In this document: piece by piece, positions 1 to 64,000 of the stretch
Numbering within the stretch: position 1 is the first letter of the stretch
Layout of the letters: the number at the start of each line of letters is the position of its first letter
Assembly (NCBI RefSeq): GCF_900102075.1
Contig: NZ_FNAV01000013.1
Location: 1 to 64,000 of the forward strand
Length of the DNA: 64,000 nt
Reading direction: 5' to 3'
DNA from: Salipiger thiooxidans
Lineage (GTDB): Bacteria; Pseudomonadota; Alphaproteobacteria; Rhodobacterales; Rhodobacteraceae
Made by a program: the position numbers and the translations under genes
Notes under the pieces: generated by a model
Database searches by the model: none
What the model was told of the DNA's origin: nothing
What the model saw: only the letters and a program-made list of their open reading frames with translations

Positions 1-427
1 AGGAGATCGGCAGTGTCACGGCAGACGGTGCCTACGACACCCGCAAGTGCCACGATGCCATCGCTGAACGCGGCGCTCACGCCGTTATTCCACCCCGCAG
101 GAACGCCAAGCCGTGGAAGGTGATCAAGCTGGCGCGGCCGCCCGAGACGAGGCCCTGCGCGCCGCGAAATACCTCGGCCGGGCCCTCTGGCGACGATGGA
201 GCGGATACCACCGCAGGAGCCGCGTCGAGACCAAGATGCATTGTGTGAAACTGCTGGGCCAGCGGCTCATGGCACGGGACTTCGACCGACAGGTCGCCGA
301 GCTCCAAGTCCGCATCGTCGTCCTGAACGGCTACACCGCGCTCGGCATACCCGTCACGGAAGCAGTGGGATAAGTCCGTCCGGGGAAAGGGGAACCTCGG
401 CGTTCAGCCGATTTGTGCAACAGAGCC
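1..427 (+). mobile_element. Right end of an IS5-family insertion sequence (left end outside window)
   Basis: The transposase remnant at 3-373 is followed by a terminal sequence, TTTGTGCAACAGAGCC (about 412-427). Read on the other strand this is the GGCTCTGTTGCACAAA end typical of IS5-type elements in alphaproteobacteria. The element appears inserted into or beside the decayed integrase gene that follows at about 428. The left terminal repeat and the target duplication lie outside the window, so the exact border is an estimate from the terminal motif. Confidence 0.7.
3..373 (+). pseudogene. IS5-family transposase, C-terminal part, frameshifted
   Basis: This is the C-terminal part of a DDE transposase. 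The first frame (codons from position 3) reads TADGAYDTRKCHDAI and PPRRNAKPWK. The family signature then continues one frame over, with WRRWSGYHRRSRVETKMH and LLGQRLMARDFDRQVAEL, to a stop at 373. The signature's R, E and K residues belong to the third catalytic block of IS5-type enzymes. The switch lies in the G run at 119-120: one extra G there would restore a continuous protein. With this frameshift the copy should be inactive unless programmed frameshifting operates. The 5' part is outside the window. Confidence 0.8.
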
Positions 428-1090
428 CCCGCTGGCCCAGGCGGCCGAATGCGAAAGCACATGGCACCATCATGGCTGGATCGGAACACTTGTGACCGAC
501 ATGGGGCCTGCCTTCGTCTCGGACGCCTTCCAGGCAACGGTAGCGTCGCTTGGGGTCACGCCGCATTTGCCGCCCGCTGGCATCCCCTGGATGCGGGGGC
601 ACATCGAGTCCTTCTTCCGCACTCTCGGGCATCAGCTCATGCCGCTGCTGGCAGGCCGGACCTTCTTCGACACTGTTGATCGCGGCGACTACCCTTCAGA
701 AATGCCTCGCCTGTCTGTGTGATGACGACCTGATAAAGGTCCTGCTGACCTATATCGTTGATATCTATCACAACCAGCCACACGGCTCGCTGAAAGGGGA
801 GACCCCGAATGCAGCTTGGAAGCGGCCGGTGGCAGAACACGGGACGCCTCCGGTTCCGGATGGCCTGACCCTCAGGAAGGCATTTGGTAGACCGATGCCT
901 CGGAAGCTCAATGACGAGGGCGTGCTGTTCTCGGGGCTCAGCTATAGCTGCGAGGCGCTGCGGGAAGCCTATGGATGCTCCGTCCTTCTCGAATGGCTAC
1001 AGCACGCACCACATTGGGACATTGCGATGCCGTCAGGTGGCGGCATCCACGCCATCGGCAGAGCCGGCCGCAGGCGCAAACCAAAAGACC
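428..1090 (+). pseudogene. Mu/rve-type integrase-transposase remnant
   Basis: One frame (codons from about 450) reads GWIGTLVTDMGPAF and PAGIPWMRGHIESFFRT. These are the second Asp and the Glu of a retroviral-integrase (rve) DDE core with the usual spacing of about 35 residues. Around 695-710 the frame shifts by one base; the other frame continues with CDDDLIKVLLTYIVDIYHNQPH and LTLRKAFGRPMPRKLNDEG, which resemble the Mu-transposase C-terminal region. Homology fades near 980. The N-terminus is missing at the IS5 border, there is an internal frameshift and the 3' end merges with unrelated sequence, so it is a dead fragment. Confidence 0.65.
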
Positions 1091-1333
1091 TCAGAACATG
1101 CCGTTTTCGTTGGCGGCGGCTTCCGGGTCGTGCCGGATGTCGTCGTCGGCGACGACGGATGCGCTCTCTTCCACCTTGTGATCGAGGAACACGCTTTGGT
1201 GGAACTCGGTCACCAGCTCGAGATTGGCGGCCTCCTGCCCGGCGTCCCGTTTGGTCGACCGGGCCAGGACGGGGCTTGTGAGGAGCGAGGAGGCTGCGAG
1301 CGCTCCCGGCAGGGTGAGAAGATGAAACCGCAT
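1091..1333 (-). pseudogene. Truncated SnoaL/NTF2-like secreted protein
   Basis: The start at 1333 has an AGAGG ribosome-binding site eight bases upstream. Residues 1-24 form a signal peptide (LLTLPGALAAS, cleavage near PVLA). The mature part begins like a SnoaL-type polyketide-cyclase/NTF2 fold (NLELVTEFHQSVFLDHKVEE, then a DDxIRHDPEAA segment comparable to the family's YIQHNP motif). The frame ends after 80 codons; the family usually has about 130-160. The break coincides with the border of the decayed integrase remnant, so I infer that the gene was cut by transposition. A folded product is unlikely. Confidence 0.55.
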
Positions 1334-1615
1334 GAATAACATCCTCTTGGTGTTGGTCCGATCCTGCCCGGACAGGCGCTGCAGATCATGAGAACACGAC
1401 GCCTGACGAGATGGTGAGGCGGGCGCCCGCGCCCGCTTCGCACCAGCGCTCCCCCACGCGACCCGCCCCGCGCCAGCAGCCCTGCCGCGACACAAGGCAG
1501 ACCCGGCCAGGAAAGGCTCACGCTCCGCGGCGGCTCTTCCTCCGCCACGAGCGATAGGCTAGTGCTTGCGGAAGCCCATGGGTACATCATGGGCAGCACA
1601 GGGGCCGAGCTTTTC

Positions 1616-3163
1616 ATGAAACCCATCCGCCTGATTTCCGGCATTCTCACCGTCGGGTTCTGGACGCTGGCGAGCCGCGTGCTCGGCGTCGCGCGCGAGA
1701 TCTTCATTCTCGCCTACATCGGGCCCGGCCCGGTGATGGACGCGTTCGTCGCGGCCTTCCGCCTGCCCAACATGTTCCGCCGGTTCTTCGCCGAGGGCGC
1801 CTTCAACGCCGCCTTCGTGCCGATCTTCTCAAAGAAATACGAGGGAGAGGAGGACCCGCTGCGCTTTGCCCGCGATGCGCTGAACGGACTCGCCTTCGTG
1901 CTTCTGATCCTGAGCGCTCTGGCGCTGATCTTCATGCCGGCGCTGGTCTGGGCTACCGCGGGCGGCTTTGCCGGGGACGAGCGGTTTGCCCTCACCGTGG
2001 GCTACGGCCGCATCATCTTTCCGTACATCCTGCTGATCTCGCTGGCGGCGCTGTTCTCGGGGGCCCTCAACGCGACCGGGCATTTCGCCGCCGCCGCCGC
2101 CGCGCCGATCCTGCTCAACGTCTTCGTCATCATCGCCATGGCGGTGGGCGCGGCGCTCGGGGGCGATGTGGTGCTCTGGCTGGTCTGGACGATCCCGCTG
2201 GCCGGGGCGGCGCAGCTCGCTCTGGTCTGGATCGCCGCCGAGCGCGCAGGCATCAAGGTGCGGCCCGGGATGCCGCGCCTGACCCCCGACATGAAGCGGC
2301 TGGTGCGGGTCGCAGTGCCCGCGGCGCTGGCAGGTGGGGTGATGCAGGTAAACCTGCTGGTGGGCCAGCAGGTGGCCTCGCAGTTCGACAAGGCGGTGGG
2401 CTGGCTCTACGCCGCCGACCGGCTCTACCAGCTGCCGCTCGGCGTGGTCGGCATCGCCGTCGGCATCGTGCTGCTGCCGGACCTCTCGCGGCGGCTCAAG
2501 GCGGATGACACCGAGGGCTCGCGACACGCCTTCTCGCGCGCCGGAGAGATGGCGCTCGCGCTCACCGTGCCCGCCGCGGTGGCGCTGATGGTGATCCCTC
2601 TGCCCATGGTTTCGGTGCTCTTCGAGCGCGGCGCGACCAAGGCCGACGACAGCGCCGCCATCGCGCTGGCGGTGGCGATCTACGGGCTCGGACTGCCCGC
2701 CTTCGTGCTGCAGAAAGTGCTGCAACCACTGTTTTTCGCCCGCGAGGACACCCGCACGCCCTTCCGCTACGCGGTCTGGTCGATGGTGGTGAACGCTGTT
2801 CTGGCGATCGGCCTCGTGCCGCTGATGGGCTGGATCGCCCCGGCCGTCGCGACCACTGCCGCGGGCTGGGTCATGGTGGTCATGCTCGCCGTCGGAGGCC
2901 GCCGCATCGGCGAGGTCGCGCGTTTCGACGCCCGTTTCCGCTGCCGGGTGCCACGCATCATCGCGGCGTCCCTTGCGATGGGAGCAATTCTCTGGGGAAC
3001 CTATCTGCTTCTCGCGCCCTTCCTGAACATGGACTACTGGCGCTATCCCGCGCTGTTGCTGCTGCTTGCCATGGGCCTCGTGTCCTACGGCGTGGCAGGA
3101 CACGCGTTCGGCGCCTTCAGATTGTCCGAATTCAGTTCGGCCTTCCGCCGAGGACGCAGCTAA
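1616..3163 (+). CDS. murJ: Lipid II flippase MurJ (MviN family)
   Basis: This is the inner-membrane flippase that moves the lipid-linked peptidoglycan precursor (lipid II) to the periplasmic face. The 515-residue length is normal and about 14 hydrophobic segments are visible. The N-terminus has the family hallmark (ASRVLGVAREIFIL, then DAFVAAFRLPNMFRRFFAEGAF), with the conserved Arg residues of the transport cavity. The ATG at 1616 (MKPIRL) is chosen because the family starts there; the open frame extends 18 codons upstream without further similarity. From memory, Rhodobacteraceae commonly have glnD just upstream; here that position is occupied by mobile-element debris. A phospholipase-D-like gene follows 12 bases downstream. 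Confidence 0.95.
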   Translation: MKPIRLISGILTVGFWTLASRVLGVAREIFILAYIGPGPVMDAFVAAFRLPNMFRRFFAEGAFNAAFVPIFSKKYEGEEDPLRFARDALNGLAFVLLILSALALIFMPALVWATAGGFAGDERFALTVGYGRIIFPYILLISLAALFSGALNATGHFAAAAAAPILLNVFVIIAMAVGAALGGDVVLWLVWTIPLAGAAQLALVWIAAERAGIKVRPGMPRLTPDMKRLVRVAVPAALAGGVMQVNLLVGQQVASQFDKAVGWLYAADRLYQLPLGVVGIAVGIVLLPDLSRRLKADDTEGSRHAFSRAGEMALALTVPAAVALMVIPLPMVSVLFERGATKADDSAAIALAVAIYGLGLPAFVLQKVLQPLFFAREDTRTPFRYAVWSMVVNAVLAIGLVPLMGWIAPAVATTAAGWVMVVMLAVGGRRIGEVARFDARFRCRVPRIIAASLAMGAILWGTYLLLAPFLNMDYWRYPALLLLLAMGLVSYGVAGHAFGAFRLSEFSSAFRRGRS

Positions 3164-3175
3164 GGACCCCGTCAC

Positions 3176-4663
3176 GTGACGCTGACTTCGTTGATTACCG
3201 CATCCGAAGGCTTTCCTGCCCTGGAACGCCTCGCAGCCTCTGCGCGCGAGGAGCTGGTGCTGTCATTCCGCATCTTCGACCCGCGCACGAAGCTGCGCAG
3301 CCCTGAGCTGAGGGAGCGCGGGCTCGAGACATCGGCCGACCTGCTGGCGATGATCGCCCGGCGAGGCGTGCGCATCCGCATGCTGCTGTCCGACTTCGAC
3401 CCGGTCTTCACTTCAGACCTGCACCGGCTGGCGTGGAGCTCGGCCAGCGGTTTCGCCTCGGTGTTGCAGGGCGACGCCAGGGTGATCTGCGCGCCGCATG
3501 GCCAGATGGCCGGGCCGCTCTGGCGGGTCATGATGCGCGGCCGCATCATGCGCATGCTCAACAAGCTGCGAAGCGACGAGCCGACGCGGCTCACCCCTGT
3601 CCAGCGCTCGCTGCTCGAGGGCCCGGTGCCGCTGCGCCCGGTGACCATCCACCAGAAGTTCGCCGTGGCCGACAGCGCCCGCTGCATCATCGGCGGGCTC
3701 GACGTGAATGAGCGGCGTTACGACGATTTCGAGCACGACCAGCCCGCCGAGGAGACCTGGCACGACGTTTCGATGCAGGTGGACGACGCGGATTTCGCTG
3801 CCGCCCTGCGCCTGCATTTCTCCGAAACGTGGAACGCCGCGCTCGATTGCGGCAGCCCCTGCCTCAACGGCACCGCCGAGCGCATGCCCACCGACGTGCG
3901 CCCCCAGACGTCGCCGGACCTGCGGCTGGTGCGCACCGTCTCGTCGCCCTGCCCGGGGCCCCTGCGGCTGGCGCCGCGGGCCAGCGTGCAGGAGCATGAA
4001 AAGGCGATGATCGCGCTCATCGGCGAGGCGCAGCACCACATCTACATCGAGACCCAGTTCCTGCGGCACCGGCCCATCGTCGATGCGCTGGTCCGCGCCG
4101 GCGAGCGGATCGCGGACCTGCAGCTCGTGATCATCCTGCCGCCCGCCGCCGAGCGGGTGCTGTTCAACAGCGACGTGGGCTGGGACGCCCGCCACGGCCA
4201 CGCGCTGCAGACCGAAGCGGCGCAGCGCCTCGGCAAGATCTATGGCGACCGGCTGGCGATGATCTCGCCCGGACAGACCCGCCCGGCCGAGGAAGGCGCC
4301 GCCGACATGCTCGATGCGGGTCCGATCTACGTGCACTCCAAGGTCATCGTGGTCGACGACCGCGTGGGCATGGTGGGCTCGGCCAACCTCAACGGCCGCT
4401 CGATGCGCTGGGACACCGAGGCCTCGGTGCTGTTCCGGCGCCCCGAGGACGCCAAGGCGCTGCGCGAGCGGCTGGCCACGAAATGGCTGGGGCCGCGGCT
4501 GGGCGCGCAGAGCACGGTGCTGGCCAAGACCTGGCGACAGGCGGCGCTCGCCAATGCCGCCGTGCCCCCGGAAGAGCGCGAGGGCTTCGCCCTGCCCTAC
4601 CCCAGTGCGAGCGGCAGGAAGTTCTCGCGCTTCGTGCCGGTGCTGCCGGCGGACATGTTCTAG
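3176..4663 (+). CDS. Phospholipase D-like / cardiolipin-synthase-type protein
   Basis: This is a 495-residue protein of the phospholipase D superfamily with two HxKx4D motifs: H159-x-K161 with D166, and H387-x-K389 with D394 followed by GSANLNGRSM. Both half-sites are intact, so it should be catalytically competent in hydrolysis or transfer of phosphodiester groups, probably on membrane phospholipids. No transmembrane segment or signal peptide is seen, which distinguishes it from classical Cls enzymes with two N-terminal membrane spans. The start is GTG at 3176, with AAGGA ten bases upstream. It lies 12 bases after murJ, so cotranscription is likely. The substrate cannot be assigned from sequence. 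Confidence 0.85.
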   Translation: MTLTSLITASEGFPALERLAASAREELVLSFRIFDPRTKLRSPELRERGLETSADLLAMIARRGVRIRMLLSDFDPVFTSDLHRLAWSSASGFASVLQGDARVICAPHGQMAGPLWRVMMRGRIMRMLNKLRSDEPTRLTPVQRSLLEGPVPLRPVTIHQKFAVADSARCIIGGLDVNERRYDDFEHDQPAEETWHDVSMQVDDADFAAALRLHFSETWNAALDCGSPCLNGTAERMPTDVRPQTSPDLRLVRTVSSPCPGPLRLAPRASVQEHEKAMIALIGEAQHHIYIETQFLRHRPIVDALVRAGERIADLQLVIILPPAAERVLFNSDVGWDARHGHALQTEAAQRLGKIYGDRLAMISPGQTRPAEEGAADMLDAGPIYVHSKVIVVDDRVGMVGSANLNGRSMRWDTEASVLFRRPEDAKALRERLATKWLGPRLGAQSTVLAKTWRQAALANAAVPPEEREGFALPYPSASGRKFSRFVPVLPADMF

Positions 4664-4712
4664 GGGCGCCCCGGGCCCCTCAGGGCCACGCGCACCCGGA
4701 GGCCCCGGAGGC

Positions 4713-5396
4713 TCAGTCCCGGCGCAGGCGCGACAGCAGCCGTGCCCAGCCACCGGGCACCAGCACGATGCTCAGGAGGAAGCCGGTGACGAAGCCGGCG
4801 AGGTCGGCCACCCAGTCGAGGGTGCCTCCGAAGATCAGCCCGAAGACCAGTTGCACCGCCAGCAGCATCCCGATCAGCGAGAACGCCCGGATCTGCTGCG
4901 CGCCCACCTGTCCGAGCCGCAGCCAGAGCAGGTAGGTGAAGCCCCCGATCAGCCCGTAGACCGGCGGGAAGGCCCCGATCAGCGGGAATCTCGTGTCCAG
5001 GAAGCCGTAGGCCAGCGCGCCCATGATGCTCGAGGCGAAGAAGATCGCCACGAAGCGCACCGGGCCCAGCGCCTCGGCCACCATCTTGCCCATGGCAAGC
5101 AGCATGACGGCTGCAAACATCGCGTGGGTGAAGCTGCCGTGGATGAACGGGTAGCTGACGAAGCGCACGAGATGCTCCGGTGGGAACTGCCCGGTCCCCA
5201 GCATCCATTGCATCACCGGCGCCGAGAAGGCGAAGCGTTCCAGCGCGTCGAGACGCCAGCCGACGGCGCTGGCACCGCCCACCACGCCATAGGCGCCGAG
5301 CGAGAACACCGCCTCGATGCCGACGATCACGATGGCCAGGGCCATCACCACGGGTGGCAGCGGGTTCAGGGGCGGTTCGTTGTGAGGATGCACCAT
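4713..5396 (-). CDS. Rhomboid-fold membrane protein lacking the catalytic dyad
   Basis: This 227-residue protein has six to seven hydrophobic segments and the rhomboid pattern. Compared with E. coli GlpG, the HxxxxHxxxN region reads [12 protein letters not shown] (oxyanion Asn replaced by Ala), the GLSG motif of the Ser nucleophile reads [11 protein letters not shown] (Ser position Phe), and the AHIAG motif of the catalytic His reads ADLAGF (Asp). Nucleophile and general base are both gone, so I infer a non-proteolytic rhomboid pseudoprotease, perhaps a membrane-protein binding factor. The start at 5396 (MVHPHNEPP) is chosen by family similarity; 5432 is an in-frame alternative. It is divergent from trpS across 79 bases. 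Confidence 0.8.
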
Positions 5397-5475
5397 GGGC
5401 GGGGGCTCTTTCTTGACGGCATGTCGGGGCATGGGTAAGCCAGCCCCAGCCGAATTTCCAGACGGAGTATGCCCC

Positions 5476-6510
5476 ATGTCCGAGGCGGCCCAGCCCACCC
5501 CCGCCTTCACACCGCGTGTCTTTTCCGGCATCCAGCCCTCGGGCGGCCTGACGCTCGGCAATTACCTCGGCGCGATCAAGCGTTTCGTGGACATGCAGGG
5601 GAGCGGTGTCGAGACGATCTACTGCGTCGTCGACATGCACGCCATCACGGTCTGGCAGGACCCCGCCGCGCTGGTGCGCCAGACCCGCGAGCTGACCGCC
5701 GGCTACCTTGCCGCGGGTCTCGATCCGACCCGATCGATCCTCTTCAACCAGAGCCAGGTGGCGGAACACGCCCAGCTCGGCTGGATCTTCAATTGCGTCG
5801 CCCGGCTTGGCTGGATGAACCGCATGACCCAGTTCAAGGACAAGGCCGGCAAGAACGCCGAGAAAGCCTCGCTGGGGCTTTATGCCTATCCCGCGCTGAT
5901 GGCCGCCGACATCCTGCTCTACCACGCCACCCACGTGCCCGTTGGCGAGGACCAGAAGCAGCACGTCGAGCTGACCCGCGACATCGCCGCCAAGTTCAAC
6001 CACGACTTCGGCACCGAGTTCTTCCCGATGACCGAGCCGGTGATCGAGGGCGCCGCAACGCGCGTCATGTCGCTGCGCGACGGCTCCAAGAAGATGTCGA
6101 AGTCCGATCCCTCGGACGCCAGCCGCATCAACATGACCGATGACGCCGACGCCATCGCCAAGAAGATCCGCAAGGCCAAGACAGACCCCGAGCCCCTGCC
6201 CTCCGAGGCCGCAGGTCTTGCCGAGCGTCCCGAGGCGCGCAACCTCGTCAACATCTACGCGGCGCTCTCGGAGCAGACCGTCGAGCAGGTGATGGCCGAG
6301 GTGGGCGGCAAGCCGTTCTCGGAGTTCAAGCCGCTGCTGGCGGATCTGGCGGTCGAGAAGCTGGCGCCGATCTCGACCGAGATGGCGCGCTACATGCAGG
6401 ACCCGGCCGAGATCGACCGCATCCTCAAGGACGGCGCCGGACGCGCCCGCGCCATCGCCGCGCCGATCCTGCAGAAAACCTATGAAATCGTGGGGATGGT
6501 GGGCGCCTGA
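5476..6510 (+). CDS. trpS: Tryptophan--tRNA ligase
   Basis: This is a class I aminoacyl-tRNA synthetase that charges tRNA-Trp. It is 344 residues, normal for the bacterial enzyme. The ATP-binding HIGH-type motif appears as [12 protein letters not shown] near residue 18 and the KMSKS loop as KMSKSDPSD near residue 210. The specificity region contains [19 protein letters not shown]. The ATG at 5476 is preceded by GGAG at a spacing of about nine bases; the in-frame ATG at 5395 would add 27 non-conserved residues. The divergent neighbour is the rhomboid-like gene. Confidence 0.96.
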
Positions 6511-6539
6511 GCGCCCCGGACCCGACCTTGCAGCACATT

Positions 6540-6563
6540 CCGGGACCGTTCCGACGGTCCCGG
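6540..6563. terminator. Hairpin between convergent trpS and hypothetical gene
   Basis: A perfect 10-bp stem, CCGGGACCGT/ACGGTCCCGG, with a TCCG loop lies 29 bases after the trpS stop and 14 bases before the end of the convergent gene at 6578. No T tract follows on either strand, so the terminator role is inferred from position. Confidence 0.5.
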
Positions 6564-6577
6564 TCCCGCCCTGCAGC

Positions 6578-7210
6578 CTAAGCCTGGCCGGTCAGTCCGG
6601 CCCGGGCAGCAATGCGCAGCGCGTGGCTCGGGTCGCGCGCCACCGGCGGCATCACCGGATCGTAGGCCGCGCGCAGCACCCCACCGATCTCGGGGCGCAG
6701 CACGACGCGGCCATCCTCGAGCCGGCCCAGCGGCGAGCGGCTTGCGAAGGCGCTCTCGGACCACAAGAGCATCACCTGCAACACCTGGCTCAGTGCCAGT
6801 TCCTCGGCGGGCTGCGCCGCCATCGCCTTGTCCATGCGCAGGAAGACAAACCCCGCCTTGATCGCGCCGGTCTCGTCGAAGCGGAAGACCCGGTACTGGT
6901 TGGCGCCCGTGGCTTCGAGCCGGGCGATCATCGGGTCCAGCCCCTCGATCAGGCGGTCGAGATCTGGCACGCCGCGCAATTCGGCCCAGTCGCGGAAGAA
7001 GAACACCATCACGTTGGCACCGAGCTCGGGATCGGTCTCGGCCATCTTGTGGCCGGAGAGCGCGCAAAGCGCCTCGAAGGCGCCCTTGATCACCGAGAGC
7101 GTGGCGTCCTCGACCCCGAAGACGATGGGCACGATCGGCCGCCCCCAGCGGGCGCAGAGATAGCTGCCGTCCTGGCGGGTGAACAGGGCCTCGACGTCGG
7201 CGGGCAGCAT
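6578..7210 (-). CDS. Conserved hypothetical protein (210 aa)
   Basis: This is a soluble protein with no signal peptide and no membrane segment. It begins [19 protein letters not shown], followed by [14 protein letters not shown], a pattern I associate with an uncharacterised Rhodobacteraceae family, but no domain with known function is recognisable. The middle contains a Phe-rich strand (VMVFFFRDW) and a helical region ([12 protein letters not shown]). AAGGAGACGCC precedes the start at 7210. It is convergent with trpS and runs in the same direction as the EamA transporter gene that ends at 7282 upstream of it. Confidence 0.75.
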
Positions 7211-7281
7211 GGCGTCTCCTTCTCGTTCGCGGTGCTTGCGGGGCGCTTATAGAGGCCGCCGGCGGGCAGAGCCAAGCCGGT

Positions 7282-8256
7282 TCAGCGCCGCCCCCAGAGC
7301 CTGCGCCGCCCCGGGGCCGGGCTTTGCCGGCGCCGCTCGCGCAGGAAGACGAAGAGCCCCGCCCCCACGATCAGCGCGCAGCCGGCCCAGACGCTGGCGC
7401 CCGGCCATTCGCCGAAGATCAGCCAACCCCAGAGAATCGCCAGCGGCAGGCCGACGTATTCGAAGGGCGCCACGGTCGCCGCCTCGGCCATGCGGTAGGC
7501 GGCACTGAGCGCGTAGCCCACGAAACCCGACAGCGTGCCGAGGACCAGCATCACCAGGGCGTCGCGCCCTTCGGGCCAGATCCACGGCCGCAGCAGGAAG
7601 GCCAGCGCCTCGCTCTCGACCCGGTCGACGTAGCGCCCGTCGCCCGCCACCAGCCAGAAGCCGAAGGCCACCACGAGGAAGGTCACCTGCAGGTAGACCG
7701 CCAGCACCGAGGCCCGCGTCGTCAGCCCGAGCTTGCGGGTCATCACCTGCAGGATCGCGTAGAAGAAGGCCGAGATCACCGGCAGCAGCAGCACGATGCG
7801 CGAGGTGGCAAGCTCTTCCTTCCACGGCTGCTGCATGATCAGCACCCCGATGAAGCCCACCACCACCGCGCCGATGCGCAGCGGGCCGACCTTCTCGCCG
7901 AGGAACGGAATCGAGAGCAGCGTGATGAAGAGCGGCGCCACGAAGAACAGCGCCGTAGCCTGCCCCAGCGGGATCACCGCCACCGCCGCGTAATAGGTCA
8001 TGTTGGCCAGCACCACCATCAGCCCCCGCGCCACATGCAGCAGCGGCGTGCGGGTCCGCAGCAGCGACCAGCCGCCCTCGAGCTTCACGAGGCTCAGGGT
8101 GATGACCAGCCCGACGCCCGCGCGTACCGCGACGATCTCGTGCAGCGGATACCCGCCCGAGAGCAGCTTGATCAGCATGTCGTTCACCGAGATGGCAACG
8201 ACGCCGAAACAGATGAAGAGGATGCCCAGGCCCGGCCGGTCGGAGAGTGCTTTCAT
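7282..8256 (-). CDS. EamA-family (DMT superfamily) transporter
   Basis: This is a 324-residue inner-membrane protein with ten predicted transmembrane helices in two EamA repeats (roughly residues 10-140 and 160-300). Typical features are the first-helix Asn/Asp ([10 protein letters not shown]), the [21 protein letters not shown] end of repeat one and the matching [20 protein letters not shown] end of repeat two. The C-terminal tail is Arg-rich (RERRRQ...RRRLWGRR), fitting the positive-inside rule. Members export small metabolites such as amino acids; the substrate is not predictable here. The divergent ABC ATPase gene starts 132 bases away. Confidence 0.88.
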
Positions 8257-8388
8257 GGCTCTCGCGACTACCCCGGCCCCCGCAACGGCGCCAGATCAAA
8301 TCGCCGCGCACAGGGGGGCCTGCGCCAGCGAACGTTGCGTTCCTGCACGGGCAGCCTAGGTTCTGCGGGCAAGACGGGAGGACGCGAC

Positions 8389-9324
8389 ATGGCGATGGTC
8401 GAGCTGCGGCAGGTCCGCAAGATCTACGACGGCGGATTCGAGGCGCTGAAGGGCGTCGACCTCGATATCGAGGCGGGCGAGATCCTCGCGCTGCTCGGAC
8501 CAAACGGCGCCGGCAAGACGACGCTGATCTCGACGGTCTGCGGGCTGGTGACGCCAAGCTCCGGCACGCTCACCGTGGGCGGGCACGACGTGCTTGCCGA
8601 TTACCGCGCGGCGCGCTCGCTGATCGGGCTGGTGCCGCAGGAGGTCAGCCTCGAGCCATTCGAGAAGGTCTCCAACACCGTGCGCCTGTCGCGCGGGCTG
8701 TTTGGCAAGCCGCGCAATGACGCGCTGATCGAGGATATCCTCCGGCGGCTGTCGCTCTGGGACAAGCGCGACCAGCCGATTCGCGCGCTCTCAGGCGGCA
8801 TGAAACGCCGCGTGCTGATCGCCAAGGCCTTGAGCCACGAGCCCGAGGTGCTGTTCCTCGACGAGCCCACCGCGGGCGTCGACGTCGAGCTGCGCCGCGA
8901 CATGTGGGAGATCGTGGCCGACCTGAAGGCGCGCGGGGTGACGATCATCCTCACCACCCACTACATCGAGGAAGCCGAGGCCATCGCCGACCGCATCGGC
9001 GTCATCAACAACGGCGAGATCCTTCTCGTCGAGGAAAAGGCCAGCCTGATGAAGCGTCTCGGGCGCAAGGAGCTGCGGGTCGAGCTGGACGAGCCGGTCG
9101 CGTCCATCCCCGCCACGCTGCAAGACCGCAGCCTGCGGCTGGAAGAAGACGGGCGCGTGCTGGTCTACGACTACGACACCGCCGCCGAGCGCACCGGCCT
9201 CGCCCATCTGATGTCCGAACTCAGCGCCGCCGGGCTCCGGGTCCGCGACGTCGACACCCGCAAGAGCACTCTCGAGGACATCTTCGTCGGGCTCGTGCAC
9301 AAGCAGGAGGAGAACGCGGCATGA
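8389..9324 (+). CDS. ABC-2 type exporter, ATP-binding protein
   Basis: This 311-residue ATPase has Walker [10 protein letters not shown], signature LSGGMKRR, Walker B VLFLDEP and the switch His in TTHYIEEAE. The domain order and the C-terminal extension (about residues 215-311) are those of CcmA/DrrA-type subunits of ABC-2 exporters. The start is ATG at 8389, behind GGGAGGA. Its stop overlaps the start of the permease gene (ATGA at 9321), so the two are translationally coupled and presumably form one exporter. The exported substrate is unknown; related pairs handle drugs, polysaccharides or lipids. Confidence 0.92.
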
Positions 9325-10082
9325 ACTGGCGTGGCATCTGGGCAATCTACCACTTCGAGATGATGCGGTTCTTCCGCACCCTGCTGCAGAGCTTCATCTC
9401 GCCGGTGATCTCGACCTCGCTCTATTTCGTGGTCTTCGGCACCGCCATCGGCGCCCGCATCGACGAGGTCGAGGGCGTGAGCTACGGCGCCTTCATCGTG
9501 CCGGGGCTGGTGATGCTTTCGGTGATCACGCAGGCGATCTCGAACGCCTCCTTCGGGATCTACTTCCCGAAGTTCATCGGCACCATCTACGAGCTACTGT
9601 CGGCCCCGCTGAACTTCATCGAGATCACCATCGGCTACGTTGGCGCGGCGGCGACCAAGTCGCTGTTCATCGGCACCGTCATCCTCGCCACCTCGTCCTT
9701 CTTCGTGGATCTCGAGATCCAGCACCCGGTGGCAATGCTGGCCTTCCTGCTGCTCACCTGCCTCAGCTTCGCGCTGCTGGGCTTCATCCTCGGGCTCTGG
9801 GCGGGGAACTTCGAGCAGCTGCAACTGGTGCCGCTGCTGGTGGTCACGCCGCTCGTGTTCCTCGGCGGCTCGTTCTACTCGATCTCGATGCTGCCGCCGG
9901 TGTGGCAGACGATCACGCTGTTCAACCCGGTGGTCTACCTGATCTCGGGCTTCCGCTGGTCGTTCTTCGGACTTGCCGACGTGCCCGTGGGGCTGAGCCT
10001 CATGGCCATCGGCGCCTTCACCGCGCTCTGCGTGGGCGTGATCTGGTGGATCTTCCGCAGCGGCTGGCGCCTGCGGTCCTGA
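9321..10082 (+). CDS. ABC-2 type exporter, permease
   Basis: This 253-residue protein has six hydrophobic helices, the normal size for an ABC-2 membrane subunit. It starts with a short amphipathic segment ([16 protein letters not shown]) and has the family's [17 protein letters not shown] loop before the last helix pair. It overlaps the ATPase gene by four bases, so they form one operon. Convergent with the YedE-like gene, which ends only seven bases away. The likely role is the membrane channel half of the exporter. Confidence 0.9.
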
Positions 10083-10089
10083 GCGGGCC

Positions 10090-11151
10090 TCAGGCGACGG
10101 CACCCTGCCGTCGCCCGCCCATCAGCACGTCGGTGGTCATGCCGCCGATCCACATGCAGAACAGCGCCAGCCACGCAGTGCCCACGAAGATCGAGCCGCC
10201 GGTGACGCCCGCGCCGATGGCGCAGCCCCCGGCCAGCATGCCGCCGAAGCCCATCAGCGCGGCGCCGATCATGGCGTTGCGCAGCGGCGTCGGGCCGTCG
10301 AAGCCCTGCACCTTCAGCTCGCGCGCCCAGGCGGCAGCGAGAAAGGCGCCAAGGAAGACCCCCGGCACCAGCCCCACGTCGAATTCGAGCACCGCGTCGC
10401 GGTCGAGGAAGAACATCAGCGTGTGCGCCGAGGGTCCGGTGAAGGTCGCGCTCTCGATCTGCACCGGCTCGAAGGCCACGTTGGCCAGCGCGTAGGTCAG
10501 CACCCAGCCCAGCGCCACCGCAAAACCCACGCCCGAGGCGAAGACCAGCCGGCGCACCCCGATGCGGTTGCGCCGCGACAGCTCGAGCGCCACCAGCGCG
10601 ATGGCGAGCCCGATCACCAGCCCCGCCCCGCGCGGCAAATGCGCCGCCGCCAGCAGGTCCATGTTGCGCCCGCCCGTGGTCACCCAGAGCGCCGCGATCC
10701 GGTCGCGCAGCGGCGACAGCACCCCCGCGAGGCTCATCTGCGCCACCACCGCGAAGATCAGCCCCGAGATCACCGACCGCAGGTTCCCGGTCGCCGCCAT
10801 CACCAGAAGCCGCCCCGAACAGCCGTTGGCCAGCACCATGCCCGCGCCGAACATCAGCCCGCCGACGATGGCCCCCGACCAGCTTCCCGGCACCGCCATC
10901 ATCCGCGCGTTCGAGGCATCGAAAACCCCCAGCAGCTGCGCGCCCTGCACCCAGACCAGCGCCGTCGAGAAGGTCAGCAGCCAGACCGACACCTTGTCGC
11001 GCATCTCTCCCCGTGCGAACTCGACCACCGCGGCCCGCAGGCAGAACCGCGAGCGCTGCGCCGCGACGCCGAAGACGACGCCGGTGAGCACTCCGAAAAG
11101 GGCGGCGGTCGGCGCCTCTCCCAATCTGTCGACCAAAGCGACGAGATCCAT
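10090..11151 (-). CDS. YeeE/YedE-family sulfur-compound transporter
   Basis: This 353-residue integral membrane protein has about nine to ten helices and the two Cys-containing signature turns of the YeeE/YedE family, NGCSGRLL and AGGCAIGAGV. Those cysteines are thought to relay thiosulfate or sulfide in the characterised TsuA member. An early CLRAAVVEFARGE segment is also typical. The start at 11151 (MDLVALVD) has GAGAGGAGG seven bases upstream; the frame is open farther upstream. The neighbouring divergent cupin gene and the palindrome at 11187 suggest shared regulation. No rhodanese or TusA gene is adjacent. Confidence 0.88.
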   Translation of the reverse strand: MDLVALVDRLGEAPTAALFGVLTGVVFGVAAQRSRFCLRAAVVEFARGEMRDKVSVWLLTFSTALVWVQGAQLLGVFDASNARMMAVPGSWSGAIVGGLMFGAGMVLANGCSGRLLVMAATGNLRSVISGLIFAVVAQMSLAGVLSPLRDRIAALWVTTGGRNMDLLAAAHLPRGAGLVIGLAIALVALELSRRNRIGVRRLVFASGVGFAVALGWVLTYALANVAFEPVQIESATFTGPSAHTLMFFLDRDAVLEFDVGLVPGVFLGAFLAAAWARELKVQGFDGPTPLRNAMIGAALMGFGGMLAGGCAIGAGVTGGSIFVGTAWLALFCMWIGGMTTDVLMGGRRQGAVA

Positions 11152-11186
11152 GCTGCGTCCTCCTCTCGGCCCGGCTGCATGGAAGA

Positions 11187-11202
11187 CGAATGCCCGCATT
11201 CG
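11187..11202. promoter_or_regulatory. Possible operator palindrome between YedE-like and cupin genes
   Basis: CGAATGC-CC-GCATTCG is a perfect 7-bp inverted repeat in the divergent intergenic region, 35 bases upstream of the YedE-like start. Further GAAT/ATTC units follow to 11211. ATTC/GAAT half-sites are also used by the sulfide-responsive BigR/SqrR ArsR-type repressors, although with different spacing, so assignment to that regulator is tentative. Confidence 0.3.
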
Positions 11203-11297
11203 AATATGATTCCCATGATTCAGATCATGTGCCGCCAGTTCGCGACATCGACGTCGCATTCCGTCGCGCGCCGGCACCAAGCCGCGAGAGCGCCCTC

Positions 11298-11759
11298 ATG
11301 GAAGATCCCATGGCCGCGCCCGGGATCGACGTCGCCATCCTGCCCCAGATCGCCGCGCTGATGACGCTGGCGGTGGCCGCCAAGGAGCGGGAGGCGCCGC
11401 TTGAAGGGGGCGGGGATCCGGCCTTCGGCACGGAGCGCTGGCGGACCCTGTTCTCGGGCGACCGCAGGCCGACCCGCGGCATGGTGCCGGGCATCGCCGA
11501 GTTCGCCCTCTCCGGCACCCTCCTGCCCCACCGCCACGGGCACGGGTACGAGAAGATCTGCTTCGGCCTCTCCGGCGGCGGCGTCGTGCCCATCGACGGC
11601 GTGCCGCACCCGCTCGGCCCCGAGGTCGCGCTCTACTTCCCCGAGGACGCCGAGCGCGGCACCGTCGCCGGACCCGGCGGCCTGCGCTTCCTCTACGTCT
11701 TCCCCCGCGACAGCTTCGCCGACGTCGAGCACCGCTTTTCCTCCGCAACAAAGGCGTGA
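11298..11759 (+). CDS. Small cupin-domain protein
   Basis: This protein of about 153 residues has a single cupin barrel. Metal-ligand candidates are in the first cupin motif (LLPHRHGHGYEKICFGLSG: two or three His and a Glu). The second motif has PEDAERGTVAGPGG without a clear His, so metal binding may be incomplete. The start is uncertain: ATG at 11298 or 11310 begins the conserved part, while the frame is open back to 11190. The divergent YedE-like gene and the following MFS gene give a transport-related context but no specific function. Confidence 0.65.
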   Translation: MEDPMAAPGIDVAILPQIAALMTLAVAAKEREAPLEGGGDPAFGTERWRTLFSGDRRPTRGMVPGIAEFALSGTLLPHRHGHGYEKICFGLSGGGVVPIDGVPHPLGPEVALYFPEDAERGTVAGPGGLRFLYVFPRDSFADVEHRFSSATKA

Positions 11760-11825
11760 GACCTGTGCATCGGCGCAGACAGGTTGCGCTCGCCAAATAC
11801 GTGCAGAACGGCTAGAGCGGATCCC

Positions 11826-13058
11826 ATGAACCGTACCGTGCCCCTCGCCGACGCGGGTGCCCTGCCCTGGTGGCAACGGCCCGTGACGCTGCTCTTCCTC
11901 ATGGCCGTGGCCATGCCCCTCAGCTTCGCCACATGGTCGGCCCTGCTGAACAACTTCGTCATCGATGCCGCCGATTTCGACGGCTCCGACATCGGCTGGC
12001 TGCACAGCGTGCGCGAGATCCCGGGCTTCCTCGCCATCGGGGTCATCCTCGTGCTCCTGGTGATGCGCGAACAGGTGCTGGCGCTCTCGGCGCTGGCGCT
12101 GCTCGGCGCCGCCACCGCCGTCACCGCCTGGTTCCCGTCGATGGCGGGCATCCTGATCATCACCATGCTCAGCTCCATCGGCTTCCACTACTACGAGACC
12201 GTGAACCAGAGCCTGCAGCTGCAATGGCTGCCGAAGGAGCGCGCCCCCCAGATGCTGGGCTGGCTGCTGGCGGCGGCAAGCGGCGCCACCTTCGTGGCCT
12301 ACGTGCTGATCGTGATGACATGGGAGGCGTTCGAACTCTCCTACAATACCGTCTACCTCGCCTCGGGCGGCATCACGCTGGTGCTCGTCGCATGGTGCGC
12401 CATCGCCTTCCCGCAGTTCGAAAGCCCGACGCCCCAGCGCAAGAGCTTCGTGCTGCGCCGGCGCTACTGGCTCTACTACGCGCTGCAGTTCATGTCCGGC
12501 GCGCGGCGGCAGATCTTCGTGGTCTTCGCGGGCTTCATGATGGTCGAACGCTTCGGCTTCGCCGTGCACGAGGTCACCGGGCTCTACCTCATCAACCTGA
12601 TGGTCAACCTCGTGGCTGCCCCGCTTCTCGGCAAGGCGGTACACCGCTTCGGCGAGCGCCGGGTGCTGATCTTCGAATACACCGGGCTGACGCTGGTCTT
12701 CCTCTGCTACGGGGGGCTCTACTGGTTCGGCTGGGGCGTGGTACTGGCGGCGGTGCTCTACGTCATCGACCACATCTTCTTCGGCCTCGCGCTGGCGCTG
12801 AAGACCTATTTCCAGAAGATCGCCGACCCCGCCGACATCGCTCCCACCGCCGCCGTGGCCTTCACCATCAACCACATCGCCGCGGTCTTCCTGCCGTTCC
12901 TGCTGGGCTATCTCTGGATGGTCTCGCCGGGCGCGGTCTTCGGCCTCGCCGCCTGCATGGCGCTGATCTCGCTCAGCCTCGCGCTGCTGATCCCGCGCCA
13001 CCCGGTGCCCGGCCACGAGACGGTCTTCACCACCGCCCTCCCCGCCCCGGCGGAGTGA
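11826..13058 (+). CDS. Major facilitator superfamily transporter
   Basis: This 410-residue membrane protein has about 12 helices. The N-terminal half contains a DIGWLHSVREIPGFLAIG segment and the central loop is basic (PTPQRKSFVLRRRYW). The substrate is not evident. The start at ATG 11826 (MNRTVPLAD) is preferred to the in-frame 11784 site because the extra residues are non-conserved in character. It lies 66 bases after the cupin gene. The dispersed repeat at 13133 lies just after its stop. Confidence 0.85.
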   Translation: MNRTVPLADAGALPWWQRPVTLLFLMAVAMPLSFATWSALLNNFVIDAADFDGSDIGWLHSVREIPGFLAIGVILVLLVMREQVLALSALALLGAATAVTAWFPSMAGILIITMLSSIGFHYYETVNQSLQLQWLPKERAPQMLGWLLAAASGATFVAYVLIVMTWEAFELSYNTVYLASGGITLVLVAWCAIAFPQFESPTPQRKSFVLRRRYWLYYALQFMSGARRQIFVVFAGFMMVERFGFAVHEVTGLYLINLMVNLVAAPLLGKAVHRFGERRVLIFEYTGLTLVFLCYGGLYWFGWGVVLAAVLYVIDHIFFGLALALKTYFQKIADPADIAPTAAVAFTINHIAAVFLPFLLGYLWMVSPGAVFGLAACMALISLSLALLIPRHPVPGHETVFTTALPAPAE

Positions 13059-13132
13059 CCGCCGGCGCCTCACACCACAGCGATCGATGACGTATGACCG
13101 GGCCCGCACCGCGCCCGGGTTTCCACTGGCTC

Positions 13133-13180
13133 CAAATATCCCGGGGGAGTCCGCGCCAGCGGACGGGGGCAGCGCCCCCT
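13133..13180 (+). repeat. Dispersed structured repeat, copy A
   Basis: The core runs from AAATATCCCGGGGGAGTCC through GCGCCCCC. It folds into two adjacent hairpins: GTCCGC/GCGGAC with a GCCA loop (13149-13164) and GGGGGC/GCCCCC with an AGC loop (13165-13179). Near-identical copies occur at 43316-43363 and, inverted, at 48201-48247. This copy lies between the MFS stop and prmA. Confidence 0.85.
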
Positions 13181-13252
13181 CGGCGCGCTCCGCCCCTTCC
13201 AAAGTTCCGGCAAACGCGCTATCCGGCGCCCAAGCCACCAAGGATTGCCGTC

Positions 13253-14128
13253 ATGCCCAGGACCTGGACCGCCTTCACCAAGCTCTCCGACAAGGACGCC
13301 GCCGACACGCTCGGCGAGGCGATGGAGGATCTCGAGCCCACGCCCACCGGCGTCGGCGTCTTCGAAATCGAGGACGGCTCCGGCACTTGGGAGGTCGGCG
13401 GCTACTTCACCGAGGCCCCCGACGACATCGAGCTTGCGCTGCTCGCCGCCGCCTATGACGCCAAGCCCTTCGTCGTTTCCGAGGTCCCCGACCAGGACTG
13501 GGTCGACAAGGTCCGGCGCGAGCTGACCCCGGTCGAGGCCGGGCGGTTCTTCGTCTACGGCAGCCATGACGCCGACAAGATCCCCGAGGGCGCCGAGCCG
13601 CTGCTGATCGAGGCCGCCATGGCCTTCGGCACCGGCCACCACGGCACCACGCTCGGCTGCCTGCGGGCGCTCGACCGTCTCGCCACCGGCGGCTTCACCG
13701 GGCGCAGCGTCGCCGACATCGGCTGCGGCACCGCGGTGCTCGCCATGGGCGCCGCCCGCATCTGGCCGGACCCGGTGATCGCCTCGGACATCGACGAGGT
13801 CGCGGTCGAGGTGGCCGAGGCCAACGTCCGCGCCAACGCGCTCGAGGGCAAGGTCACCTGCGTCGAGGCCGCCGGCTTCGACAACCCCGAGCTCGCCGCC
13901 CGCGCGCCCTTCGATCTGGTCTTCGCCAACATCCTCAAGCAGCCGCTCATCGACCTCGCGCCGCACATGGCGTCGCATCTGGGCGACGGCGGCTACGCAA
14001 TTCTGTCGGGCATCCTGACCCGGCAGGCCGACGAGGTGGTCGAGGTTTATCTCCAGAACGGCATCAATCTCGCGCACCGCGAAGAGATTGGCGATTGGGT
14101 GACGCTGACGCTCCGCAAAGGCGCTTGA
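13253..14128 (+). CDS. prmA: Ribosomal protein L11 methyltransferase
   Basis: This SAM-dependent enzyme trimethylates ribosomal protein L11. The 291-residue protein has the PrmA layout: an N-terminal substrate-recognition domain and a Rossmann methyltransferase domain with AFGTGHHGTTLGCL, motif I VADIGCGTAVLAMGA, and the catalytic-site FANILKQPL. The start is ATG 13253 with AAGGA just upstream; the frame is open for another 53 codons but that stretch overlaps the dispersed repeat, so it is not coding. It is a single gene here, not paired with the acetyl-CoA carboxylase genes found in some bacteria. Confidence 0.93.
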   Translation: MPRTWTAFTKLSDKDAADTLGEAMEDLEPTPTGVGVFEIEDGSGTWEVGGYFTEAPDDIELALLAAAYDAKPFVVSEVPDQDWVDKVRRELTPVEAGRFFVYGSHDADKIPEGAEPLLIEAAMAFGTGHHGTTLGCLRALDRLATGGFTGRSVADIGCGTAVLAMGAARIWPDPVIASDIDEVAVEVAEANVRANALEGKVTCVEAAGFDNPELAARAPFDLVFANILKQPLIDLAPHMASHLGDGGYAILSGILTRQADEVVEVYLQNGINLAHREEIGDWVTLTLRKGA

Positions 14129-14233
14129 GAACCGCCCCATTTGGGGAAAACTCAAGGCAATCGCCTCAAATTTGCCGCAATTTCTACGCATATCCAAAAG
14201 CAATCGGTGGGGGCCGATTGCGACGAGGCTGCC

Positions 14234-14578
14234 ATGGACAAGGGGATCCGTGAGTTCGAGAGGCGTCACCGCGCCGTGACGGCCAAGCATCGCCGGCTCG
14301 CGGAAGGCTACGTCACAAGGCTGAACCCCAACGGCACCATCGAACACAGGCCGGTCCGGCGCGTGCGGGTGCTGCCTCTCAAGGGGCTGGCGCTTGCCGT
14401 TACCGGCTTCGTCGCGTTCAAGGGGTATCTTCTGGCCAGCCTCGGCCCGGCGGACTACGCCACCCACGTCGCCCATCTCGGCGGCGGAAGCCTGCTCGAA
14501 CAGGCGGGATCGTGGCTGATGGGTGCGGACCCGGCAAGCCGCTGGATCGCCGCGCAATTCCTCGGTGTCCTGTCCTGA
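14234..14578 (+). CDS. Conserved hypothetical membrane protein (114 aa)
   Basis: This small protein has a basic N-terminal half (DKGIREFERRHRAVTAKHRRL), one hydrophobic segment (about residues 56-76, LKGLALAVTGFVAFKGYLLA) and an Ala/Gly-rich C-terminal part with a second weakly hydrophobic stretch. No known domain is recognised. The ATG at 14234 is chosen because it begins the helical basic region; an upstream in-frame site at 14141 would be very close to the prmA stop. No ribosome-binding site is decisive. Confidence 0.6.
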   Translation: MDKGIREFERRHRAVTAKHRRLAEGYVTRLNPNGTIEHRPVRRVRVLPLKGLALAVTGFVAFKGYLLASLGPADYATHVAHLGGGSLLEQAGSWLMGADPASRWIAAQFLGVLS

Positions 14579-14650
14579 TCCCCGTCACACCCGGGCGTTG
14601 ACAGACGCTCTCCCCCAAGGTCCCGCCCTGTCCGACCCCCGAAAATGATC

Positions 14651-14684
14651 AAGGCCGCGTCTTCCACCAGGAAGCCGCGGCCTT
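14651..14684 (-). terminator. Rho-independent terminator of the DUF1127 gene
   Basis: AAGGCCGCG/CGCGGCCTT form a perfect 9-bp stem with a 16-base loop, beginning 28 bases after the DUF1127 stop on the minus strand. A T-rich run (TTGATCATTTTC) follows on that strand. Confidence 0.75.
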
Positions 14685-14712
14685 GTGTCAGGTCGGTCGG
14701 GGGCGCGAGGGA

Positions 14713-15000
14713 TCAGCGGCCGCGAACGACGAGCTCGATGTCGCCACGAGTCAGACCGATATCGTCGAGTTCGCGGTCGGTAAGCGCCTGGAGGCTCTTG
14801 CGGGTCACGCGGGCGTCGTTCCAGTCGATGATCGCGTCGGCGACGTTCGAGACGAAGCGGCTGATGCTCGATGCGATAACGACCGAAGCCGAGGCGCTTT
14901 GCTCGGGAGCGGCGCCGAAGCCGGTGACGAAAACGGATCCGATGCGACCGGCGAGGCCGGCAGCACCGTCGTGCGTGCGGGAAGTGTCAATTGCCGACAT
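14713..15000 (-). CDS. DUF1127 family protein
   Basis: This 95-residue protein ends with the DUF1127 motif (SLQALTDRELDDIGLTRGDIEL), which follows an amphipathic Arg-containing helix. In related alphaproteobacteria small DUF1127 proteins take part in RNA turnover and stress or nutrient adaptation, for example CcaF1 in Rhodobacter sphaeroides. That role is family knowledge, not visible here. The N-terminal 45 residues are Ala/Ser-rich and longer than in the shortest members. The 3' region lacks the CCUCCUCCC motif of the CcsR small RNAs that follow CcaF1. Confidence 0.88.
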   Translation of the reverse strand: MSAIDTSRTHDGAAGLAGRIGSVFVTGFGAAPEQSASASVVIASSISRFVSNVADAIIDWNDARVTRKSLQALTDRELDDIGLTRGDIELVVRGR

Positions 15001-15330
15001 AGGTCAGAATCCTTGTCTTGGAGTTTTCAGAGTGCCTGATTTCTATGCGGAATTAGTGGCAGGAATGCGTATCCACAACGCGCATTCCTGCATGGTCCGT
15101 ATGCAGTTTTCGAATAGCTCAGAACTTGGGATGACGCTCGCTAACTGCGCTTAATTCATGGGCGGAACTGGGTCGCGAATATACAATTCGATGTCGCAAA
15201 CAGGCTCCGCTGCCATCGGATGCGGCACTGCAGCATGACCGCCCCTCACGCAGCCCTCGCTTGGCCCTTGGCGGATGTTCGCGTTTCGTGCTACTCCACC
15301 TGCAACAACAACCAAAAAAGGTGGGCAGGC
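15001..15330. other. Intergenic region, DUF1127 to ruvC
   Basis: This 330-bp gap between divergent genes is lower in GC than its flanks. No open frame in it looks coding. It holds an 11-bp perfect inverted repeat at 15059-15091 and must contain promoters for DUF1127 (minus) and the ruvCAB operon (plus); no clear -35/-10 pair was identified. Confidence 0.6.
15059..15091. repeat. 11-bp perfect inverted repeat upstream of DUF1127
   Basis: GCAGGAATGCG (15059-15069) and CGCATTCCTGC (15081-15091) are exact complements with an 11-base spacer, 59 bases upstream of the DUF1127 start. It could be an operator, a 5'-UTR hairpin or an orphan terminator. Confidence 0.6.
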
Positions 15331-15819
15331 ATGAGGGTTCTGGGCATCGATCCGGGCCTGAGGCGCCTCGGATGGGGAATCATCGAGGCCGAGGGCAGCC
15401 GTTTGCGGCATGTCGCGAACGGTGTCTGCGAATCGGGAACCGGCGAGCTTGCGGTGCGCCTGCTGTCGATCCACCGCCAGCTGACCGAGGTGCTGCGCCA
15501 GTATGCGCCCGACGTCGCCGCGGTGGAACAGACCTTCGTGAACAAGGACGCGGCGGGCACGCTGAAGCTTGGCCAGGCGCGCGGCATCGCGCTGCTGGTG
15601 CCGGCACAGTTCGGGCTCGAGGTCGGGGAATACGCGCCCAACTCGGTCAAGAAGACCGTGGTGGGCGTCGGACACGCGGACAAGCGGCAGGTGGATCACA
15701 TGGTGAAGATGCAGCTTCCCGGCGTCCAGATCGTCGGTCCCGACGCCGCCGACGCGCTGGCCATCGCCATCTGTCATTCCCGCCACTTGGGCGGACGAGA
15801 GCTGAGGATCCGGGCATGA
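15331..15819 (+). CDS. ruvC: Holliday junction resolvase RuvC
   Basis: This endonuclease cuts four-way junctions in recombination. It is 162 residues, close to the usual 165-175. The catalytic acidic residues are in place: Asp in GIDPGLRR, Glu in [11 protein letters not shown] and the Asp pair in [12 protein letters not shown]. The ATG at 15331 is preceded by AAAGGTGG. The stop overlaps the ruvA start (ATGA at 15816), giving a ruvC-ruvA-ruvB operon. Confidence 0.95.
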
Positions 15820-16487
15820 TCGGACGCATTGCAGGACGCATCGAATACAAGGGCGAGGACCACGTGCTCATCGACGTGCGCGGGGTCGGCTACATCGTCT
15901 ACTGCTCGGACCGGGTGTTGGCCTCGCTGCCGCGCCCGGGCGAGGCGGCGGCGCTCTACACCGACCTGCTGGTGCGCGAGGACCTGCTGCAACTCTACGG
16001 CTTCCCGACGCTGGTCGAGAAGGAATGGTTCCGCCTGCTGATGACGGTGCAGGGCGTGGGCGCCAAGGCCTCGCTCGCGATCCTCGGCACGCTGGGGCCC
16101 GACGGCGTGAGCCGGGCCATCGCGCTTGGCGATGCCAATGCCATAAAGGCGGCGCGCGGCATCGGCCCCAAGACCGGCCTGCGGGTGGTCAACGAGCTCA
16201 AGGACAAGGCCCCGATGGTCATGGCCATGGGCGCGGGCACCATCGCCAGCGCCGGGCCCGAGGTGATCGACGACGCCACTATCCCCTCGGCCCCTGCGCC
16301 CGCCCCTGCCCAGGCAGCGCCGAGCTCGGCCCCCGCCCAGTCCGAGGCGCTTTCGGCGCTCTCCAATCTCGGTTATGCCCCCGGAGAGGCCGCCGCCGCC
16401 GTGGCGCAGGCCGCGGGAGAGGCCCCCACGGCCACGACCGCCGAACTGATCCGCGCGGCGCTGCGCCTGCTGGCCCCCAAGGGATGA
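15816..16487 (+). CDS. ruvA: Holliday junction branch migration protein RuvA
   Basis: RuvA binds and opens the Holliday junction and loads RuvB. It is 223 residues with an N-terminal OB-fold ([20 protein letters not shown]), helix-hairpin-helix segments ([17 protein letters not shown] and [18 protein letters not shown]) and a C-terminal RuvB-binding domain ([19 protein letters not shown]). The linker before domain III is rich in Ala and Pro (about residues 150-172), as is common in alphaproteobacteria. Overlaps ruvC by four bases; ruvB follows after 11 bases. Confidence 0.95.
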
Positions 16488-16498
16488 CGCTGTAAGCC

Positions 16499-17524
16499 AT
16501 GACCGAACCCGACCCGACCCTGCGCCCGCAGCGCCTGCCCGAGGACGAGGGCCGTGCCCTGCGCCCGCAGATGCTCGACGATTTCGTCGGACAGGCCGAG
16601 GCGCGCGCCAACCTCCGGGTCTTCATCCAGTCCGCCCGCTCGCGCGGCGAGGCGATGGACCACACGCTCTTCCACGGCCCGCCGGGCCTCGGCAAGACGA
16701 CGCTGGCGCAGATCATGGCGCGCGAGCTGGGCGTCAACTTCCGCATGACCTCGGGGCCGGTGCTGGCCAAGGCCGGCGATCTCGCCGCGATCCTGACCAA
16801 CCTCGAAACCCGCGACGTGCTCTTCATCGACGAGATCCACCGCCTGAACCCGGCGGTGGAAGAGGTGCTCTACCCGGCGATGGAGGATTACGAGCTCGAC
16901 CTGGTGATCGGCGAGGGCCCCGCCGCCCGCACCGTGCGCATCGAGCTGCAGCCCTTCACGCTGGTCGGCGCCACCACCCGGCTCGGCCTGCTGACGACGC
17001 CGCTGCGCGACCGCTTCGGCATCCCGACACGGCTGCAGTTCTACACGGTGGACGAGCTCAACAGCATCGTCACCCGCAACGCCGAGAAGCTGGGCGTGCG
17101 CGCCGAGCCTGCCGGTGCGCGCGAGATCGCCCGCCGGGCGCGCGGGACGCCACGGATCGCCGGGCGCCTGCTGCGCCGGGTCGTCGACTTTGCCGTGGTC
17201 GAAGGCAATGGCGTGGTGACGCAACAGCTTGCCGATGGCGCGCTGACCCGGCTGGGCGTCGACGGCATGGGCCTCGACGGCGCCGACCGGCGCTACCTGA
17301 GGCTCATCGCCGAGCATTACGCCGGCGGGCCGGTGGGGATCGAGACCATCTCGGCCGCGCTCTCCGAGAGCCGCGACGCCATTGAGGAGGTGATCGAGCC
17401 CTACCTTCTGCAGCAGGGCCTTATTCAGCGCACCCCGCGCGGGCGGATGCTGGCGCAGCGGGCGTGGGATCACCTCGGGATGCCCGCGCCCAAGCCCCCC
17501 GGGCAGGCGACGCTTTTCGACTGA
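16499..17524 (+). CDS. ruvB: Holliday junction branch migration ATPase RuvB
   Basis: This AAA+ hexameric motor drives branch migration with RuvA. It is 341 residues, the standard length. Visible motifs are Walker [10 protein letters not shown], Walker [10 protein letters not shown], sensor 1 [18 protein letters not shown] and a C-terminal winged-helix region ([17 protein letters not shown]). It ends three bases before the end of the convergent ABC permease gene. Regulation by LexA is common for ruv operons, but I saw no clear SOS box (alphaproteobacterial GTTC-N7-GTTC) in the ruvC upstream region. Confidence 0.96.
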
Positions 17525-17527
17525 GCC

Positions 17528-18652
17528 TCAGTCGAGCGTCCGCCGGAACCGCATCAGCGCCGCCAGCGACAGCATCAGCACGAAAACGGTCAGCGCCAGC
17601 AGCGACTGCGCGACCGTGTGCACGTCCGCGCCCTTGAGCATCACCGAGCGGATCAGCCGCAGGAAATGGGTGAGCGGGAAGATCTCGCCCAGCGCCTGCG
17701 CCCAGCCGGGCATCCCGCGGTAGGGGAACATGAAGCCCGAGAGCATCAGCGACGGCAGGAAGAAGAAGAAGGTGAGCTGCATCGCCTGCATCTGGGTGCG
17801 CGCCACGGTCGAGATCAGGTAGCCGAGGATCACCAGCGCCAGCACGAAGACGAAGATCCCGAGCAGGATCACCGACAGGCTCCCCATCATCGGCACGGCA
17901 AATATCATCCGCGCCGCCGCCAGCACCACCACGACCTGCACCGCGCCCACGCCCAGATAAGGCACCACCTTGCCCAGCATGATCTCGAGCGGCGTGGCGG
18001 GCATTGAGAGCAGGTTCTCCATCGTGCCCCGCTCGATCTCGCGGGTCAGCGCCATGGCGGTCATCATCACCATGGTGAGCTGCAGGATCACCCCCAGCAG
18101 CCCCGGCACGATGTTGTACTGGGTCACGCCCTCGGGGTTGTAGCGCTTGTGGACCACGACCGAGAGCGCGGCGGGATCGGCGGACGTGTTCCCGGTCTCG
18201 CGCTGAAGCGCCTGCTGCGCCACGGTCCCCAGCGTCGAGATCGCGCCCGAGGCCGCCGAGGGGTCGGTGGCGTCGGCCTCGATCAGGATGGTCGGCGCAT
18301 CGCCCTTCTCGACCCGCTTGCCGAAATCCGACGGCACCGTCACCACGAAAACCACGTCCCCCCGCGAGATCATCTCCTCGGCCTCCGCCGCCGTCGCGTC
18401 TGGGGCGACGAAGCGGTAGTAGCCGGTGAGTTCGAGCGCGCCGACCATGGCGCGGGTGAAGCGGTCCTGCGTAGGGGCGACGAGGGCGGCCGGCAGCTCC
18501 TTGGGATCGGTGTTGATGGCAAAGCCGAAGAGCATGAGCTGCACCAGCGGGATGCCGATCATCATCGCGAAGGTCACCCGGTCGCGGCGCATCTGGATGG
18601 TCTCCTTGACCAGCAGCGCCCAGAGCCGCGCGAAAGAGAGCCAGCGGCTCAT
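17528..18652 (-). CDS. ABC-2 type permease (YbhS/YhhJ-like)
   Basis: This 374-residue protein has one N-terminal helix, a large periplasmic domain (about residues 50-180) and five C-terminal helices: the ABC2_membrane_3 layout of multidrug-type exporters. Conserved parts are VTFAMMIGIPLVQLMLFGFAI, LTREIERGTMENLLSMP and FFFFLPSLMLSGFMFPYRGMP. It is the last gene of the TetR-HlyD-ATPase-permease operon and its start overlaps the ATPase stop (ATGA). E. coli has two permeases (YbhS and YbhR) in the analogous operon; only one is present, so it may homodimerise. Confidence 0.9.
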   Translation of the reverse strand: MSRWLSFARLWALLVKETIQMRRDRVTFAMMIGIPLVQLMLFGFAINTDPKELPAALVAPTQDRFTRAMVGALELTGYYRFVAPDATAAEAEEMISRGDVVFVVTVPSDFGKRVEKGDAPTILIEADATDPSAASGAISTLGTVAQQALQRETGNTSADPAALSVVVHKRYNPEGVTQYNIVPGLLGVILQLTMVMMTAMALTREIERGTMENLLSMPATPLEIMLGKVVPYLGVGAVQVVVVLAAARMIFAVPMMGSLSVILLGIFVFVLALVILGYLISTVARTQMQAMQLTFFFFLPSLMLSGFMFPYRGMPGWAQALGEIFPLTHFLRLIRSVMLKGADVHTVAQSLLALTVFVLMLSLAALMRFRRTLD

Positions 18653-19572
18653 GACATGTTGTCCCGGGCATCGCCCATGAGCTGGATGAACACGTCCTCG
18701 AGGCTGGTCTCGGCGTCGGCGACCTGCGTGCCGGTCTCGGCGGCCACCCGCGCGACGGTACGGCGCAGCGCCTCGCCGTCGCGCCCGACCACGTGCAGCG
18801 TGTTGCCGAAGGGAGCGATCTGGTCGACGCCCTCGGCCCCGCGCAGCTTGTTCGCCGCCTCGGACGTCGCCTCGCCGGTCACCACCACAGTGGTCAGCCC
18901 GGCATCGCGCACCACCTCCTCGACCGTGCCCTGCGCCACCAGCGTGCCATAGGATATGTAGTTGATCCGGTGGCAGCGCTCGGCTTCGTCCATGTAGTGG
19001 GTCGAGACCAGAACCGTGAGTCCGTCGGCGGCCAGCCGGTGGATCTCGTCCCAGAAATCGCGCCGCGCCTTGGGATCCACGCCCGCCGTGGGCTCGTCGA
19101 GCATCAGCAGTCGCGGCTTGTGCATCACGCAGGCGGCCAGCGCCAGCCGCTGCTTCCACCCGCCCGAGAGCGAGCCCGCGAGCTGCCCGCGCCGGGTCCA
19201 GAGCCCGAGATCCTTGAGCGTGTCCCGCACCACCTCGCGCCTGCGCCGCATCTGGTAGAGCCCGGCGACGAAGCTCAGGTTCTCCTCGATCGTCAAGTCC
19301 TCGTAGAACGAGAACTTCTGCGTCATGTAGCCGACCTCGCGCTTGATCGCGCCGCGCTCGGTGAGGATGTCGTGGCCCAGCACCCGCCCCGAGCCGCCGT
19401 CGGGCTGCAGAAGCCCGCACATCAGCCGGATGGTCGTGGTCTTGCCCGAGCCGTTGGGTCCGAGGAAACCCGCGATCTCGCCCTTCGCCACGCTCAGCGA
19501 CACCCGGTCCACCACGGTCCGCTCGCCGAAGCGCTTGGTCAGCTCCGAAACCTCGATGGCGGGGGTGCTCAC
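18649..19572 (-). CDS. ABC exporter ATP-binding protein (YbhF-like, single domain)
   Basis: This 307-residue ATPase has Walker A LGPNGSGKTTT, signature SLSGGWKQRL, Walker B LLMLDEPTAG and the switch His in STHYMDEAE. E. coli YbhF is a fused tandem ATPase of about 580 residues, whereas this gene encodes one nucleotide-binding domain. The start is GTG at 19572, overlapping the HlyD-family gene stop by four bases; no ATG fits before the conserved strand. The product pairs with the downstream permease. Confidence 0.9.
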   Translation of the reverse strand: MSTPAIEVSELTKRFGERTVVDRVSLSVAKGEIAGFLGPNGSGKTTTIRLMCGLLQPDGGSGRVLGHDILTERGAIKREVGYMTQKFSFYEDLTIEENLSFVAGLYQMRRRREVVRDTLKDLGLWTRRGQLAGSLSGGWKQRLALAACVMHKPRLLMLDEPTAGVDPKARRDFWDEIHRLAADGLTVLVSTHYMDEAERCHRINYISYGTLVAQGTVEEVVRDAGLTTVVVTGEATSEAANKLRGAEGVDQIAPFGNTLHVVGRDGEALRRTVARVAAETGTQVADAETSLEDVFIQLMGDARDNMS

Positions 19573-20522
19573 TGGCCGTCTCCCGCCAGTCTCACGTCGA
19601 CGATCTGACCGGGCTTCAGCGTGCTGTCCCCCTCGGGCCGGGCCTCGATCAGGTAGACCAGCTTCTGGCGGTTCTCGAGCGAGTAGATCACCGGCGGCGT
19701 GAACTCCGCCGCGTCCGAGATGTAGGTCACCCGCGCGGTCTGGCCCCCGGCGCAGCCGTCGCAATTCACCGCCAGCAGCGTGCCCACCGCGACATGGGAG
19801 AACTCGGTCTCGGGCACGTAGAGCCGCAGCTTCACCCCGCCCTCGGCCAGCATCGAGAGCACCGGCGCCGAGGGGCCCGCGATCTCGCCCTCGCGGCGGA
19901 TGACATCGAAGATCCGGCCCGGCGCGGGTGCGGTCAGCGAACGCTGGTCGAGATCCCAGGCCGCCTTGTCCCGGGCCGCCTGCGCGCCCTCGAGCGCGGC
20001 CTCGGCGGCGGCGATCTCGTGGGCACGGGCGGGCAGGCGCGCCACTGCGAGCTCGGCCTCGATCTGGGCCACCTGCGCATCGGCGACCTTGGCGGCGGTC
20101 ACCGCGTCGTCGCGCTGGCTCTCGGTCACCGCCCCGCGCGAGGCAAGGCTGACCATGCGCTGCTCGGTGCGGGCGGCGTCTTCGGACTGGGCCCGGGCCG
20201 AGGCGAGCGTGGCCTCGATGGCCTGGATCTCTGCCGGGCGCTTGCCCTCCTGCAGGTCCATGAGACGACTGCCGGCCTCGGCCAGCGCCGCCTCGGTCTG
20301 CGCCAGCGCGATCTCGGCGTCGCGTCGCTCCATCGCCACCAGCGGCGCGCCCTCGGCCACGGTGTCGCCGCTCGCCACCGCGATGCTGCGCACCTGCGCC
20401 GTGGCGACGGGGGCGATCAGGGTGAAGTCACCCTCGACGTAGCCCGTGGCCAGCGGCCCCGGCTCGGCGCAGGCGGAGAAGAGTGTCGCCGCAAAGGGCA
20501 GCACACAGAGAAACCCGGTCAT
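19569..20522 (-). CDS. HlyD/YbhG-family periplasmic adaptor, probable lipoprotein
   Basis: This 317-residue membrane-fusion protein links an inner-membrane ABC exporter to the outer membrane. The N-terminus is a signal with a lipobox-like FSAC at residues 16-19, so lipidation is likely. A lipoyl-type half-motif follows (VRSIAVASGDTVAEGAPL). Residues about 75-190 form an Ala/Glu-rich coiled-coil hairpin (QTEAALAEAGSRL to EAALEGAQAARD). The C-terminal beta domain contains VYLIEARPEGDSTLKPGQ. It overlaps the TetR gene by four bases, so it is cotranscribed with its likely regulator. Confidence 0.9.
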   Translation of the reverse strand: MTGFLCVLPFAATLFSACAEPGPLATGYVEGDFTLIAPVATAQVRSIAVASGDTVAEGAPLVAMERRDAEIALAQTEAALAEAGSRLMDLQEGKRPAEIQAIEATLASARAQSEDAARTEQRMVSLASRGAVTESQRDDAVTAAKVADAQVAQIEAELAVARLPARAHEIAAAEAALEGAQAARDKAAWDLDQRSLTAPAPGRIFDVIRREGEIAGPSAPVLSMLAEGGVKLRLYVPETEFSHVAVGTLLAVNCDGCAGGQTARVTYISDAAEFTPPVIYSLENRQKLVYLIEARPEGDSTLKPGQIVDVRLAGDGQ

Positions 20523-21178
20523 CTCCGGCTCCTTTCGATGGCGGTGCGCATCTGCGCCACCAGCGCTTCGGCAATGAGGTCGGTCTCGACATCGCCGACG
20601 CTCTCCCAGTCCATGATCCGGCGCACCACCGGCTGGCCGACGCGGAAATACAGCGCCTGCCCCACCATGGCGAAGACCGCGAGCTTCACCTCGTCCGCCC
20701 CGGCGGGCTGCCCCGTGGCGATCGACCAGAGCTGGCAGAGCTCGCGATGCTTGGGCGCGACGATGTGGTCGTGCAAAAGCTGCGCCGTGGTTTCCGAGGC
20801 GTTCATCTCGCGCACGAGAAAGCCCACCATGCTGCGCGCCGCGTCGCCACGCACCAGCATCCCCACCAGCCCCCTCAATGTCCGTTCGAGGCACGCGACG
20901 GCTGCCTCGGGGCTCAGCCCCTCGTGGTCGCGCGGCACGCCCACGGCCTGCGCGATGCGCTCGGCCGCGGCGCGGGCGCAGGCCTCGTGCAGCCCGGCCT
21001 TGCCGCCGAAGTGATAGGCGATGGAGGCGACATTGGTGCCTGCCCGCTCGGCCAGCCGCCGGGTGCTGGTCGCGGCATAACCCTCGGCCCCGAAAAGCTC
21101 GAACCCCGCGTCGATGAGATTGGCGCGGGTGGTCTCGGCGGAATTGCCCGATTCGGGCGGGAGGGCTTTCTGGGTCAT
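20519..21178 (-). CDS. TetR-family regulator, CecR-like
   Basis: This 219-residue protein has an N-terminal helix-turn-helix (TSTRRLAERAGTNVASIAYHFGGKAGL) and a C-terminal domain resembling that of CecR/YbiH (residues about 80-215, with LVREMNASETTAQLLHDHIVAP). In E. coli CecR controls the ybhGFSR exporter operon. Here the regulator is the first gene of the equivalent operon, and a palindrome lies 13 bases upstream of its start, so autoregulation is likely. The inducer is unknown. Confidence 0.9.
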   Translation of the reverse strand: MTQKALPPESGNSAETTRANLIDAGFELFGAEGYAATSTRRLAERAGTNVASIAYHFGGKAGLHEACARAAAERIAQAVGVPRDHEGLSPEAAVACLERTLRGLVGMLVRGDAARSMVGFLVREMNASETTAQLLHDHIVAPKHRELCQLWSIATGQPAGADEVKLAVFAMVGQALYFRVGQPVVRRIMDWESVGDVETDLIAEALVAQMRTAIERSRR

Positions 21179-21190
21179 GCCTCTCTTTAA

Positions 21191-21206
21191 TCAATCGTTT
21201 GATTGA
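21191..21206. promoter_or_regulatory. Likely TetR (CecR-like) operator
   Basis: TCAATC-GTTT-GATTGA is a perfect 6-bp inverted repeat in an AT-rich stretch (21187-21210), immediately upstream of the TetR gene start at 21178 and in the divergent region shared with phaC. Position and symmetry fit a TetR-type autoregulatory site. Confidence 0.65.
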
Positions 21207-21355
21207 ATTCAACCAAGGCGATTTCTTGCGGACTCGAGACCGTCATCCGGGCGTGCTATCGATCGCACAGGACGCCACGTCACCCGCGCGGCTTGCGTTC
21301 GGTCAAAGTGATCCCCCGGGAAACGTGTCACACCCGGGGCGCGAATGGAGGAGCC

Positions 21356-23113
21356 ATGAGACACGCCGGAAACCCCACCCCCGAAGACACCCAGGCCCCG
21401 GTCGCAACTGTCGCAACTGTCGAGCCCCACAGGCACGACACCATCGACCGTGCCTTCCACGCCACCCTCGGCAGCCTGACCGGGGGCCTGTCGCCCATGG
21501 CGCTCGCAACCGCGTGGTACGACTGGGCCGTCCACCTCGCCGGATCCCCAGCAAAACAGGCCGAACTGCACGAGAAGGCCGTCGCCAACGCCGCCCGCGC
21601 GCTGCAGGCCGGCGCAACCTGCGCCCTCGCGCCCGAGGGCCGGGGCTGCGCCGAGATGGCCGCCGACCGCCGCTTCCGCAGCCCGGACTGGCGGCAGTAC
21701 CCGTTCAACCTTTACGCCCAGCTCTTCCTGCTGACCGAGGACTGGTGGAACGCCGCGACCACCGGCGTGCCCGGCGTGGCCCCGCGCCACGAGCAAATGA
21801 CCAATTTCGCCGCCCGCCAGACGCTCGACATGATGGCGCCGTCGAACTTCGCACTGACCAACCCGGTGGTGCTTGAGCGGACCAAGGCCGAACGCGGCGC
21901 CAACCTCGTGCGCGGCCTCCACAACCTGCTCGAGGATTTCGCCCGCTACGCCGAGGACGCCCCGCCGGACACCGGCAGCTACGAGGTCGGGCGCAACCTC
22001 GCCGTGACGCCCGGCGAGGTGATCCACCGCAACCGCCTGATGGAGTTGATCCGCTATCGCCCGGTGACCGAAACGGTGAAGGCCGAGCCGCTGCTGATCG
22101 TGCCGGCGTGGATCATGAAATACTACATCCTCGACCTTTCGGCCCATAACTCCATGGTGCGCTACCTCGTGGAGCAGGGGTTCGAGGTCTACATGGTTTC
22201 GTGGCTGAACCCGGGCGCCGACGAGGCGGACCTGTCGATGGAGGATTACGTCCGGCTGGGCGTGCTCGAGGCGCTCGACGTCATCGGCCGCGCGGTGCCG
22301 GACCAGAAGGTGCACGCGGCGGGCTACTGCCTTGGCGGCACGCTGCTCTCCATTGCCGCGGCCAGCATGGCGCGGGACGGCGACGACCGGCTGGCGAGCA
22401 TGACGCTGCTCGCGGCACAGGTGGATTTCACCGAGGCCGGAGAGATCACGCTTTTCATCGACGACAGCCAGGTCGCCTTCCTCGAGGACATCATGGCCGA
22501 GCAGGGCTATCTCGGCTCCAACCAGATGGCCGGGGCCTTCCAGATGCTGCGTTCGAACGACCTGATCTGGTCGCGCACCATCCACGACTACCTGCTGGGC
22601 GAGCGCGGCGGCATGAACGACCTGATGGCGTGGAACGCCGACGCGACGCGCATGCCGGCGCGGATGCACTCCGACTACCTGCGCGACCTCTTCCTCGACA
22701 ACCTGCTGGCGCTTGGCCGCTACAAGGTCGGCGGCAGCACCGTGTCTCTCGAGGATATCGAAATCCCGGTCTTTGCCGTGGGCACCGAGAAGGACCACGT
22801 TGCGCCGTGGAAATCGGTCTGGAAGATCAACCGCTTCGCCGACGGCGAGAACACCTTCCTGCTGACCAGCGGCGGCCACAACGCCGGCATCGTCTCAGAG
22901 CCCGGCCATCCCCGGCGGCAGTACCGCATCGGTGCCGTGACCGGCCACGCCGAAGAGGCGGAGCACTGGCTCGCGCACCACGACCCGGTCGAGGGATCGT
23001 GGTGGCCGGAATGGACGAAATGGCTCGACGGACGCTCCACCGGCACGCGCCCCGCGCTTGCGGAGACGCTGCCCGCCCTCGAACCGGCGCCGGGGCGCTA
23101 CGTCTTCGGCTGA
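21356..23113 (+). CDS. phaC: Poly(3-hydroxyalkanoate) synthase (class I PhaC)
   Basis: PhaC polymerises hydroxyacyl-CoA into storage polyester on the granule surface. The 585-residue protein has the N-terminal domain and an alpha/beta-hydrolase core with the catalytic Cys325 in the lipase-like box GYCLGG. The other conserved parts are MVSWLNPGADEADLSMEDYV, PVFAVGTEKDHVAPWKSV (Asp) and LTSGGHNAGIVSEPG (His). The ATG at 21356 has GGAGGA four bases upstream. The 3' end overlaps the convergent phasin gene by 16 bases. No phaZ or phaR is in the window. Confidence 0.95.
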   Translation: MRHAGNPTPEDTQAPVATVATVEPHRHDTIDRAFHATLGSLTGGLSPMALATAWYDWAVHLAGSPAKQAELHEKAVANAARALQAGATCALAPEGRGCAEMAADRRFRSPDWRQYPFNLYAQLFLLTEDWWNAATTGVPGVAPRHEQMTNFAARQTLDMMAPSNFALTNPVVLERTKAERGANLVRGLHNLLEDFARYAEDAPPDTGSYEVGRNLAVTPGEVIHRNRLMELIRYRPVTETVKAEPLLIVPAWIMKYYILDLSAHNSMVRYLVEQGFEVYMVSWLNPGADEADLSMEDYVRLGVLEALDVIGRAVPDQKVHAAGYCLGGTLLSIAAASMARDGDDRLASMTLLAAQVDFTEAGEITLFIDDSQVAFLEDIMAEQGYLGSNQMAGAFQMLRSNDLIWSRTIHDYLLGERGGMNDLMAWNADATRMPARMHSDYLRDLFLDNLLALGRYKVGGSTVSLEDIEIPVFAVGTEKDHVAPWKSVWKINRFADGENTFLLTSGGHNAGIVSEPGHPRRQYRIGAVTGHAEEAEHWLAHHDPVEGSWWPEWTKWLDGRSTGTRPALAETLPALEPAPGRYVFG

Positions 23114-23430
23114 CCGGAGCCGGGGAACCAGATGCGGGCCGTCAGCTCTGCCATGCGGCCCGCATGGGCGCGGTAATCCTTGACCGCCTTCTGCCAGAAC
23201 GCCGCCTGGATGCCGATCAGCTCGGACGGGTTGTTGCAATGCATCGCGCGGTGATGGGTTTCGACATCCTGCCGCACGCGGTCGGCGTAGAAGCTCTGCA
23301 TCTCGCTGCCCAGGTCGAGCCACGCGTCCATCGCGGCGGTCACCGCGTAGGGCTCGAGATCCCAGCGAATCCGGAATTCATCCGGTTGCGCATCGGGCTT
23401 GAGCCGGCCTGTCGGGGTGAACATGTTCAT
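23098..23430 (-). CDS. Phasin-family granule protein
   Basis: This is a short (110-residue) helical protein beside phaC. It contains an amphipathic run (MDAWLDLGSEMQSFYADRV) and a phasin-like segment in which a Ser/Glu-led helix is followed by Q-x-x-F (NPSELIGIQAAFWQKAVKDY). Phasins coat PHA granules; assignment here rests on this pattern plus context. The start at 23430 is preceded by GGGAGGAGG at about ten bases. It is convergent with phaC and overlaps its last 16 bases, unlike the more usual same-strand arrangement. Confidence 0.7.
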   Translation of the reverse strand: MNMFTPTGRLKPDAQPDEFRIRWDLEPYAVTAAMDAWLDLGSEMQSFYADRVRQDVETHHRAMHCNNPSELIGIQAAFWQKAVKDYRAHAGRMAELTARIWFPGSGQPKT

Positions 23431-23549
23431 TTTGGGGCCTCCTCCCTTCGATGATCCCGAATTGTACCACAGGCGAGGCGAGTCGCCCTTGATTACGGTC
23501 ATGGAAGGGGGGCCGCCCGCATGGCATTCACGACGGGCAGGAGTGCCCC

Positions 23550-25070
23550 ATGAGCCAGGATCAGACAGAGGCCATCGCCTTTCTCTCGGACCCCGCCAAC
23601 CACGCGGGCGACGAGGTGCGCCACGTGCAGACCCACGGCGCCCACGTCTTCCTCGCCGGGCCGGACGCCTACAAGATCAAGCGGGCGGTGCGGTACGACT
23701 ACCTCGATTTCTCGACCCTGCCGCTGCGACACGACATGCTCGCCCGCGAGCTCGAGCTGAACCGCCCCACCGCGCCCGAGATCTACCGCGACCTCGTCCC
23801 GCTTGTGCGCGCGGCGGATGGCGGGCTCGCGCTCGGCGGCGATGGCAAGGTGGTGGAATGGGTGCTGCGCATGGCGCGCTTTCCAACCGAGGACGAACTC
23901 TCGGCGGTGGCCGAGCGCGGCGATCTCGACGACGCACTGGCAGAGGCGCTCGGCACCGAGGTGCAGGCCTATCACGCCCGTGCGCCCCGTCGCGATGCAG
24001 ATGGAGCGGCGCTGATGGCGGCCATCGTGACCGAGCTCGAGGACGCCTTCGCCGGCATGACCGAGGACCTCGGCCCCGGGCCCGTCTCGCGGTTCCACGC
24101 CACCGCCCGGCCCCTGCTCGGGCAGCTCTCCCCGCTGCTGCGCGACCGTGCGGGGGACGGCCACCTGCGCCGCGCCCATGGCGATCTCTACCTCAACAAC
24201 ATCGTGCGCATCGGTGGGCGGCCGGTGCTCTTCGACGCGCTGGAGTTCGACGAGACGCTCGGCACCTGCGACGTGCTCTACGACCTCGCCTTCCTCGTGA
24301 TGGACCTGCGGCACCGGCATCTCGACCGCGCCGCCTGCCTCACCCTCGACGCGTGGCTCTTCGCCGCCGGAGGGGCCGAGGACGCGGGCCTTGCCGCCCT
24401 GCCCTTCTTCATGGGCATCCGCGCCGCGATCCGCGCCATGGTCGAGGTCCAGACCGGGCGCGCCGCGGGCGGGGCGGCAGAACACGCGGCCCGGGCGCGG
24501 GAGTTCCTCGACGACGCGCTGGTAGTCTTCGCCCCTCTCCCGCCGCGGTTGCTGGCGATCGGCGGACTCTCGGGCACCGGCAAGACCACGCTGGCGCGCG
24601 ACCTCGCGCCGCTGCTCGCGCCCACGCCCGGGGCCGTGCACCTGCGCAGCGACCTCGAACGCAAGCGCCTCGCCGGGGCCGCGCCGCTCGAACACCTGCC
24701 GCCCGGAGCCTACACCCCCGCCGCAACCCGCGCGGTCTATGACCGACTGCTGGGCCGCGCCGAAACGCTGCTGGGCGCCGGGCGCAGCGTGTTGCTGGAT
24801 GCCACCTGGCTCGCCCCCTCCGAACGGGCCGATGCCGAGGCGCTGGCGCAGCGCGCCGGGGTCCCGTTCTCGGCGCTCTGGCTCGAGGCGGACACCGGCA
24901 CCCTGCAAGACCGCGTCGCGGGCCGTCGCCAAGACGCTTCGGATGCCACACAGGAGGTTGTCGCAAGGCAGGCGCTGCACGCCCGCGTGCCGGAACACTG
25001 GCTCCGCATCGATGCGTCCAGATCCCCCGGGGATACGCTGCTGGACAGCCGGACCGCGCTGGGGCTGTGA
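23550..25070 (+). CDS. Two-domain kinase: APH-like domain plus P-loop kinase
   Basis: This is a 506-residue fusion. Residues 1-320 resemble aminoglycoside/choline phosphotransferases, with the Brenner-type motif HGDLYLNNI and the metal-binding FDALEFDETLGTCDVLYDLAF. Residues 330-506 are a P-loop kinase of the gluconate-kinase/zeta-toxin type, with Walker A GLSGTGKTTLA, an LRSDLERKRL lid segment and LDATWLAPSERADA. The combination is a recognised bacterial family (COG2187 joined to COG0645) with unknown substrate; it should not be read as antibiotic resistance. ATG at 23550. Confidence 0.82.
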   Translation: MSQDQTEAIAFLSDPANHAGDEVRHVQTHGAHVFLAGPDAYKIKRAVRYDYLDFSTLPLRHDMLARELELNRPTAPEIYRDLVPLVRAADGGLALGGDGKVVEWVLRMARFPTEDELSAVAERGDLDDALAEALGTEVQAYHARAPRRDADGAALMAAIVTELEDAFAGMTEDLGPGPVSRFHATARPLLGQLSPLLRDRAGDGHLRRAHGDLYLNNIVRIGGRPVLFDALEFDETLGTCDVLYDLAFLVMDLRHRHLDRAACLTLDAWLFAAGGAEDAGLAALPFFMGIRAAIRAMVEVQTGRAAGGAAEHAARAREFLDDALVVFAPLPPRLLAIGGLSGTGKTTLARDLAPLLAPTPGAVHLRSDLERKRLAGAAPLEHLPPGAYTPAATRAVYDRLLGRAETLLGAGRSVLLDATWLAPSERADAEALAQRAGVPFSALWLEADTGTLQDRVAGRRQDASDATQEVVARQALHARVPEHWLRIDASRSPGDTLLDSRTALGL

Positions 25071-25074
25071 CCGG

Positions 25075-25359
25075 CTACTCGTCCTCGGCGCGGTTTGCCA
25101 GGCGCTCGAGCTTGCCCATGCGGTAGAGCTTCACCTCGCGAACGAGGCGGAGCGTCGGCTTGGCCATGAAGAACAGCGAGCCCACGGTGAAAAACCAGAC
25201 CCCCGGGATTTCCCAGGCCGGGGAAAAGAACATCACCGAGCCCACAGTGAAACAAAGCGCGGCGGAAAAGTCCACGAGGGTGTAGACCAGTTCGAACCGG
25301 GCATAGACGCGGCGCGTCTCAGGCGTACGCTCGCGGTTGGCATGGTTGAAGAGTTTCAT
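25075..25359 (-). CDS. YrhK-domain membrane protein
   Basis: This 94-residue protein has two hydrophobic segments (ELVYTLVDFSAALCFTVGSVMFF and GVWFFTVGSLFFMAKP) separated by a short loop, and basic ends: the YrhK-domain pattern. The function is unknown. The start at 25359 (MKLFNHANRERTPE) is chosen from the domain border. The stop of the convergent kinase gene is four bases away. It is followed upstream by pheS on the same strand. Confidence 0.75.
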   Translation of the reverse strand: MKLFNHANRERTPETRRVYARFELVYTLVDFSAALCFTVGSVMFFSPAWEIPGVWFFTVGSLFFMAKPTLRLVREVKLYRMGKLERLANRAEDE

Positions 25360-25483
25360 GTCGCGGGCGGCTCCTTCGTCTGCTTGGTCATGCGGATCGA
25401 CAACTTGCACCGGATGCCTGCAAAGGACCACCCGCGCGCTGCCGATCCCATGGGGCTGAACGCACAAGCGCCCCCGCCGGATC

Positions 25484-26554
25484 CTAGCGCGACAGACCGC
25501 CCCGGATGGTCGGCACGTCCAGCGCCGCAAAGCCGTAGTTGCGCAGCCAGCGCAGATCGCTGTCGAAGAAGGCGCGCAGGTCGGGGATGCCGTACTTCAG
25601 CATCGCGATGCGGTCGATGCCCATGCCGAAGGCAAAGCCCTGCCACTGGCTCGGGTCGATGCCGCCGGCCTCGAGCACCTTGGGGTGCACCATGCCCGAG
25701 CCCAGCACCTCGAGCCAGTCGTCGCCCTCGCCCACGGTGACCGAGCCGTCCTTCCACTGGCACTGGATGTCCACCTCGGCCGAGGGCTCGGTGAACGGGA
25801 AGTGCGAGGCGCGGAAGCGGGTCTTCACCTGCGTACCGAAATAGGCCGAGAAGAACTCTTCCAGCACCCACTTGAGGTTGGCCATCGAGATGTTCTTGTC
25901 GATGGCGAGGCCCTCGACCTGGTGAAACATCGGCGTGTGGGTCTGGTCGTAGTCGGCGCGATAGACGCGGCCCGGGCAGATGATGCGCAGCGGCGCGCCA
26001 TGCTGTTCCATCGAGCGGATCTGCACCGGCGAGGTGTGGGTGCGCAGCACGTGCGGCGGACGCTCGTCGTCCTCGGCGCGGTGCATGTAGAAGGTGTCCA
26101 TCTCGGCCCGCGCGGGGTGGTGGCCGGGGATGTTCAGCGCGTCGAAGTTGTACCAGTCCTGCTCGATCTGCGGGCCCTCCGCCACGGCAAAGCCCATGTC
26201 GGCGAAGATCGCGGTGCATTCTTCCCAGACCTGGCTCACCGGATGGATCGAGCCCTGACGGCGGCCACGGCCGGGCAGCGTCACGTCGAGCCACTCGGCG
26301 GCGAGACGGTCGTTCAGCGCCGCATCGGCCAGTGCCACCTTCTTGGCGGCGAGCGCGCTGTTGATCTCGTCCTTCAGCGCGTTGAGCTTCGGCCCCATGA
26401 TCTGGCGCTCTTCCGGGCTCATCTTGCCGAGACTCCGCATCTCGAGGCTGATCTCGCCCTTCTTGCCAACGGCCTGCACGCGCAGCTCTTCGAGCGTCGC
26501 CTCGTCGGAGGCGGCGGCGATCAGGTCGATATACTTGTCGCGCAAGGAATCCAT
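25484..26554 (-). CDS. pheS: Phenylalanine--tRNA ligase, alpha subunit
   Basis: This is the catalytic subunit of the (alpha-beta)2 enzyme that charges tRNA-Phe. It is 356 residues, normal in length, with an N-terminal coiled coil (residues about 1-85) and class II core motifs: motif 2 region [39 protein letters not shown], and motif 3 [18 protein letters not shown]. The start is ATG at 26554. pheT is not next to it: the downstream gene is a YrhK protein, so the usual pheST operon is split. Alternatively pheT lies outside the window. Confidence 0.96.
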
Positions 26555-26678
26555 CTTGGCACCCTCGGATCTGTCTTTGCCGCATCCACCTATCGGCGCA
26601 GGCGTCCGGACGCAAGCACCGACACCCCAGCGGGCGATTGCGCGCGACACGGCAAGCGGCTAGAACACCAGCGCGCAT

Positions 26679-26755
26679 GGCCCGTTAGCTCAACTGGATA
26701 GAGCAGCCGACTTCTAATCGGCAGGTTGAGGGTTCGAGTCCTTCACGGGTCGCCA
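26679..26755 (+). tRNA. tRNA-Arg (anticodon TCT)
   Basis: This is a 77-nt cloverleaf. The acceptor stem GGCCCGT pairs with ACGGGTC (one G-T pair) and the D-loop region is AGCTCAACTGGATAGAGC. The anticodon arm CCGAC-TTCTAAT-CGG gives anticodon TCT, the T arm contains GGTTCGAGTCC, and a CCA end is encoded. It reads AGA, a rare codon in this GC-rich genome. Confidence 0.96.
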
Positions 26756-26840
26756 GCGCCCTTCCCGCAACGCAGCTCCGCCGCGTACCGCCCGGCGGGC
26801 CGGTCGAAACTGGCTTGCGCGCTCGTCGGGCGCATGGTTA

Positions 26841-26858
26841 GTTACGTTATAACATTAC
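26841..26858. promoter_or_regulatory. Zur-like box upstream of the CobW-type gene
   Basis: GTTACGTTATAACATTAC is an imperfect palindrome centred on TTATAA, in an AT-rich patch ending 24 bases before the ATG at 26883. It matches the alphaproteobacterial Zur pattern (TGTTATA...TATAACA type). COG0523 genes are classic Zur targets, which supports zinc control. Confidence 0.7.
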
Positions 26859-26882
26859 ACACTCTCATTCACGGAGTCCCCC

Positions 26883-28103
26883 ATGCCAGCCACGGATTCG
26901 CGCCTGCCCGTCACCGTCCTGTCGGGCTTTCTCGGTGCCGGAAAGACCACGCTTCTCAATGACGTGCTGAACAACCGCGACGGACGGCGGGTCGCGGTGA
27001 TCGTCAACGACATGTCCGAGGTGAACATCGACGCCGACCTCGTCCGCGACGGCGGCGCCGATCTCAGCCATACCGAGGAGAAGCTTGTCGAGATGTCGAA
27101 CGGCTGCATCTGCTGCACCCTGCGCGACGACCTTCTGCAGGAGGTGCGGCGCCTCGCCGAGGAGCGGCGCTTCGACTACCTGCTGATCGAGAGCACCGGC
27201 ATCGCCGAGCCCCTGCCCGTCGCCGCCACCTTCGATTTCCGCGACGAGCGCGGCCAGAGCCTCGCGGACGTGGCGCGGCTCGACACCATGGTGACCGTGG
27301 TCGACACCGTGAACCTGCTGAAGGATTACGCGAGTCACGATTTCATCCGCGACCGGGGCGAGAGCCTCGGCGAGGGCGACGACCGCACGCTGGTGGACCT
27401 GCTGGTGGACCAGATCGAGTTCGCCGACGTGGTGGTGCTGAACAAGGTCACCGACGCGGGCGCGGACAGGCGCGACGCGGCACGGCTCATCGTCACCGCG
27501 CTGAACCCGGACGCGGTGATCCTCGAGACCGACTACGGCCATGTCCCGCAGGAGCGCATCTTCGACACGGGGCTCTTCGATTTCGAGCAGGCGCACCTGC
27601 ACCCTATGTGGGCCAAGGAGCTCTACGGGTTCGAGGACCACGTGCCCGAGACCGAGGAATACGGCGTCACCTCCTTTGTCTACCGGGCGCGGCGGCCGTT
27701 CCATCCGCAGCGCGTGCACGACGTTCTGAACGGGCCGCTGCCGGGCGTAATCCGGGCCAAGGGGCACTTCTGGGTGGCGACCCGCCCGGACTGGCTGGCC
27801 GAGTTCTCGCTGGCCGGTGCGCTGAGCAGCATCCGTCCCATGGGCATGTGGTGGGCGACCGTCCCGTCCGAGCGCTGGCCCGATCACCCGCAGGCGCTCG
27901 ACTATCTGCGGCAGCACTGGCTGGAGCCCTTCGGCGACCGCCGGCAGGAGCTGGTCTTCATCGGTGCGGGGATGGACCGGGCGGCGATCACCGCCGCGCT
28001 GGACGCGGCGCTGGTGGGCGACGCCGAGCGCTTCGAGCCGCAGCAATGGCAGGACCTGCCCGACCCCTTTCCCGCCTGGCGCCGCGCGCCGCAGGCAGCA
28101 TGA
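26883..28103 (+). CDS. COG0523/CobW-family GTPase metallochaperone (probably zinc)
   Basis: This 406-residue G3E GTPase has Walker [11 protein letters not shown] near residue 15, the metal-binding CxCC motif (C75-I-C77-C78), [11 protein letters not shown] and the NKVTD guanine-specificity motif. The C-terminal CobW_C domain covers roughly residues 260-390 and has a conserved [10 protein letters not shown]. The Zur-like box just upstream points to a zinc-starvation chaperone rather than cobalamin biosynthesis; no cob genes are nearby. Ribosome-binding site CGGAG. It overlaps the next gene by four bases (ATGA). Confidence 0.9.
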
Positions 28104-28411
28104 GCATGGAGAGGGCGGGCCCGGAGCGGAGCAATGCCCGCAGCTCGCTCCGCCGCCGCAGGCGCACGGGCGACCCGATGGCAGCTTATGACCGGCTGCC
28201 GCCCGAGCTGCGGCTCTGGCTGGCCGAGGCCGCCCTGCCCTGGTCGGCGGGTTCCGCGCTGCGGGTCTGGAGCAAGGCGCTGCGGGCCTGCGGTGGTGAC
28301 ACCGCCGAGGCCCGGCGGCAGCTTTCGCACCTCGAGCGTCGGCGCCTGTCCGAGGACGCCCCGCGCATCTGGGGCACGCGCCACCCGATCAGCGCCGAGC
28401 GTCCGGCCTGA
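28100..28411 (+). CDS. Small basic conserved protein (DUF6525-like)
   Basis: This 103-residue protein starts inside the CobW-gene stop (ATGA), so it is translationally coupled. The N-terminus is Arg-rich ([20 protein letters not shown]) and the middle has [21 protein letters not shown]. This resembles a small Rhodobacteraceae family I recall as DUF6525; the label is from memory. The function is unknown. The shared Zur-like promoter suggests expression under zinc limitation. Confidence 0.6.
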
Positions 28412-28437
28412 GGCCGCGGCGCAGTCACCCGGACAAG

Positions 28438-28472
28438 AAAAAACCGCGCCCGGGACAGCCCGGACGCGGTTT
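28438..28472 (-). terminator. Rho-independent terminator of rpmI-rplT
   Basis: AAACCGCG-C-CCGGG pairs with CCCGG-A-CGCGGTTT (one mismatched position) around an ACAG loop. On the minus strand it is followed by TTTTTTCTTG. It starts about 24 bases after the rplT stop and also lies just past the convergent small gene ending at 28411. Confidence 0.85.
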
Positions 28473-28495
28473 CAAGTTCTGCAGGGGTGCGGCGC

Positions 28496-28861
28496 TTACG
28501 CGGCCAGCGCGCCCTTGGCCTGCTCGACGATGGCACCGAATGCTTCGGGCTCGTGCACGGCCAGATCGGCGAGAACCTTGCGGTCCACTTCGATCCCGGC
28601 CTTGGTCAGGCCGTTGATGAACTTCGAGTAGGTCAGCGCTTCGTCGTGCGCGCGCACAGCAGCGTTGATCCGTTGGATCCACAGGGCGCGGAAGTTGCGC
28701 TTCCGGTTCTTGCGGTCGCGGGTCGCGTACTGGTTCGCCTTGTCGACGGCCTGGGCTGCAACCTTGAAGGTGTTCTTGCGACGGCCGTAGTAGCCTTTCG
28801 CCTGATCCAGAACCTTCTTGTGACGGGCGTGGGTGACGGTACCACCTTTGACTCGTGCCAT
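28496..28861 (-). CDS. rplT: 50S ribosomal protein L20
   Basis: This is a 121-residue ribosomal protein needed for early 50S assembly. It has the conserved N-terminus [18 protein letters not shown], the [15 protein letters not shown] segment and the [13 protein letters not shown] core. It lies 15 bases after rpmI. Ribosome-binding site AGGAGG (GATAGGAGGCTAGACAC before ATG). infC, which often precedes this pair, is not adjacent. Confidence 0.97.
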
Positions 28862-28876
28862 GTGTCTAGCCTCCTA

Positions 28877-29077
28877 TCAGCGGTCGTAGGGCATGTAGCC
28901 CTTGACGATTTTCGCGTCGGGGGCCGACAGCGTGGTGGTGCCGCGAGCGTCGCGGATGAACTTCGTGGTGCGCTTGATCATGCCGTGGCGCTTGCCAGCC
29001 TGACCTGCGATGACCTTGCCGGTCGCAGTCACCTTGAAGCGCTTCTTGGCGCTCGACTTCGTCTTCATCTTGGGCAT
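28877..29077 (-). CDS. rpmI: 50S ribosomal protein L35
   Basis: This is a 66-residue basic ribosomal protein with the typical [15 protein letters not shown] start and [15 protein letters not shown] core. The start at 29077 has AAGGAGAC upstream (GTCAAGGAGACGGAA). It forms an operon with rplT. Upstream, the frameshifted amidohydrolase gene ends at 29230 on the same strand, leaving about 150 bases for a promoter. Confidence 0.96.
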
Positions 29078-29229
29078 TTCCGTCTCCTTGACGTCTTGCG
29101 GTGAACGCGCGACTCGGCATGCCACAGTGAGCCGGCCACGCGGTAGGAGGCGCCCCTATAGGCCGCGGCGCCTTCCGATGCAAGGGGGCTTCCGGGGCGC
29201 GGGCGCCCTGCCCGACAACCGTAGCGGGA

Positions 29230-30562
29230 TCAGCCGCCCAGCTTCTCCTGCAGCTCGTTCATCATCTCTGCGGCCTCGTTCGTCAAGGCGTCCAGGTCGA
29301 CCTTGGTGAGCTCACCATCGGCCTTGTGGATCTCTCCGCCGATCATCACGAAGCGCACGTTGTCCGGCCCGGCCTTGCGGGTGAGCTCGATGTCCGGGGG
29401 GAGCTTGCCGGTTTCGTCCAGCCCCTCGGTCGAGATCGCGATGAGGTCCGCAGGCCCGCCCTTGACCAGCGTGCCCACACCATCGGGCGCCTGAACGGCC
29501 AGCGCGCCCGCGCGGGTCGCCCAGTCGAACACCGTGGCGCCGTTGATCGCCTCTTCGCCCATGGTCTCGTCCGCCGCCTCGGCGACAAGGCGCATGACGG
29601 TGAACATGTCGGCCGCGCCCTCGGGCCCGGTGGTGCCGACCCCCACGCCCATGTTGAGCCCGGCCTCGCGCATGGCGCCGATGTCCGGCGCACCGAAGTC
29701 CATCGCAGCCTCGGTCGTCGGCGCGACGATGAGCGGGCTACCGGCCTCGGCCAGTCGCGCGAGGTCCTCCGCCGGGGCCGAGGTCACGTGCACCACCTGC
29801 ACGTCCGCGCCCAGCATCCCCTGCTCGGACATCGCCTGAACGTTGTGCAGCTCCGCCGCGCCCTGCGAGCCTCCCATGTGGAAGGAGACCGGCAGGCCGT
29901 ACCCGCGCGCCTTGGAGATCTCTTCCTGCAGCACCTCGGGCGTCGAGCTGTCGGGCCCGCGCAAAGCCACGCCAAGGCCGACGGGGCCGTGCTCCCAGGT
30001 CGAGACCGTGTCGCGCAGGTCGTCGAGGTCCATCGGCTTGTCATGAGAGCCGGCGTGCGGGTATCCGTAGTTGAACCGCCCGCCAAGGCCCGAGTCTCGC
30101 ATCGCCCCGACCTCGGCATCGGCGTGCTCGGGCGAGACCACGTTGTCGGCCCAGTTGTTGACCCAGGTGATGCCCGAGTTGACCGCGAGCGCCGCGGCCA
30201 GCTCGACCGAAAGGGCCGAGGCTTCGGGCGTCCAGACCTCGGCCAGCGCGTCCATGGTTTCGGCGCTGTCGTCTCCGAGTCCGCGGGCGATGGCGCTCCA
30301 CATGTGCGAGTGCCCATCCACCAGCCCCGGGGTGATGAGCAAGCCGCTGAGGTCGATAACCTCGGCACCCTCGGCCTTGAGTTCGGGCGCGATGGCGGCG
30401 ATGCGGTCCCCCTCGATGAGGATCTCGAGCCTCAGGGGGTTGGTCCAGCCGCCCTCCATGGTGATCACTTCGGCCCCGGTGAGAAGCGTGCGCTGGGGGG
30501 GGCTGCGCGTTGGCTAGCGCGGGGATGAACATCCCGGCGATGGCTGCAGTCCTGAGAAGCAT
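29230..30562 (-). pseudogene. Exported amidohydrolase, split by a frameshift in a G8/C8 run
   Basis: From 30468 downwards a 412-codon frame encodes a metal-dependent amidohydrolase: IEGDRIAAIAPEL, the HxH metal site in LVDGHSHMWSA, a distal GGPADLIAI strand and a C-terminal VMIGGEIHKADGEL. A signal peptide (MLLRTAAIAGMFIPALANA, start 30562, or 30601 in frame) lies just upstream in another frame. The two join if the eight-base run at 30495-30502 had seven bases, giving ALANAQPPQRTLLTGAEVIT. As written, the exported protein would be cut off shortly after the signal. Possible causes are a true mutation, phase variation or a homopolymer sequencing error. The substrate is unknown. Confidence 0.8.
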
Positions 30563-30757
30563 CTGGAAGAGCCCTTGGATGAAGTGGCGACTCTGATCCA
30601 ATGGGCGGGGCGCGCGTGACGTTCCGGCCGATCACGCGGGCGTGAGCGGCCGTGACTTTCCCGGCATCGCTGTCGTGTGAGGGTAAAGTGGGAACGCAGG
30701 CGGCCCGTCAAACGCGAAGGGACGGCGCCGCCAGCGCGCGCCCTCGGGGCGTTGCGA

Positions 30758-30779
30758 GCCCCCCGCAGGAACGGGGGGC
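30758..30779 (-). terminator. GC-rich hairpin after pyk
   Basis: GCCCCCCG (30758-30765) and CGGGGGGC (30772-30779) form a perfect 8-bp stem with loop CAGGAA, 14 bases after the pyk stop on the minus strand. No T tract follows, so intrinsic termination would be weak. Confidence 0.5.
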
Positions 30780-30793
30780 CGCAGGATCGGAGA

Positions 30794-32239
30794 TCACTCC
30801 GGGTCGGTGGAGTAGATCAGGCGCTCGTCGCAGGGCGCGACGCGCAGGATGTTGGTGGTGCCGGGCATGTTGAAGGGCACGCCCGCGGTCACCACGATCT
30901 GGTCCTCGGAGCCGGCATAGCCCTGCGCCCGCGCGGCGCGAGCCGCGTTGACCACCGCCTGCTTGAAGCGCTCGAGCTCGCCGGTCATCACGCAGTTCAC
31001 GCCCCAGGTCAGCGACAGGCGGCGCGCGGTGCCGCGCAGCGATGTCATGGCGATGATCGGAACCCTCGGACGCTCGCGCGCGACCTTGGCCACCGTGGTG
31101 CCCGAGGAGGTGAAGCAGCAGATCACCTTGATGTTCGCGGTCTCGGCAATCTCGCGCGCGGCGGCAACGATGCCGTCGGCGACGCTTGCACGGTCGATGT
31201 TGCGGCTGGCCTCGATGACCTCGGTGTAGGTCGGGTCCTTCTCGACGCCCACGGCCACGTTGTTCATCGTGGTCACCGCCTCGACAGGGTACTGACCGGC
31301 TGCGGATTCCGCCGAGAGCATCACCGCGTCGGCGCCCTCGTAGATGGCGGTCGCCACGTCCGAGACCTCGGCCCGGGTGGGCATCGGGCTCTCGATCATC
31401 GACTCGAGCATCTGGGTGGCGACGATCACCGGCTTGCCGGCCTTGCGGCACATGCGGATCAGGCGCTTCTGGATCGGCGGGACGTTCTGCACCGGCAGCT
31501 CGACGCCGAGGTCACCGCGGGCGACCATGACGCCGTCGGAGACCTCAAGGATCTTCTCGAAGGACTTCACCGCGGCGGGCTTCTCGATCTTCGACAGGAT
31601 CGCGGCGCGGCCGTCGGCCAGCTTGCGGGCCTCGATCACGTCCTCGGGGCGCTGCACGAAGCTCAGCGCCAGCCAGTCGACGCCGAGCGCAGCGGCGAAC
31701 TCGAGATCCTTGCGGTCCTTCTCGGACAGCGCCGCCAGCGGCAGCACGACGTCGGGCACGTTCACACCCTTGCGGTTCGAAATCGTCCCGCCCGCCTCGA
31801 TGACGCAGTTGGCGAAATCCTTGCCGCATTCCTCGACCCGGAGACGGATCTTGCCGTCGTTCACCAGAAGATGCGCCCCCACGCCGATGGCCTGGAAGAT
31901 CTCGGGGTGCGGCAGGCAGACCCGCCGCTTCGTGCCCGGCGCCTTGTCGAGATCGAGGCGGAAGGTCTCGCCCCATTCCAGCTCTTCCTCGCCGTTCTCG
32001 AACTCGCCGACGCGGAGCTTCGGCCCCTGCAGGTCGGCGAGGATGGCGATGGGGCTGTCGAGGTCCTTCTCGACCTGCCGGATCGCGCGGTGCAGCTTGG
32101 TGATGTCCTCGTGGCTGCCGTGGCTCATGTTGAGACGGAAGACATCGGCGCCCGCCTCGTGCAGCGTGCGGATCATCTCGTAGGTGTTGCTGGAGGGTCC
32201 CAGCGTGGCCACGATCTTGACTTTGCGCAAACGTCTCAT
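30794..32239 (-). CDS. pyk: Pyruvate kinase
   Basis: This enzyme converts phosphoenolpyruvate and ADP to pyruvate and ATP. It is 481 residues, normal in length. The barrel has KIVATLGPSS, FRLNMSHGSHED, the metal/catalytic LSKIEKPAAV (Lys), VMVARGDLGVELP and MLSAESAAGQYPVEAV. The C-terminal allosteric domain covers about residues 345-480 with CFTSSGTTVAKVARERP. The start at 32239 is supported by GGGAGA upstream; the frame is open for 20 more codons. Confidence 0.97.
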   Translation of the reverse strand: MRRLRKVKIVATLGPSSNTYEMIRTLHEAGADVFRLNMSHGSHEDITKLHRAIRQVEKDLDSPIAILADLQGPKLRVGEFENGEEELEWGETFRLDLDKAPGTKRRVCLPHPEIFQAIGVGAHLLVNDGKIRLRVEECGKDFANCVIEAGGTISNRKGVNVPDVVLPLAALSEKDRKDLEFAAALGVDWLALSFVQRPEDVIEARKLADGRAAILSKIEKPAAVKSFEKILEVSDGVMVARGDLGVELPVQNVPPIQKRLIRMCRKAGKPVIVATQMLESMIESPMPTRAEVSDVATAIYEGADAVMLSAESAAGQYPVEAVTTMNNVAVGVEKDPTYTEVIEASRNIDRASVADGIVAAAREIAETANIKVICCFTSSGTTVAKVARERPRVPIIAMTSLRGTARRLSLTWGVNCVMTGELERFKQAVVNAARAARAQGYAGSEDQIVVTAGVPFNMPGTTNILRVAPCDERLIYSTDPE

Positions 32240-32390
32240 TGTCCGTCTCCCTGCTCCGGCTTCTTCCTGGCGCCGACCGTCGCCTGACATGATCTTCAAT
32301 CAGTTACCGCTAACGCCCGGTTGACGGTATTGCCCAATTCCATTCGCCACGCAACTGCTCTAAGTGTGCGTGACGGAACAACACAAAATC

Positions 32391-33131
32391 ATGACCTACA
32401 CGCCATATCACATCGAGGGCGCCGACCGCGGCGGCCGTTTCCTTGTCACCTGCGATCATGCGAGCAATACCGTGCCGCCCGATCTCGGGGGAACCCTTGG
32501 CCTGCCTGCCGAGGACATGCGCAGGCACATTGCCTATGATGTAGGCGCTCTCGGTCTGGCGCGCGCTCTGGCGGCGTCGCTCGACTCGCCGCTGATCTGG
32601 GCGGACTTCTCGCGGTTGGTGATCGATCCCAACCGCGGCGAGGACGACCCGACGCTGCTGATGCGCCTCTACGACGGCTCGGTGATCCCGGGAAACCGCC
32701 ACGCCTGCGCCGAGGAACGCGGCCGCAGGCTCGACGCCTATCACCGCCCCTACCACCGCGCGCTCGAGACGCTCGCCGCCTCGCGCAGAGAGGACGTGGC
32801 CATCGTCGCCGTGCACTCCTTTACCCGCCAGCTGCGCGGGCGCCCGACCCGGCCGTGGCACGTGGGTATCCTGCACGCGTGGGACGCGCGGCTCTCGGAC
32901 CCGCTGATCGCCAGGCTCGAGGCCGAGCCCGACCTGACCGTGGGCCGCAACGAGCCCTACCCCGGGCACCTGCCCGGCGACTCGATCGACCGCCACGCCC
33001 TGAAGCACGGGCGGGTGAACACGCTGATCGAACTGCGCAACGACCTGATCGAGAGCGAACAGGCCCAGATGCACTGGGGTGCCCGGCTCGCGCCGCTGCT
33101 CGAGGCGGCGCTGGACGAGGTGCCGGAATGA
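32391..33131 (+). CDS. N-formylglutamate amidohydrolase family protein
   Basis: This 246-residue protein has the family signatures LVTCDHASNTVP (Asp-His near residue 24), HIAYDVGALGLA, VIDPNRGEDDP and VAVHSFTRQL. Family members hydrolyse N-formylglutamate in histidine catabolism, but no hut genes lie here, so the actual substrate is uncertain. The ATG at 32391 is the conserved start. Its stop overlaps the ATG at 33128, and the downstream DUF1244 gene is probably cotranscribed. Confidence 0.88.
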   Translation: MTYTPYHIEGADRGGRFLVTCDHASNTVPPDLGGTLGLPAEDMRRHIAYDVGALGLARALAASLDSPLIWADFSRLVIDPNRGEDDPTLLMRLYDGSVIPGNRHACAEERGRRLDAYHRPYHRALETLAASRREDVAIVAVHSFTRQLRGRPTRPWHVGILHAWDARLSDPLIARLEAEPDLTVGRNEPYPGHLPGDSIDRHALKHGRVNTLIELRNDLIESEQAQMHWGARLAPLLEAALDEVPE

Positions 33132-33142
33132 CGGAGGATATC

Positions 33143-33457
33143 ATGGACGACCAGACCCGTATCGAGATCGAGGCAGCCGCCTTCCGCCGGCTGCGCCAGC
33201 ACCTGATGGAAGACCGCAGGGACGTGCAGAACATCGACCTGATGAATCTCGCCGGCTTCTGCCGCAACTGCCTGGCCCGATGGTTCCAGGAAGCCGCCGC
33301 CGAGCGCGGCGTCGAGATCGGCAAGGACGAGGCGCGCGAGATCTACTACGGCATGCCCTACGACGCGTGGAAGGCCGAGCACCAGGCACCGGCGGACGAC
33401 GCGAAAAAGGCCGCCTTCGAGACGGCCTTCCGGGAGAATGTCGGCAAAAAGGACTGA
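33143..33457 (+). CDS. DUF1244 family protein
   Basis: This 104-residue protein is typical of the DUF1244 family: FRRLRQHLMEDRRDVQNIDL, MNLAGFCRNCLARWFQEAA and EIYYGMPYDAWKAEHQ. The CRNC pair of cysteines is conserved in the family. The function is unknown. The ATG at 33143 is chosen because GGAGG sits five bases upstream; the in-frame ATG at 33128 overlaps the preceding stop and is the alternative. Convergent with the DUF3576 gene. Confidence 0.9.
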   Translation: MDDQTRIEIEAAAFRRLRQHLMEDRRDVQNIDLMNLAGFCRNCLARWFQEAAAERGVEIGKDEAREIYYGMPYDAWKAEHQAPADDAKKAAFETAFRENVGKKD

Positions 33458-33458
33458 C

Positions 33459-33477
33459 CCGGGCCACGGAGGCCCGG
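33459..33477. terminator. Hairpin between convergent DUF1244 and DUF3576 genes
   Basis: CCGGGCC/GGCCCGG form a perfect 7-bp stem with an ACGGA loop in the 33-base gap between the two stops. It is probably a bidirectional terminator; no T tract is present. Confidence 0.5.
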
Positions 33478-33490
33478 CAGCGTCCGGGCC

Positions 33491-34012
33491 TTACAGCTTG
33501 GAATCGCGCGCGCGCAGCTGGCGCGCGCGGGTGAGGATCGCATCCTCGATGGCGCGCACCGTGGTCGCGTCGACCGGGCCGGAGCTGGTCATCAGCGCGA
33601 GGTTCAGCGAGCGGGCGTCGAGCGCCGGGTCGGTCACGAGGATCGTCGCGCGGTAGGCACGGCCGCCACCCGGCGGCGTGCCGTAGCCGGTGGTGATGAC
33701 CCCGGTGAAAGGATCCACTGAATCCACCGGCAGGAAATCCAGCACCTCGAGCGAGGCATTCCAGATGTACTTGTTCACCGCGCCGATCTCGGAGGGATCG
33801 GGACGGCTGCCGAAGATATCCCAGATTGTCGAATCCGGTTTGCCCTCGGCTCCGTAGATCTCCTGCTCGATGATCGCCTGCGAGGTCGCGGCGTTGCCGG
33901 GAGGCACGTTGCGCGTGTCAGCGCCCTGACGGTCGAACCAGCTTGCACATCCGGACAGCATCAGCGCACCGCCGGTCAGCACGACTCCGGTCGCCATTTG
34001 CACCTTGTTCAT
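33491..34012 (-). CDS. DUF3576 lipoprotein
   Basis: This 173-residue protein has a lipoprotein signal (MNKVQMATGVVLTGGALMLSGC, lipobox LSGC, Cys22). The mature part has the DUF3576 pattern IWDIFGSRPDPSEIGAVNKYIWNASLEVLDFLP and an ITTGYGTPPGGGRAYRATI strand region. It is probably envelope-anchored; its function is unknown but it is widely conserved in alphaproteobacteria. The start at 34012 has AGGAGCT eight bases upstream, which decides against the in-frame 34048 start. Confidence 0.88.
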   Translation of the reverse strand: MNKVQMATGVVLTGGALMLSGCASWFDRQGADTRNVPPGNAATSQAIIEQEIYGAEGKPDSTIWDIFGSRPDPSEIGAVNKYIWNASLEVLDFLPVDSVDPFTGVITTGYGTPPGGGRAYRATILVTDPALDARSLNLALMTSSGPVDATTVRAIEDAILTRARQLRARDSKL

Positions 34013-34285
34013 CAGCTCAAGCTCCTGCCCGTCGGTCTTGTCTGACACTCCATACCGGTCACGCCGGCGCGCGACAAGACGTCAATCCCGAATGCCCCCT
34101 AAGCCCTTGGCGGATACAGGCATGGGCCCCCGGGAAGCGTTGTGGCAATTGGGCAACTCTGCCCGCCTTGTTCGGCCAGGGGCTCAGCGACCAGTTGCAA
34201 TGACGAGCTCTGAAAGCGCATAGAACCTCCATCAAGGCCGGGCTACCCGGATTGGTACGCGCCTTACGAACACATGAGGGAAACA

Positions 34286-35305
34286 ATGAAAAAGATTCTG
34301 TTTGCTACCACCGCGCTGGTTGCAACCGCAGGCATCGCCTCGGCAGAAGTCACCCTGTCCGGCCAAGCCGAAATGGGCATCTTCAACTCGGGCTACGACC
34401 TCGCGAACCGTGAAGAGAACGACGACACCCAGTTCTTCACCGACCTCGACGTTACCTTCACCATGACCGGTGAAGCCGACAACGGCCTGACCTTCGGTGC
34501 AACCATCGACCTCGACGAAGCAGCCGACTACAACAACCCCGGCCGCTTCGAGCGTCCTGGCGACCAGGGCGGCGAGAACATGTTCGTCTCCTACGGCGGC
34601 GCCACCCTGACCATGGGTGACACCGACGGCGCTCTCGACGCACGCGTGCCGGAAATGGCGCTCGCAGGCGGCTCGCTGGCAGACGACGAAACCATCCACC
34701 TCGGCTTCAACCACTCCGACGGTTTCGACTTCGACACCGGCGGCGTCGGCCTCTCGCTGGACGGCTTCGGCGACGGCCAGATCGCTCGCTTCGACTACGC
34801 CTACCAGGGCTTCACCTTCTCGCTGTCCGGCGAGCAAGTTGCCAACGGCGCAGACGTTGATGACTTCGGCAACACCATCTGGGGCCTCGGTGTGTCCTGG
34901 AGCGGCGCTGTCTCGACCGTCGACCTGACCGTCGGCCTCGGCTACCAGACCCTGGAAGACGCAGCTGACATCACCACCGTCGCAGCAACCGCCGGCTTCG
35001 GTGGCGGCTTCTCGGCTGGCCTGACCTACACCAAAGCGAACGTCGAAGAAGAGTTCTTCGCCGACGACATCGAGCACTGGGGCATCGGCTTCGGCTACGA
35101 GATGAACGCAGTCGCAGTGGGCCTGAACTACGGTGAGTACGACGCTGGCGACTCCGGCGAGACCTCGGGCTTTGGCCTCGCAGCCAGCTACGACCTCGGC
35201 GGCGGCCTCGAAGCCCGTCTCGGCTACGGCTACTCCGACTTCGACATCGGCGGCATCGACGACGACTACGACACCTGGTCGCTCGGCCTGCGCATGAACT
35301 TCTGA
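34286..35305 (+). CDS. Outer-membrane porin (Rhodobacteraceae type)
   Basis: This is a 339-residue beta-barrel porin with a cleaved signal (MKKILFATTALVATAGIASA). The mature chain is very acidic, with alternating hydrophobic strands and many Gly/Asp turns, and ends in Phe (LGLRMNF), the C-terminal signature recognised by the BAM machinery. The middle has a TMGDTDGALDARVPEM loop like the L3 constriction loop of R. capsulatus porin. Codons favour GCA, CTG and GAA more than neighbours, as expected for a highly expressed gene. GAGGG ribosome-binding site; strong terminator downstream. Confidence 0.93.
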   Translation: MKKILFATTALVATAGIASAEVTLSGQAEMGIFNSGYDLANREENDDTQFFTDLDVTFTMTGEADNGLTFGATIDLDEAADYNNPGRFERPGDQGGENMFVSYGGATLTMGDTDGALDARVPEMALAGGSLADDETIHLGFNHSDGFDFDTGGVGLSLDGFGDGQIARFDYAYQGFTFSLSGEQVANGADVDDFGNTIWGLGVSWSGAVSTVDLTVGLGYQTLEDAADITTVAATAGFGGGFSAGLTYTKANVEEEFFADDIEHWGIGFGYEMNAVAVGLNYGEYDAGDSGETSGFGLAASYDLGGGLEARLGYGYSDFDIGGIDDDYDTWSLGLRMNF

Positions 35306-35330
35306 TCTCTCCGGAGATTGGTTGAGGGAA

Positions 35331-35360
35331 GAGCGGGCTTTGGCCCGCTCTTTTCTTTTT
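35331..35360 (+). terminator. Rho-independent terminator of the porin gene
   Basis: GAGCGGGC (35331-35338) and GCCCGCTC (35343-35350) form a perfect 8-bp stem with a short TTTG loop, followed by TTTTCTTTTTC. It begins 26 bases after the porin stop. Confidence 0.92.
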
Positions 35361-35437
35361 CGGGGATGGCCCATCGCTGTCCCCACCCGACCGCCAAGGT
35401 CAACCGCGACGGTCACGGGCCAGAAGGACGCCTTCCG

Positions 35438-35848
35438 ATGAGCGGCGAAAGACGCCTCGACGTGCTGCTTCAGAGCCTTTCGGCCCAGTTGGCGGACGAG
35501 CTCTTCGTCTTCGCCACCGTCCCTCCCGGCCCCCTGCCCGCAGGCCTTGCCCCGCGCATGACGCTCCACGAGGCCGAGGGCGTGACGCTGATCCTGCCCC
35601 GCGACGAGGCCGAGGCGCACGGGCTCGAGCACGGCTTTCCCTGCCGGATGATCACCCTCACCGTCCATTCCTCGCTCGAGGCGGTCGGCTTCATCGCCCA
35701 TATCGCCACGCGGCTGGCCGCGGCGGGCATCAGCGTGAACCCTGTGTCGGGCTTCTGCCACGATCACCTCTTCGTGCCGGACGGCCGCGAGGCCGAGGCG
35801 CTCGGGATCCTCGAATCTGTCGCCGGAGAGTTCCAGTCCCGCGCATGA
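35438..35848 (+). CDS. ACT-domain protein
   Basis: This 136-residue protein has an N-terminal ACT-like region and a C-terminal ACT_7-type domain (residues about 70-130, ITLTVHSSLEAVGFIAHIATRL then GISVNPVSGFCHDHLFV). Such stand-alone ACT proteins usually bind amino acids or regulate other enzymes; no target is evident. The ATG at 35438 follows GAAGGACGCC. It is separated from the porin by that gene's terminator, so it probably has its own promoter. Confidence 0.8.
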   Translation: MSGERRLDVLLQSLSAQLADELFVFATVPPGPLPAGLAPRMTLHEAEGVTLILPRDEAEAHGLEHGFPCRMITLTVHSSLEAVGFIAHIATRLAAAGISVNPVSGFCHDHLFVPDGREAEALGILESVAGEFQSRA

Positions 35849-35932
35849 TGGCGTAGGTCTCGTTCCAGCGCCGTGCCCCGGCTCGGTCGCCGCCACCCCG
35901 CGATTCCGCAAGTCACCGAGGCCCCCTCGCCC

Positions 35933-37411
35933 ATGCTGCCCCTGTCGAAACAGATGACGACCCGGCTCCTGCAGGACGCCAAGAGCCACATGGCCCACGG
36001 CCGCCTCGCGCAGGCCCGCGCCGCCTTTACCCAGCTCGCGCTGGCCGCGCCCAAGCAGGCAGAGTTCCCCTACGAGCTCTCCCGCATCGCCTTCGAGGAG
36101 GGCGACCGCGAGGCCTGTCTCGGCCAGCTGCGCAAGGCCGTGGCGCTGGCGCCCACGCATCCGCAACTGACCCGCCACGCTGCCGATCGCTTCCGCCATC
36201 TGGGCGCCAGCGACGACGCGCTGGCCGCCTATGACCGCCTGATCGCCGGGGGCACCGACCCGCTCGGCAGCGAGGCCGACAAGGCGCATTACCTCCAGCT
36301 CCTCGGGCGCTTCGACGAATCCGAGAAGATCTTCCGCCGCCTGCTCAGGAAGCACCCTGCCGAGGCACAGCTTTACCGCATCTTCCTTGCCGCCAAGAAG
36401 ATCGACGCGACCGACCCGCTGCTGCCCGCGATGGAGAAACTCTGGGCGCGCAAGGACCTGCCCGACGCGCCGCGCATCCACCTTGGCTATGCGCTCGGAA
36501 AGGCCCTGGAAGAGACCGGCAGGCCCGAGCGTGCCTTCGCCTGCTTCGCCCGCGCCAACGCCCTGCAGCGCAAGGGCGCGCCCTTCGACGCCGAGGCGCA
36601 GGAGCGCGAGTTCGCGGGTGTCCGTGCCGCGCAGGAAGGGCTCATCGGCCTGCCGCCTCTCGAAGGCGCCCCCACCGACGGCCCGCGCCCGATCTTCGTC
36701 ACCGGCATGCCGCGCTCGGGCACCACGCTGGTCGAACGCATCCTTGCCGCGCACGGCGAGGTCGCCGCGGGGGGCGAGCTCGGCATCGCGCTTCGGCTGG
36801 CCTACGGGCAGTTCGACGTGGGCGAGGCCATGCGCCCGCTGGACAGGGAACCGCCGGAGCGGCTCCGCGCCTTCGCCGAGCGTTACACCCGGCTCGTGCG
36901 CCGCGACATCCCCGGCCAGACGCCGGTGATCACCGACAAGTCGATCCTGTCGCACCTGCTGGTAGGGCTGCTGCGCCACACGCTGCCCGGCGCGCGGATC
37001 ATCGTGGTCCAGCGCGACCCGCGCGACATCGCCGTGTCGATCTTCCGCAATTTCTTCGCCACCGGTACCCACCGCTACGCCAACGACCTCGCCGACATCG
37101 CGGGCACCATCCAGCGCTTCCGGCGCAACGTCGCGTTCTGGAAGGAACGCCTGCCCGGCGTCGTGCACGAGATCCGCTACGAGGAACTGGTCGCCGACCC
37201 CGAGCCGCAGTCACGGGCGCTGGTCGCGGCTGCCGGTCTTGACTGGCAGGACGCCTGCCTCGACTTCTACAAGAGCCGCGACGCCGTGAAGACGCTGAGC
37301 GTCAGCCAGGTGCGCCAACCGATCTACCGCAGCTCCGCCCGCGCCTGGACGCGCTACGAGCGCGAGCTGCAACCCTTCATCGAAGCCTGGGGAGACGAGC
37401 CATGGGACTGA
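35933..37411 (+). CDS. TPR-domain sulfotransferase family protein
   Basis: This is a 492-residue protein. Residues 1-230 are helical TPR-like repeats (HGRLAQARAAFTQLALAAP, GRFDESEKIFRRLLRKHP). Residues 250-490 carry a sulfotransferase domain with the PAPS 5'-phosphosulfate loop TGMPRSGTTLVERIL near residue 258 and the 3'-phosphate motif VQRDPRDIAVSIFRN. It has no signal peptide. The acceptor is unknown. The start is uncertain: ATG 35933 is preferred to GTG 35873. Its end overlaps the YggS gene by ten bases. Confidence 0.85.
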   Translation: MLPLSKQMTTRLLQDAKSHMAHGRLAQARAAFTQLALAAPKQAEFPYELSRIAFEEGDREACLGQLRKAVALAPTHPQLTRHAADRFRHLGASDDALAAYDRLIAGGTDPLGSEADKAHYLQLLGRFDESEKIFRRLLRKHPAEAQLYRIFLAAKKIDATDPLLPAMEKLWARKDLPDAPRIHLGYALGKALEETGRPERAFACFARANALQRKGAPFDAEAQEREFAGVRAAQEGLIGLPPLEGAPTDGPRPIFVTGMPRSGTTLVERILAAHGEVAAGGELGIALRLAYGQFDVGEAMRPLDREPPERLRAFAERYTRLVRRDIPGQTPVITDKSILSHLLVGLLRHTLPGARIIVVQRDPRDIAVSIFRNFFATGTHRYANDLADIAGTIQRFRRNVAFWKERLPGVVHEIRYEELVADPEPQSRALVAAAGLDWQDACLDFYKSRDAVKTLSVSQVRQPIYRSSARAWTRYERELQPFIEAWGDEPWD

Positions 37412-38055
37412 GCGACATCCGAGACCGCATTGCAAAAGCCGAGGCCGATGCCGGCCGCGCCCCGGGCTCGGTCGAGCTCATCGCGGTGAGCAAGGTCCAG
37501 CCGCTGGAACGGGTCGAAGCGGTGCTCGAGGAGGGCCACCGGCTCTTCGGCGAGAACAAGGTGCAGGAGGCGCGCGGCAAGTGGCCCGAGTTCATGAGCC
37601 GCTTCGAGGGCGTCTCGGTGCATCTCATCGGCCCGCTGCAGACCAACAAGGCGCGGCAGGCGATGGAGCTGTTCTCGGCCATTCACTCGGTCGACCGCCC
37701 CAAGCTCGCGACCACCATAGCGCGGCTGGCGCAGGAGATGGGCCAGTGTCCCGACCTGTTCCTGCAGGTGAACACCGGAGAAGAGCCGCAGAAGGCCGGC
37801 GTCCTGCCCGCCGAGGCCGACGCCTTCATCGCCGAGGTCCGGGCGCTCGACCTGCCGGTGAAGGGGCTGATGTGCATCCCCCCCGCCGAGGAGACCCCCT
37901 CGCTGCACTTCGCGCTGCTCGCCAAGATCGCAGAGCGCAACGGGCTGACGGGGCTGTCGATGGGCATGAGCTCGGATTTCGAGGAGGCCATCGCGCTTGG
38001 CGCGACCCATGTGCGCGTGGGCTCGGCGATCTTCGGGGAACGCGACTACGGCTGA
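37402..38055 (+). CDS. YggS/PROSC-family PLP homeostasis protein
   Basis: This 217-residue single-domain PLP protein has the cofactor Lys31 in LIAVSKVQP, GENKVQEARGKW, the HLIGPLQTNKARQA motif and MGMSSDFEEAIALGATHVRVGSAIFG. Family members buffer pyridoxal phosphate and affect amino-acid metabolism. It overlaps the sulfotransferase gene by ten bases and is probably cotranscribed with it. ribF begins about 140 bases downstream. Confidence 0.93.
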   Translation: MGLSDIRDRIAKAEADAGRAPGSVELIAVSKVQPLERVEAVLEEGHRLFGENKVQEARGKWPEFMSRFEGVSVHLIGPLQTNKARQAMELFSAIHSVDRPKLATTIARLAQEMGQCPDLFLQVNTGEEPQKAGVLPAEADAFIAEVRALDLPVKGLMCIPPAEETPSLHFALLAKIAERNGLTGLSMGMSSDFEEAIALGATHVRVGSAIFGERDYG

Positions 38056-38195
38056 GGCGGCGGCAGAGGCGGGAGCGCCCTTCCCCGCGCCCCGCGACGC
38101 GGTGTGACCGAAACACCGGCACCGGTGCCGCGGCAAGGCGCGCAATGTCTCGCCCCACCTTGCGCCCGACCACACGGAGAGCTAGGCCTTCGCCC

Positions 38196-39128
38196 ATGCG
38201 GATCATCCGGGATTATCAATACGTCGAGCCCCAGGACCGGGGCGCCAGCGTCGCCATCGGGAACTTCGATGGCGTCCACCTCGGCCATCAGGCGGTGATC
38301 CGCATGGCGCGCGAGGCCGGCGGCGGCGCGCCCTGCGGCGTGCTCACCTTCGAGCCCCACCCGCGCGAGTATTTCGCCCCCGACTCCCCGCCGTTCCGGC
38401 TGATGTCGCCCGAGGCGCGCACCTCGCGGCTCGAGAAGCTGGGCGTCGAGCGGCTCTACGAGCTGAACTTCAACAGCGCACTTGCCGCCCTCACCCCCGA
38501 GGAATTCGCCCGTCGGGTGATTTCCGAAGGACTCGGGCTCAGGCACGTGGTCGTCGGCGCCGATTTCTGCTTCGGCAAGAACCGCGCCGGGGACGTGGAC
38601 GACCTCAAGCGCTTCGGGGTCGAGATGGGCTTCGGCGTGACCGTGGCCGAGATCCTCGAACATCGCGGCGGGCAGGTGAGCTCCACCGCGATCCGCAAGG
38701 CTCTGACCGACGGCAACCCGCGTGAGGCGGCGGCGCAGCTCGGCCACTGGCACCGCATCGAGGGCGTCGTGGTCGGCGGCGAACAGCGCGGCCGCGAGCT
38801 GGGCTACCCCACCGCCAACATGTCCATCGAAGGGCTGCACCCCCCCAGGCAGGGCGTCTACGCGGTCGTGGTCGAGGTCATCACCGGCGAGCACAAGGGC
38901 AACTACCACGGCGCGGCCTCGCTCGGGGTGCGGCCGATGTTCGGTGAGAACACCCCCAACCTCGAGACCTTCATCTTCGACTTCAAGGGCGATCTCTACG
39001 GCGCCACGCTGTCCGTGGGCCTCGTCGAATACCTCCGCCCCGAGCAGAAGTTCGACGGGCTCGACGCGCTGATCACCCAGATGGACGCGGATTGCGCCCG
39101 GGCCCGCGAGATTCTCGAGGCACTATGA
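38196..39128 (+). CDS. ribF: Bifunctional riboflavin kinase/FAD synthetase
   Basis: This enzyme makes FMN from riboflavin and then FAD. It is 310 residues. The N-terminal nucleotidyltransferase domain has AIGNFDGVHLGHQAVI, LTFEPHPREYF and SSTAIRKAL. The C-terminal kinase domain has GGEQRGRELGYPTANM and SLGVRPMFGENTPNLETFIFDF. The ATG at 38196 is used; a much longer open frame upstream overlaps yggS and is not coding. The stop overlaps the YcgN start. Confidence 0.95.
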   Translation: MRIIRDYQYVEPQDRGASVAIGNFDGVHLGHQAVIRMAREAGGGAPCGVLTFEPHPREYFAPDSPPFRLMSPEARTSRLEKLGVERLYELNFNSALAALTPEEFARRVISEGLGLRHVVVGADFCFGKNRAGDVDDLKRFGVEMGFGVTVAEILEHRGGQVSSTAIRKALTDGNPREAAAQLGHWHRIEGVVVGGEQRGRELGYPTANMSIEGLHPPRQGVYAVVVEVITGEHKGNYHGAASLGVRPMFGENTPNLETFIFDFKGDLYGATLSVGLVEYLRPEQKFDGLDALITQMDADCARAREILEAL

Positions 39129-39595
39129 GCGACCCCATCGACCGCAACGGGCTGGAGCCCCGCTTCTGGGAGAAGAAGCCCCTCGCCAAGCTCTCGGACA
39201 AGGAGTGGGAGGCGCTCTGCGACGGCTGCGGCAAGTGCTGCCTCAACAAGCTCGAGGACGAGGACTCGGGCGAGGTCGCACTGACCTGTGTCGCCTGCCG
39301 CCTCTTCGACGACGAGAGCTGCCGTTGCGCGCAATACCCGATCCGGCACCAGTTCGTGCCGGAATGCATCGTCCTGAAGCCCTCGAACATCGACGAACAC
39401 GCCTACTGGATGCCGCAGACCTGCGCCTACCGCCTGCTCTGGGCGGGCGAGCCGCTCTTCGACTGGCACCCGCTGATCTCGGGCGACCCCGAGACGGTGC
39501 ATGCCGCGGGCGTGTCGATGCGCGGGCGCACCGTGCCCGAGTTCGAGATCGACGAGGACGACTGGGAAGACCACATCATCGAGGAGCCCGTCTGA
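39125..39595 (+). CDS. YcgN-family cysteine-cluster protein
   Basis: This 156-residue protein belongs to the YkgJ/YcgN superfamily, with the Cys motif LCDGCGKCCLNKLED followed by CVACRLFDDESCRCAQYP and further Cys near CIVLKPS and TCAYRLLW. The cluster probably binds zinc or an Fe-S centre; the precise role is unknown. The start overlaps the ribF stop (ATGA) and the stop overlaps the next ATG (TGATG), so it sits inside a tight operon. Confidence 0.9.
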   Translation: MSDPIDRNGLEPRFWEKKPLAKLSDKEWEALCDGCGKCCLNKLEDEDSGEVALTCVACRLFDDESCRCAQYPIRHQFVPECIVLKPSNIDEHAYWMPQTCAYRLLWAGEPLFDWHPLISGDPETVHAAGVSMRGRTVPEFEIDEDDWEDHIIEEPV

Positions 39596-40638
39596 TGTTC
39601 TTTGCCTCCGACAACTCCGGCTCCGTGCCGCAGCAGGTGCTCGAATCGCTTGCCCGCGCCAATGAGGGCTATGCCATGGGCTACGGTGGCGATGCGCTGT
39701 CGCAGCAGGTCACCGACAAGATCCGCACGCTCTTCGAGGCCCCCGAGGCCGCCGTCCACCTCGTTCCGACGGGCACCGCCGCCAACGTGCTGTCGCTGGC
39801 CTGCCTCTGCCCGCCCTACGCCACCGTCTTCTGCTCGCCCGTGGCGCACATCCACGAGGACGAGTGCAACGCGCCCGAGTTCTTCACCGGCGGTGCCAAG
39901 CTGACGCTGGTGGGCGACGCCGACCGCATGAGCCCCGAGGCCCTGCGCGCCGCCATCGAGAACGAAGAGACCCGCGGCGTGCACGGCCCCAAGCGCGGCC
40001 CGGTGTCGATCACGCAGGTGACCGAGCGCGGCAACGTCTATTCGATGGACGAGCTGCGCGCCCTGACCGCCGTGGCCAGGGACTACGGCCTGCCCGTGCA
40101 TCTCGACGGGGCGCGGTTCTCGAACGCCGCCGTCAAGCTCGGCGTCACGCCCGCCGAGATGAGCTGGAAGATCGGCGTCGACATCTGCGTCTTCGGCGGC
40201 ACCAAGAACGGGCTGATGGGCGTCGAGGCGGTGGTGATCTTCGACGCGGACAAAGCCGCCGAGTTCGAATACCGCCGCAAGCGCGGCGCGCTGCTGTTCT
40301 CCAAGCACCGCTATCTCGCGGCGCAGATGGACGCCTACCTGACCGACAATCTCTGGCACGACCTCGCCAGCCGCGCCAACGCGCGCTGCGACCAGGCGCT
40401 GCAGGGGCTGAAGGGCGCAGGCGTCACCGTGCTGAACGACACCCACGCCAACATGATCTTCTTCGAGATGCCGCGCGCCGCGCACCGCGCCGTGCAGGAG
40501 GCGGGCGCCGTCTATCACCTCTGGGGCAGCCCCGAGGGCCCCGACAACGAGGCGGTCATGGGCCGGCTGGTGTTCGACTGGTCGCTGGAGCCCGAGGCCG
40601 TCTCGGCCTTCGTCGCCGCGGTCCGCGCCGCGGTCTGA
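39595..40638 (+). CDS. Low-specificity threonine aldolase-type PLP enzyme
   Basis: This is a 347-residue fold-type I PLP protein. It starts FFASDNSGSVPQQVLESLAR, with a Gly-rich AMGYGGDALSQQV segment, the His stacking region VAHIHEDECNAPEF, HLDGARFSNAAVKLG (Asp binding the pyridine nitrogen) and the Schiff-base Lys204 in FGGTKNGLMG. Family members split threonine or related beta-hydroxy amino acids to glycine and an aldehyde. It is the last gene of the run that begins at 35933. Convergent LysE gene four bases away. Confidence 0.88.
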   Translation: MFFASDNSGSVPQQVLESLARANEGYAMGYGGDALSQQVTDKIRTLFEAPEAAVHLVPTGTAANVLSLACLCPPYATVFCSPVAHIHEDECNAPEFFTGGAKLTLVGDADRMSPEALRAAIENEETRGVHGPKRGPVSITQVTERGNVYSMDELRALTAVARDYGLPVHLDGARFSNAAVKLGVTPAEMSWKIGVDICVFGGTKNGLMGVEAVVIFDADKAAEFEYRRKRGALLFSKHRYLAAQMDAYLTDNLWHDLASRANARCDQALQGLKGAGVTVLNDTHANMIFFEMPRAAHRAVQEAGAVYHLWGSPEGPDNEAVMGRLVFDWSLEPEAVSAFVAAVRAAV

Positions 40639-40642
40639 CGCC

Positions 40643-41254
40643 TCAGCGCGGCAGCCGCGCCATGGCGAGCCCCGCCGCCGCCGACAGGTAGAGCGATCCG
40701 GTCAGCCGGTGCCGGAGGGCGCCGGCCCGCGCCAGCCAGCCCCGCGCCTTGCCTGCCGCCAGAACCCAGACCACGTCGACCGACGCGATCGTCAGCAGGT
40801 AGACCGCCGCCACCGCCAGCAGCGAGGACGGGCGCGCGGGATCGGCGAACTGCGGCAGGAAGGCCGCGTTGAAGAGCAGCGTCTTGGGGTTCACGCAGGC
40901 CATCAGCGCGCCCTGCACGAAAAGCGCCACAGGCGCCCGCCGCGGCGGCTCGAGCGTCGCGAGCTCCGCCCTGCCCCGCCGCCACGCGGCGATGCCGAGC
41001 CATGTCAGCCACACCACCCCGGCCCAGCGCAGCCACTGGAACGCTTCCGAAAAGAGCTCGACCAGCACCGCGAGCCCCAGCGCCACGAGCATGACCTGAA
41101 ACGCGATGCCCAGCGTGGTGCCCGCGACCGTAGCCAGCCCGTGGCGGGCGCCATGGGCCAGCGTGTTGCCGACGATGAGCGCGACATTGGGCCCGGGAAT
41201 CGCCGCGAGGGCGACGCAGGCTGCGACGAGGGCGAAAAGAGTGGCCGGTTCCAT
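40643..41254 (-). CDS. LysE/RhtB-family amino-acid exporter
   Basis: This 203-residue inner-membrane protein has five to six helices. The hallmark PGPNVALIVGNTLAHGARHGL is at the N-terminus and VNPKTLLFNAAFLPQF in the middle. Family members export amino acids such as lysine, threonine or homoserine lactones; the substrate here is unknown. ATG at 41254. The next upstream gene on this strand is hspQ, which ends at 41286. Confidence 0.92.
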   Translation of the reverse strand: MEPATLFALVAACVALAAIPGPNVALIVGNTLAHGARHGLATVAGTTLGIAFQVMLVALGLAVLVELFSEAFQWLRWAGVVWLTWLGIAAWRRGRAELATLEPPRRAPVALFVQGALMACVNPKTLLFNAAFLPQFADPARPSSLLAVAAVYLLTIASVDVVWVLAAGKARGWLARAGALRHRLTGSLYLSAAAGLAMARLPR

Positions 41255-41285
41255 GCGACGCTGGCTCTCGCCCCTCCCGTCCGGG

Positions 41286-41612
41286 TCAATTCATGTGGAA
41301 ATGCAGCTCGTAGGCACCGTCGTTGAAGGCACCGAAGAGGTCGGGGATGTCCGGATGATCCACCGGCTCGCCCGAGTAATCGGCGACGAGGTTCTGCTCG
41401 GACACGTAGGCGACGTAGAAGCTCTGATCGTTTTCGGCCAGCAGGTGATAGAACGGCTGGTCCCGCACCGGACGCGAGTCCTCGGGAATCGCCTCGTACC
41501 ATTCCTCGGTGTTGCTGAACTCGGGATCCACGTCGAAGACAACCCCGCGAAACGGGTGCTTGCGATGCCGGACGACCTGGCCAAGGTGATATTTTGCGCG
41601 CTGTGTATGCAT
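41286..41612 (-). CDS. hspQ: Heat shock protein HspQ
   Basis: This 108-residue hemimethylated-DNA-binding-type protein has the HspQ pattern KYHLGQVVRHRKHPFRGVVFDVDPEF, an EDSRPVRDQPFYHLLAEND strand and YVAYVSEQNLVAD. In E. coli HspQ is a specificity factor and substrate of Lon protease. The start at 41612 is supported by AGAGG six bases upstream; 41630 is an in-frame alternative. The divergent upstream region (258 bp) is AT-richer than average; I could not identify a convincing RpoH promoter. Confidence 0.9.
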   Translation of the reverse strand: MHTQRAKYHLGQVVRHRKHPFRGVVFDVDPEFSNTEEWYEAIPEDSRPVRDQPFYHLLAENDQSFYVAYVSEQNLVADYSGEPVDHPDIPDLFGAFNDGAYELHFHMN

Positions 41613-41870
41613 GGCAACCTCTTGGGCCAAGTCTTGTCATTTCTAAGGTGTGATGTCCAACTTTAGGACGCAATTTATCAGAAACACACTGTGAACGCGC
41701 ATCCGACAGTTCCGGTTCCCGGCAGTGTTGCGTGGCAGGCATAGACCCGCTGAACAAGGGGCCCATCGCGATTGTGATTCCAACCCTTCTGCCGTTGCGT
41801 TACAATTCCCGCAGGCAAGAAAACCATAAAACACGATAAAACCAATAACACTCAGAAGAGCGAGAGGCAG

Positions 41871-42461
41871 ATGAGCAGATGGCTTCGCGCGATGGTGGTC
41901 GTGCTGCTGGCAGCGTCATGTGGCGGTGGTGGCAGTGGCAGATCGCCTGACAATCTCGATGACGCCTGTGCAATCCTGACACAGCGTCCGAACTACATCC
42001 GCGCCTTCAAGGCCACCGAGCGCAAATGGGGCGTTCCGGTGCATGTGCAGATGGCCACGATCTACCAGGAAAGCAAGTTCAAGTCCGATGCGCGGACTCC
42101 GTTCCGCTATTCCCTCGGGGTCATTCCCAACGGTCGGCAGAGCTCGGCCTTCGGGTACAGCCAGGCCCTGGACGGCACCTGGGACGAATATCTCGAATCG
42201 ACCGGCAAGCGCCGCGCCCGCCGCGACGATATCCGCGACGCGACGGATTTCATGGGCTGGTACATGGCCGGCACCCGCGACGGTCTCGGCATCAGCCTGC
42301 GCGACGCCCGCAACCAGTACCTCGCCTATCACGAGGGCCGTTCGGGCTTCAAACGCGGCAGCCACAACTCCAAGGCCTGGCTGGTCCGGGTCGCCGACGA
42401 GGTGGGCAACCGCGCGATCGTCTACGAGGTCCAGCTGGCGGGCTGCCGCGCGGCGCGCTGA
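41871..42461 (+). CDS. Lytic transglycosylase-like lipoprotein
   Basis: This is a 196-residue lipoprotein (signal RAMVVVLLAASC, Cys17) followed by a Gly/Ser linker. The mature part resembles an SLT domain: catalytic Glu in MATIYQESKFKSDA, SAFGYSQALDGTWDEY and NQYLAYHEGRSGF. It would cut peptidoglycan glycans at the outer membrane. GAGAGGCAG precedes the ATG. The C-terminus has one further Cys (AGCRAAR). Convergent with lolA. Confidence 0.82.
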   Translation: MSRWLRAMVVVLLAASCGGGGSGRSPDNLDDACAILTQRPNYIRAFKATERKWGVPVHVQMATIYQESKFKSDARTPFRYSLGVIPNGRQSSAFGYSQALDGTWDEYLESTGKRRARRDDIRDATDFMGWYMAGTRDGLGISLRDARNQYLAYHEGRSGFKRGSHNSKAWLVRVADEVGNRAIVYEVQLAGCRAAR

Positions 42462-42482
42462 GGCGCCGCACGGTCTCCGGCT

Positions 42483-43064
42483 TCAGTTGACGCGGTTCAC
42501 GTCGAAGAGGCTGTTGGGCAGGTTGGCCTTCTGCAGCCCGCCCAGCACCACCGTCGTGGTGTTGCCGTTGCCGTCACGGATGATCCACTGACGCAGCTCC
42601 ACCGGGTTGCCGGTGAATTTCATCTGGATCGAGCCGTATTCCGGATGCCGCGGATCCTGCGCGGTCACGGTGGTCGCGGTGCCGTCGTAGCTGTGACCAG
42701 TCACCATGCCGCGCTGCGCGAGGTTCACATTGCGCTCGAGGATGATCGACAGCGGCGTCTGGCTCAGCGGATAGGTCTCCGGCTGTCCGCGCACCTTCTT
42801 GTCGAACACGTAGACCGCCCCCGACCAGGCCAGCACCAGCGCCTGTTCCGGCGGGTTGTACTCGAAGCGCACCTTGCCGGGGCGCTTGATCGAGATCGTC
42901 CCGGTCGAGATCGTGCCGTCCCCGTTGATCTGGGTAAACGGGCTCTTCGCCGACTGGATCGAGTTCAGGTACTGCGAGATCTGGTTCAGCGAGAGCTGCT
43001 GCGCCGCCGCCGAGACGGTGGTCAGCACGAGCGCCGTCAGCGCGGCGGTGATGAGTCGGAGCAT
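42483..43064 (-). CDS. lolA: Outer-membrane lipoprotein carrier LolA
   Basis: LolA is the periplasmic chaperone that carries lipoproteins from LolCDE to the outer membrane. It is 193 residues with a signal peptide (residues 1-21, ALVLTTVSAAAQ). The half-barrel region has QSAKSPFTQINGDGTISTG, KRPGKVRFEYNPPE and VYVFDKKVRGQPETYPLSQTPL. It runs in the same direction as ftsK, but with a terminator and the dispersed repeat between them, so it is probably a separate unit. Confidence 0.93.
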   Translation of the reverse strand: MLRLITAALTALVLTTVSAAAQQLSLNQISQYLNSIQSAKSPFTQINGDGTISTGTISIKRPGKVRFEYNPPEQALVLAWSGAVYVFDKKVRGQPETYPLSQTPLSIILERNVNLAQRGMVTGHSYDGTATTVTAQDPRHPEYGSIQMKFTGNPVELRQWIIRDGNGNTTTVVLGGLQKANLPNSLFDVNRVN

Positions 43065-43272
43065 ATGGTCTTCCTTCGTCCTGCTCGGGTGGTCGGGTCA
43101 GCCATGCCGCAAAAGCCGCGGTCATGCGATAACAGCCCCCCGTGTTCCGGTGACAGATAGGGCGCGCCCGGGCAAATGACAAAGCCGCGCCCCGCGAAAC
43201 GGCAAATCCGCGCCTGCCCGCCCCGGCCCGGCCCCCCGGGACCGCCGCCGCCGTCCCCTCTGCCCCTGAAAC

Positions 43273-43308
43273 GGAAAGAAGCCACGGAACCGACCGTCCC
43301 GTGGCTTC
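43273..43308 (-). terminator. Rho-independent terminator of ftsK
   Basis: GAAGCCACGG (43278-43287) and CCGTGGCTTC (43299-43308) form a perfect 10-bp stem with an 11-base loop. On the minus strand TTTCCGTTTC follows. It lies 69 bases after the ftsK stop, with the dispersed repeat in between. Confidence 0.75.
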
Positions 43309-43315
43309 CTGGCTT

Positions 43316-43363
43316 TAAATATCCCGGGGGTGTCCGCGTCAGCGGACGGGGGCAGCGCCCCCT
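43316..43363 (+). repeat. Dispersed structured repeat, copy B
   Basis: AAATATCCCGGGGGTGTCC to GCGCCCCCTC, differing from copy A (13133-13180) at only a few positions, including a compensating loop change (GTCA for GCCA). The two hairpins are preserved. It lies between the ftsK stop (43377, minus strand) and the ftsK terminator. With respect to ftsK it is in the opposite orientation to copy C and its gene. Confidence 0.85.
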
Positions 43364-43376
43364 CCCGGAGCGGGCC

Positions 43377-46300
43377 TCAGGCCTGCTCCGGCACCAGGAT
43401 CTCGCGCTTGCCGACGTGGTTCGCGGGGCTCACGACGCCCTCGTCCTCCATCTGCTCCACGAGGCGGGCGGCCTTGTTGTAGCCGATGCCCAGCTTGCGC
43501 TGGATGTAGGAGGTCGAGCACTTGCGATCCTTGATCACTATCGCCACCGCCTGGTCGTAGAGCGCGTCCTCGCCGCCGGTGTTGCCGCCGGTGTTCAGCC
43601 CCAGCACCGCGTCGATGTTGTCGGCCTTCTCCTCGTCCGGCCCCTGCACCACGCCCGAGACGTATTCCGGCGGACCGAAGGCCTTGAGGTGGTTCACCAC
43701 CTCCTCGACCTCTTCGTCCGAGCAGAACGGCCCGTGGCAGCGGGTGATCTTGGCGCCGCCCGCCATGTAGAGCATGTCGCCCATGCCCAGCAGCTGTTCG
43801 GCGCCCATCTCGCCAAGGATGGTGCGGCTGTCGATCTTCGAGGTCACCTGGAACGAGATCCGGGTGGGGAAGTTCGCCTTGATCGTGCCGGTGATGACAT
43901 CGACCGAGGGCCGCTGCGTGGCCATGATCAGGTGGATGCCAGAGGCCCGCGCCATCTGCGCGAGGCGCTGGATGCAGGCCTCGATCTCCTTGCCCGCAAC
44001 CATCATCAGGTCGGCCATCTCGTCGACGATGACGACGATGTAGGGCATCTTCTTGGGCTCGAACTCCTCGGTCTCGAACACCGGCTCGCCGGTCTCGTCG
44101 TCGAAGCCGGTCTGGACGGTACGCTTGAACATCTCGCCCTTCTTCAGCGCCTCGGCGACGCGGCCGTTGTAGCCGTCGATGTTCCGCACGCCCATCTTGG
44201 ACATCTTGCGGTAGCGGTCTTCCATCTCGCCCACGACCCACTTGAGCGCCACGACGGCCTTCTTGGGGTCGGTCACCACCGGCGACAGCAGGTGCGGGAT
44301 GCCGTCATAGACCGACAGTTCCAGCATCTTGGGGTCGATCATCACCAGCCGCAGGTCGTCGGGCGTGAGCTTGTAGAGCAGCGACAGGATCATGGTGTTG
44401 ATCGCCACCGACTTGCCCGAGCCCGTGGTCCCCGCGATCAGCAGGTGGGGCATCTTGGCGAGGTTCGCGACGACCGGGTCGCCGCCGATGTCCTTGCCAA
44501 GCGCCAGCGGCAGCTTCTGGTTGCCGTCGCCGTAGTCGCGGCTCGACAGGATCTCGCGGAACGAGACCATCTCGCGCTTCTCGTTGGGCAGTTCGATGCC
44601 GATGACCGAGCGGCCCGGCACGGTCGAGACCCGCGCGGACAGCGCCGACATCGAGCGCGCGATATCGTCGGCCAGGCCGATCACCCGCGAGGCCTTGAGA
44701 CCCGGCGCGGGCTCGAGCTCGTACATGGTGACCACCGGGCCCGGGCGGACCGAGACGATCTCGCCCTTGACGCCGTAGTCGTCGAGCACGGTCTCGAGCA
44801 TCCGGGCGTTCTCTTCCAGCGCCTCGTCGCTCAGGTGGTGGCGCTCGATGGCATCGGGGCTGGCGAGCAGGCCCAGCGGCGGCAGTTCGAATACCGCCTC
44901 GGACGGGTCGAAGCCAAGCTGAGGCTGGGCCTCGGCCTGTGCGCGGCGCGACGGCTGCACGGGCTTGCGCTGGGGCTGCTGCACGACCTTCTTGGGCTGT
45001 GCCACCGGAATCTCGGGGCGCGCCATGTCGGCGGGCAGCGCCGGGATATAGTCGTCCTCGTCGCGGTAATCGTCGTCATCGCCATAGTCGCCGTGATCGC
45101 CATAGGCGTCATAGGCATCGGCCTCGCCGGCGTCCGCGGTCTCGTCACCGGCACTGTAGCCGTCATCGTCGCCGTAGTAGCCGTCGTCGTCCCCGTCGGT
45201 CTCGGGCTGCCACGTCGGAACCGGCGGCTCGGCCTGCGGGATCGGGCCCCGGTCGACGCGCGGGAAGGACCGGGCCTCCGGCGCCTCGGTCCCGCGGTAC
45301 TCGGTGGCGTAGTCGTCGGCGAAATCGTCCGAATAGCCGTCGGAGAAGTCCTCGGCGAAATCGGTGTCGGCATCCTCGGCCGGGGCCGGCGGGATGGCGC
45401 GCGCCACGGCGGGCGCGGCGGCAGCGGCCACGGCTGCGGTCGCCGCGACACCGGTGCGCACTGCCGACAGCGGCGGCTCGGGCGGCAGCCCGGCGGCGGG
45501 TGCGTGGGCGGCGGTCAGCGGCGGCTCGGCGCGCGGTGCCGGGCGGTAGATCAGCGGATCGGGACCACGGCCACGGCCCTTGGTGAGCGGCTTGCTCGGG
45601 TCGGGCACGAAGGCGGGCTGCGCCGGCTCCTCGGCGGGGTCGCGGCGGCGGGCGCGGATCACGTCGGCGATCTTGGCGCGGATGCGGTCCTGGCGCGGCT
45701 CGTCCACGTCATAGTCGAGGATCTCGGCCTCGTAGAGCTCGGGCTCGGGCAGGTCCTCGGGCTCGGAGCGCTTGATGAGCGAGGGCATGCGCGACAGCAG
45801 GCTCGGCTTCTTGGGCTCGGGCTCGGGCTCGGGCGCGTGCACCGGCTCGTCCCAGTCGACCACCGGCTCGTCGTCTTCCATGTCGTAGGCATAGGTGGCG
45901 GGCTGGTGGCCGCGCTGCGGTGCCACCAGCGGCGCGGAGCGCACCACGGGCGCCGCGGGGGCGGCGGACATGACCGGCGCGCGCTGCACCCGGTTGGCCG
46001 GGGCGACGGGGGCGGGCACGGCTTCCTGCTCGGCCGCCCAGGCGGCGGCCTCGGCCTCTTCGTCGCGGCGGCGCTGACGGCGGCCGGAATGGGCCGCCTG
46101 CATGCGCTGCGCCGCCGAGATCGACGAGTTCGCGCCGCGGCCAAGCAGGTTGAGGATGGTGGCATAGACCATCACCGAGCCCACCAGCAGGAAGCGGCCG
46201 AGGCCGCGCAGCTCGGTCTTGGTGAAGCCGAGCACGAAAGCGCCCATGGCGACGATGCCGATGCCCAGCACGACCATGACCAGCTTGAGCCCGAGGCCGG

Positions 46301-46778
46301 CCCCCAGCGGCAGCATGCCCAGCACCGAGCCCATCATCATGTCGCCGAAGAGCCCGCCGAGCCCGAAGCTGTGGGTCCATTCCGGCCCGACGGCCTGACC
46401 GGCGGCGTAGACGGCGGAGAGGGCGATCCAGATCGGGGCGAAGACGATCCGGGACAGCGCGCGCTCTTCGCCCTGGTGGAGGGCGAGGCGCAGCCCCCAT
46501 ACGAGCAGCACGAGCGCGAGGCCCCAGGCCCCCCAGCCGACGATCATGAACAGCGGCGCCGCGATGGAGGCCCCGATGCGGCCCATCCAGTTCTGCACCG
46601 GCGCGTCGGTGGCCGACAGCCAGGACGGATCGTCCGGCGTGTAGGACCCGATCATCGCCGCGGCCATCAGTCCAAGGGCCACGAGTGCGAGGCCGGCCAG
46701 CTCCTTGCCGCGCTTCTCGATCGCCGCCTGCATGTTGCTGTCGAAGAGAGGGTCTCTTCCCCGTGTCTGATATGCCAT
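43377..46778 (-). CDS. ftsK: DNA translocase FtsK
   Basis: FtsK is the cell-division DNA pump that clears and resolves chromosome termini. It is 1133 residues: an N-terminal membrane domain with four to five helices (about 20-210), a low-complexity Pro/Ala/acidic linker (about 220-640, with Asp/Tyr-rich runs such as [15 protein letters not shown]), and a motor with Walker [10 protein letters not shown] near residue 780 and Walker B region [12 protein letters not shown]. The C-terminal gamma domain ([21 protein letters not shown]) reads KOPS sites. The start at 46778 has GAGGCGAGCG upstream. It follows the aminotransferase gene by 19 bases. Confidence 0.95.
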
Positions 46779-46797
46779 CGCTCGCCTCGTGTTTTTC

Positions 46798-47979
46798 TTA
46801 TTGCCCATAGAGACAGTCACGAAGTCTCGTGAGCCCCTGTTCGGTCTCGTCGCGGGAGGCCACGAGGGCCACCCTGATATACCCCTTGCCCGGGTTGCCC
46901 GCGTCCGTGTCGCGCGAGAGATACGCGCCGGGCAGCACGCGCACGCCCGTCTCGGTCCAGAGCTTCAGCGCCGCCGCCTCGCCGTCCTCGACCGGCAGCC
47001 ACAGGAAGAAGCCCGCCTGCGGCGGCTCGTAGCCCGGCACGTTGCCGAAGATGCGGTCGGCGAGCTCGAACTTCTCGAGGTAGAGCGCGCGGTTCTCGAC
47101 CACATGCGCCTCGTCGGCCCAGACCTTCTCGCTCACGCGCTGGATCGGCAGCGGCAGCGGGGCGCCGGCGTAGGCGCGGAGCTGCTTGATGCGCTTCATG
47201 CTCTCGGGCCCGGCGGCCACGAAGCCCGAGCGCAGCCCGGGCAGGTTCGACCGCTTGGAAAGCGAGTGGAAGATCACCACGCGCTCGGGGTCGACGCCCA
47301 TCTCGGTCGCCACCTGCAGCGCGCCGGCAGGGGCCTCGCCGCGGTAGATCTCGGAATAGCATTCGTCCGCGAGGATGCGGAAATCGTGCTTCTCGGCCAG
47401 CGCGATAAGCCGTTCCCAGTAATCGCGCGAGGCCACCGCACCCTGCGGGTTCGCGGGCGAGCAGATATAGGCCAGCGCCGCCCGGTCGAGGATCTCGTCG
47501 GGCAGGCTCTCGTAATCCGGCAGGTGGCCGGTTTCGCGGGTGGCGTTGACGAAGACCGGCTCGGCCGCGACCGAGACCGTGCCCACCGCGTAGACCTGGT
47601 AGAACGGGTTCGGGATCAGCACCGTGGGCTGCTTGCCGTCCCTGGTCTCGGGGCAGAGCGCCATGGCGGCGTTGTAGAGCCCTTCGCGCGTGCCGTTGAG
47701 CGGCATCACCTGAGTCGCCGGATCGACGCTGACGCCGTAGCGGCGGGCGATCCAGTCGGCGATGGCCTGCTGCAGCTCGGGCGTGCCGTCGTTGGGGGGA
47801 TACTTGCCGAACTCGGCGACATTCGCCGCGAGGACGTCACCGACCCACGACGGAAAGGCGTGCCTGGGCTCGCCGATGGTCATGTGAATGGTGGGCCCGC
47901 CCGCAGGATGCACGTCAAGAAGTGCCCGCAGACGCGGGAACGCATAGGGCGGCAGGTTCGAGAACCGCTCGGGAAACAT
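46798..47979 (-). CDS. Class I/II aminotransferase (succinyldiaminopimelate type)
   Basis: This is a 393-residue PLP aminotransferase. Conserved parts are [64 protein letters not shown] and the Schiff-base Lys in [16 protein letters not shown]. The last fits the subfamily annotated as succinyldiaminopimelate transaminase (DapC) in related genomes, so a role in lysine/peptidoglycan precursor synthesis is likely but not proven. The ATG at 47979 is chosen. It is probably cotranscribed with ftsK downstream. Confidence 0.85.
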
Positions 47980-48200
47980 GGGCAATTCTGCCTCTGGTGC
48001 CTGTGATACTGCTTGTCTTCTCGGGGTCGTCGACGCCCCGTTTTGAAGGGAAGATACGGGAAGAGGCGCCGCTTCGTCCAGCGTGCAGGTGCATCCGCCG
48101 GGGCCTGTGGCGGGAATGCCGCAGGGGGCTCACGACGCGCGCAAGCCCGCTTTTTGCCTTGTGTTTTCCTTCGGGCCGTCCAACGCCCCCGGGGCCGCGG

Positions 48201-48247
48201 GAGGGGGCTCTGCCCCCGTCCGCTGACGCGGACTCCCCCGGAGTTTA
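48201..48247 (-). repeat. Dispersed structured repeat, copy C
   Basis: Read on the minus strand this is AACTCCGGGGGAGTCC to GCAGAGCCCCCTC, the same two-hairpin unit as copies A and B. It lies just after the amidase stop (48265), in the same relative orientation to that gene as copy A has to the MFS gene at 11826. Confidence 0.85.
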
Positions 48248-48264
48248 TCTGGCAAGATGAAGGG

Positions 48265-49593
48265 TCAGGAGAGCGCCTTCTCGGCCCCCGCGCCGAGCCG
48301 CAGCAGGCGGTCCTCGTCGTTGGGCGGGCACATCAGCGAGATGCCGCAGGAGGGCACGCCGGTGGGCAGGGTCAGGGTGCAGGTCCCCATGACGTTGCCG
48401 ACGCGGGTGTTGCGCAGCGCGAGCAGGTTCTCGGTCACGTAGTAGTCACCGCCCTCGAGCAGCTTCGCGACATTGGGCGGCAGGATCGGCGCGGTCGGGC
48501 AGAGCACCGCGTCGAAGCCGGCGGTGGCCTTCGCCCAGGCCTCGCGCGCGGCGATCATGCGGTTCCAGGCGCGGATGTAATCGGCGGCGCTGACGCTGCG
48601 ACCGCTCTCGAACCGCTCGCGGATCGGCGCGAACATGGCCTCGGGGTCAGCCTCGATGACCTCGCCCCAGAGCGCCCAGGCCTCGCCGGTGTAGAGGATG
48701 CCCGCGTCGGCCATGGGAATGGCGACCTCGGGCACCTCGAGATCGACGATCTCGGCCCCGGCCCCGGTCAGTTTCGCCAGCGCCCGTTCGTAGCCGGCGG
48801 CGGGCTCGGCGCGCAGGTCGTCCTCGACGATGGTGCGCAGCCGGGCAAAGCGCTTGCCCTCGACGCTGGCGCCGGTGAGGTCGGGCGCGGTGCGGCCCTC
48901 GAGCGCCGCGAAGACCAGCGCCGCGTCCTCGACGGTGCGGCAGAGCGGGCCCACTGTGTCGAAGCCCACGGCCAGCGGCACCACGCCCTTGAGCGAGACC
49001 CGGCCCGAGGTGGTCTTGAGACCGACGAGGTCGTTCCAGCACGACGGGATGCGCACCGAGCCGCCGGTGTCCGAGCCGATGCCAGCCGCTGCCAGCCCGA
49101 AGGCCACCGAGGCCGCCGCACCCGAGGACGAGCCTCCCGCGACTGCGTCCGCGTCGTTCACCGAGGGCGGCGTCGCGGTCATCGGGTTGAGCCCGAGTCC
49201 GGAGAAGGCCAGTTCCGACATGTGGGTCTTGCCGAGGCACACCAGCCCCATGGCGGTCGCCACCTTCAGCACCTCGGCGTCCTCGTCCGGGATGCGCCCG
49301 GCGAGCAGCTTCGAGCCCGCCTCGGTGGCCACGCCCGCGGTGTCGAAGAGGTCCTTCCAGCTGACGGGCACACCGTCGAGCGGCGAGCGGCGCTGCCCGG
49401 CGGCGGCGCGGTCGCGGGCGGCCTCGGCCTCGGCCAGCGCGCGCTCGGGCGTCAGGCGGGCGTAGATGCGGTCCTTCAGCGGGTGCGCCCCGATCTTGTC
49501 GAGAAAGCTCTGCGCCAGCGCCACAGGGTCGATCTCGCCCTTGCCGATTGCCCGCCCCAGCTCCGCCGCGCTCATGCCCGTCCAGTCGCTCAT
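48265..49593 (-). CDS. Amidase signature-family hydrolase
   Basis: This is a 442-residue protein with the Ser-cisSer-Lys triad: Lys80 in DGVPVSWKDLFDTAG, a cis-Ser in AVAGGSSSGAAAS (155-157) and the nucleophile Ser179 in GSDTGGSVRIP. The fold is the same as GatA, but the C-terminal part (CTLTLPTGVPSCGISLM) and the absence of gatB/gatC argue for a general amidase rather than tRNA amidation. The start is ATG at 49593. It is divergent from the UbiH-like gene by 84 bases. Confidence 0.88.
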   Translation of the reverse strand: MSDWTGMSAAELGRAIGKGEIDPVALAQSFLDKIGAHPLKDRIYARLTPERALAEAEAARDRAAAGQRRSPLDGVPVSWKDLFDTAGVATEAGSKLLAGRIPDEDAEVLKVATAMGLVCLGKTHMSELAFSGLGLNPMTATPPSVNDADAVAGGSSSGAAASVAFGLAAAGIGSDTGGSVRIPSCWNDLVGLKTTSGRVSLKGVVPLAVGFDTVGPLCRTVEDAALVFAALEGRTAPDLTGASVEGKRFARLRTIVEDDLRAEPAAGYERALAKLTGAGAEIVDLEVPEVAIPMADAGILYTGEAWALWGEVIEADPEAMFAPIRERFESGRSVSAADYIRAWNRMIAAREAWAKATAGFDAVLCPTAPILPPNVAKLLEGGDYYVTENLLALRNTRVGNVMGTCTLTLPTGVPSCGISLMCPPNDEDRLLRLGAGAEKALS

Positions 49594-49677
49594 CACCCAA
49601 ATCCTCTGCTGTTCGGCGCGACCGTAGCGGCACCTCCGCGCATGGACAATCCCGCCCGGGGGCGCATATTGGCGACC

Positions 49678-50895
49678 ATGGAACATGATTGCGACATCCT
49701 CATCGTGGGCGGCGGGCTGAACGGCCCCGCCCTGGCGCTGGCGGCGGCGAAGGCCGGGCTGAAGAGCATCGTGATCGACGCCCTGCCCGCGGACACCCGC
49801 AGCGGCGACGATTTCGACGGGCGCGGCTACGCGCTGGCGCTGGCGTCGGTGCGGATGCTCGCGCGGCTGGGGCTCTGGGACACGCTCGAGGCCCACGCCC
49901 AGCCGATGCACGAGATCAAGGTCACCGACGGGCGTGTCGGCGAGGCGCAGGTGTTTCTCGGGCTGCATTTCGATTCCGCCGAGATCGAGGAAGGCCCGAT
50001 GGGCCAGATGGTCGAGGACCGCTACCTGCGCCGCGCCCTGCTGGCGGCGATGGAGGCCGAGCCGCTGGTCGCGCAGCGCGCCGGCGAGACGGTGATCGCG
50101 CAGGAGACCACCGCCGGGGGCGTGACCGTGACCCTGGCCAGCGGTGGCACCCTGACCGCGCGGCTGCTGGTGGGCGCCGACGGGCGGCGCAGCGGCACCG
50201 CGACCCGCGCCGGCATCCGGCGCACCGGCTGGGGCTACGGCCAGACCGCGCTGGTCTGCGCCATCGCCCACGAGAAGCCGCACGAGGGCGTCGCGCACCA
50301 GTTCTTCATGCCGCCCGGGCCGCTGGCGATCCTGCCGCTGCCCGGCAACCGCAGTTCCATCGTCTGGAGCGAGCGCGACGACCGCGCCCGCGCCATCAAC
50401 GCGCTGCCGGACGACGAGTACCTCGCGGTGCTGCGCCCGCGCTTCGGCGACTTCCTCGGGGAGATCTCGCTCGCCGGGCAGCGCTTCCTCTACCCGCTGA
50501 ACCTGACGCTGGCGAACAGCTTCATCGGCGAGCGGCTGGTGCTGGTGGGCGACGCGGCCCACGGCATGCACCCGATTGCCGGGCAGGGTCTCAACGCGGG
50601 GCTACGCGACGTGGCGGCGCTGGCGCATGTGATTTCGCACGCCCAGCGGCGGGGCGAGGACATTGCCTCGCCGGTCGTGCTCGAGCGCTACCAGCAGTGG
50701 CGGCGCTTCGACACCGCCTCGCTGGCCGCCGCGACCGATCTCTTCAACCGGCTGTTCTCGAACGACAACCCGCTGCTGCGCTTCGGGCGAGACCTGGGGA
50801 TGGCGGCGGTGAATGCGGTGCCGGGGCTGCGCCGCGGCTTCATCCGCGAGGCCGCTGGGCTCACCGGGGACCTGCCGGACCTGATGCGGGGCTGA
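49678..50895 (+). CDS. FAD-dependent monooxygenase, UbiH/UbiF family
   Basis: This is a 405-residue flavoprotein hydroxylase. It has the ADP-binding ILIVGGGLNGPALALAAAKAGL, the DG motif LLVGADGRRSGTATRAGI and the second FAD motif LVLVGDAAHGMHPIAGQGLNAGLRDVA. These place it in the ubiquinone-ring hydroxylase group (UbiH/UbiF/UbiL); which ring position it modifies cannot be read from sequence. ATG at 49678, after the divergent amidase gene. Confidence 0.88.
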   Translation: MEHDCDILIVGGGLNGPALALAAAKAGLKSIVIDALPADTRSGDDFDGRGYALALASVRMLARLGLWDTLEAHAQPMHEIKVTDGRVGEAQVFLGLHFDSAEIEEGPMGQMVEDRYLRRALLAAMEAEPLVAQRAGETVIAQETTAGGVTVTLASGGTLTARLLVGADGRRSGTATRAGIRRTGWGYGQTALVCAIAHEKPHEGVAHQFFMPPGPLAILPLPGNRSSIVWSERDDRARAINALPDDEYLAVLRPRFGDFLGEISLAGQRFLYPLNLTLANSFIGERLVLVGDAAHGMHPIAGQGLNAGLRDVAALAHVISHAQRRGEDIASPVVLERYQQWRRFDTASLAAATDLFNRLFSNDNPLLRFGRDLGMAAVNAVPGLRRGFIREAAGLTGDLPDLMRG

Positions 50896-51020
50896 GCGCC
50901 CCGTCTGGCGCACCGGGCAGAGCCGCGAGCCCGCCGCGCGCGGATGCACAGACCCTGCGCCAAGGCGAACCGCCCGGCACCTTGCCCCGGGAGGGGCGCG
51001 GTTCCTATCTGGAAAACAAG

Positions 51021-51037
51021 GGCGGCATGTTGCCGCC
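51021..51037. promoter_or_regulatory. Leader hairpin before the luciferase-like gene
   Basis: GGCGGCA-TGT-TGCCGCC is a perfect 7-bp stem with a 3-base loop, 25 bases before the ATG at 51063 and just before the AAGGAG ribosome-binding site. It could be the end of the UbiH-like transcript or a leader structure. Confidence 0.35.
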
Positions 51038-51062
51038 GCTTCCGTTTCAAGGAGCCGTCATC

Positions 51063-52082
51063 ATGAAGAAAATCGGATTTCTGTCCTTCGGGCACTGGTC
51101 TCCGACGCACGGCAGCCAGGTCAAGACCGCGGGCGACGTGCTGACCCAGTCCATCGAGCTGGCCGTCGCCGCCGAGGAGCTGGGCCTCGACGGGGCCTAT
51201 TTCCGCGTGCACCACTTCGCGCGCCAGCTCGGCTCGCCCTTCCCGCTGCTCGCCGCCGTCGGCGCCCGGACCTCGAAGATCGAGATCGGCACCGGCGTCA
51301 TCGACATGCGCTACGAGAACCCGTTCTACATGGCCGAGGACGCGGGCGCCGCGGATCTCATCGCCGGCGGACGGCTGCAGCTCGGCATCTCGCGCGGCTC
51401 GCCCGAGCAGGTGATCGACGGCTGGAAATACTTCGGCTACCGCCCGGCCGAGGGCGAGACGCCCGCCGACATGGCCCGCCGCCACACCGAGGCCTTCCTG
51501 GACCTGCTCGAAGGCAAGGGCTTCGCCGAGCCGAACCCGCGCCCGATGTTCCCAAACCCGCCGGGGCTGCTGCGGCTCGAGCCCCATTCCGAGGGGCTGC
51601 GCGACCGCATCTGGTGGGGTGCCGGTTCGAACGCCACGGCGGTCTGGGCGGCAAGGCTCGGCATGCACCTGCAGAGCTCGACCCTGAAAGACGACGAGAC
51701 CGGCGAGCCGTTCCACGTCCAGCAGGCCGACCAGCTGCGCGCCTACAAGGCGGCGTGGAAGGAGGCCGGCCATGCCCACGCGCCGCGGACCTCGGTCAGC
51801 CGCTCGATCTTTGCGCTGACCAACGACACCGACCGCAAGTACTTCGGCAGGGGCGGCAAGGAATCCGATCAGGTCGGCTTCATCGAGCAGCAGCGGTCGA
51901 TCTTCGGCCGCGGCTACGCGGACGAGCCCGACCGGCTGATCGAGCAGCTGAAGGGCGACGAGGCGATTGCCGAGGCGGACACGCTTCTGCTCACCGTGCC
52001 GAACATGCTGGGCGTGGATTACAACGTCCACGTCATCGACACGATCCTGAAGGAGATCGCCCCGGCCCTCGGCTGGCGCTGA
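51063..52082 (+). CDS. Luciferase-like (LLM class) flavin-dependent monooxygenase
   Basis: This is a 339-residue TIM-barrel flavin enzyme. It starts KKIGFLSFGHWSPTHGS, with GLDGAYFRVHHFARQLGSPF, KIEIGTGVIDMRYENPFYMAED and GGRLQLGISRGSPEQVIDG. These are the conserved blocks of bacterial luciferase-related monooxygenases, which use reduced FMN from a separate reductase; none is nearby. The substrate is unknown. AAGGAG ribosome-binding site. A GC-rich inverted repeat (52090-52130) follows its stop. Confidence 0.87.
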   Translation: MKKIGFLSFGHWSPTHGSQVKTAGDVLTQSIELAVAAEELGLDGAYFRVHHFARQLGSPFPLLAAVGARTSKIEIGTGVIDMRYENPFYMAEDAGAADLIAGGRLQLGISRGSPEQVIDGWKYFGYRPAEGETPADMARRHTEAFLDLLEGKGFAEPNPRPMFPNPPGLLRLEPHSEGLRDRIWWGAGSNATAVWAARLGMHLQSSTLKDDETGEPFHVQQADQLRAYKAAWKEAGHAHAPRTSVSRSIFALTNDTDRKYFGRGGKESDQVGFIEQQRSIFGRGYADEPDRLIEQLKGDEAIAEADTLLLTVPNMLGVDYNVHVIDTILKEIAPALGWR

Positions 52083-52089
52083 CCCTGCG

Positions 52090-52130
52090 CGCCCCCGGCT
52101 GCCGTCTCAGAACCGTGTGTCGGGGGCGCT
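52090..52130 (+). terminator. Possible terminator of the luciferase-like gene
   Basis: GCGCCCCCG (52090-52098) and CGGGGGCGC (52122-52130) form a perfect 9-bp stem with a 23-base loop, eight bases after the stop, followed by TTCCC. The long loop and weak T tract lower confidence. Confidence 0.4.
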
Positions 52131-52188
52131 TCCCATCCCCCCGGCGCCGTGCCAGTGTTTCCGGTACGTTACGGGAGGACGGATATTT

Positions 52189-52959
52189 ATGAACGGACAT
52201 TGCGCAATCGTGACCGGTGCCGCGCGCGGCATCGGACTGGCCACGGCCGACCTGTTCCACGAGCTGGGATGGCGGGTGGTGCTGGTGGACCGCGACTCGG
52301 AGGAGCTGGATTTCGCGGCCACGCAGCGCCCCGAGGCGCTGGCGCTGACCCTCGACATCTCGGACCCCGAGCAGGTCGACGAGATGGTCTCGCGCACGCT
52401 GGACTGGGCCGGGCGCATCGACGCGCTGGTCAACAACGCGGGCGTCGCCGAATTCGGCCCTATCGAGAGCTGCGACTTCGCCATGTGGCGCCGGGTGATG
52501 GCGACCAACCTCGACGGCATCTTCCTGTGCAGCCAGGCCTGCACCAGCGCGCTGAAGGAGACGCAGGGCTCCATCGTCAACATCTCGTCGATCAGCGGGC
52601 TGCGGGCCTCGACGCTGCGCGTCGCCTACGGCACCTCGAAGGCGGCGGTGATCCAGCTCACCAAGCAATACGCCGCCGAGCTCGGCGATTTCGGCGTGCG
52701 GGTGAACTGCGTCGCTCCCGGTCCGGTGCGCACCAAGCTCGCCATGGCAGTGCACACGCAGGAGATCATCGACGCCTATCACGACGCGGTTCCGCTGAAC
52801 CGCTACGGCACCGAGCGCGAGCTGGCCGAGGCCATCGTGTTCCTCGCCTCGCCGAATGCCTCCTACATCACCGGGCAGGTGCTGGCGGTGGACGGCGGCT
52901 TCGATTCCACCGGCGTCGGCCTTCCGGCGCTGCGCGCGGCCCACGCGGCACGGGCCTGA
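52189..52959 (+). CDS. Short-chain dehydrogenase/reductase
   Basis: This is a 256-residue classical SDR with the cofactor motif VTGAARGIGLATA, NNAG in LVNNAGVAEFG, catalytic Ser in NISSISG, YGTSK (Tyr-x-x-x-Lys) and a C-terminal SYITGQVLAVDGGF. Asp at the end of the second strand (VLVDRDSEE) predicts NAD preference. GGGAGGA precedes the ATG at 52189, which excludes the longer in-frame start at 52117. The substrate is unknown. Confidence 0.9.
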   Translation: MNGHCAIVTGAARGIGLATADLFHELGWRVVLVDRDSEELDFAATQRPEALALTLDISDPEQVDEMVSRTLDWAGRIDALVNNAGVAEFGPIESCDFAMWRRVMATNLDGIFLCSQACTSALKETQGSIVNISSISGLRASTLRVAYGTSKAAVIQLTKQYAAELGDFGVRVNCVAPGPVRTKLAMAVHTQEIIDAYHDAVPLNRYGTERELAEAIVFLASPNASYITGQVLAVDGGFDSTGVGLPALRAAHAARA

Positions 52960-52990
52960 GCGCCCCTGAGTCCCTGCCCCGCGCGCCGGA

Positions 52991-54307
52991 TCAGCGCGCG
53001 GGCCAGACCCGGTGCAGGTCGTCGATCACGAAGGCATGGGAATGGCGGTGTCCGCCCGCAAGATGCGGGTGGTCGACGGGAAGCTGGTCGTGGCTGTGCG
53101 CCACCTCCACCGGGTCGTCCGCCGGCCACATCCGCAGCGCCGCCACGATCCCCGCCACCGCCAGCAGCGCCAGCACCAGCAGCGCGGGCACGGTGCCGAA
53201 GCCGGTCTGCAGCCAGCCCGAGAGCGGGTAGCTCAGCAGCCAGCAGGCGTGCGACAGCGCGAACTGCGCCGCGAAGAGCGCCGGGCGGTCCTCGGGATGG
53301 GCCGAGCGCCGCAGCAATCGGCCCGAGGGCGTCTGCACGGTGGAATAGCCGATCCCCACCACCAGCCACGCCGCCAGCAGCGGCAGCCACGAGAGCCCCT
53401 CGATCGCCACCAGCGCCGCGAGCGCGGCCAGCGACGCGACCATGGTCCAGGCGCCCGCGATCATCACCGGGCGGTCGGCGACGCGGTCGAGCACCCGGGG
53501 CAGCACCAGCGCCGCCGCCATCGAGCCCGCCCCGAAGGCGAACATCGCCATGGCCAGCGCGCTCTCGCCCAGCCCCAGCTCGCCGCGCACCAGCACCACC
53601 GAGTTGACCAGCACCATGGCGCCGGCACCCGAAACCGCGAGGTTCAGCCCCAGCAGCCCGCGCAGGCGCGGAGTCGCGAGATAGATGCGGATGCCGCGGG
53701 TGGTGCGGTCGTAGATGCCGCGCGGCTCCGGGGCCTTGGGGCTCGGCAGCAGCACCGAGACCACCAGCAGCGCCGAGGCGGCGAAGCCCGCCACGGTGCC
53801 GAGGAACAGGGTGTTGTAGCTCATCACCGCAAGCAGCAGCCCCGCGAGGGTCGGCGAGACGATGTTCTCGAGATCGTAGGCCAGGCGCGACAGCGACAGT
53901 GCGCGGGTGTAGCGGGCCTCTTCCGGCAGCACGTCCGGGATTGTCGCTTGGAAGGTCGGGGTGAAGGCCGCCGAGGCCGATTGCAGCAGGAAGATCAGCA
54001 CGTAGACCTGCCAGATCTCGGTCACGAAGGGCAGGCAGAGCGCCGCCGCGCCGCGCACGAGGTCGAGCGTCACCAGCAGCCGCCGCCGGTTCACCCGGTC
54101 GGCGAAGGCCCCGGCCACCGGTGCGATGCCCACGTAGGCCACCATCTTTATGGCGAAGACCGTGCCCAGAACCATCGCGGCGCCGTCGCCCGCGAGGTCG
54201 TAGGCCAGCAGCCCCAGCGCCACGGTGGCAAGCCCGGTGCCGAGCAGCGCCACCACCTGCGCCAGAAAGAGGTGACGGTAGGTGCGGTCTGCAAGGATGT
54301 CGAACAT
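52991..54307 (-). CDS. MFS exporter with His-rich C-terminal tail (NreB/NrsD-like, probable nickel/cobalt efflux)
   Basis: This is a 438-residue MFS protein with 11-12 helices and family blocks FLAQVVALLGTGLATVALGLLAYDL and GAFADRVNRRRLL. The last 35 residues carry eight His (AHSHD, DHPH, GGHRHSHAF), a metal-binding tail like that of the nickel exporters NreB and NrsD. The gene lies 16 bases after a CsoR/InrS-type metal sensor, so I infer inducible nickel or cobalt efflux. The metal itself is not proven by sequence. Confidence 0.8.
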   Translation of the reverse strand: MFDILADRTYRHLFLAQVVALLGTGLATVALGLLAYDLAGDGAAMVLGTVFAIKMVAYVGIAPVAGAFADRVNRRRLLVTLDLVRGAAALCLPFVTEIWQVYVLIFLLQSASAAFTPTFQATIPDVLPEEARYTRALSLSRLAYDLENIVSPTLAGLLLAVMSYNTLFLGTVAGFAASALLVVSVLLPSPKAPEPRGIYDRTTRGIRIYLATPRLRGLLGLNLAVSGAGAMVLVNSVVLVRGELGLGESALAMAMFAFGAGSMAAALVLPRVLDRVADRPVMIAGAWTMVASLAALAALVAIEGLSWLPLLAAWLVVGIGYSTVQTPSGRLLRRSAHPEDRPALFAAQFALSHACWLLSYPLSGWLQTGFGTVPALLVLALLAVAGIVAALRMWPADDPVEVAHSHDQLPVDHPHLAGGHRHSHAFVIDDLHRVWPAR

Positions 54308-54323
54308 GGGGCCTCGGAAAAGG

Positions 54324-54581
54324 TCAGAGATAGCGCGATATCGCCTTCAGCTCCGCCCGGTCGTGGTCCGTCTCGGCGTCGAGGCAATGGTCCATGTGAT
54401 CGTGGATCAGGGCCTGCTTGGCGTTGCGGATCGCGCTTTCCACGGCCTGCAGCTGCTGCGCCACCTCGAGACAGGGGCGCCCCTCCTCGATCATGGCGGA
54501 AACCGAGCGCAGGTGCCCCTCGGCCCGCTTCAGGCGCGAGACGATCCTGGGGTGGCTGGCGTGGCGGTGCGGATGGGTCAT
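54324..54581 (-). CDS. CsoR/RcnR/InrS-family metal-responsive repressor
   Basis: This is an 85-residue all-helical DNA-binding protein (IVSRLKRAEGHLRSVSAM). Cys37, His62 and Cys66 match the x-y-z ligand pattern of the family, and His5 fits the w position. His-Cys-His-Cys is the set used by the nickel sensor InrS, rather than copper CsoR (no w ligand) or RcnR (His-Cys-His-His). The N-terminus is His-rich (THPHRHASH). The start at 54581 is used; 54617 is in frame. It heads an operon with the His-tailed MFS exporter. Confidence 0.88.
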   Translation of the reverse strand: MTHPHRHASHPRIVSRLKRAEGHLRSVSAMIEEGRPCLEVAQQLQAVESAIRNAKQALIHDHMDHCLDAETDHDRAELKAISRYL

Positions 54582-54597
54582 GGCTTCTAGATTATCC

Positions 54598-54609
54598 TCC
54601 CCCGGGGGA
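54598..54609. promoter_or_regulatory. Likely operator of the metal-responsive repressor
   Basis: TCCCCCGGGGGA is a perfect 12-bp palindrome flanked by AT-rich TTATCC and ATAC, 16 bases upstream of the sensor gene start. G/C tracts in AT-rich flanks are the pattern bound by CsoR/RcnR-type repressors. Confidence 0.6.
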
Positions 54610-54695
54610 TACGGCAAGGGCAGTGAAAAGCCTTCCGCCGGACCATGGGGCCCGGCGGAAGCGTTTGATCGAATGGCAGGCGACCGGGCGGCGCG

Positions 54696-56204
54696 CTAGC
54701 GGATGCGCTGCCCGTTGGCCAGCACCTGGCCCTTGTCGTTGACCTCGAGCGTCGAGGTCAGCGAGTCGGGCTCGTCGCCCGGCACCGCGAACATGCCCAG
54801 CATCATGCGCGCGCCCATGGCCTCGCGCTCCTCGATGGCGCCCAGCTCGATGAGCCGGTCCATCAGCGCGTTGGCACCGGTCAGCGACAGGTCGAGCTGG
54901 CCCTCGGGCCGCGGCACGCCGTCGAAGGTCGTCTTGTCGCTGTTGTCGAAGGTGAACGCCCCCTCCCCCGTCAGCCTTGCGCCAACGGCCTCGACCGTCA
55001 GGTTGCGCAGGGTAAGCGCGTTCAGCTCGGCGGGCTCCTTGCCCAGCATCTCGAACCCGGCCATCGCCTCGGGGTTGGTGAAATCGACCAGCGGCGTGAC
55101 CTTGGCGGTGAGATCGAGCATCACAGTCGCGGGATCGCGCGGCATCACGCCCTTGGGGTCGAAGATGCTCCAGACCCCGTCCGACAGAGTCAGCCCGCCA
55201 AGGGTCACGCCCAGCGCGGCGTCCTCCGGCGTCTCCGAGACGGCGGTCGGCATGGCAAGGTTGAAGCGCATTTCGTCCATCGAAGCGCTGACCGGGAACG
55301 GCAGGTCGCCGCTGGTCATTGCCCAATTCACCCCGTCGGCCGCCACGTCATAGGCGAGGTCGTCGCCCGAGAGCTTCACGGCAATGCGCCCCCCCTCGCT
55401 CGAGGTCTCGCCAGTGGCGGTCTTGCCGTCCTCGGAGAACGAGAAGCGCGACGAGCCGGCGCCGAACTCGCTGGTGCTCGACAGCCGCAGGGCGGCGTCG
55501 CCGGTGGCGGGGGCATCGGGTACATTGGCCTCGGTGGCGCTGTGCAGCCCGGTGAGCGTGCCGCTCAGGGTGCCGGCCGAACGGCTTTCGGGGTCGTCGA
55601 ACATCAGGTCGTAGGTCAGGTCGCCCAGCGACACCGTCTGGGTGATGTCCCGGCCACCGTCGCGGTGCACGACGCGGGCGTCGCCGTCGACCGGCCCGGT
55701 GCTGGCGTCGAACCGCGCGCCCTCGGGCGGGATCGTCTCGCCATCGACGATGAGCCGCACCAGCTCGATTCCCAGCGAAGTCGCGGCGAAATCATAGGTC
55801 AGGTCGCCCGGGTCGCCCGAGACCGTCAGCGCAAAGTCCCGCGCGTGGTAGTCGAGCGCCATGTCGATGCTCTCCTCGTCCTTGGGATCCACCTTCACCA
55901 TGATCGGCATGGTTTCGGGCAGGCGCACCGAGACGCTGCCGTCGCCGGTCGGCGCAAGGATCATCTCGCCGATCTCGAACACGCCCGAGCCGTTGTCCTC
56001 GGGCATCGGCATGGCGATCGAGAGCGGCGTCACCACCAGCCGGTCGCCATCCGTCGTCTCGCGCGCGGTGACCTCGTAGCCGAAGCTCTCGAGGTAGCCC
56101 TGCAGCTCGTCCCAGACCTGCTGCGGCGTCACGTCCGCAAGGGCGGGCGTGCCCGCGACAAGGGCCGTGACCGCCGCCGCGACGGTGAGTCTCGAAACGC
56201 ACAT
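54696..56204 (-). CDS. DUF2125 periplasmic protein
   Basis: This is a 502-residue exported protein (signal residues 1-23, TVAAAVTALVAGTPALA). The mature chain is rich in beta strands and acidic turns, with GYEVTARETTDGDRLVV near the N-terminus and repeated short blocks, for example LTGEGAFTFDNSDKTTFDG near the C-terminus. This fits the DUF2125 family, whose function is unknown and which may be AsmA-like. The start at 56204 has AGAGG at seven bases. The metal-efflux operon starts about 115 bases beyond its end. Confidence 0.8.
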   Translation of the reverse strand: MCVSRLTVAAAVTALVAGTPALADVTPQQVWDELQGYLESFGYEVTARETTDGDRLVVTPLSIAMPMPEDNGSGVFEIGEMILAPTGDGSVSVRLPETMPIMVKVDPKDEESIDMALDYHARDFALTVSGDPGDLTYDFAATSLGIELVRLIVDGETIPPEGARFDASTGPVDGDARVVHRDGGRDITQTVSLGDLTYDLMFDDPESRSAGTLSGTLTGLHSATEANVPDAPATGDAALRLSSTSEFGAGSSRFSFSEDGKTATGETSSEGGRIAVKLSGDDLAYDVAADGVNWAMTSGDLPFPVSASMDEMRFNLAMPTAVSETPEDAALGVTLGGLTLSDGVWSIFDPKGVMPRDPATVMLDLTAKVTPLVDFTNPEAMAGFEMLGKEPAELNALTLRNLTVEAVGARLTGEGAFTFDNSDKTTFDGVPRPEGQLDLSLTGANALMDRLIELGAIEEREAMGARMMLGMFAVPGDEPDSLTSTLEVNDKGQVLANGQRIR

Positions 56205-56333
56205 GATGAATCCTCTCTCAGGGCAAAAGGCACTTTGCTGAAACTTCGGATCCCTGTCCCGCAGGGTCAAGAGGCTGGACCGGGGGTATTCCAGCCTTTA
56301 CCAAGGTTGTGAATCGAGAAAACGAGGCATCTC

Positions 56334-57083
56334 ATGGATCTGACAGGGAAAACCGTGATGATCACCGGAGCGAGCCGGGGCATCGGTGCCGCCGCCGCCC
56401 GGGTCTTCGCAGAGGCCGGTGCAAAAGTCGCGCTGGTGGCCCGCAGCGGCGACGCCATCGCCGAGCTCGCAGGCGAGATCGGCCCCGCGGCCGTTGCCAT
56501 CCCCTGCGAAATCTCGCGCTACTGGGAGGTCGAGCAGGCGGTGCAGAACTGCCTCAAGGCCTTCGGCTCGCTCGACATCCTGGTGAACAACGCCGGGGTG
56601 ATCGAGCCCATCGCGCCGCTGGCCGCGGCCGATCCGGCCGAGTGGGGCGCGGTGATCGACATCAACACCAAGGGCGTCTACCACGGCATGCGCGCGGCGC
56701 TGCCGGTGATGCTGGAGGCGGGTGGCGGCAGCATCCTGACCATCGGTTCGGGTGCGGCGCATGATGCGCTCGAGGGCTGGTCGGCCTACTGCACCTCAAA
56801 GGCGGGCGCGCTGATGCTGACCCGCTCCGCCGACACGGAATACCGCGACAAGGGGATACGGGCGATCTCGCTGTCGCCGGGCACCGTCGCCACGCAGATG
56901 CAGAAGACCATCAAGGCCAGCGGCGTGAACCCGGTGAGCGAGCTCGAGTGGACCGACCACATCCCGCCGGAATGGGTGGCGAAGGCCCTGCTCTGGATGT
57001 GCAGCGCCGAGGCCGACGTGCATCTCGGTGGCGAGATCAGGCTTCGCGACGAGGCGATCCGCCGCCAGGTCGGAGTGATATGA
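56334..57083 (+). CDS. Short-chain dehydrogenase/reductase
   Basis: This is a 249-residue SDR with ITGASRGIGAAAARVFAEAG, LVNNAGVIEPIAPL, IGSGAAHDALEGWSAYCTSK (Ser, Tyr, Lys) and ISLSPGTVATQMQ. Arg in VALVARSG after the second strand favours NADP. The stop overlaps the crotonase start (ATGA at 57080), so the two probably act together on a short- or medium-chain acyl or keto substrate; the pathway is unknown. Confidence 0.9.
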   Translation: MDLTGKTVMITGASRGIGAAAARVFAEAGAKVALVARSGDAIAELAGEIGPAAVAIPCEISRYWEVEQAVQNCLKAFGSLDILVNNAGVIEPIAPLAAADPAEWGAVIDINTKGVYHGMRAALPVMLEAGGGSILTIGSGAAHDALEGWSAYCTSKAGALMLTRSADTEYRDKGIRAISLSPGTVATQMQKTIKASGVNPVSELEWTDHIPPEWVAKALLWMCSAEADVHLGGEIRLRDEAIRRQVGVI

Positions 57084-57688
57084 TCTCGCTCGAGAAGGAC
57101 GGCGGCTACTGGCTCGCCGTCATCGACCGGCCCGACAAGGCGAACTCGCTGACGCCCGAAATGCTCGAGCGGCTCTGCGAGATCGCCGAGGCCGCCCGTG
57201 ACGCGCAGGTGCTGGTGTTGACCGGCGTCGGCAAGGTGTTCTCGGCCGGGGCGGATCTGGACGCCGCCCGGGCCGGGCTTGCCACCTCGCCGCTGTGGGA
57301 GCGCCTCTCGGGCGCCATCGCGCAACTGCCGGGGCTGACGGTCTGCGCGCTCAACGGCACCATTGCCGGCGGCGCCATGGGCATGGCGCTGGCCTGCGAC
57401 CTGCGGGTCGCGGTGCCCGGTGCCAAGCTCTTCTATCCGGTGATGAAGCTGGGCTTCCTGCCACAGCCCTCGGACCCGGTGCGGCTGGCGGCGCTGGTCG
57501 GACCGGCGCGCGCCAAGATGATCCTGATGGCGGGCCAGAAGATCCCCGTGGAAGAGGCGCAGACCTGGGGCCTGATCGACCGCATCGTCGAGCCCGACGC
57601 TCTGGTGACCGAGGTACGCGCGCTGGCCGCCGACACCCTCGCGGCGGATCCGGCGCATGCCCGCGCCATCAAGGCGATGATCCGCTAG
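57080..57688 (+). CDS. Short enoyl-CoA hydratase/isomerase family protein
   Basis: This is a 202-residue crotonase-fold protein. The oxyanion-hole segments FSAGADLDAARAG and NGTIAGGAMGMALACDLRV are present. The usual second catalytic Glu region reads KLGFLPQPSDPVRL, where typical hydratases have Glu (GxxPExG), so hydratase activity is doubtful. At 202 residues it lacks the last 40-50 residues (trimer-forming helices) of normal crotonases. No frameshift explains this, and the SRAP gene starts only 11 bases downstream. It overlaps the SDR gene by four bases. Confidence 0.82.
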   Translation: MISLEKDGGYWLAVIDRPDKANSLTPEMLERLCEIAEAARDAQVLVLTGVGKVFSAGADLDAARAGLATSPLWERLSGAIAQLPGLTVCALNGTIAGGAMGMALACDLRVAVPGAKLFYPVMKLGFLPQPSDPVRLAALVGPARAKMILMAGQKIPVEEAQTWGLIDRIVEPDALVTEVRALAADTLAADPAHARAIKAMIR

Positions 57689-57698
57689 GGGCCGGGGC

Positions 57699-58367
57699 AT
57701 GTGCGGACGTTACGCCATAACGCTCGCCAAGGAGGCCATGGCCCAGCTCTTCGAGGCGGTGCCCGCCAACGACCTGCCCGACATCCCCAACTTCAACGTC
57801 TGCCCCACCGTGCAGGTGCACACCGTGCGCAGTGCCGAGGGGGTCCGGAGCCTCGCGCCGATGCGCTGGGGCTTCCTGCCGCACTGGTACAAGACACCCA
57901 CCGACGGCCCGCTGCTGATCAACGCCCGTGCCGAGACCATCGCCGAGAAGCCCGCCTTCCGCGCCGCCTGCCGCGAGCGCCGCTGCCTGATCCCCGCCAG
58001 CGGCTTCTACGAATGGACCAAGGACGAGGACGGCAAGCGCCTGCCCTGGTACATCCACCCGGCCGATGCCGACACGCTGGTCTTCGCCGGGATCTGGCAG
58101 GACTGGGAACGGGACGGCGAGCAGTTTCGCACCTGCGCCATCGTCACCACAGGGGCCGAGGGCGAGATGAAGACAATCCACCACCGCATGCCGGTGATCC
58201 TCGCGCCGCAGGACTGGCCGCTCTGGCTTGGCGAAAGCGGCCACGGCGCGGCGACGCTGATGCGTGCCGCGCCCGAAGGCTCGCTGCGCTTTCACCGCGT
58301 CGATCCGGCGGTCAACTCCAACCGCGCCAGCGGGCCGGAGCTGATCGAGCCGATCGACCCGACCTGA
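57699..58367 (+). CDS. SRAP-domain DNA-protein crosslink protein (HMCES/YedK family)
   Basis: This 222-residue protein covalently traps abasic sites in single-stranded DNA. Cys2 (after the initiator Met, MCGRYAI) is the crosslinking residue; Asn75 (LLINARAET), Glu105 (SGFYEWTK) and His161 (IHHRMPVIL) complete the catalytic set. The length is normal. It is 11 bases after the crotonase gene and on the same strand. No LexA-type box is evident. Confidence 0.93.
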   Translation: MCGRYAITLAKEAMAQLFEAVPANDLPDIPNFNVCPTVQVHTVRSAEGVRSLAPMRWGFLPHWYKTPTDGPLLINARAETIAEKPAFRAACRERRCLIPASGFYEWTKDEDGKRLPWYIHPADADTLVFAGIWQDWERDGEQFRTCAIVTTGAEGEMKTIHHRMPVILAPQDWPLWLGESGHGAATLMRAAPEGSLRFHRVDPAVNSNRASGPELIEPIDPT

Positions 58368-58381
58368 CGGCGCGGGCCGGC

Positions 58382-58774
58382 TCAGTTCTCGTGGTTGCGC
58401 TCGAGGTTCCGCTCAAGATCCAGCGGCGGCTCGACGGTGTAGTCCACCACCCCCGCCACGGTGCTGCCCTCGGTCAGCAGGTCGCCGTAGCTCTGCTGCA
58501 TCCCCGCCACCACGTCGATGATCGACTGCTCGCCCGGCTGCAGGAGCCCGGTGCTCCAGCTGTCGTCAGTCGCCACGGCGGACATCGCAAGGTCGGAGTT
58601 GTTCACGAAGCGGATGGTGTCCCCCACGGTCGGGTAGACGTAGTCGGGGAAGTAGCCGATGCCCATCATCAGAACGTAGTGTTCTTCGGCATGGACCGCC
58701 GCAGAGAGAAGCGCCACCGACAGCGGGATGGAAAGGGTCAGGGCAAGGGCCCGGCAACCTGTCTTGCGCAGCAT
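58382..58774 (-). CDS. Exported cupredoxin-like protein without copper ligands
   Basis: This is a 130-residue protein with a signal peptide (residues 1-29, LTLSIPLSVALLSAAVHA). The mature part follows the cupredoxin strand order: PTVGDTIRFVNNSDLAMSAV, SWSTGLLQPGEQSIIDVV and VAGVVDYTVEP. At the position of the first copper His the sequence is Met/Ser (NNSDLAMSAV) and no Cys-x-x-x-His-x-x-x-Met loop follows, so a type 1 copper site is absent. The role is unknown, possibly structural or binding. Convergent with the SRAP gene. Confidence 0.65.
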   Translation of the reverse strand: MLRKTGCRALALTLSIPLSVALLSAAVHAEEHYVLMMGIGYFPDYVYPTVGDTIRFVNNSDLAMSAVATDDSWSTGLLQPGEQSIIDVVAGMQQSYGDLLTEGSTVAGVVDYTVEPPLDLERNLERNHEN

Positions 58775-58885
58775 GGTTCGCTCCTTCGAAAGGCACAACA
58801 CGGCCCCCACCGCTTTGCCGGTGGCAAGGATTAAGAGACGATTAGGGCGAGAGTTTGACCGCTTCCCGCAAGCACCGCGGCGGGG

Positions 58886-59962
58886 TCAGAGGCTGTCAGA
58901 CCCCAACAGCGCGGTGGCGATCATGTCCGCCGCCGACGGGCCCAGCGCCAGCGGCGTGTCGTGCAGCACCGAAAGCCGGGTCAGCGCCTGCAGGTCAGCC
59001 TCGCCGCCATGCGGGACCGTCGGGTCGGCGAAGAAGATCACCGCGTCGAGCTCGCCCGTCGCGATCAGCGCGCCGAGCTGCTGGTCGCCCCCGCGCGAGC
59101 CGCGCTGCAGGCGGTGCACGCTGAGCTGAGGCGCGGCCTCCGAGATCACGTGGCCGGTGCCCCCGGTGCAGATCAGCCGGTGCCCCTCGAGTGCGGCGGC
59201 GTGGCGCGTGACCCAGGCCCGCAGATGCGCCTTGCGGGTGTCGTGGGCGGCCAGCGCGATGCGCCGTGGCGCGGTCGAACGTGCACGCGCCCGTGCTGTC
59301 AGGCCGAGGATGGCGCGGACCTGCGCGGCGAAACCGGGCCCCTCGGCGGGAAAGGCCCCGGCGAGCGCCGCGGTGCCCACGGTGAAGCCCCCTGCCCCGG
59401 CCTCGGCAGCGGCGTTGATGCGGGCCTCGCCGTCGATGCTGCCCGCCATGATCACCGGTTTGCCGACGGCGCTGCACACCGCGCGCATCAGCGCCGGCAC
59501 GTCACCCGCGAATCGATAGGCCAGCAGGTCGAGCCCGTGCACATGTTCCAGATCCGCGAGCTTTCGGGCCGAGTCGACGATGGCCTCGGCCGGCCCCTCG
59601 AGCACGCTCGGGTGGCCCGAGATCCGGCCCGCGAAGGGATAGTAGCGCAGCGGGTGGCTCCGGGTGACCTGGGTCACCGCCTGCGGTCGGGTGCCGCCCA
59701 GCAGGCAGTCGACATCGAGGTCCACCGCGGCGCGGGCCGAGGCGAGCTCGCTCTCCTCGTCGAGGCTCACCACCTCGAGATAGGTCCGCCCGCCCGAGCT
59801 GCGAATCGCATCGGCAAGCCCCTTCAGCTCGGAGAACGGCAGGCCCACGTCCTTGAACCCGATGTGCCGGACCCCGCCCTCGAGCGCCTCGTCGATTCGG
59901 GCACGGGCGTCGGGGATGGTGCGGTCGTTCTCGGTGAGCATGAGGATGAAGTCGAAAGCCAT
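58886..59962 (-). CDS. Fusion of a HisA-like TIM barrel and a methylglyoxal-synthase domain
   Basis: This is a 358-residue protein with two domains. Residues 1-220 look like a (beta/alpha)8 barrel of the HisA/phosphate-binding type: repeated strands end in VRHIGFKDVGL, TYLEVVSL, VDCLLGG, GLDLLAYR, KPVIMAGSID and AGGFTVGTAAL (C-terminal phosphate-binding Gly). Residues 232-345 match methylglyoxal synthase: RRIALAAHDTRK (His240, Lys244), ICTGGTGHVI, GGDQQLGALI (Asp293), IFFADPTVPH (Asp313, His318) and Asp323. MgsA makes methylglyoxal from dihydroxyacetone phosphate and is normally about 150 residues and free-standing. AGGAAGGA ribosome-binding site. It is divergent from ggt by 212 bases. Confidence 0.75.
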   Translation of the reverse strand: MAFDFILMLTENDRTIPDARARIDEALEGGVRHIGFKDVGLPFSELKGLADAIRSSGGRTYLEVVSLDEESELASARAAVDLDVDCLLGGTRPQAVTQVTRSHPLRYYPFAGRISGHPSVLEGPAEAIVDSARKLADLEHVHGLDLLAYRFAGDVPALMRAVCSAVGKPVIMAGSIDGEARINAAAEAGAGGFTVGTAALAGAFPAEGPGFAAQVRAILGLTARARARSTAPRRIALAAHDTRKAHLRAWVTRHAAALEGHRLICTGGTGHVISEAAPQLSVHRLQRGSRGGDQQLGALIATGELDAVIFFADPTVPHGGEADLQALTRLSVLHDTPLALGPSAADMIATALLGSDSL

Positions 59963-60174
59963 GGGATCCTTCCTGTGCTTCGCGGGGCCTCTGCTCTGCC
60001 GGGCTTCTGCCGTGCCGGGGCCGTGCTGCAACCCTAGCGCCATTGCCGGTGCGGTCAAAGGTGCTCACGCCCCCCGGGCGGGGTTCTGCGGGTTTTCGCG
60101 GCGCGAGTGCATGGGGGCTGCACGACCGGCCATCGCTTGCTAGGCTGGCAGGCAAAGCGAACAGGGAGATCGCC

Positions 60175-61968
60175 ATGAACAGACTGCTTCTTTCCCTTGG
60201 CCTTGCGATGCTTGCCGCCGCGCCGGCGCTGGCGCAGGACGCCGCGGACAGCGTCGCCCCCGAGGCCGCCACCGAAGATGCCGAGGCCTTTGCCTCGATC
60301 TCCGAGCCCGCGCGCAAGGCGCTGGAGGCCCGGCAGTCGGGCGTGCCCACGGAGGCGCAGGACTGGATGGTCGCCGCGGCGAATCCGCTGGCGGTCGAGG
60401 CCGGCGCACGGGTGCTGCGCGAGGGCGGCACCGCGGCGGATGCCATGGTCGCCGTGCAGGCGGTGCTGGGGCTGGTCGAGCCGCAATCCTCGGGCCTCGG
60501 CGGCGGTGCCTTCCTTGTCTGGTACGACGCCGAAAGCGGCGAGATCACCACGCTCGACGGGCGCGAGACGGCGCCGCTCGACGCCAACCCGCGGCTGTTT
60601 CAGGACGAGGCGGGCGAGCCGCTCAAATTCTTCGACGCGGTGGTGGGCGGGCTCTCCGTCGGCACCCCCGGCACGCCGCGCCTGATGGAGGCCGCCCACG
60701 AGCGCTGGGGCAGCGCCGACTGGTCCGGGCTCTTCGACGAGGCCATCGCGCTGGCCGAGGACGGCTTCACCGTCTCGCCGCGGCTGGCCGGGCTGGTCGC
60801 CGAAGAGGGCGAGCGGCTGCAGACCTTCCCCGCGACCGCCGCCTATTTCTTCCCCGACGGCGCCGCCATCGAGGCGGGCAGCCGCCTGACCAACCCCGAC
60901 TACGCCGCGACCCTGCGGAGCATCGCCAGCGAAGGCGCAGATGCCTTCTATACCGGCGAGATCGCCCTGGACATCGTCGCCGCCGTCCAGGGCGCCGAGG
61001 GCAACCCCGGCAAGCTCTCGACGCTCGACCTGATGCGCTACCGGGTGGTCGAGCGCCCGGCGGTCTGCGCGGCGTTCCGCGCCCACGAGGTCTGCGGCAT
61101 GGGCCCGCCCTCGTCGGGAGCGCTGACCGTGGGGCAGATCCTCGGGATGCTCGACAGCTACGACCTCGCGGCGCTTGGCCCGGAGAGCCCCGAGGCATGG
61201 CGGCTGATCGGCGACGCCTCGCGCCTCGCCTTCGCCGACCGTGACCGCTACATGGCCGACAGCGACTTCGTACCGATGCCGGTGAAGGGCCTCGTGGCGC
61301 CCGACTACCTCGCCTCGAGGGCCGAGCTTCTGGCCGGCGACGACGCCCTGCCCGAGGTCGCCGCGGGCAACCCGGCATGGGACCACGCCATGCTGCTGGC
61401 CGATGACGAGAGCATCGAGCTGCCCTCGACCTCGCACATCTCCATCGTCGACGCGCAGGGCAACGCGCTGTCGATGACCACCACCATCGAGAACGGCTTC
61501 GGCTCGCGGGTCATGGCGCGGGGCTTCCTGCTCAACAACGAGCTCACCGATTTCTCCTTCCGCAGCCAAAGCGACGGCGTGCCCATCGCCAACCGCGTCG
61601 AGCCCGGCAAGCGTCCGCGCTCGTCGATGTCCCCCACCATCGTGACCCGGGACGGCGCCCCGGTGCTGGTGATCGGCAGCCCCGGCGGCAGCCGCATCAT
61701 CGGCTACGTGGCGCAGGCCATCGTCGCGCATATCGACTGGGGCATGGACGTTCAGCAGGCGGTGGCGATGCCGCATTTCGTCAACCGCTTCGGCACCTAC
61801 GACCTCGAGGAAGGCACCCCTGCCGCCGATCTCGAGACGCCGCTCACCGAGCTCGGCTACGAGGTAAGCGTGCGCGAGCTGAACTCGGGGCTGCACGCCA
61901 TCGCCGTGGGCGACGGGCTGAAGGGCGGTGCCGATCCGCGCCGCGAGGGCATCGCACTCGGCGAGTGA
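60175..61968 (+). CDS. ggt: Gamma-glutamyltransferase
   Basis: This self-processing periplasmic enzyme cleaves gamma-glutamyl bonds such as in glutathione. The 597-residue precursor has a signal peptide (LLLSLGLAMLAAAPALA). The autocleavage/nucleophile Thr419 lies in LPSTSHISIVDAQGNALS; other motifs are EPQSSGLGGGAFLVWYDAE, GMGPPSSGALTVGQIL and RPRSSMSPTIV with VIGSPGGSRII. The ATG at 60175 follows AGGGAGATCGCC. It is convergent with a flavodoxin gene four bases away. Confidence 0.93.
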   Translation: MNRLLLSLGLAMLAAAPALAQDAADSVAPEAATEDAEAFASISEPARKALEARQSGVPTEAQDWMVAAANPLAVEAGARVLREGGTAADAMVAVQAVLGLVEPQSSGLGGGAFLVWYDAESGEITTLDGRETAPLDANPRLFQDEAGEPLKFFDAVVGGLSVGTPGTPRLMEAAHERWGSADWSGLFDEAIALAEDGFTVSPRLAGLVAEEGERLQTFPATAAYFFPDGAAIEAGSRLTNPDYAATLRSIASEGADAFYTGEIALDIVAAVQGAEGNPGKLSTLDLMRYRVVERPAVCAAFRAHEVCGMGPPSSGALTVGQILGMLDSYDLAALGPESPEAWRLIGDASRLAFADRDRYMADSDFVPMPVKGLVAPDYLASRAELLAGDDALPEVAAGNPAWDHAMLLADDESIELPSTSHISIVDAQGNALSMTTTIENGFGSRVMARGFLLNNELTDFSFRSQSDGVPIANRVEPGKRPRSSMSPTIVTRDGAPVLVIGSPGGSRIIGYVAQAIVAHIDWGMDVQQAVAMPHFVNRFGTYDLEEGTPAADLETPLTELGYEVSVRELNSGLHAIAVGDGLKGGADPRREGIALGE

Positions 61969-61971
61969 GGC

Positions 61972-62454
61972 TCAGAACACCCCGAGGCTGAGCCCCGCCG
62001 CCATCGCCGCGCCCAGCTCGCGGCAGCGGTCGAGCTCGGTCTCGGGGATCGTCTTCTGCGCCAGGATCGCCTCGGGCGTCTGGGCGTGGGTGCAGACGAT
62101 AAGCGGCGGCTGCACCTCGCGCAGGCGCCAGCCGGTGGCGATGCGGGCGGTCTGGCGGGCCGCACCCTCGCCATCCGAGCCGGCGCAGATCATCTGCGCA
62201 TAGGGCCGCCCCTCGATCCGGCCCAGTACCGGGTAATAGCAGCGGTCGAAGAATTCCTTCATCAATCCTGACAGCGCCGCGAGGTTCTCGGGCGCGCAGA
62301 AGAGGTAGCCGTCGGCCCGCAGCAGATCCTCGGGTCCCGCGTCGGCGGCGGTCTTCAGCACCGTCGGCGCCTCGGCGCGCGCCGCCTCCGCCGCAGCCCC
62401 GGCCATGGCGCGGCTGCCGCCGGTGCGCGAGTGATAGACGATCAGCAATTCCAT
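61972..62454 (-). CDS. Flavodoxin-fold protein (NADPH-FMN-reductase-like)
   Basis: This 160-residue protein has an N-terminal FMN phosphate loop MELLIVYHSRTGGSRAMA and an ADGYLFCAPENLAALSGLMKEFFDRCYYP segment that binds the isoalloxazine ring, as in flavodoxin-family NAD(P)H reductases. It is cytoplasmic and without extra domains. The partner is unknown. No strong ribosome-binding site is seen before the ATG at 62454. Confidence 0.85.
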   Translation of the reverse strand: MELLIVYHSRTGGSRAMAGAAAEAARAEAPTVLKTAADAGPEDLLRADGYLFCAPENLAALSGLMKEFFDRCYYPVLGRIEGRPYAQMICAGSDGEGAARQTARIATGWRLREVQPPLIVCTHAQTPEAILAQKTIPETELDRCRELGAAMAAGLSLGVF

Positions 62455-62546
62455 CCGCCAAGCCTAGCCGCGGCGGCCCCGACGGCAAGTCCCGCATCGC
62501 CGGTCTTGACGCCCCAGACCCCATGAAATATGCAAGCCGTCAATGC

Positions 62547-62620
62547 GCGGGCGTTGTGTAATGGTAAGACCTCAGCCTTCCAAGCTGATGATACGGGTTC
62601 GATTCCCGTCGCCCGCTCCA
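62547..62620 (+). tRNA. tRNA-Gly (anticodon TCC)
   Basis: This is a 74-nt cloverleaf. The acceptor stem is GCGGGCG with CGCCCGC, the D-region TGTAATGGTAAGACC, and the anticodon arm CAGCCTTCCAAGCTG gives TCC. The T arm is CGGGTTCGATTCCCG and CCA is encoded. Confidence 0.96.
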
Positions 62621-62755
62621 GATCCTTCCCCATGAGCCCCCGACACGCACGCTGCTCCCGCGCCGTGCCCGGACCATCGTCGCCCTTGCGGCATGCTGCG
62701 CCTTGATTCCTGCGCGAACCGTGGCAAAAGACCTTCGCGCAGGACAGGAGACGGC

Positions 62756-64000
62756 ATGGCACACGGAAACCCCGCATCGGCAATCGCGGAAGAGCGCGGC
62801 AAGTCCCGCAGGCTTGGCTCGCTCCGGGCACTGCTGCCCTTCATGCTGCCCTACAAGGGGCTGATGTTCGCCGCCACGCTGGCGCTGATCGCCACCGCGA
62901 CGGTGTCGCTGACCCTGCCCATGGCGGTGCGCCGGGTGGTCGACAACTTCAACGCCGAGGACGGCGCGCTGCTCGACTACTACTTCACCGCGGCGCTCGG
63001 CATTGCGGCGCTGCTGGCGATCGGCACCGCCGCCCGCTATGCGCTGGTCACCCGGCTGGGCGAACGCGTGGTGGCCGACATCCGCAAGGCGGTTTTCGAC
63101 CGGGTCATCGGCCTTTCGCCGGTGTTCTACGAGAAGATCATGACCGGCGAGGTACTGAGCCGGATCACCACCGACACCACGCTGATCCAGTCGGTCATCG
63201 GCTCCTCGGTCTCCATCGCGCTGCGCAACGTGCTGATGATGGCGGGCGGGCTGGTGCTGATGCTGCTGACCTCGGCCAAGCTTACCGGGCTGGTGCTGCT
63301 GCTGGTGCCCGTGGTGATCGTGCCGATCCTCACGCTGGGCCGCCGCCTGCGCAAGCTCAGCCGCGAGAACCAGGACTGGATCGCGGTCTCCTCGGGCAAC
63401 GCCGCCGAGGCGCTGGCCGCGGTGCAGACCGTTCAGGCCTTCACCCACGAGACGATCTCGCGCGGGACCTTCGGCGAGGTCACCGAAAAGAGCTTCGACG
63501 CGGCGCGGCGCCGGATCTGGGTCCGGGCGCTGATGACCGCCATCGTCATCTTCCTCGTCTTCACCGGCATCGTCGGCGTGCTCTGGATGGGCGCCTGGGA
63601 CGTGCGCGCGGGCGACATGAGCGCCGGTGCGCTGGTGCAGTTCGTGATCTACTCGGTCATGGTCGCGGGCGCCGTCGCGGCGCTGTCCGAGATCTTCGGC
63701 GAGCTGCAGCGCGCCGCCGGCGCCACCGAGCGGCTGGTCGAACTGCTCGAGACAGAGGACGCGGTGCAGGACCCCGCCGCCCCGCAGCGCCTGCCCGCCC
63801 CGGTGCGCGGCGAGATCGGCTTCGAGCACGTGCAGTTCTCGTACCCGTCGCGGCCCGGCGTCTCGGCGCTGGCGGATCTCGACATCACCATCCGTCCCGG
63901 CGAGACCGTGGCGCTGGTTGGCCCCTCGGGCGCCGGCAAGACCACCATTGTGCAGCTGATCCAGCGCTTCTACGACCCCGATGCGGGCCGGGTGACGCTC
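62756..64000 (+). CDS. ABC exporter with fused membrane and ATPase domains (MsbA/ABCB type), 3' partial
   Basis: 415 codons lie in the window and the end is outside. The N-terminal membrane domain (about residues 25-310, six helices) has an RLGERVVADIRKAVFDRVI intracellular-loop motif and SSGNAAEALAAVQTVQAF. The ATPase begins near residue 345 (IGFEHVQFSYPSRPGV) with Walker A LVGPSGAGKTTIV close to the window edge. This is the ABCB/lipid-A-exporter-like homodimer layout. GGAGACGGC precedes the ATG at 62756. The substrate is not determinable. Confidence 0.92.
   Translation, partial: MAHGNPASAIAEERGKSRRLGSLRALLPFMLPYKGLMFAATLALIATATVSLTLPMAVRRVVDNFNAEDGALLDYYFTAALGIAALLAIGTAARYALVTRLGERVVADIRKAVFDRVIGLSPVFYEKIMTGEVLSRITTDTTLIQSVIGSSVSIALRNVLMMAGGLVLMLLTSAKLTGLVLLLVPVVIVPILTLGRRLRKLSRENQDWIAVSSGNAAEALAAVQTVQAFTHETISRGTFGEVTEKSFDAARRRIWVRALMTAIVIFLVFTGIVGVLWMGAWDVRAGDMSAGALVQFVIYSVMVAGAVAALSEIFGELQRAAGATERLVELLETEDAVQDPAAPQRLPAPVRGEIGFEHVQFSYPSRPGVSALADLDITIRPGETVALVGPSGAGKTTIVQLIQRFYDPDAGRVTL

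Follow-up and report, generated by a model that had tools for sequence, protein, structure and literature searches.

A barrel–methylglyoxal-synthase fusion in Salipiger thiooxidans and its relatives: a conserved two-domain protein that may act on small ketone phosphates

Methylglyoxal synthase (MGS) acts on dihydroxyacetone phosphate (DHAP). The ribulose-phosphate-binding barrels form a superfamily with eight strands, in which strands 7 and 8 are each followed by a phosphate loop that contains glycine; in HisA, the two catalytic Asp residues lie at strands 1 and 5. PdxA makes 3-amino-2-oxopropyl phosphate (PHA) and PdxA2 makes DHAP; acid-sugar pathways that combine a DUF1537 kinase with PdxA2 were reportedly described by Zhang and by Thiaville in 2016. 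PMC9997740 assigns PdxA2 to the catabolism of organic acids and states that it is able to carry out the reaction of PdxA. For MgsA, PMC7843640 ascribes the holding of phosphate to Lys23, Ser65 and Thr45–Gly49 and the role of catalytic base to Asp71, and describes His98 as accessory and not critical.

The window considered here, a stretch of 64,000 nucleotides of Salipiger thiooxidans DNA, encodes on its minus strand a single ORF of 358 aa, which starts with an ATG at 59962 and ends with a stop at 58886 (Table 1). The initial annotation had claimed that one protein joins a barrel to an MGS domain, and this fusion is indeed real and not a chance event, because all 80 relatives kept from a genome scan carry one uninterrupted fused ORF of 353–373 aa. 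The scan found 101 relatives in total, and the fusion counts given below rest on the 80 kept. The S. thiooxidans assembly contains one match to the fusion. AlphaFold2 models are confident both for the whole protein, over most of its length (pLDDT 90.6, pTM 0.87), and for the barrel alone (pLDDT 90.9), with 44 sequences in one underlying alignment and 33 in another. Mean column identity is 80% in the barrel half (33-row alignment) and 67% in the MGS half (22-row alignment).

Table 1. Features of the fused gene in the window.
Feature	Coordinates	Strand	Basis
Fused barrel–MGS gene	58886..59962	-	358 aa + stop; intact in 80/80 kept relatives
Shine-Dalgarno-like AGGAAGG	59968..59974	-	Five bases 5' of the ATG; read from the sequence
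Barrel domain, residues 1–224	59291..59962	-	AlphaFold2 models, Foldseek; below every curated-family cut-off
Linker, residues 225–231	59270..59290	-	Joins the barrel model to the MGS match
MGS domain, residues 232–354	58901..59269	-	PDB phmmer, Pfam, NCBIfam, Foldseek
Lys37 codon, end of barrel strand 2	59852..59854	-	K in 66/66 barrels
Arg287 codon, replaces Ser65 of E. coli MgsA	59102..59104	-	R in 81/81 fusions; S in 23/23 stand-alone MgsA
Asp293 codon, equivalent of the catalytic base Asp71	59084..59086	-	D in 81/81; role of Asp71 from PMC7843640

The kept relatives are 65–91% identical to the window protein over the best segment, the closest of them (91%) being Salipiger proteins. Judged by record titles, the fusion is carried by Rhodobacterales, Stappia, other Hyphomicrobiales, SAR116 and two MAGs labelled Verrucomicrobia, among others. 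These last two (L086 and L087) are possibly cases of transfer or misbinning; L086 groups among Hyphomicrobiales in the barrel tree. Among the 295 genomes of the family sample, 17 contain the whole fusion, four a barrel-only match (one of these, L021/L172, is cupin-fused) and 16 an MGS-only match. Barrels were found in 17 of the 244 genomes of the order sample, 16 of the 17 with a frame long enough for the fusion, and in 31/385 genomes of the class sample. A tree of 66 barrels (30 fused and 36 others, quick search) places the 30 MGS-fused barrels on one side of a branch with an SH-aLRT of 99.7, so that they form one group, which fits a single origin of the fusion; L108 is one of the four unresolved basal lineages in this group. 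Among the matches listed in a search of non-subscription literature that covered the fusion, Rhodobacterales MGS and the operon, no description of the architecture was found, in agreement with the earlier remark that it is not known to have been characterised. The barrel–MGS fusion is genuine and conserved, and apparently undescribed.

The assignment of the C-terminal part to MGS, also made in the initial annotation, is borne out by the profile and structure searches. Residues 232–354 match PDB entry 1vmd with an E-value of 7.7e-27 (phmmer against the PDB), and the fusion scores 34.5 bits against Pfam MGS (cut-off 24.1) and 126.2 bits against NCBIfam NF003559 (cut-off 84), with 106 bits against TIGR00160 lying below the cut-off of 146.9. 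The match to E. coli MgsA stops at MgsA residue 128 of 152. Foldseek likewise puts the C-terminal half of the model on MgsA chains (best 26 chains listed). Residues were counted, in E. coli MgsA numbering, over 81 fusions, namely the window protein and the 80 scanned loci. The equivalents of His19, Lys23, Thr45, Thr48, Gly66, Asp71, Gln72 and Asp101 are kept in all of them, that of Asp91 in 79, and the Asp20 position is Asn in 24. The Asp/His set that had been said to be largely kept thus stands for His240, Lys244, Asp293 and Asp323 (81/81) and for Asp313 (79/81), and it does not for His318: this residue, present in only 68/81 fusions, occupies the Val96 position, two residues before that of His98, where no fusion has His (Gly320 in the window protein). 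Two extra residues reported earlier after the VPH loop turn out to be an alignment slip. Asp313 and Asp323 are ten residues apart, as are Asp91 and Asp101 in E. coli MgsA, and there is no insertion in the MGS loop, since the spacing is unchanged in 79/81 fusions and one residue shorter in the other 2.

It is the phosphate pocket that departs from MgsA. The replacement of the phosphate-binding Ser by Arg, already noticed in the single sequence, extends to every fusion (Ser65 position, 81/81). Thr is likewise missing from the Thr47 position in all 81, which have Gly (75), Ser (3), Asp (2) or Glu (1) there, and the MgsA motif TGTTG reads TGGTG in the window protein. Ser65 is kept in all 23 stand-alone MgsA sequences read, and none of the 23 has Arg at position 65. 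This set consists of 10 sequences (three from the PDB and seven of the nine MGS-only loci L022–L030) and 13 of 15 further loci; L022 and L027 were left out for internal stops, and L184 and L193 for the lack of a frame readable by the pattern used; further MGS-only matches of the family sample had no locus. Since Asp71 is kept and both Ser65 and Thr47 are replaced in 81/81, the MGS half is one with its catalytic base retained and its phosphate pocket rebuilt. The shift of substrate preference suggested in the initial annotation is likely.

Residues 1–224 score above the cut-off of no curated family in Pfam and NCBIfam profile searches, and the best hints, PF00977 and TIGR01919, lie far under threshold. 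The label “HisA-like” first given to this half holds at the level of the phosphate-barrel superfamily and fails for the HisA family, membership of which is ruled out by the scores against TIGR00007 (12.5 bits, cut-off 228.95) and PF00977 (11.8 bits, cut-off 23.6). A distant kinship to PF00977 is likely, as 16/18 barrels show a weak match to it in single-sequence scans, at E 0.05 or better (best E 0.00051). The PDB folds nearest to the barrel model by Foldseek are BexX (a relative of ThiG), TrpA, HisA-type proteins and OMP decarboxylase. Secondary structure and Foldseek together describe an eight-stranded barrel with Gly loops after strands 7 and 8, which places it in the ribulose-phosphate-binding barrel superfamily; phosphate binding is predicted. 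T10, D13, K37, D38, E63, F110, D145, G174 and G196 are invariant in 66/66 barrels of all kinds, and H117, R150 and S175 are identical in 65/66. We read this invariant charged core as the probable signature of an enzyme and not of a scaffold.

The barrel, to which the libraries searched assign no function, belongs to a modular family whose members stand alone or are fused to an MGS domain or to a C-terminal cupin. Cupin_2 was detected in the barrel proteins of L150, L173, L174 and L175; the L111 protein carries the annotation of a cupin protein, the L172 protein has a match to that cupin, and in L114 a cupin is encoded by the next gene after the barrel. The stand-alone barrels of L112, L114 and L116 are publicly annotated as 4-hydroxythreonine-4-phosphate dehydrogenase, a label that looks as if it had been carried over from the neighbouring pdxA. 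A further stand-alone barrel, 36% identical and annotated as a hypothetical protein, is encoded on a Staphylococcus warneri plasmid (L113, 8992–9654), and the family therefore reaches Bacillota.

The earlier note had called for a survey of the neighbours, and none common to all 80 fusion loci was found; the neighbours were called from raw ORFs in G+C-rich DNA, where genes may be missed or misplaced. A PdxA ORF overlaps the start of the fusion in 2/80 loci, by 11 nt in L099 and by 4 nt in L108, and a distinct PdxA paralogue adjoins the barrel in 8 of the 36 non-MGS loci examined. Five of these eight come from six plasmid records picked by eye among 83 with a match, which are therefore not a fair sample; the 30 other non-MGS stretches (26 from the class search, four from the family search) have PdxA in three (L150, L171 and L175). 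The PdxA of L108 is 57–70% identical to the nine other barrel-adjacent PdxAs. A search of 14 genomes gave 12 PdxAs not adjacent to a barrel, to which it is 37–49% identical. A branch of the PdxA tree with 100/100 support splits 11 of these 12 from the 10 barrel-adjacent proteins; L209, the twelfth, diverges strongly and lies outside this split, and when it is counted, the barrel-adjacent PdxAs form one side of a branch in just 52% of bootstrap trees.

The gene order LysR/DUF1537 kinase–PdxA–barrel occurs on plasmids of Mesorhizobium (with a barrel–cupin protein), Rhizobium, Gemmobacter and Roseateles, and the order DUF1537 kinase–PdxA–barrel also in L175; in all, five loci (L111, L112, L115, L116 and L175) have both a DUF1537 kinase and a PdxA next to the barrel. 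A Gluconobacter plasmid has the order PdxA–barrel–cupin, and the Staphylococcus plasmid locus is without PdxA, DUF1537 kinase, LysR and cupin. The Mesorhizobium and Rhizobium loci also contain alanine-racemase-type and ornithine-cyclodeaminase-type genes, to which the former adds threonine aldolase and threonine dehydrogenase and the latter RidA. In the L108 genome, PdxJ is present and the single PdxA found is the one next to the barrel, so this PdxA may make PHA. No PdxJ was found in the L099 genome, and the L099 and L108 MAGs may thus be incomplete. The PdxAs found in G000 and in the fused genomes that carry L039, L080, L088, L103, L107 and L109 are of the other type and located elsewhere; a search of the L098 genome found no PdxA.

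A more frequent neighbour is a PdxY-like kinase, encoded upstream on the same strand in 32/80 fusion loci and lying at -11 to 13 nt from the fusion in 30 of them. Two such kinases that were examined fall below every pyridoxal-kinase equivalog cut-off, and for the one searched, the closest relatives with a solved structure are pyridoxal kinases. A search of 12 fused genomes gave a match in 10, nine of them at 47% identity at least, and one of these nine has a second copy (36%). Often the sole PdxY homologue found in a genome, this protein may be just a pyridoxal kinase. Within the stretches examined, 46/80 fusion loci have neither PdxA nor a PdxY-like kinase, and neither is next to the fusion in the window, whose genome has a PdxY-like relative (40%) on another contig and a partial match (35%).

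Other associations are sparser. A RidA-type ORF lies upstream in 4/80 fusion loci, and some fusions adjoin housekeeping genes, which by reading are of the peptidyl-tRNA hydrolase and YchF types. The corrinoid-/folate-type genes near the Stappia fusions, also named by reading, are on the opposite strand and were not taken as linked. In L085 and L091, a methyltransferase of the MTTB type (assigned to PF06253 in L085) is encoded 114 nt upstream of the fusion. Some loci of other stand-alone barrels contain FGGY kinases, Fe-ADH_2 dehydrogenases, class II/RraA-type aldolases or DeoR regulators. In the window, a gamma-glutamyltranspeptidase (GGT; PF01019) is encoded divergently beside the fusion at 60175–61968 on the plus strand; GGTs 54–55% identical to it adjoin barrel genes in L162 and L173, the other six GGTs of barrel loci are 26–30% identical, and the link between GGT and barrel may be real or due to chance. 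After the fusion, the window encodes (58382–58810, minus strand) a small protein that looks secreted and by eye resembles a cupredoxin; at E 0.001 it matches no Pfam family. A relative of it is found downstream in 7/80 fusion loci, and the six that are placed beside the fusion belong to Salipiger or Citreicella.

The common thread of PdxA, PdxA2 and MGS chemistry is a three-carbon ketone phosphate. We tentatively propose that the fusion is an enzyme whose two domains handle small ketone phosphates such as PdxA-type dehydrogenases produce, with PHA or DHAP as candidate substrates, a reading that seems plausible and is far from assured. The barrel and the MGS domain would act serially: the barrel would bind the phosphate at the ends of strands 7–8 (Gly174–Ser175 and Gly196–Thr197), and its Lys37 and Glu63, with nearby Asp residues, would enolise or rearrange the ketone phosphate. 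The MGS domain would receive the product, Asp293 would abstract a proton, and the phosphate, gripped by Lys244, Thr266, Thr269, Gly288 and Arg287, would be eliminated. Methylglyoxal would result or, if the substrate bears an amino group, its imine and hence methylglyoxal and ammonia. In many Rhodobacterales, it is the PdxY-like kinase and not PdxA that stands upstream as the partner. Of the two possibilities raised in the initial annotation, a two-step conversion and regulation, the former appears preferable, because the barrel core is invariant in 66/66 and because there are barrels that have no MGS domain, some of them encoded next to PdxA-type dehydrogenases and to kinases for sugar acids or sugars.

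An amino compound is attractive as the substrate for three reasons: DHAP, if this were simply what PdxA produces, would need no further enzyme, the RidA-type genes of a few loci fit imine chemistry, and the L108 genome has PdxJ together with only a barrel-adjacent PdxA. In its most specific and quite speculative form, which we consider rather unlikely, the proposal describes a new type of enzyme, an aminoketone-phosphate lyase that converts PHA through a Lys37-dependent barrel step and an MGS-type elimination into methylglyoxal and ammonia. The chemistry of 4-hydroxythreonine and vitamin B6 would then have a branch or safety valve that has gone unrecognised, with the cupin as the second part in other bacteria. 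The FGGY kinase, Fe-ADH_2 and aldolase genes beside another barrel clade mean that the substrate may be a different C3–C4 phosphate. The proposal draws on the overlapping PdxA ORFs of L099 and L108, on the position of the barrel next to one PdxA subgroup in certain MGS-fused, cupin-fused and stand-alone loci, on the PdxY-like kinase upstream of 30/80 fusions and on the residues kept in both domains. Against it stand the 46/80 fusion loci, and the window, with neither partner nearby, the small shares of fusion loci (2/80) and non-MGS loci (8/36) that have the PdxA, and the 52% bootstrap value of the PdxA branch with L209 counted.

One alternative is that the protein is still a methylglyoxal synthase that turns DHAP into methylglyoxal and phosphate, with a barrel that merely feeds, buffers or regulates DHAP. 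This would agree with the passing of the NF003559 equivalog cut-off and with the Asp, His19 and Lys equivalents kept in 81/81. Moreover, with up to six candidates scored per genome, just one of the 17 fused genomes of the family sample (G125) gave a second MGS match, which has six internal stops, and His98 is described as accessory in PMC7843640. However, the TIGR00160 cut-off is failed, His98 is gone, and Ser65 and Thr47, both of the phosphate-binding set, are replaced throughout the fusions, whereas every stand-alone MgsA read has kept Ser65, so we regard this alternative as somewhat doubtful. A role of the barrel as the only enzyme, with the MGS domain turned into a sensor of phosphate or of a metabolite, is less probable still. 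An MGS-like domain serves as a regulatory domain in carbamoyl phosphate synthetase, and the barrel is the better conserved half (80% against 67%), but a sensor would not need the equivalents of Asp71, His19 and Asp101 that all 81 fusions retain.

Similarly improbable in our opinion is a housekeeping role in vitamin B6 metabolism, in which the protein would work together with PdxA or PdxY and clear excess unstable PHA or some B6 intermediate akin to it. The PdxA-type (L099, L108) and PdxY-like (32/80) partners speak for it, as does the L108 genome with its PdxJ and one PdxA adjacent to the barrel. Nevertheless, the PdxAs in the other fused genomes searched are of another type and encoded elsewhere, the PdxA–barrel unit is accompanied by DUF1537 kinases and LysR regulators in the manner of a catabolic operon, and the MAGs, one of them (L099) with no PdxJ found, may be incomplete. 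An artefact of gene calling or assembly is practically out of the question with one intact fused ORF in each of the 80 scanned loci.

The fusion is present in many marine bacteria, and the vitamin-B6-type dehydrogenase next to some of its relatives hints at an undescribed handling of small ketone phosphates. Automatic annotation may call it methylglyoxal synthase, as it passes NF003559, and this label may mislead, because the phosphate pocket is rebuilt in all 81 fusions. The swap of C-terminal partners (MGS, cupin or none) offers a direct handle on the barrel reaction, which, once found, would also help to assign the loci where the barrel lies beside PdxA, DUF1537 kinases, FGGY kinases or aldolases.

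Compared with known systems, the barrel shares with HisA and HisF (PF00977, TIGR00007) a phosphate-binding beta/alpha barrel, with weak similarity in the part formed by strands 6–8, but stays below the curated cut-offs, and its invariant set of D13, K37, D38, E63 and D145 is read from sequences of the barrel family. BexX (ThiG-like), TrpA, PcrB and OMP decarboxylase are among the closest predicted folds (TM 0.57–0.68 by query length), yet their identity to the barrel is only 12–18%. The DUF1537 kinase–PdxA2 acid-sugar pathways resemble the five barrel loci in which both genes adjoin the barrel, whereas the barrel and its cupin and MGS partners go unmentioned in the accessible part of PMC9997740. 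The closest likeness in the other half is that to MgsA (PDB 1vmd, 1b93), with which the fusion shares the MGS fold and the equivalents of H19, K23, T45, T48, G66, D71 and D101; it differs in that MGS here is the C-terminal half of a longer protein, with Ser65 replaced by Arg, Thr47 by Gly, Ser, Asp or Glu, and His98 lost.
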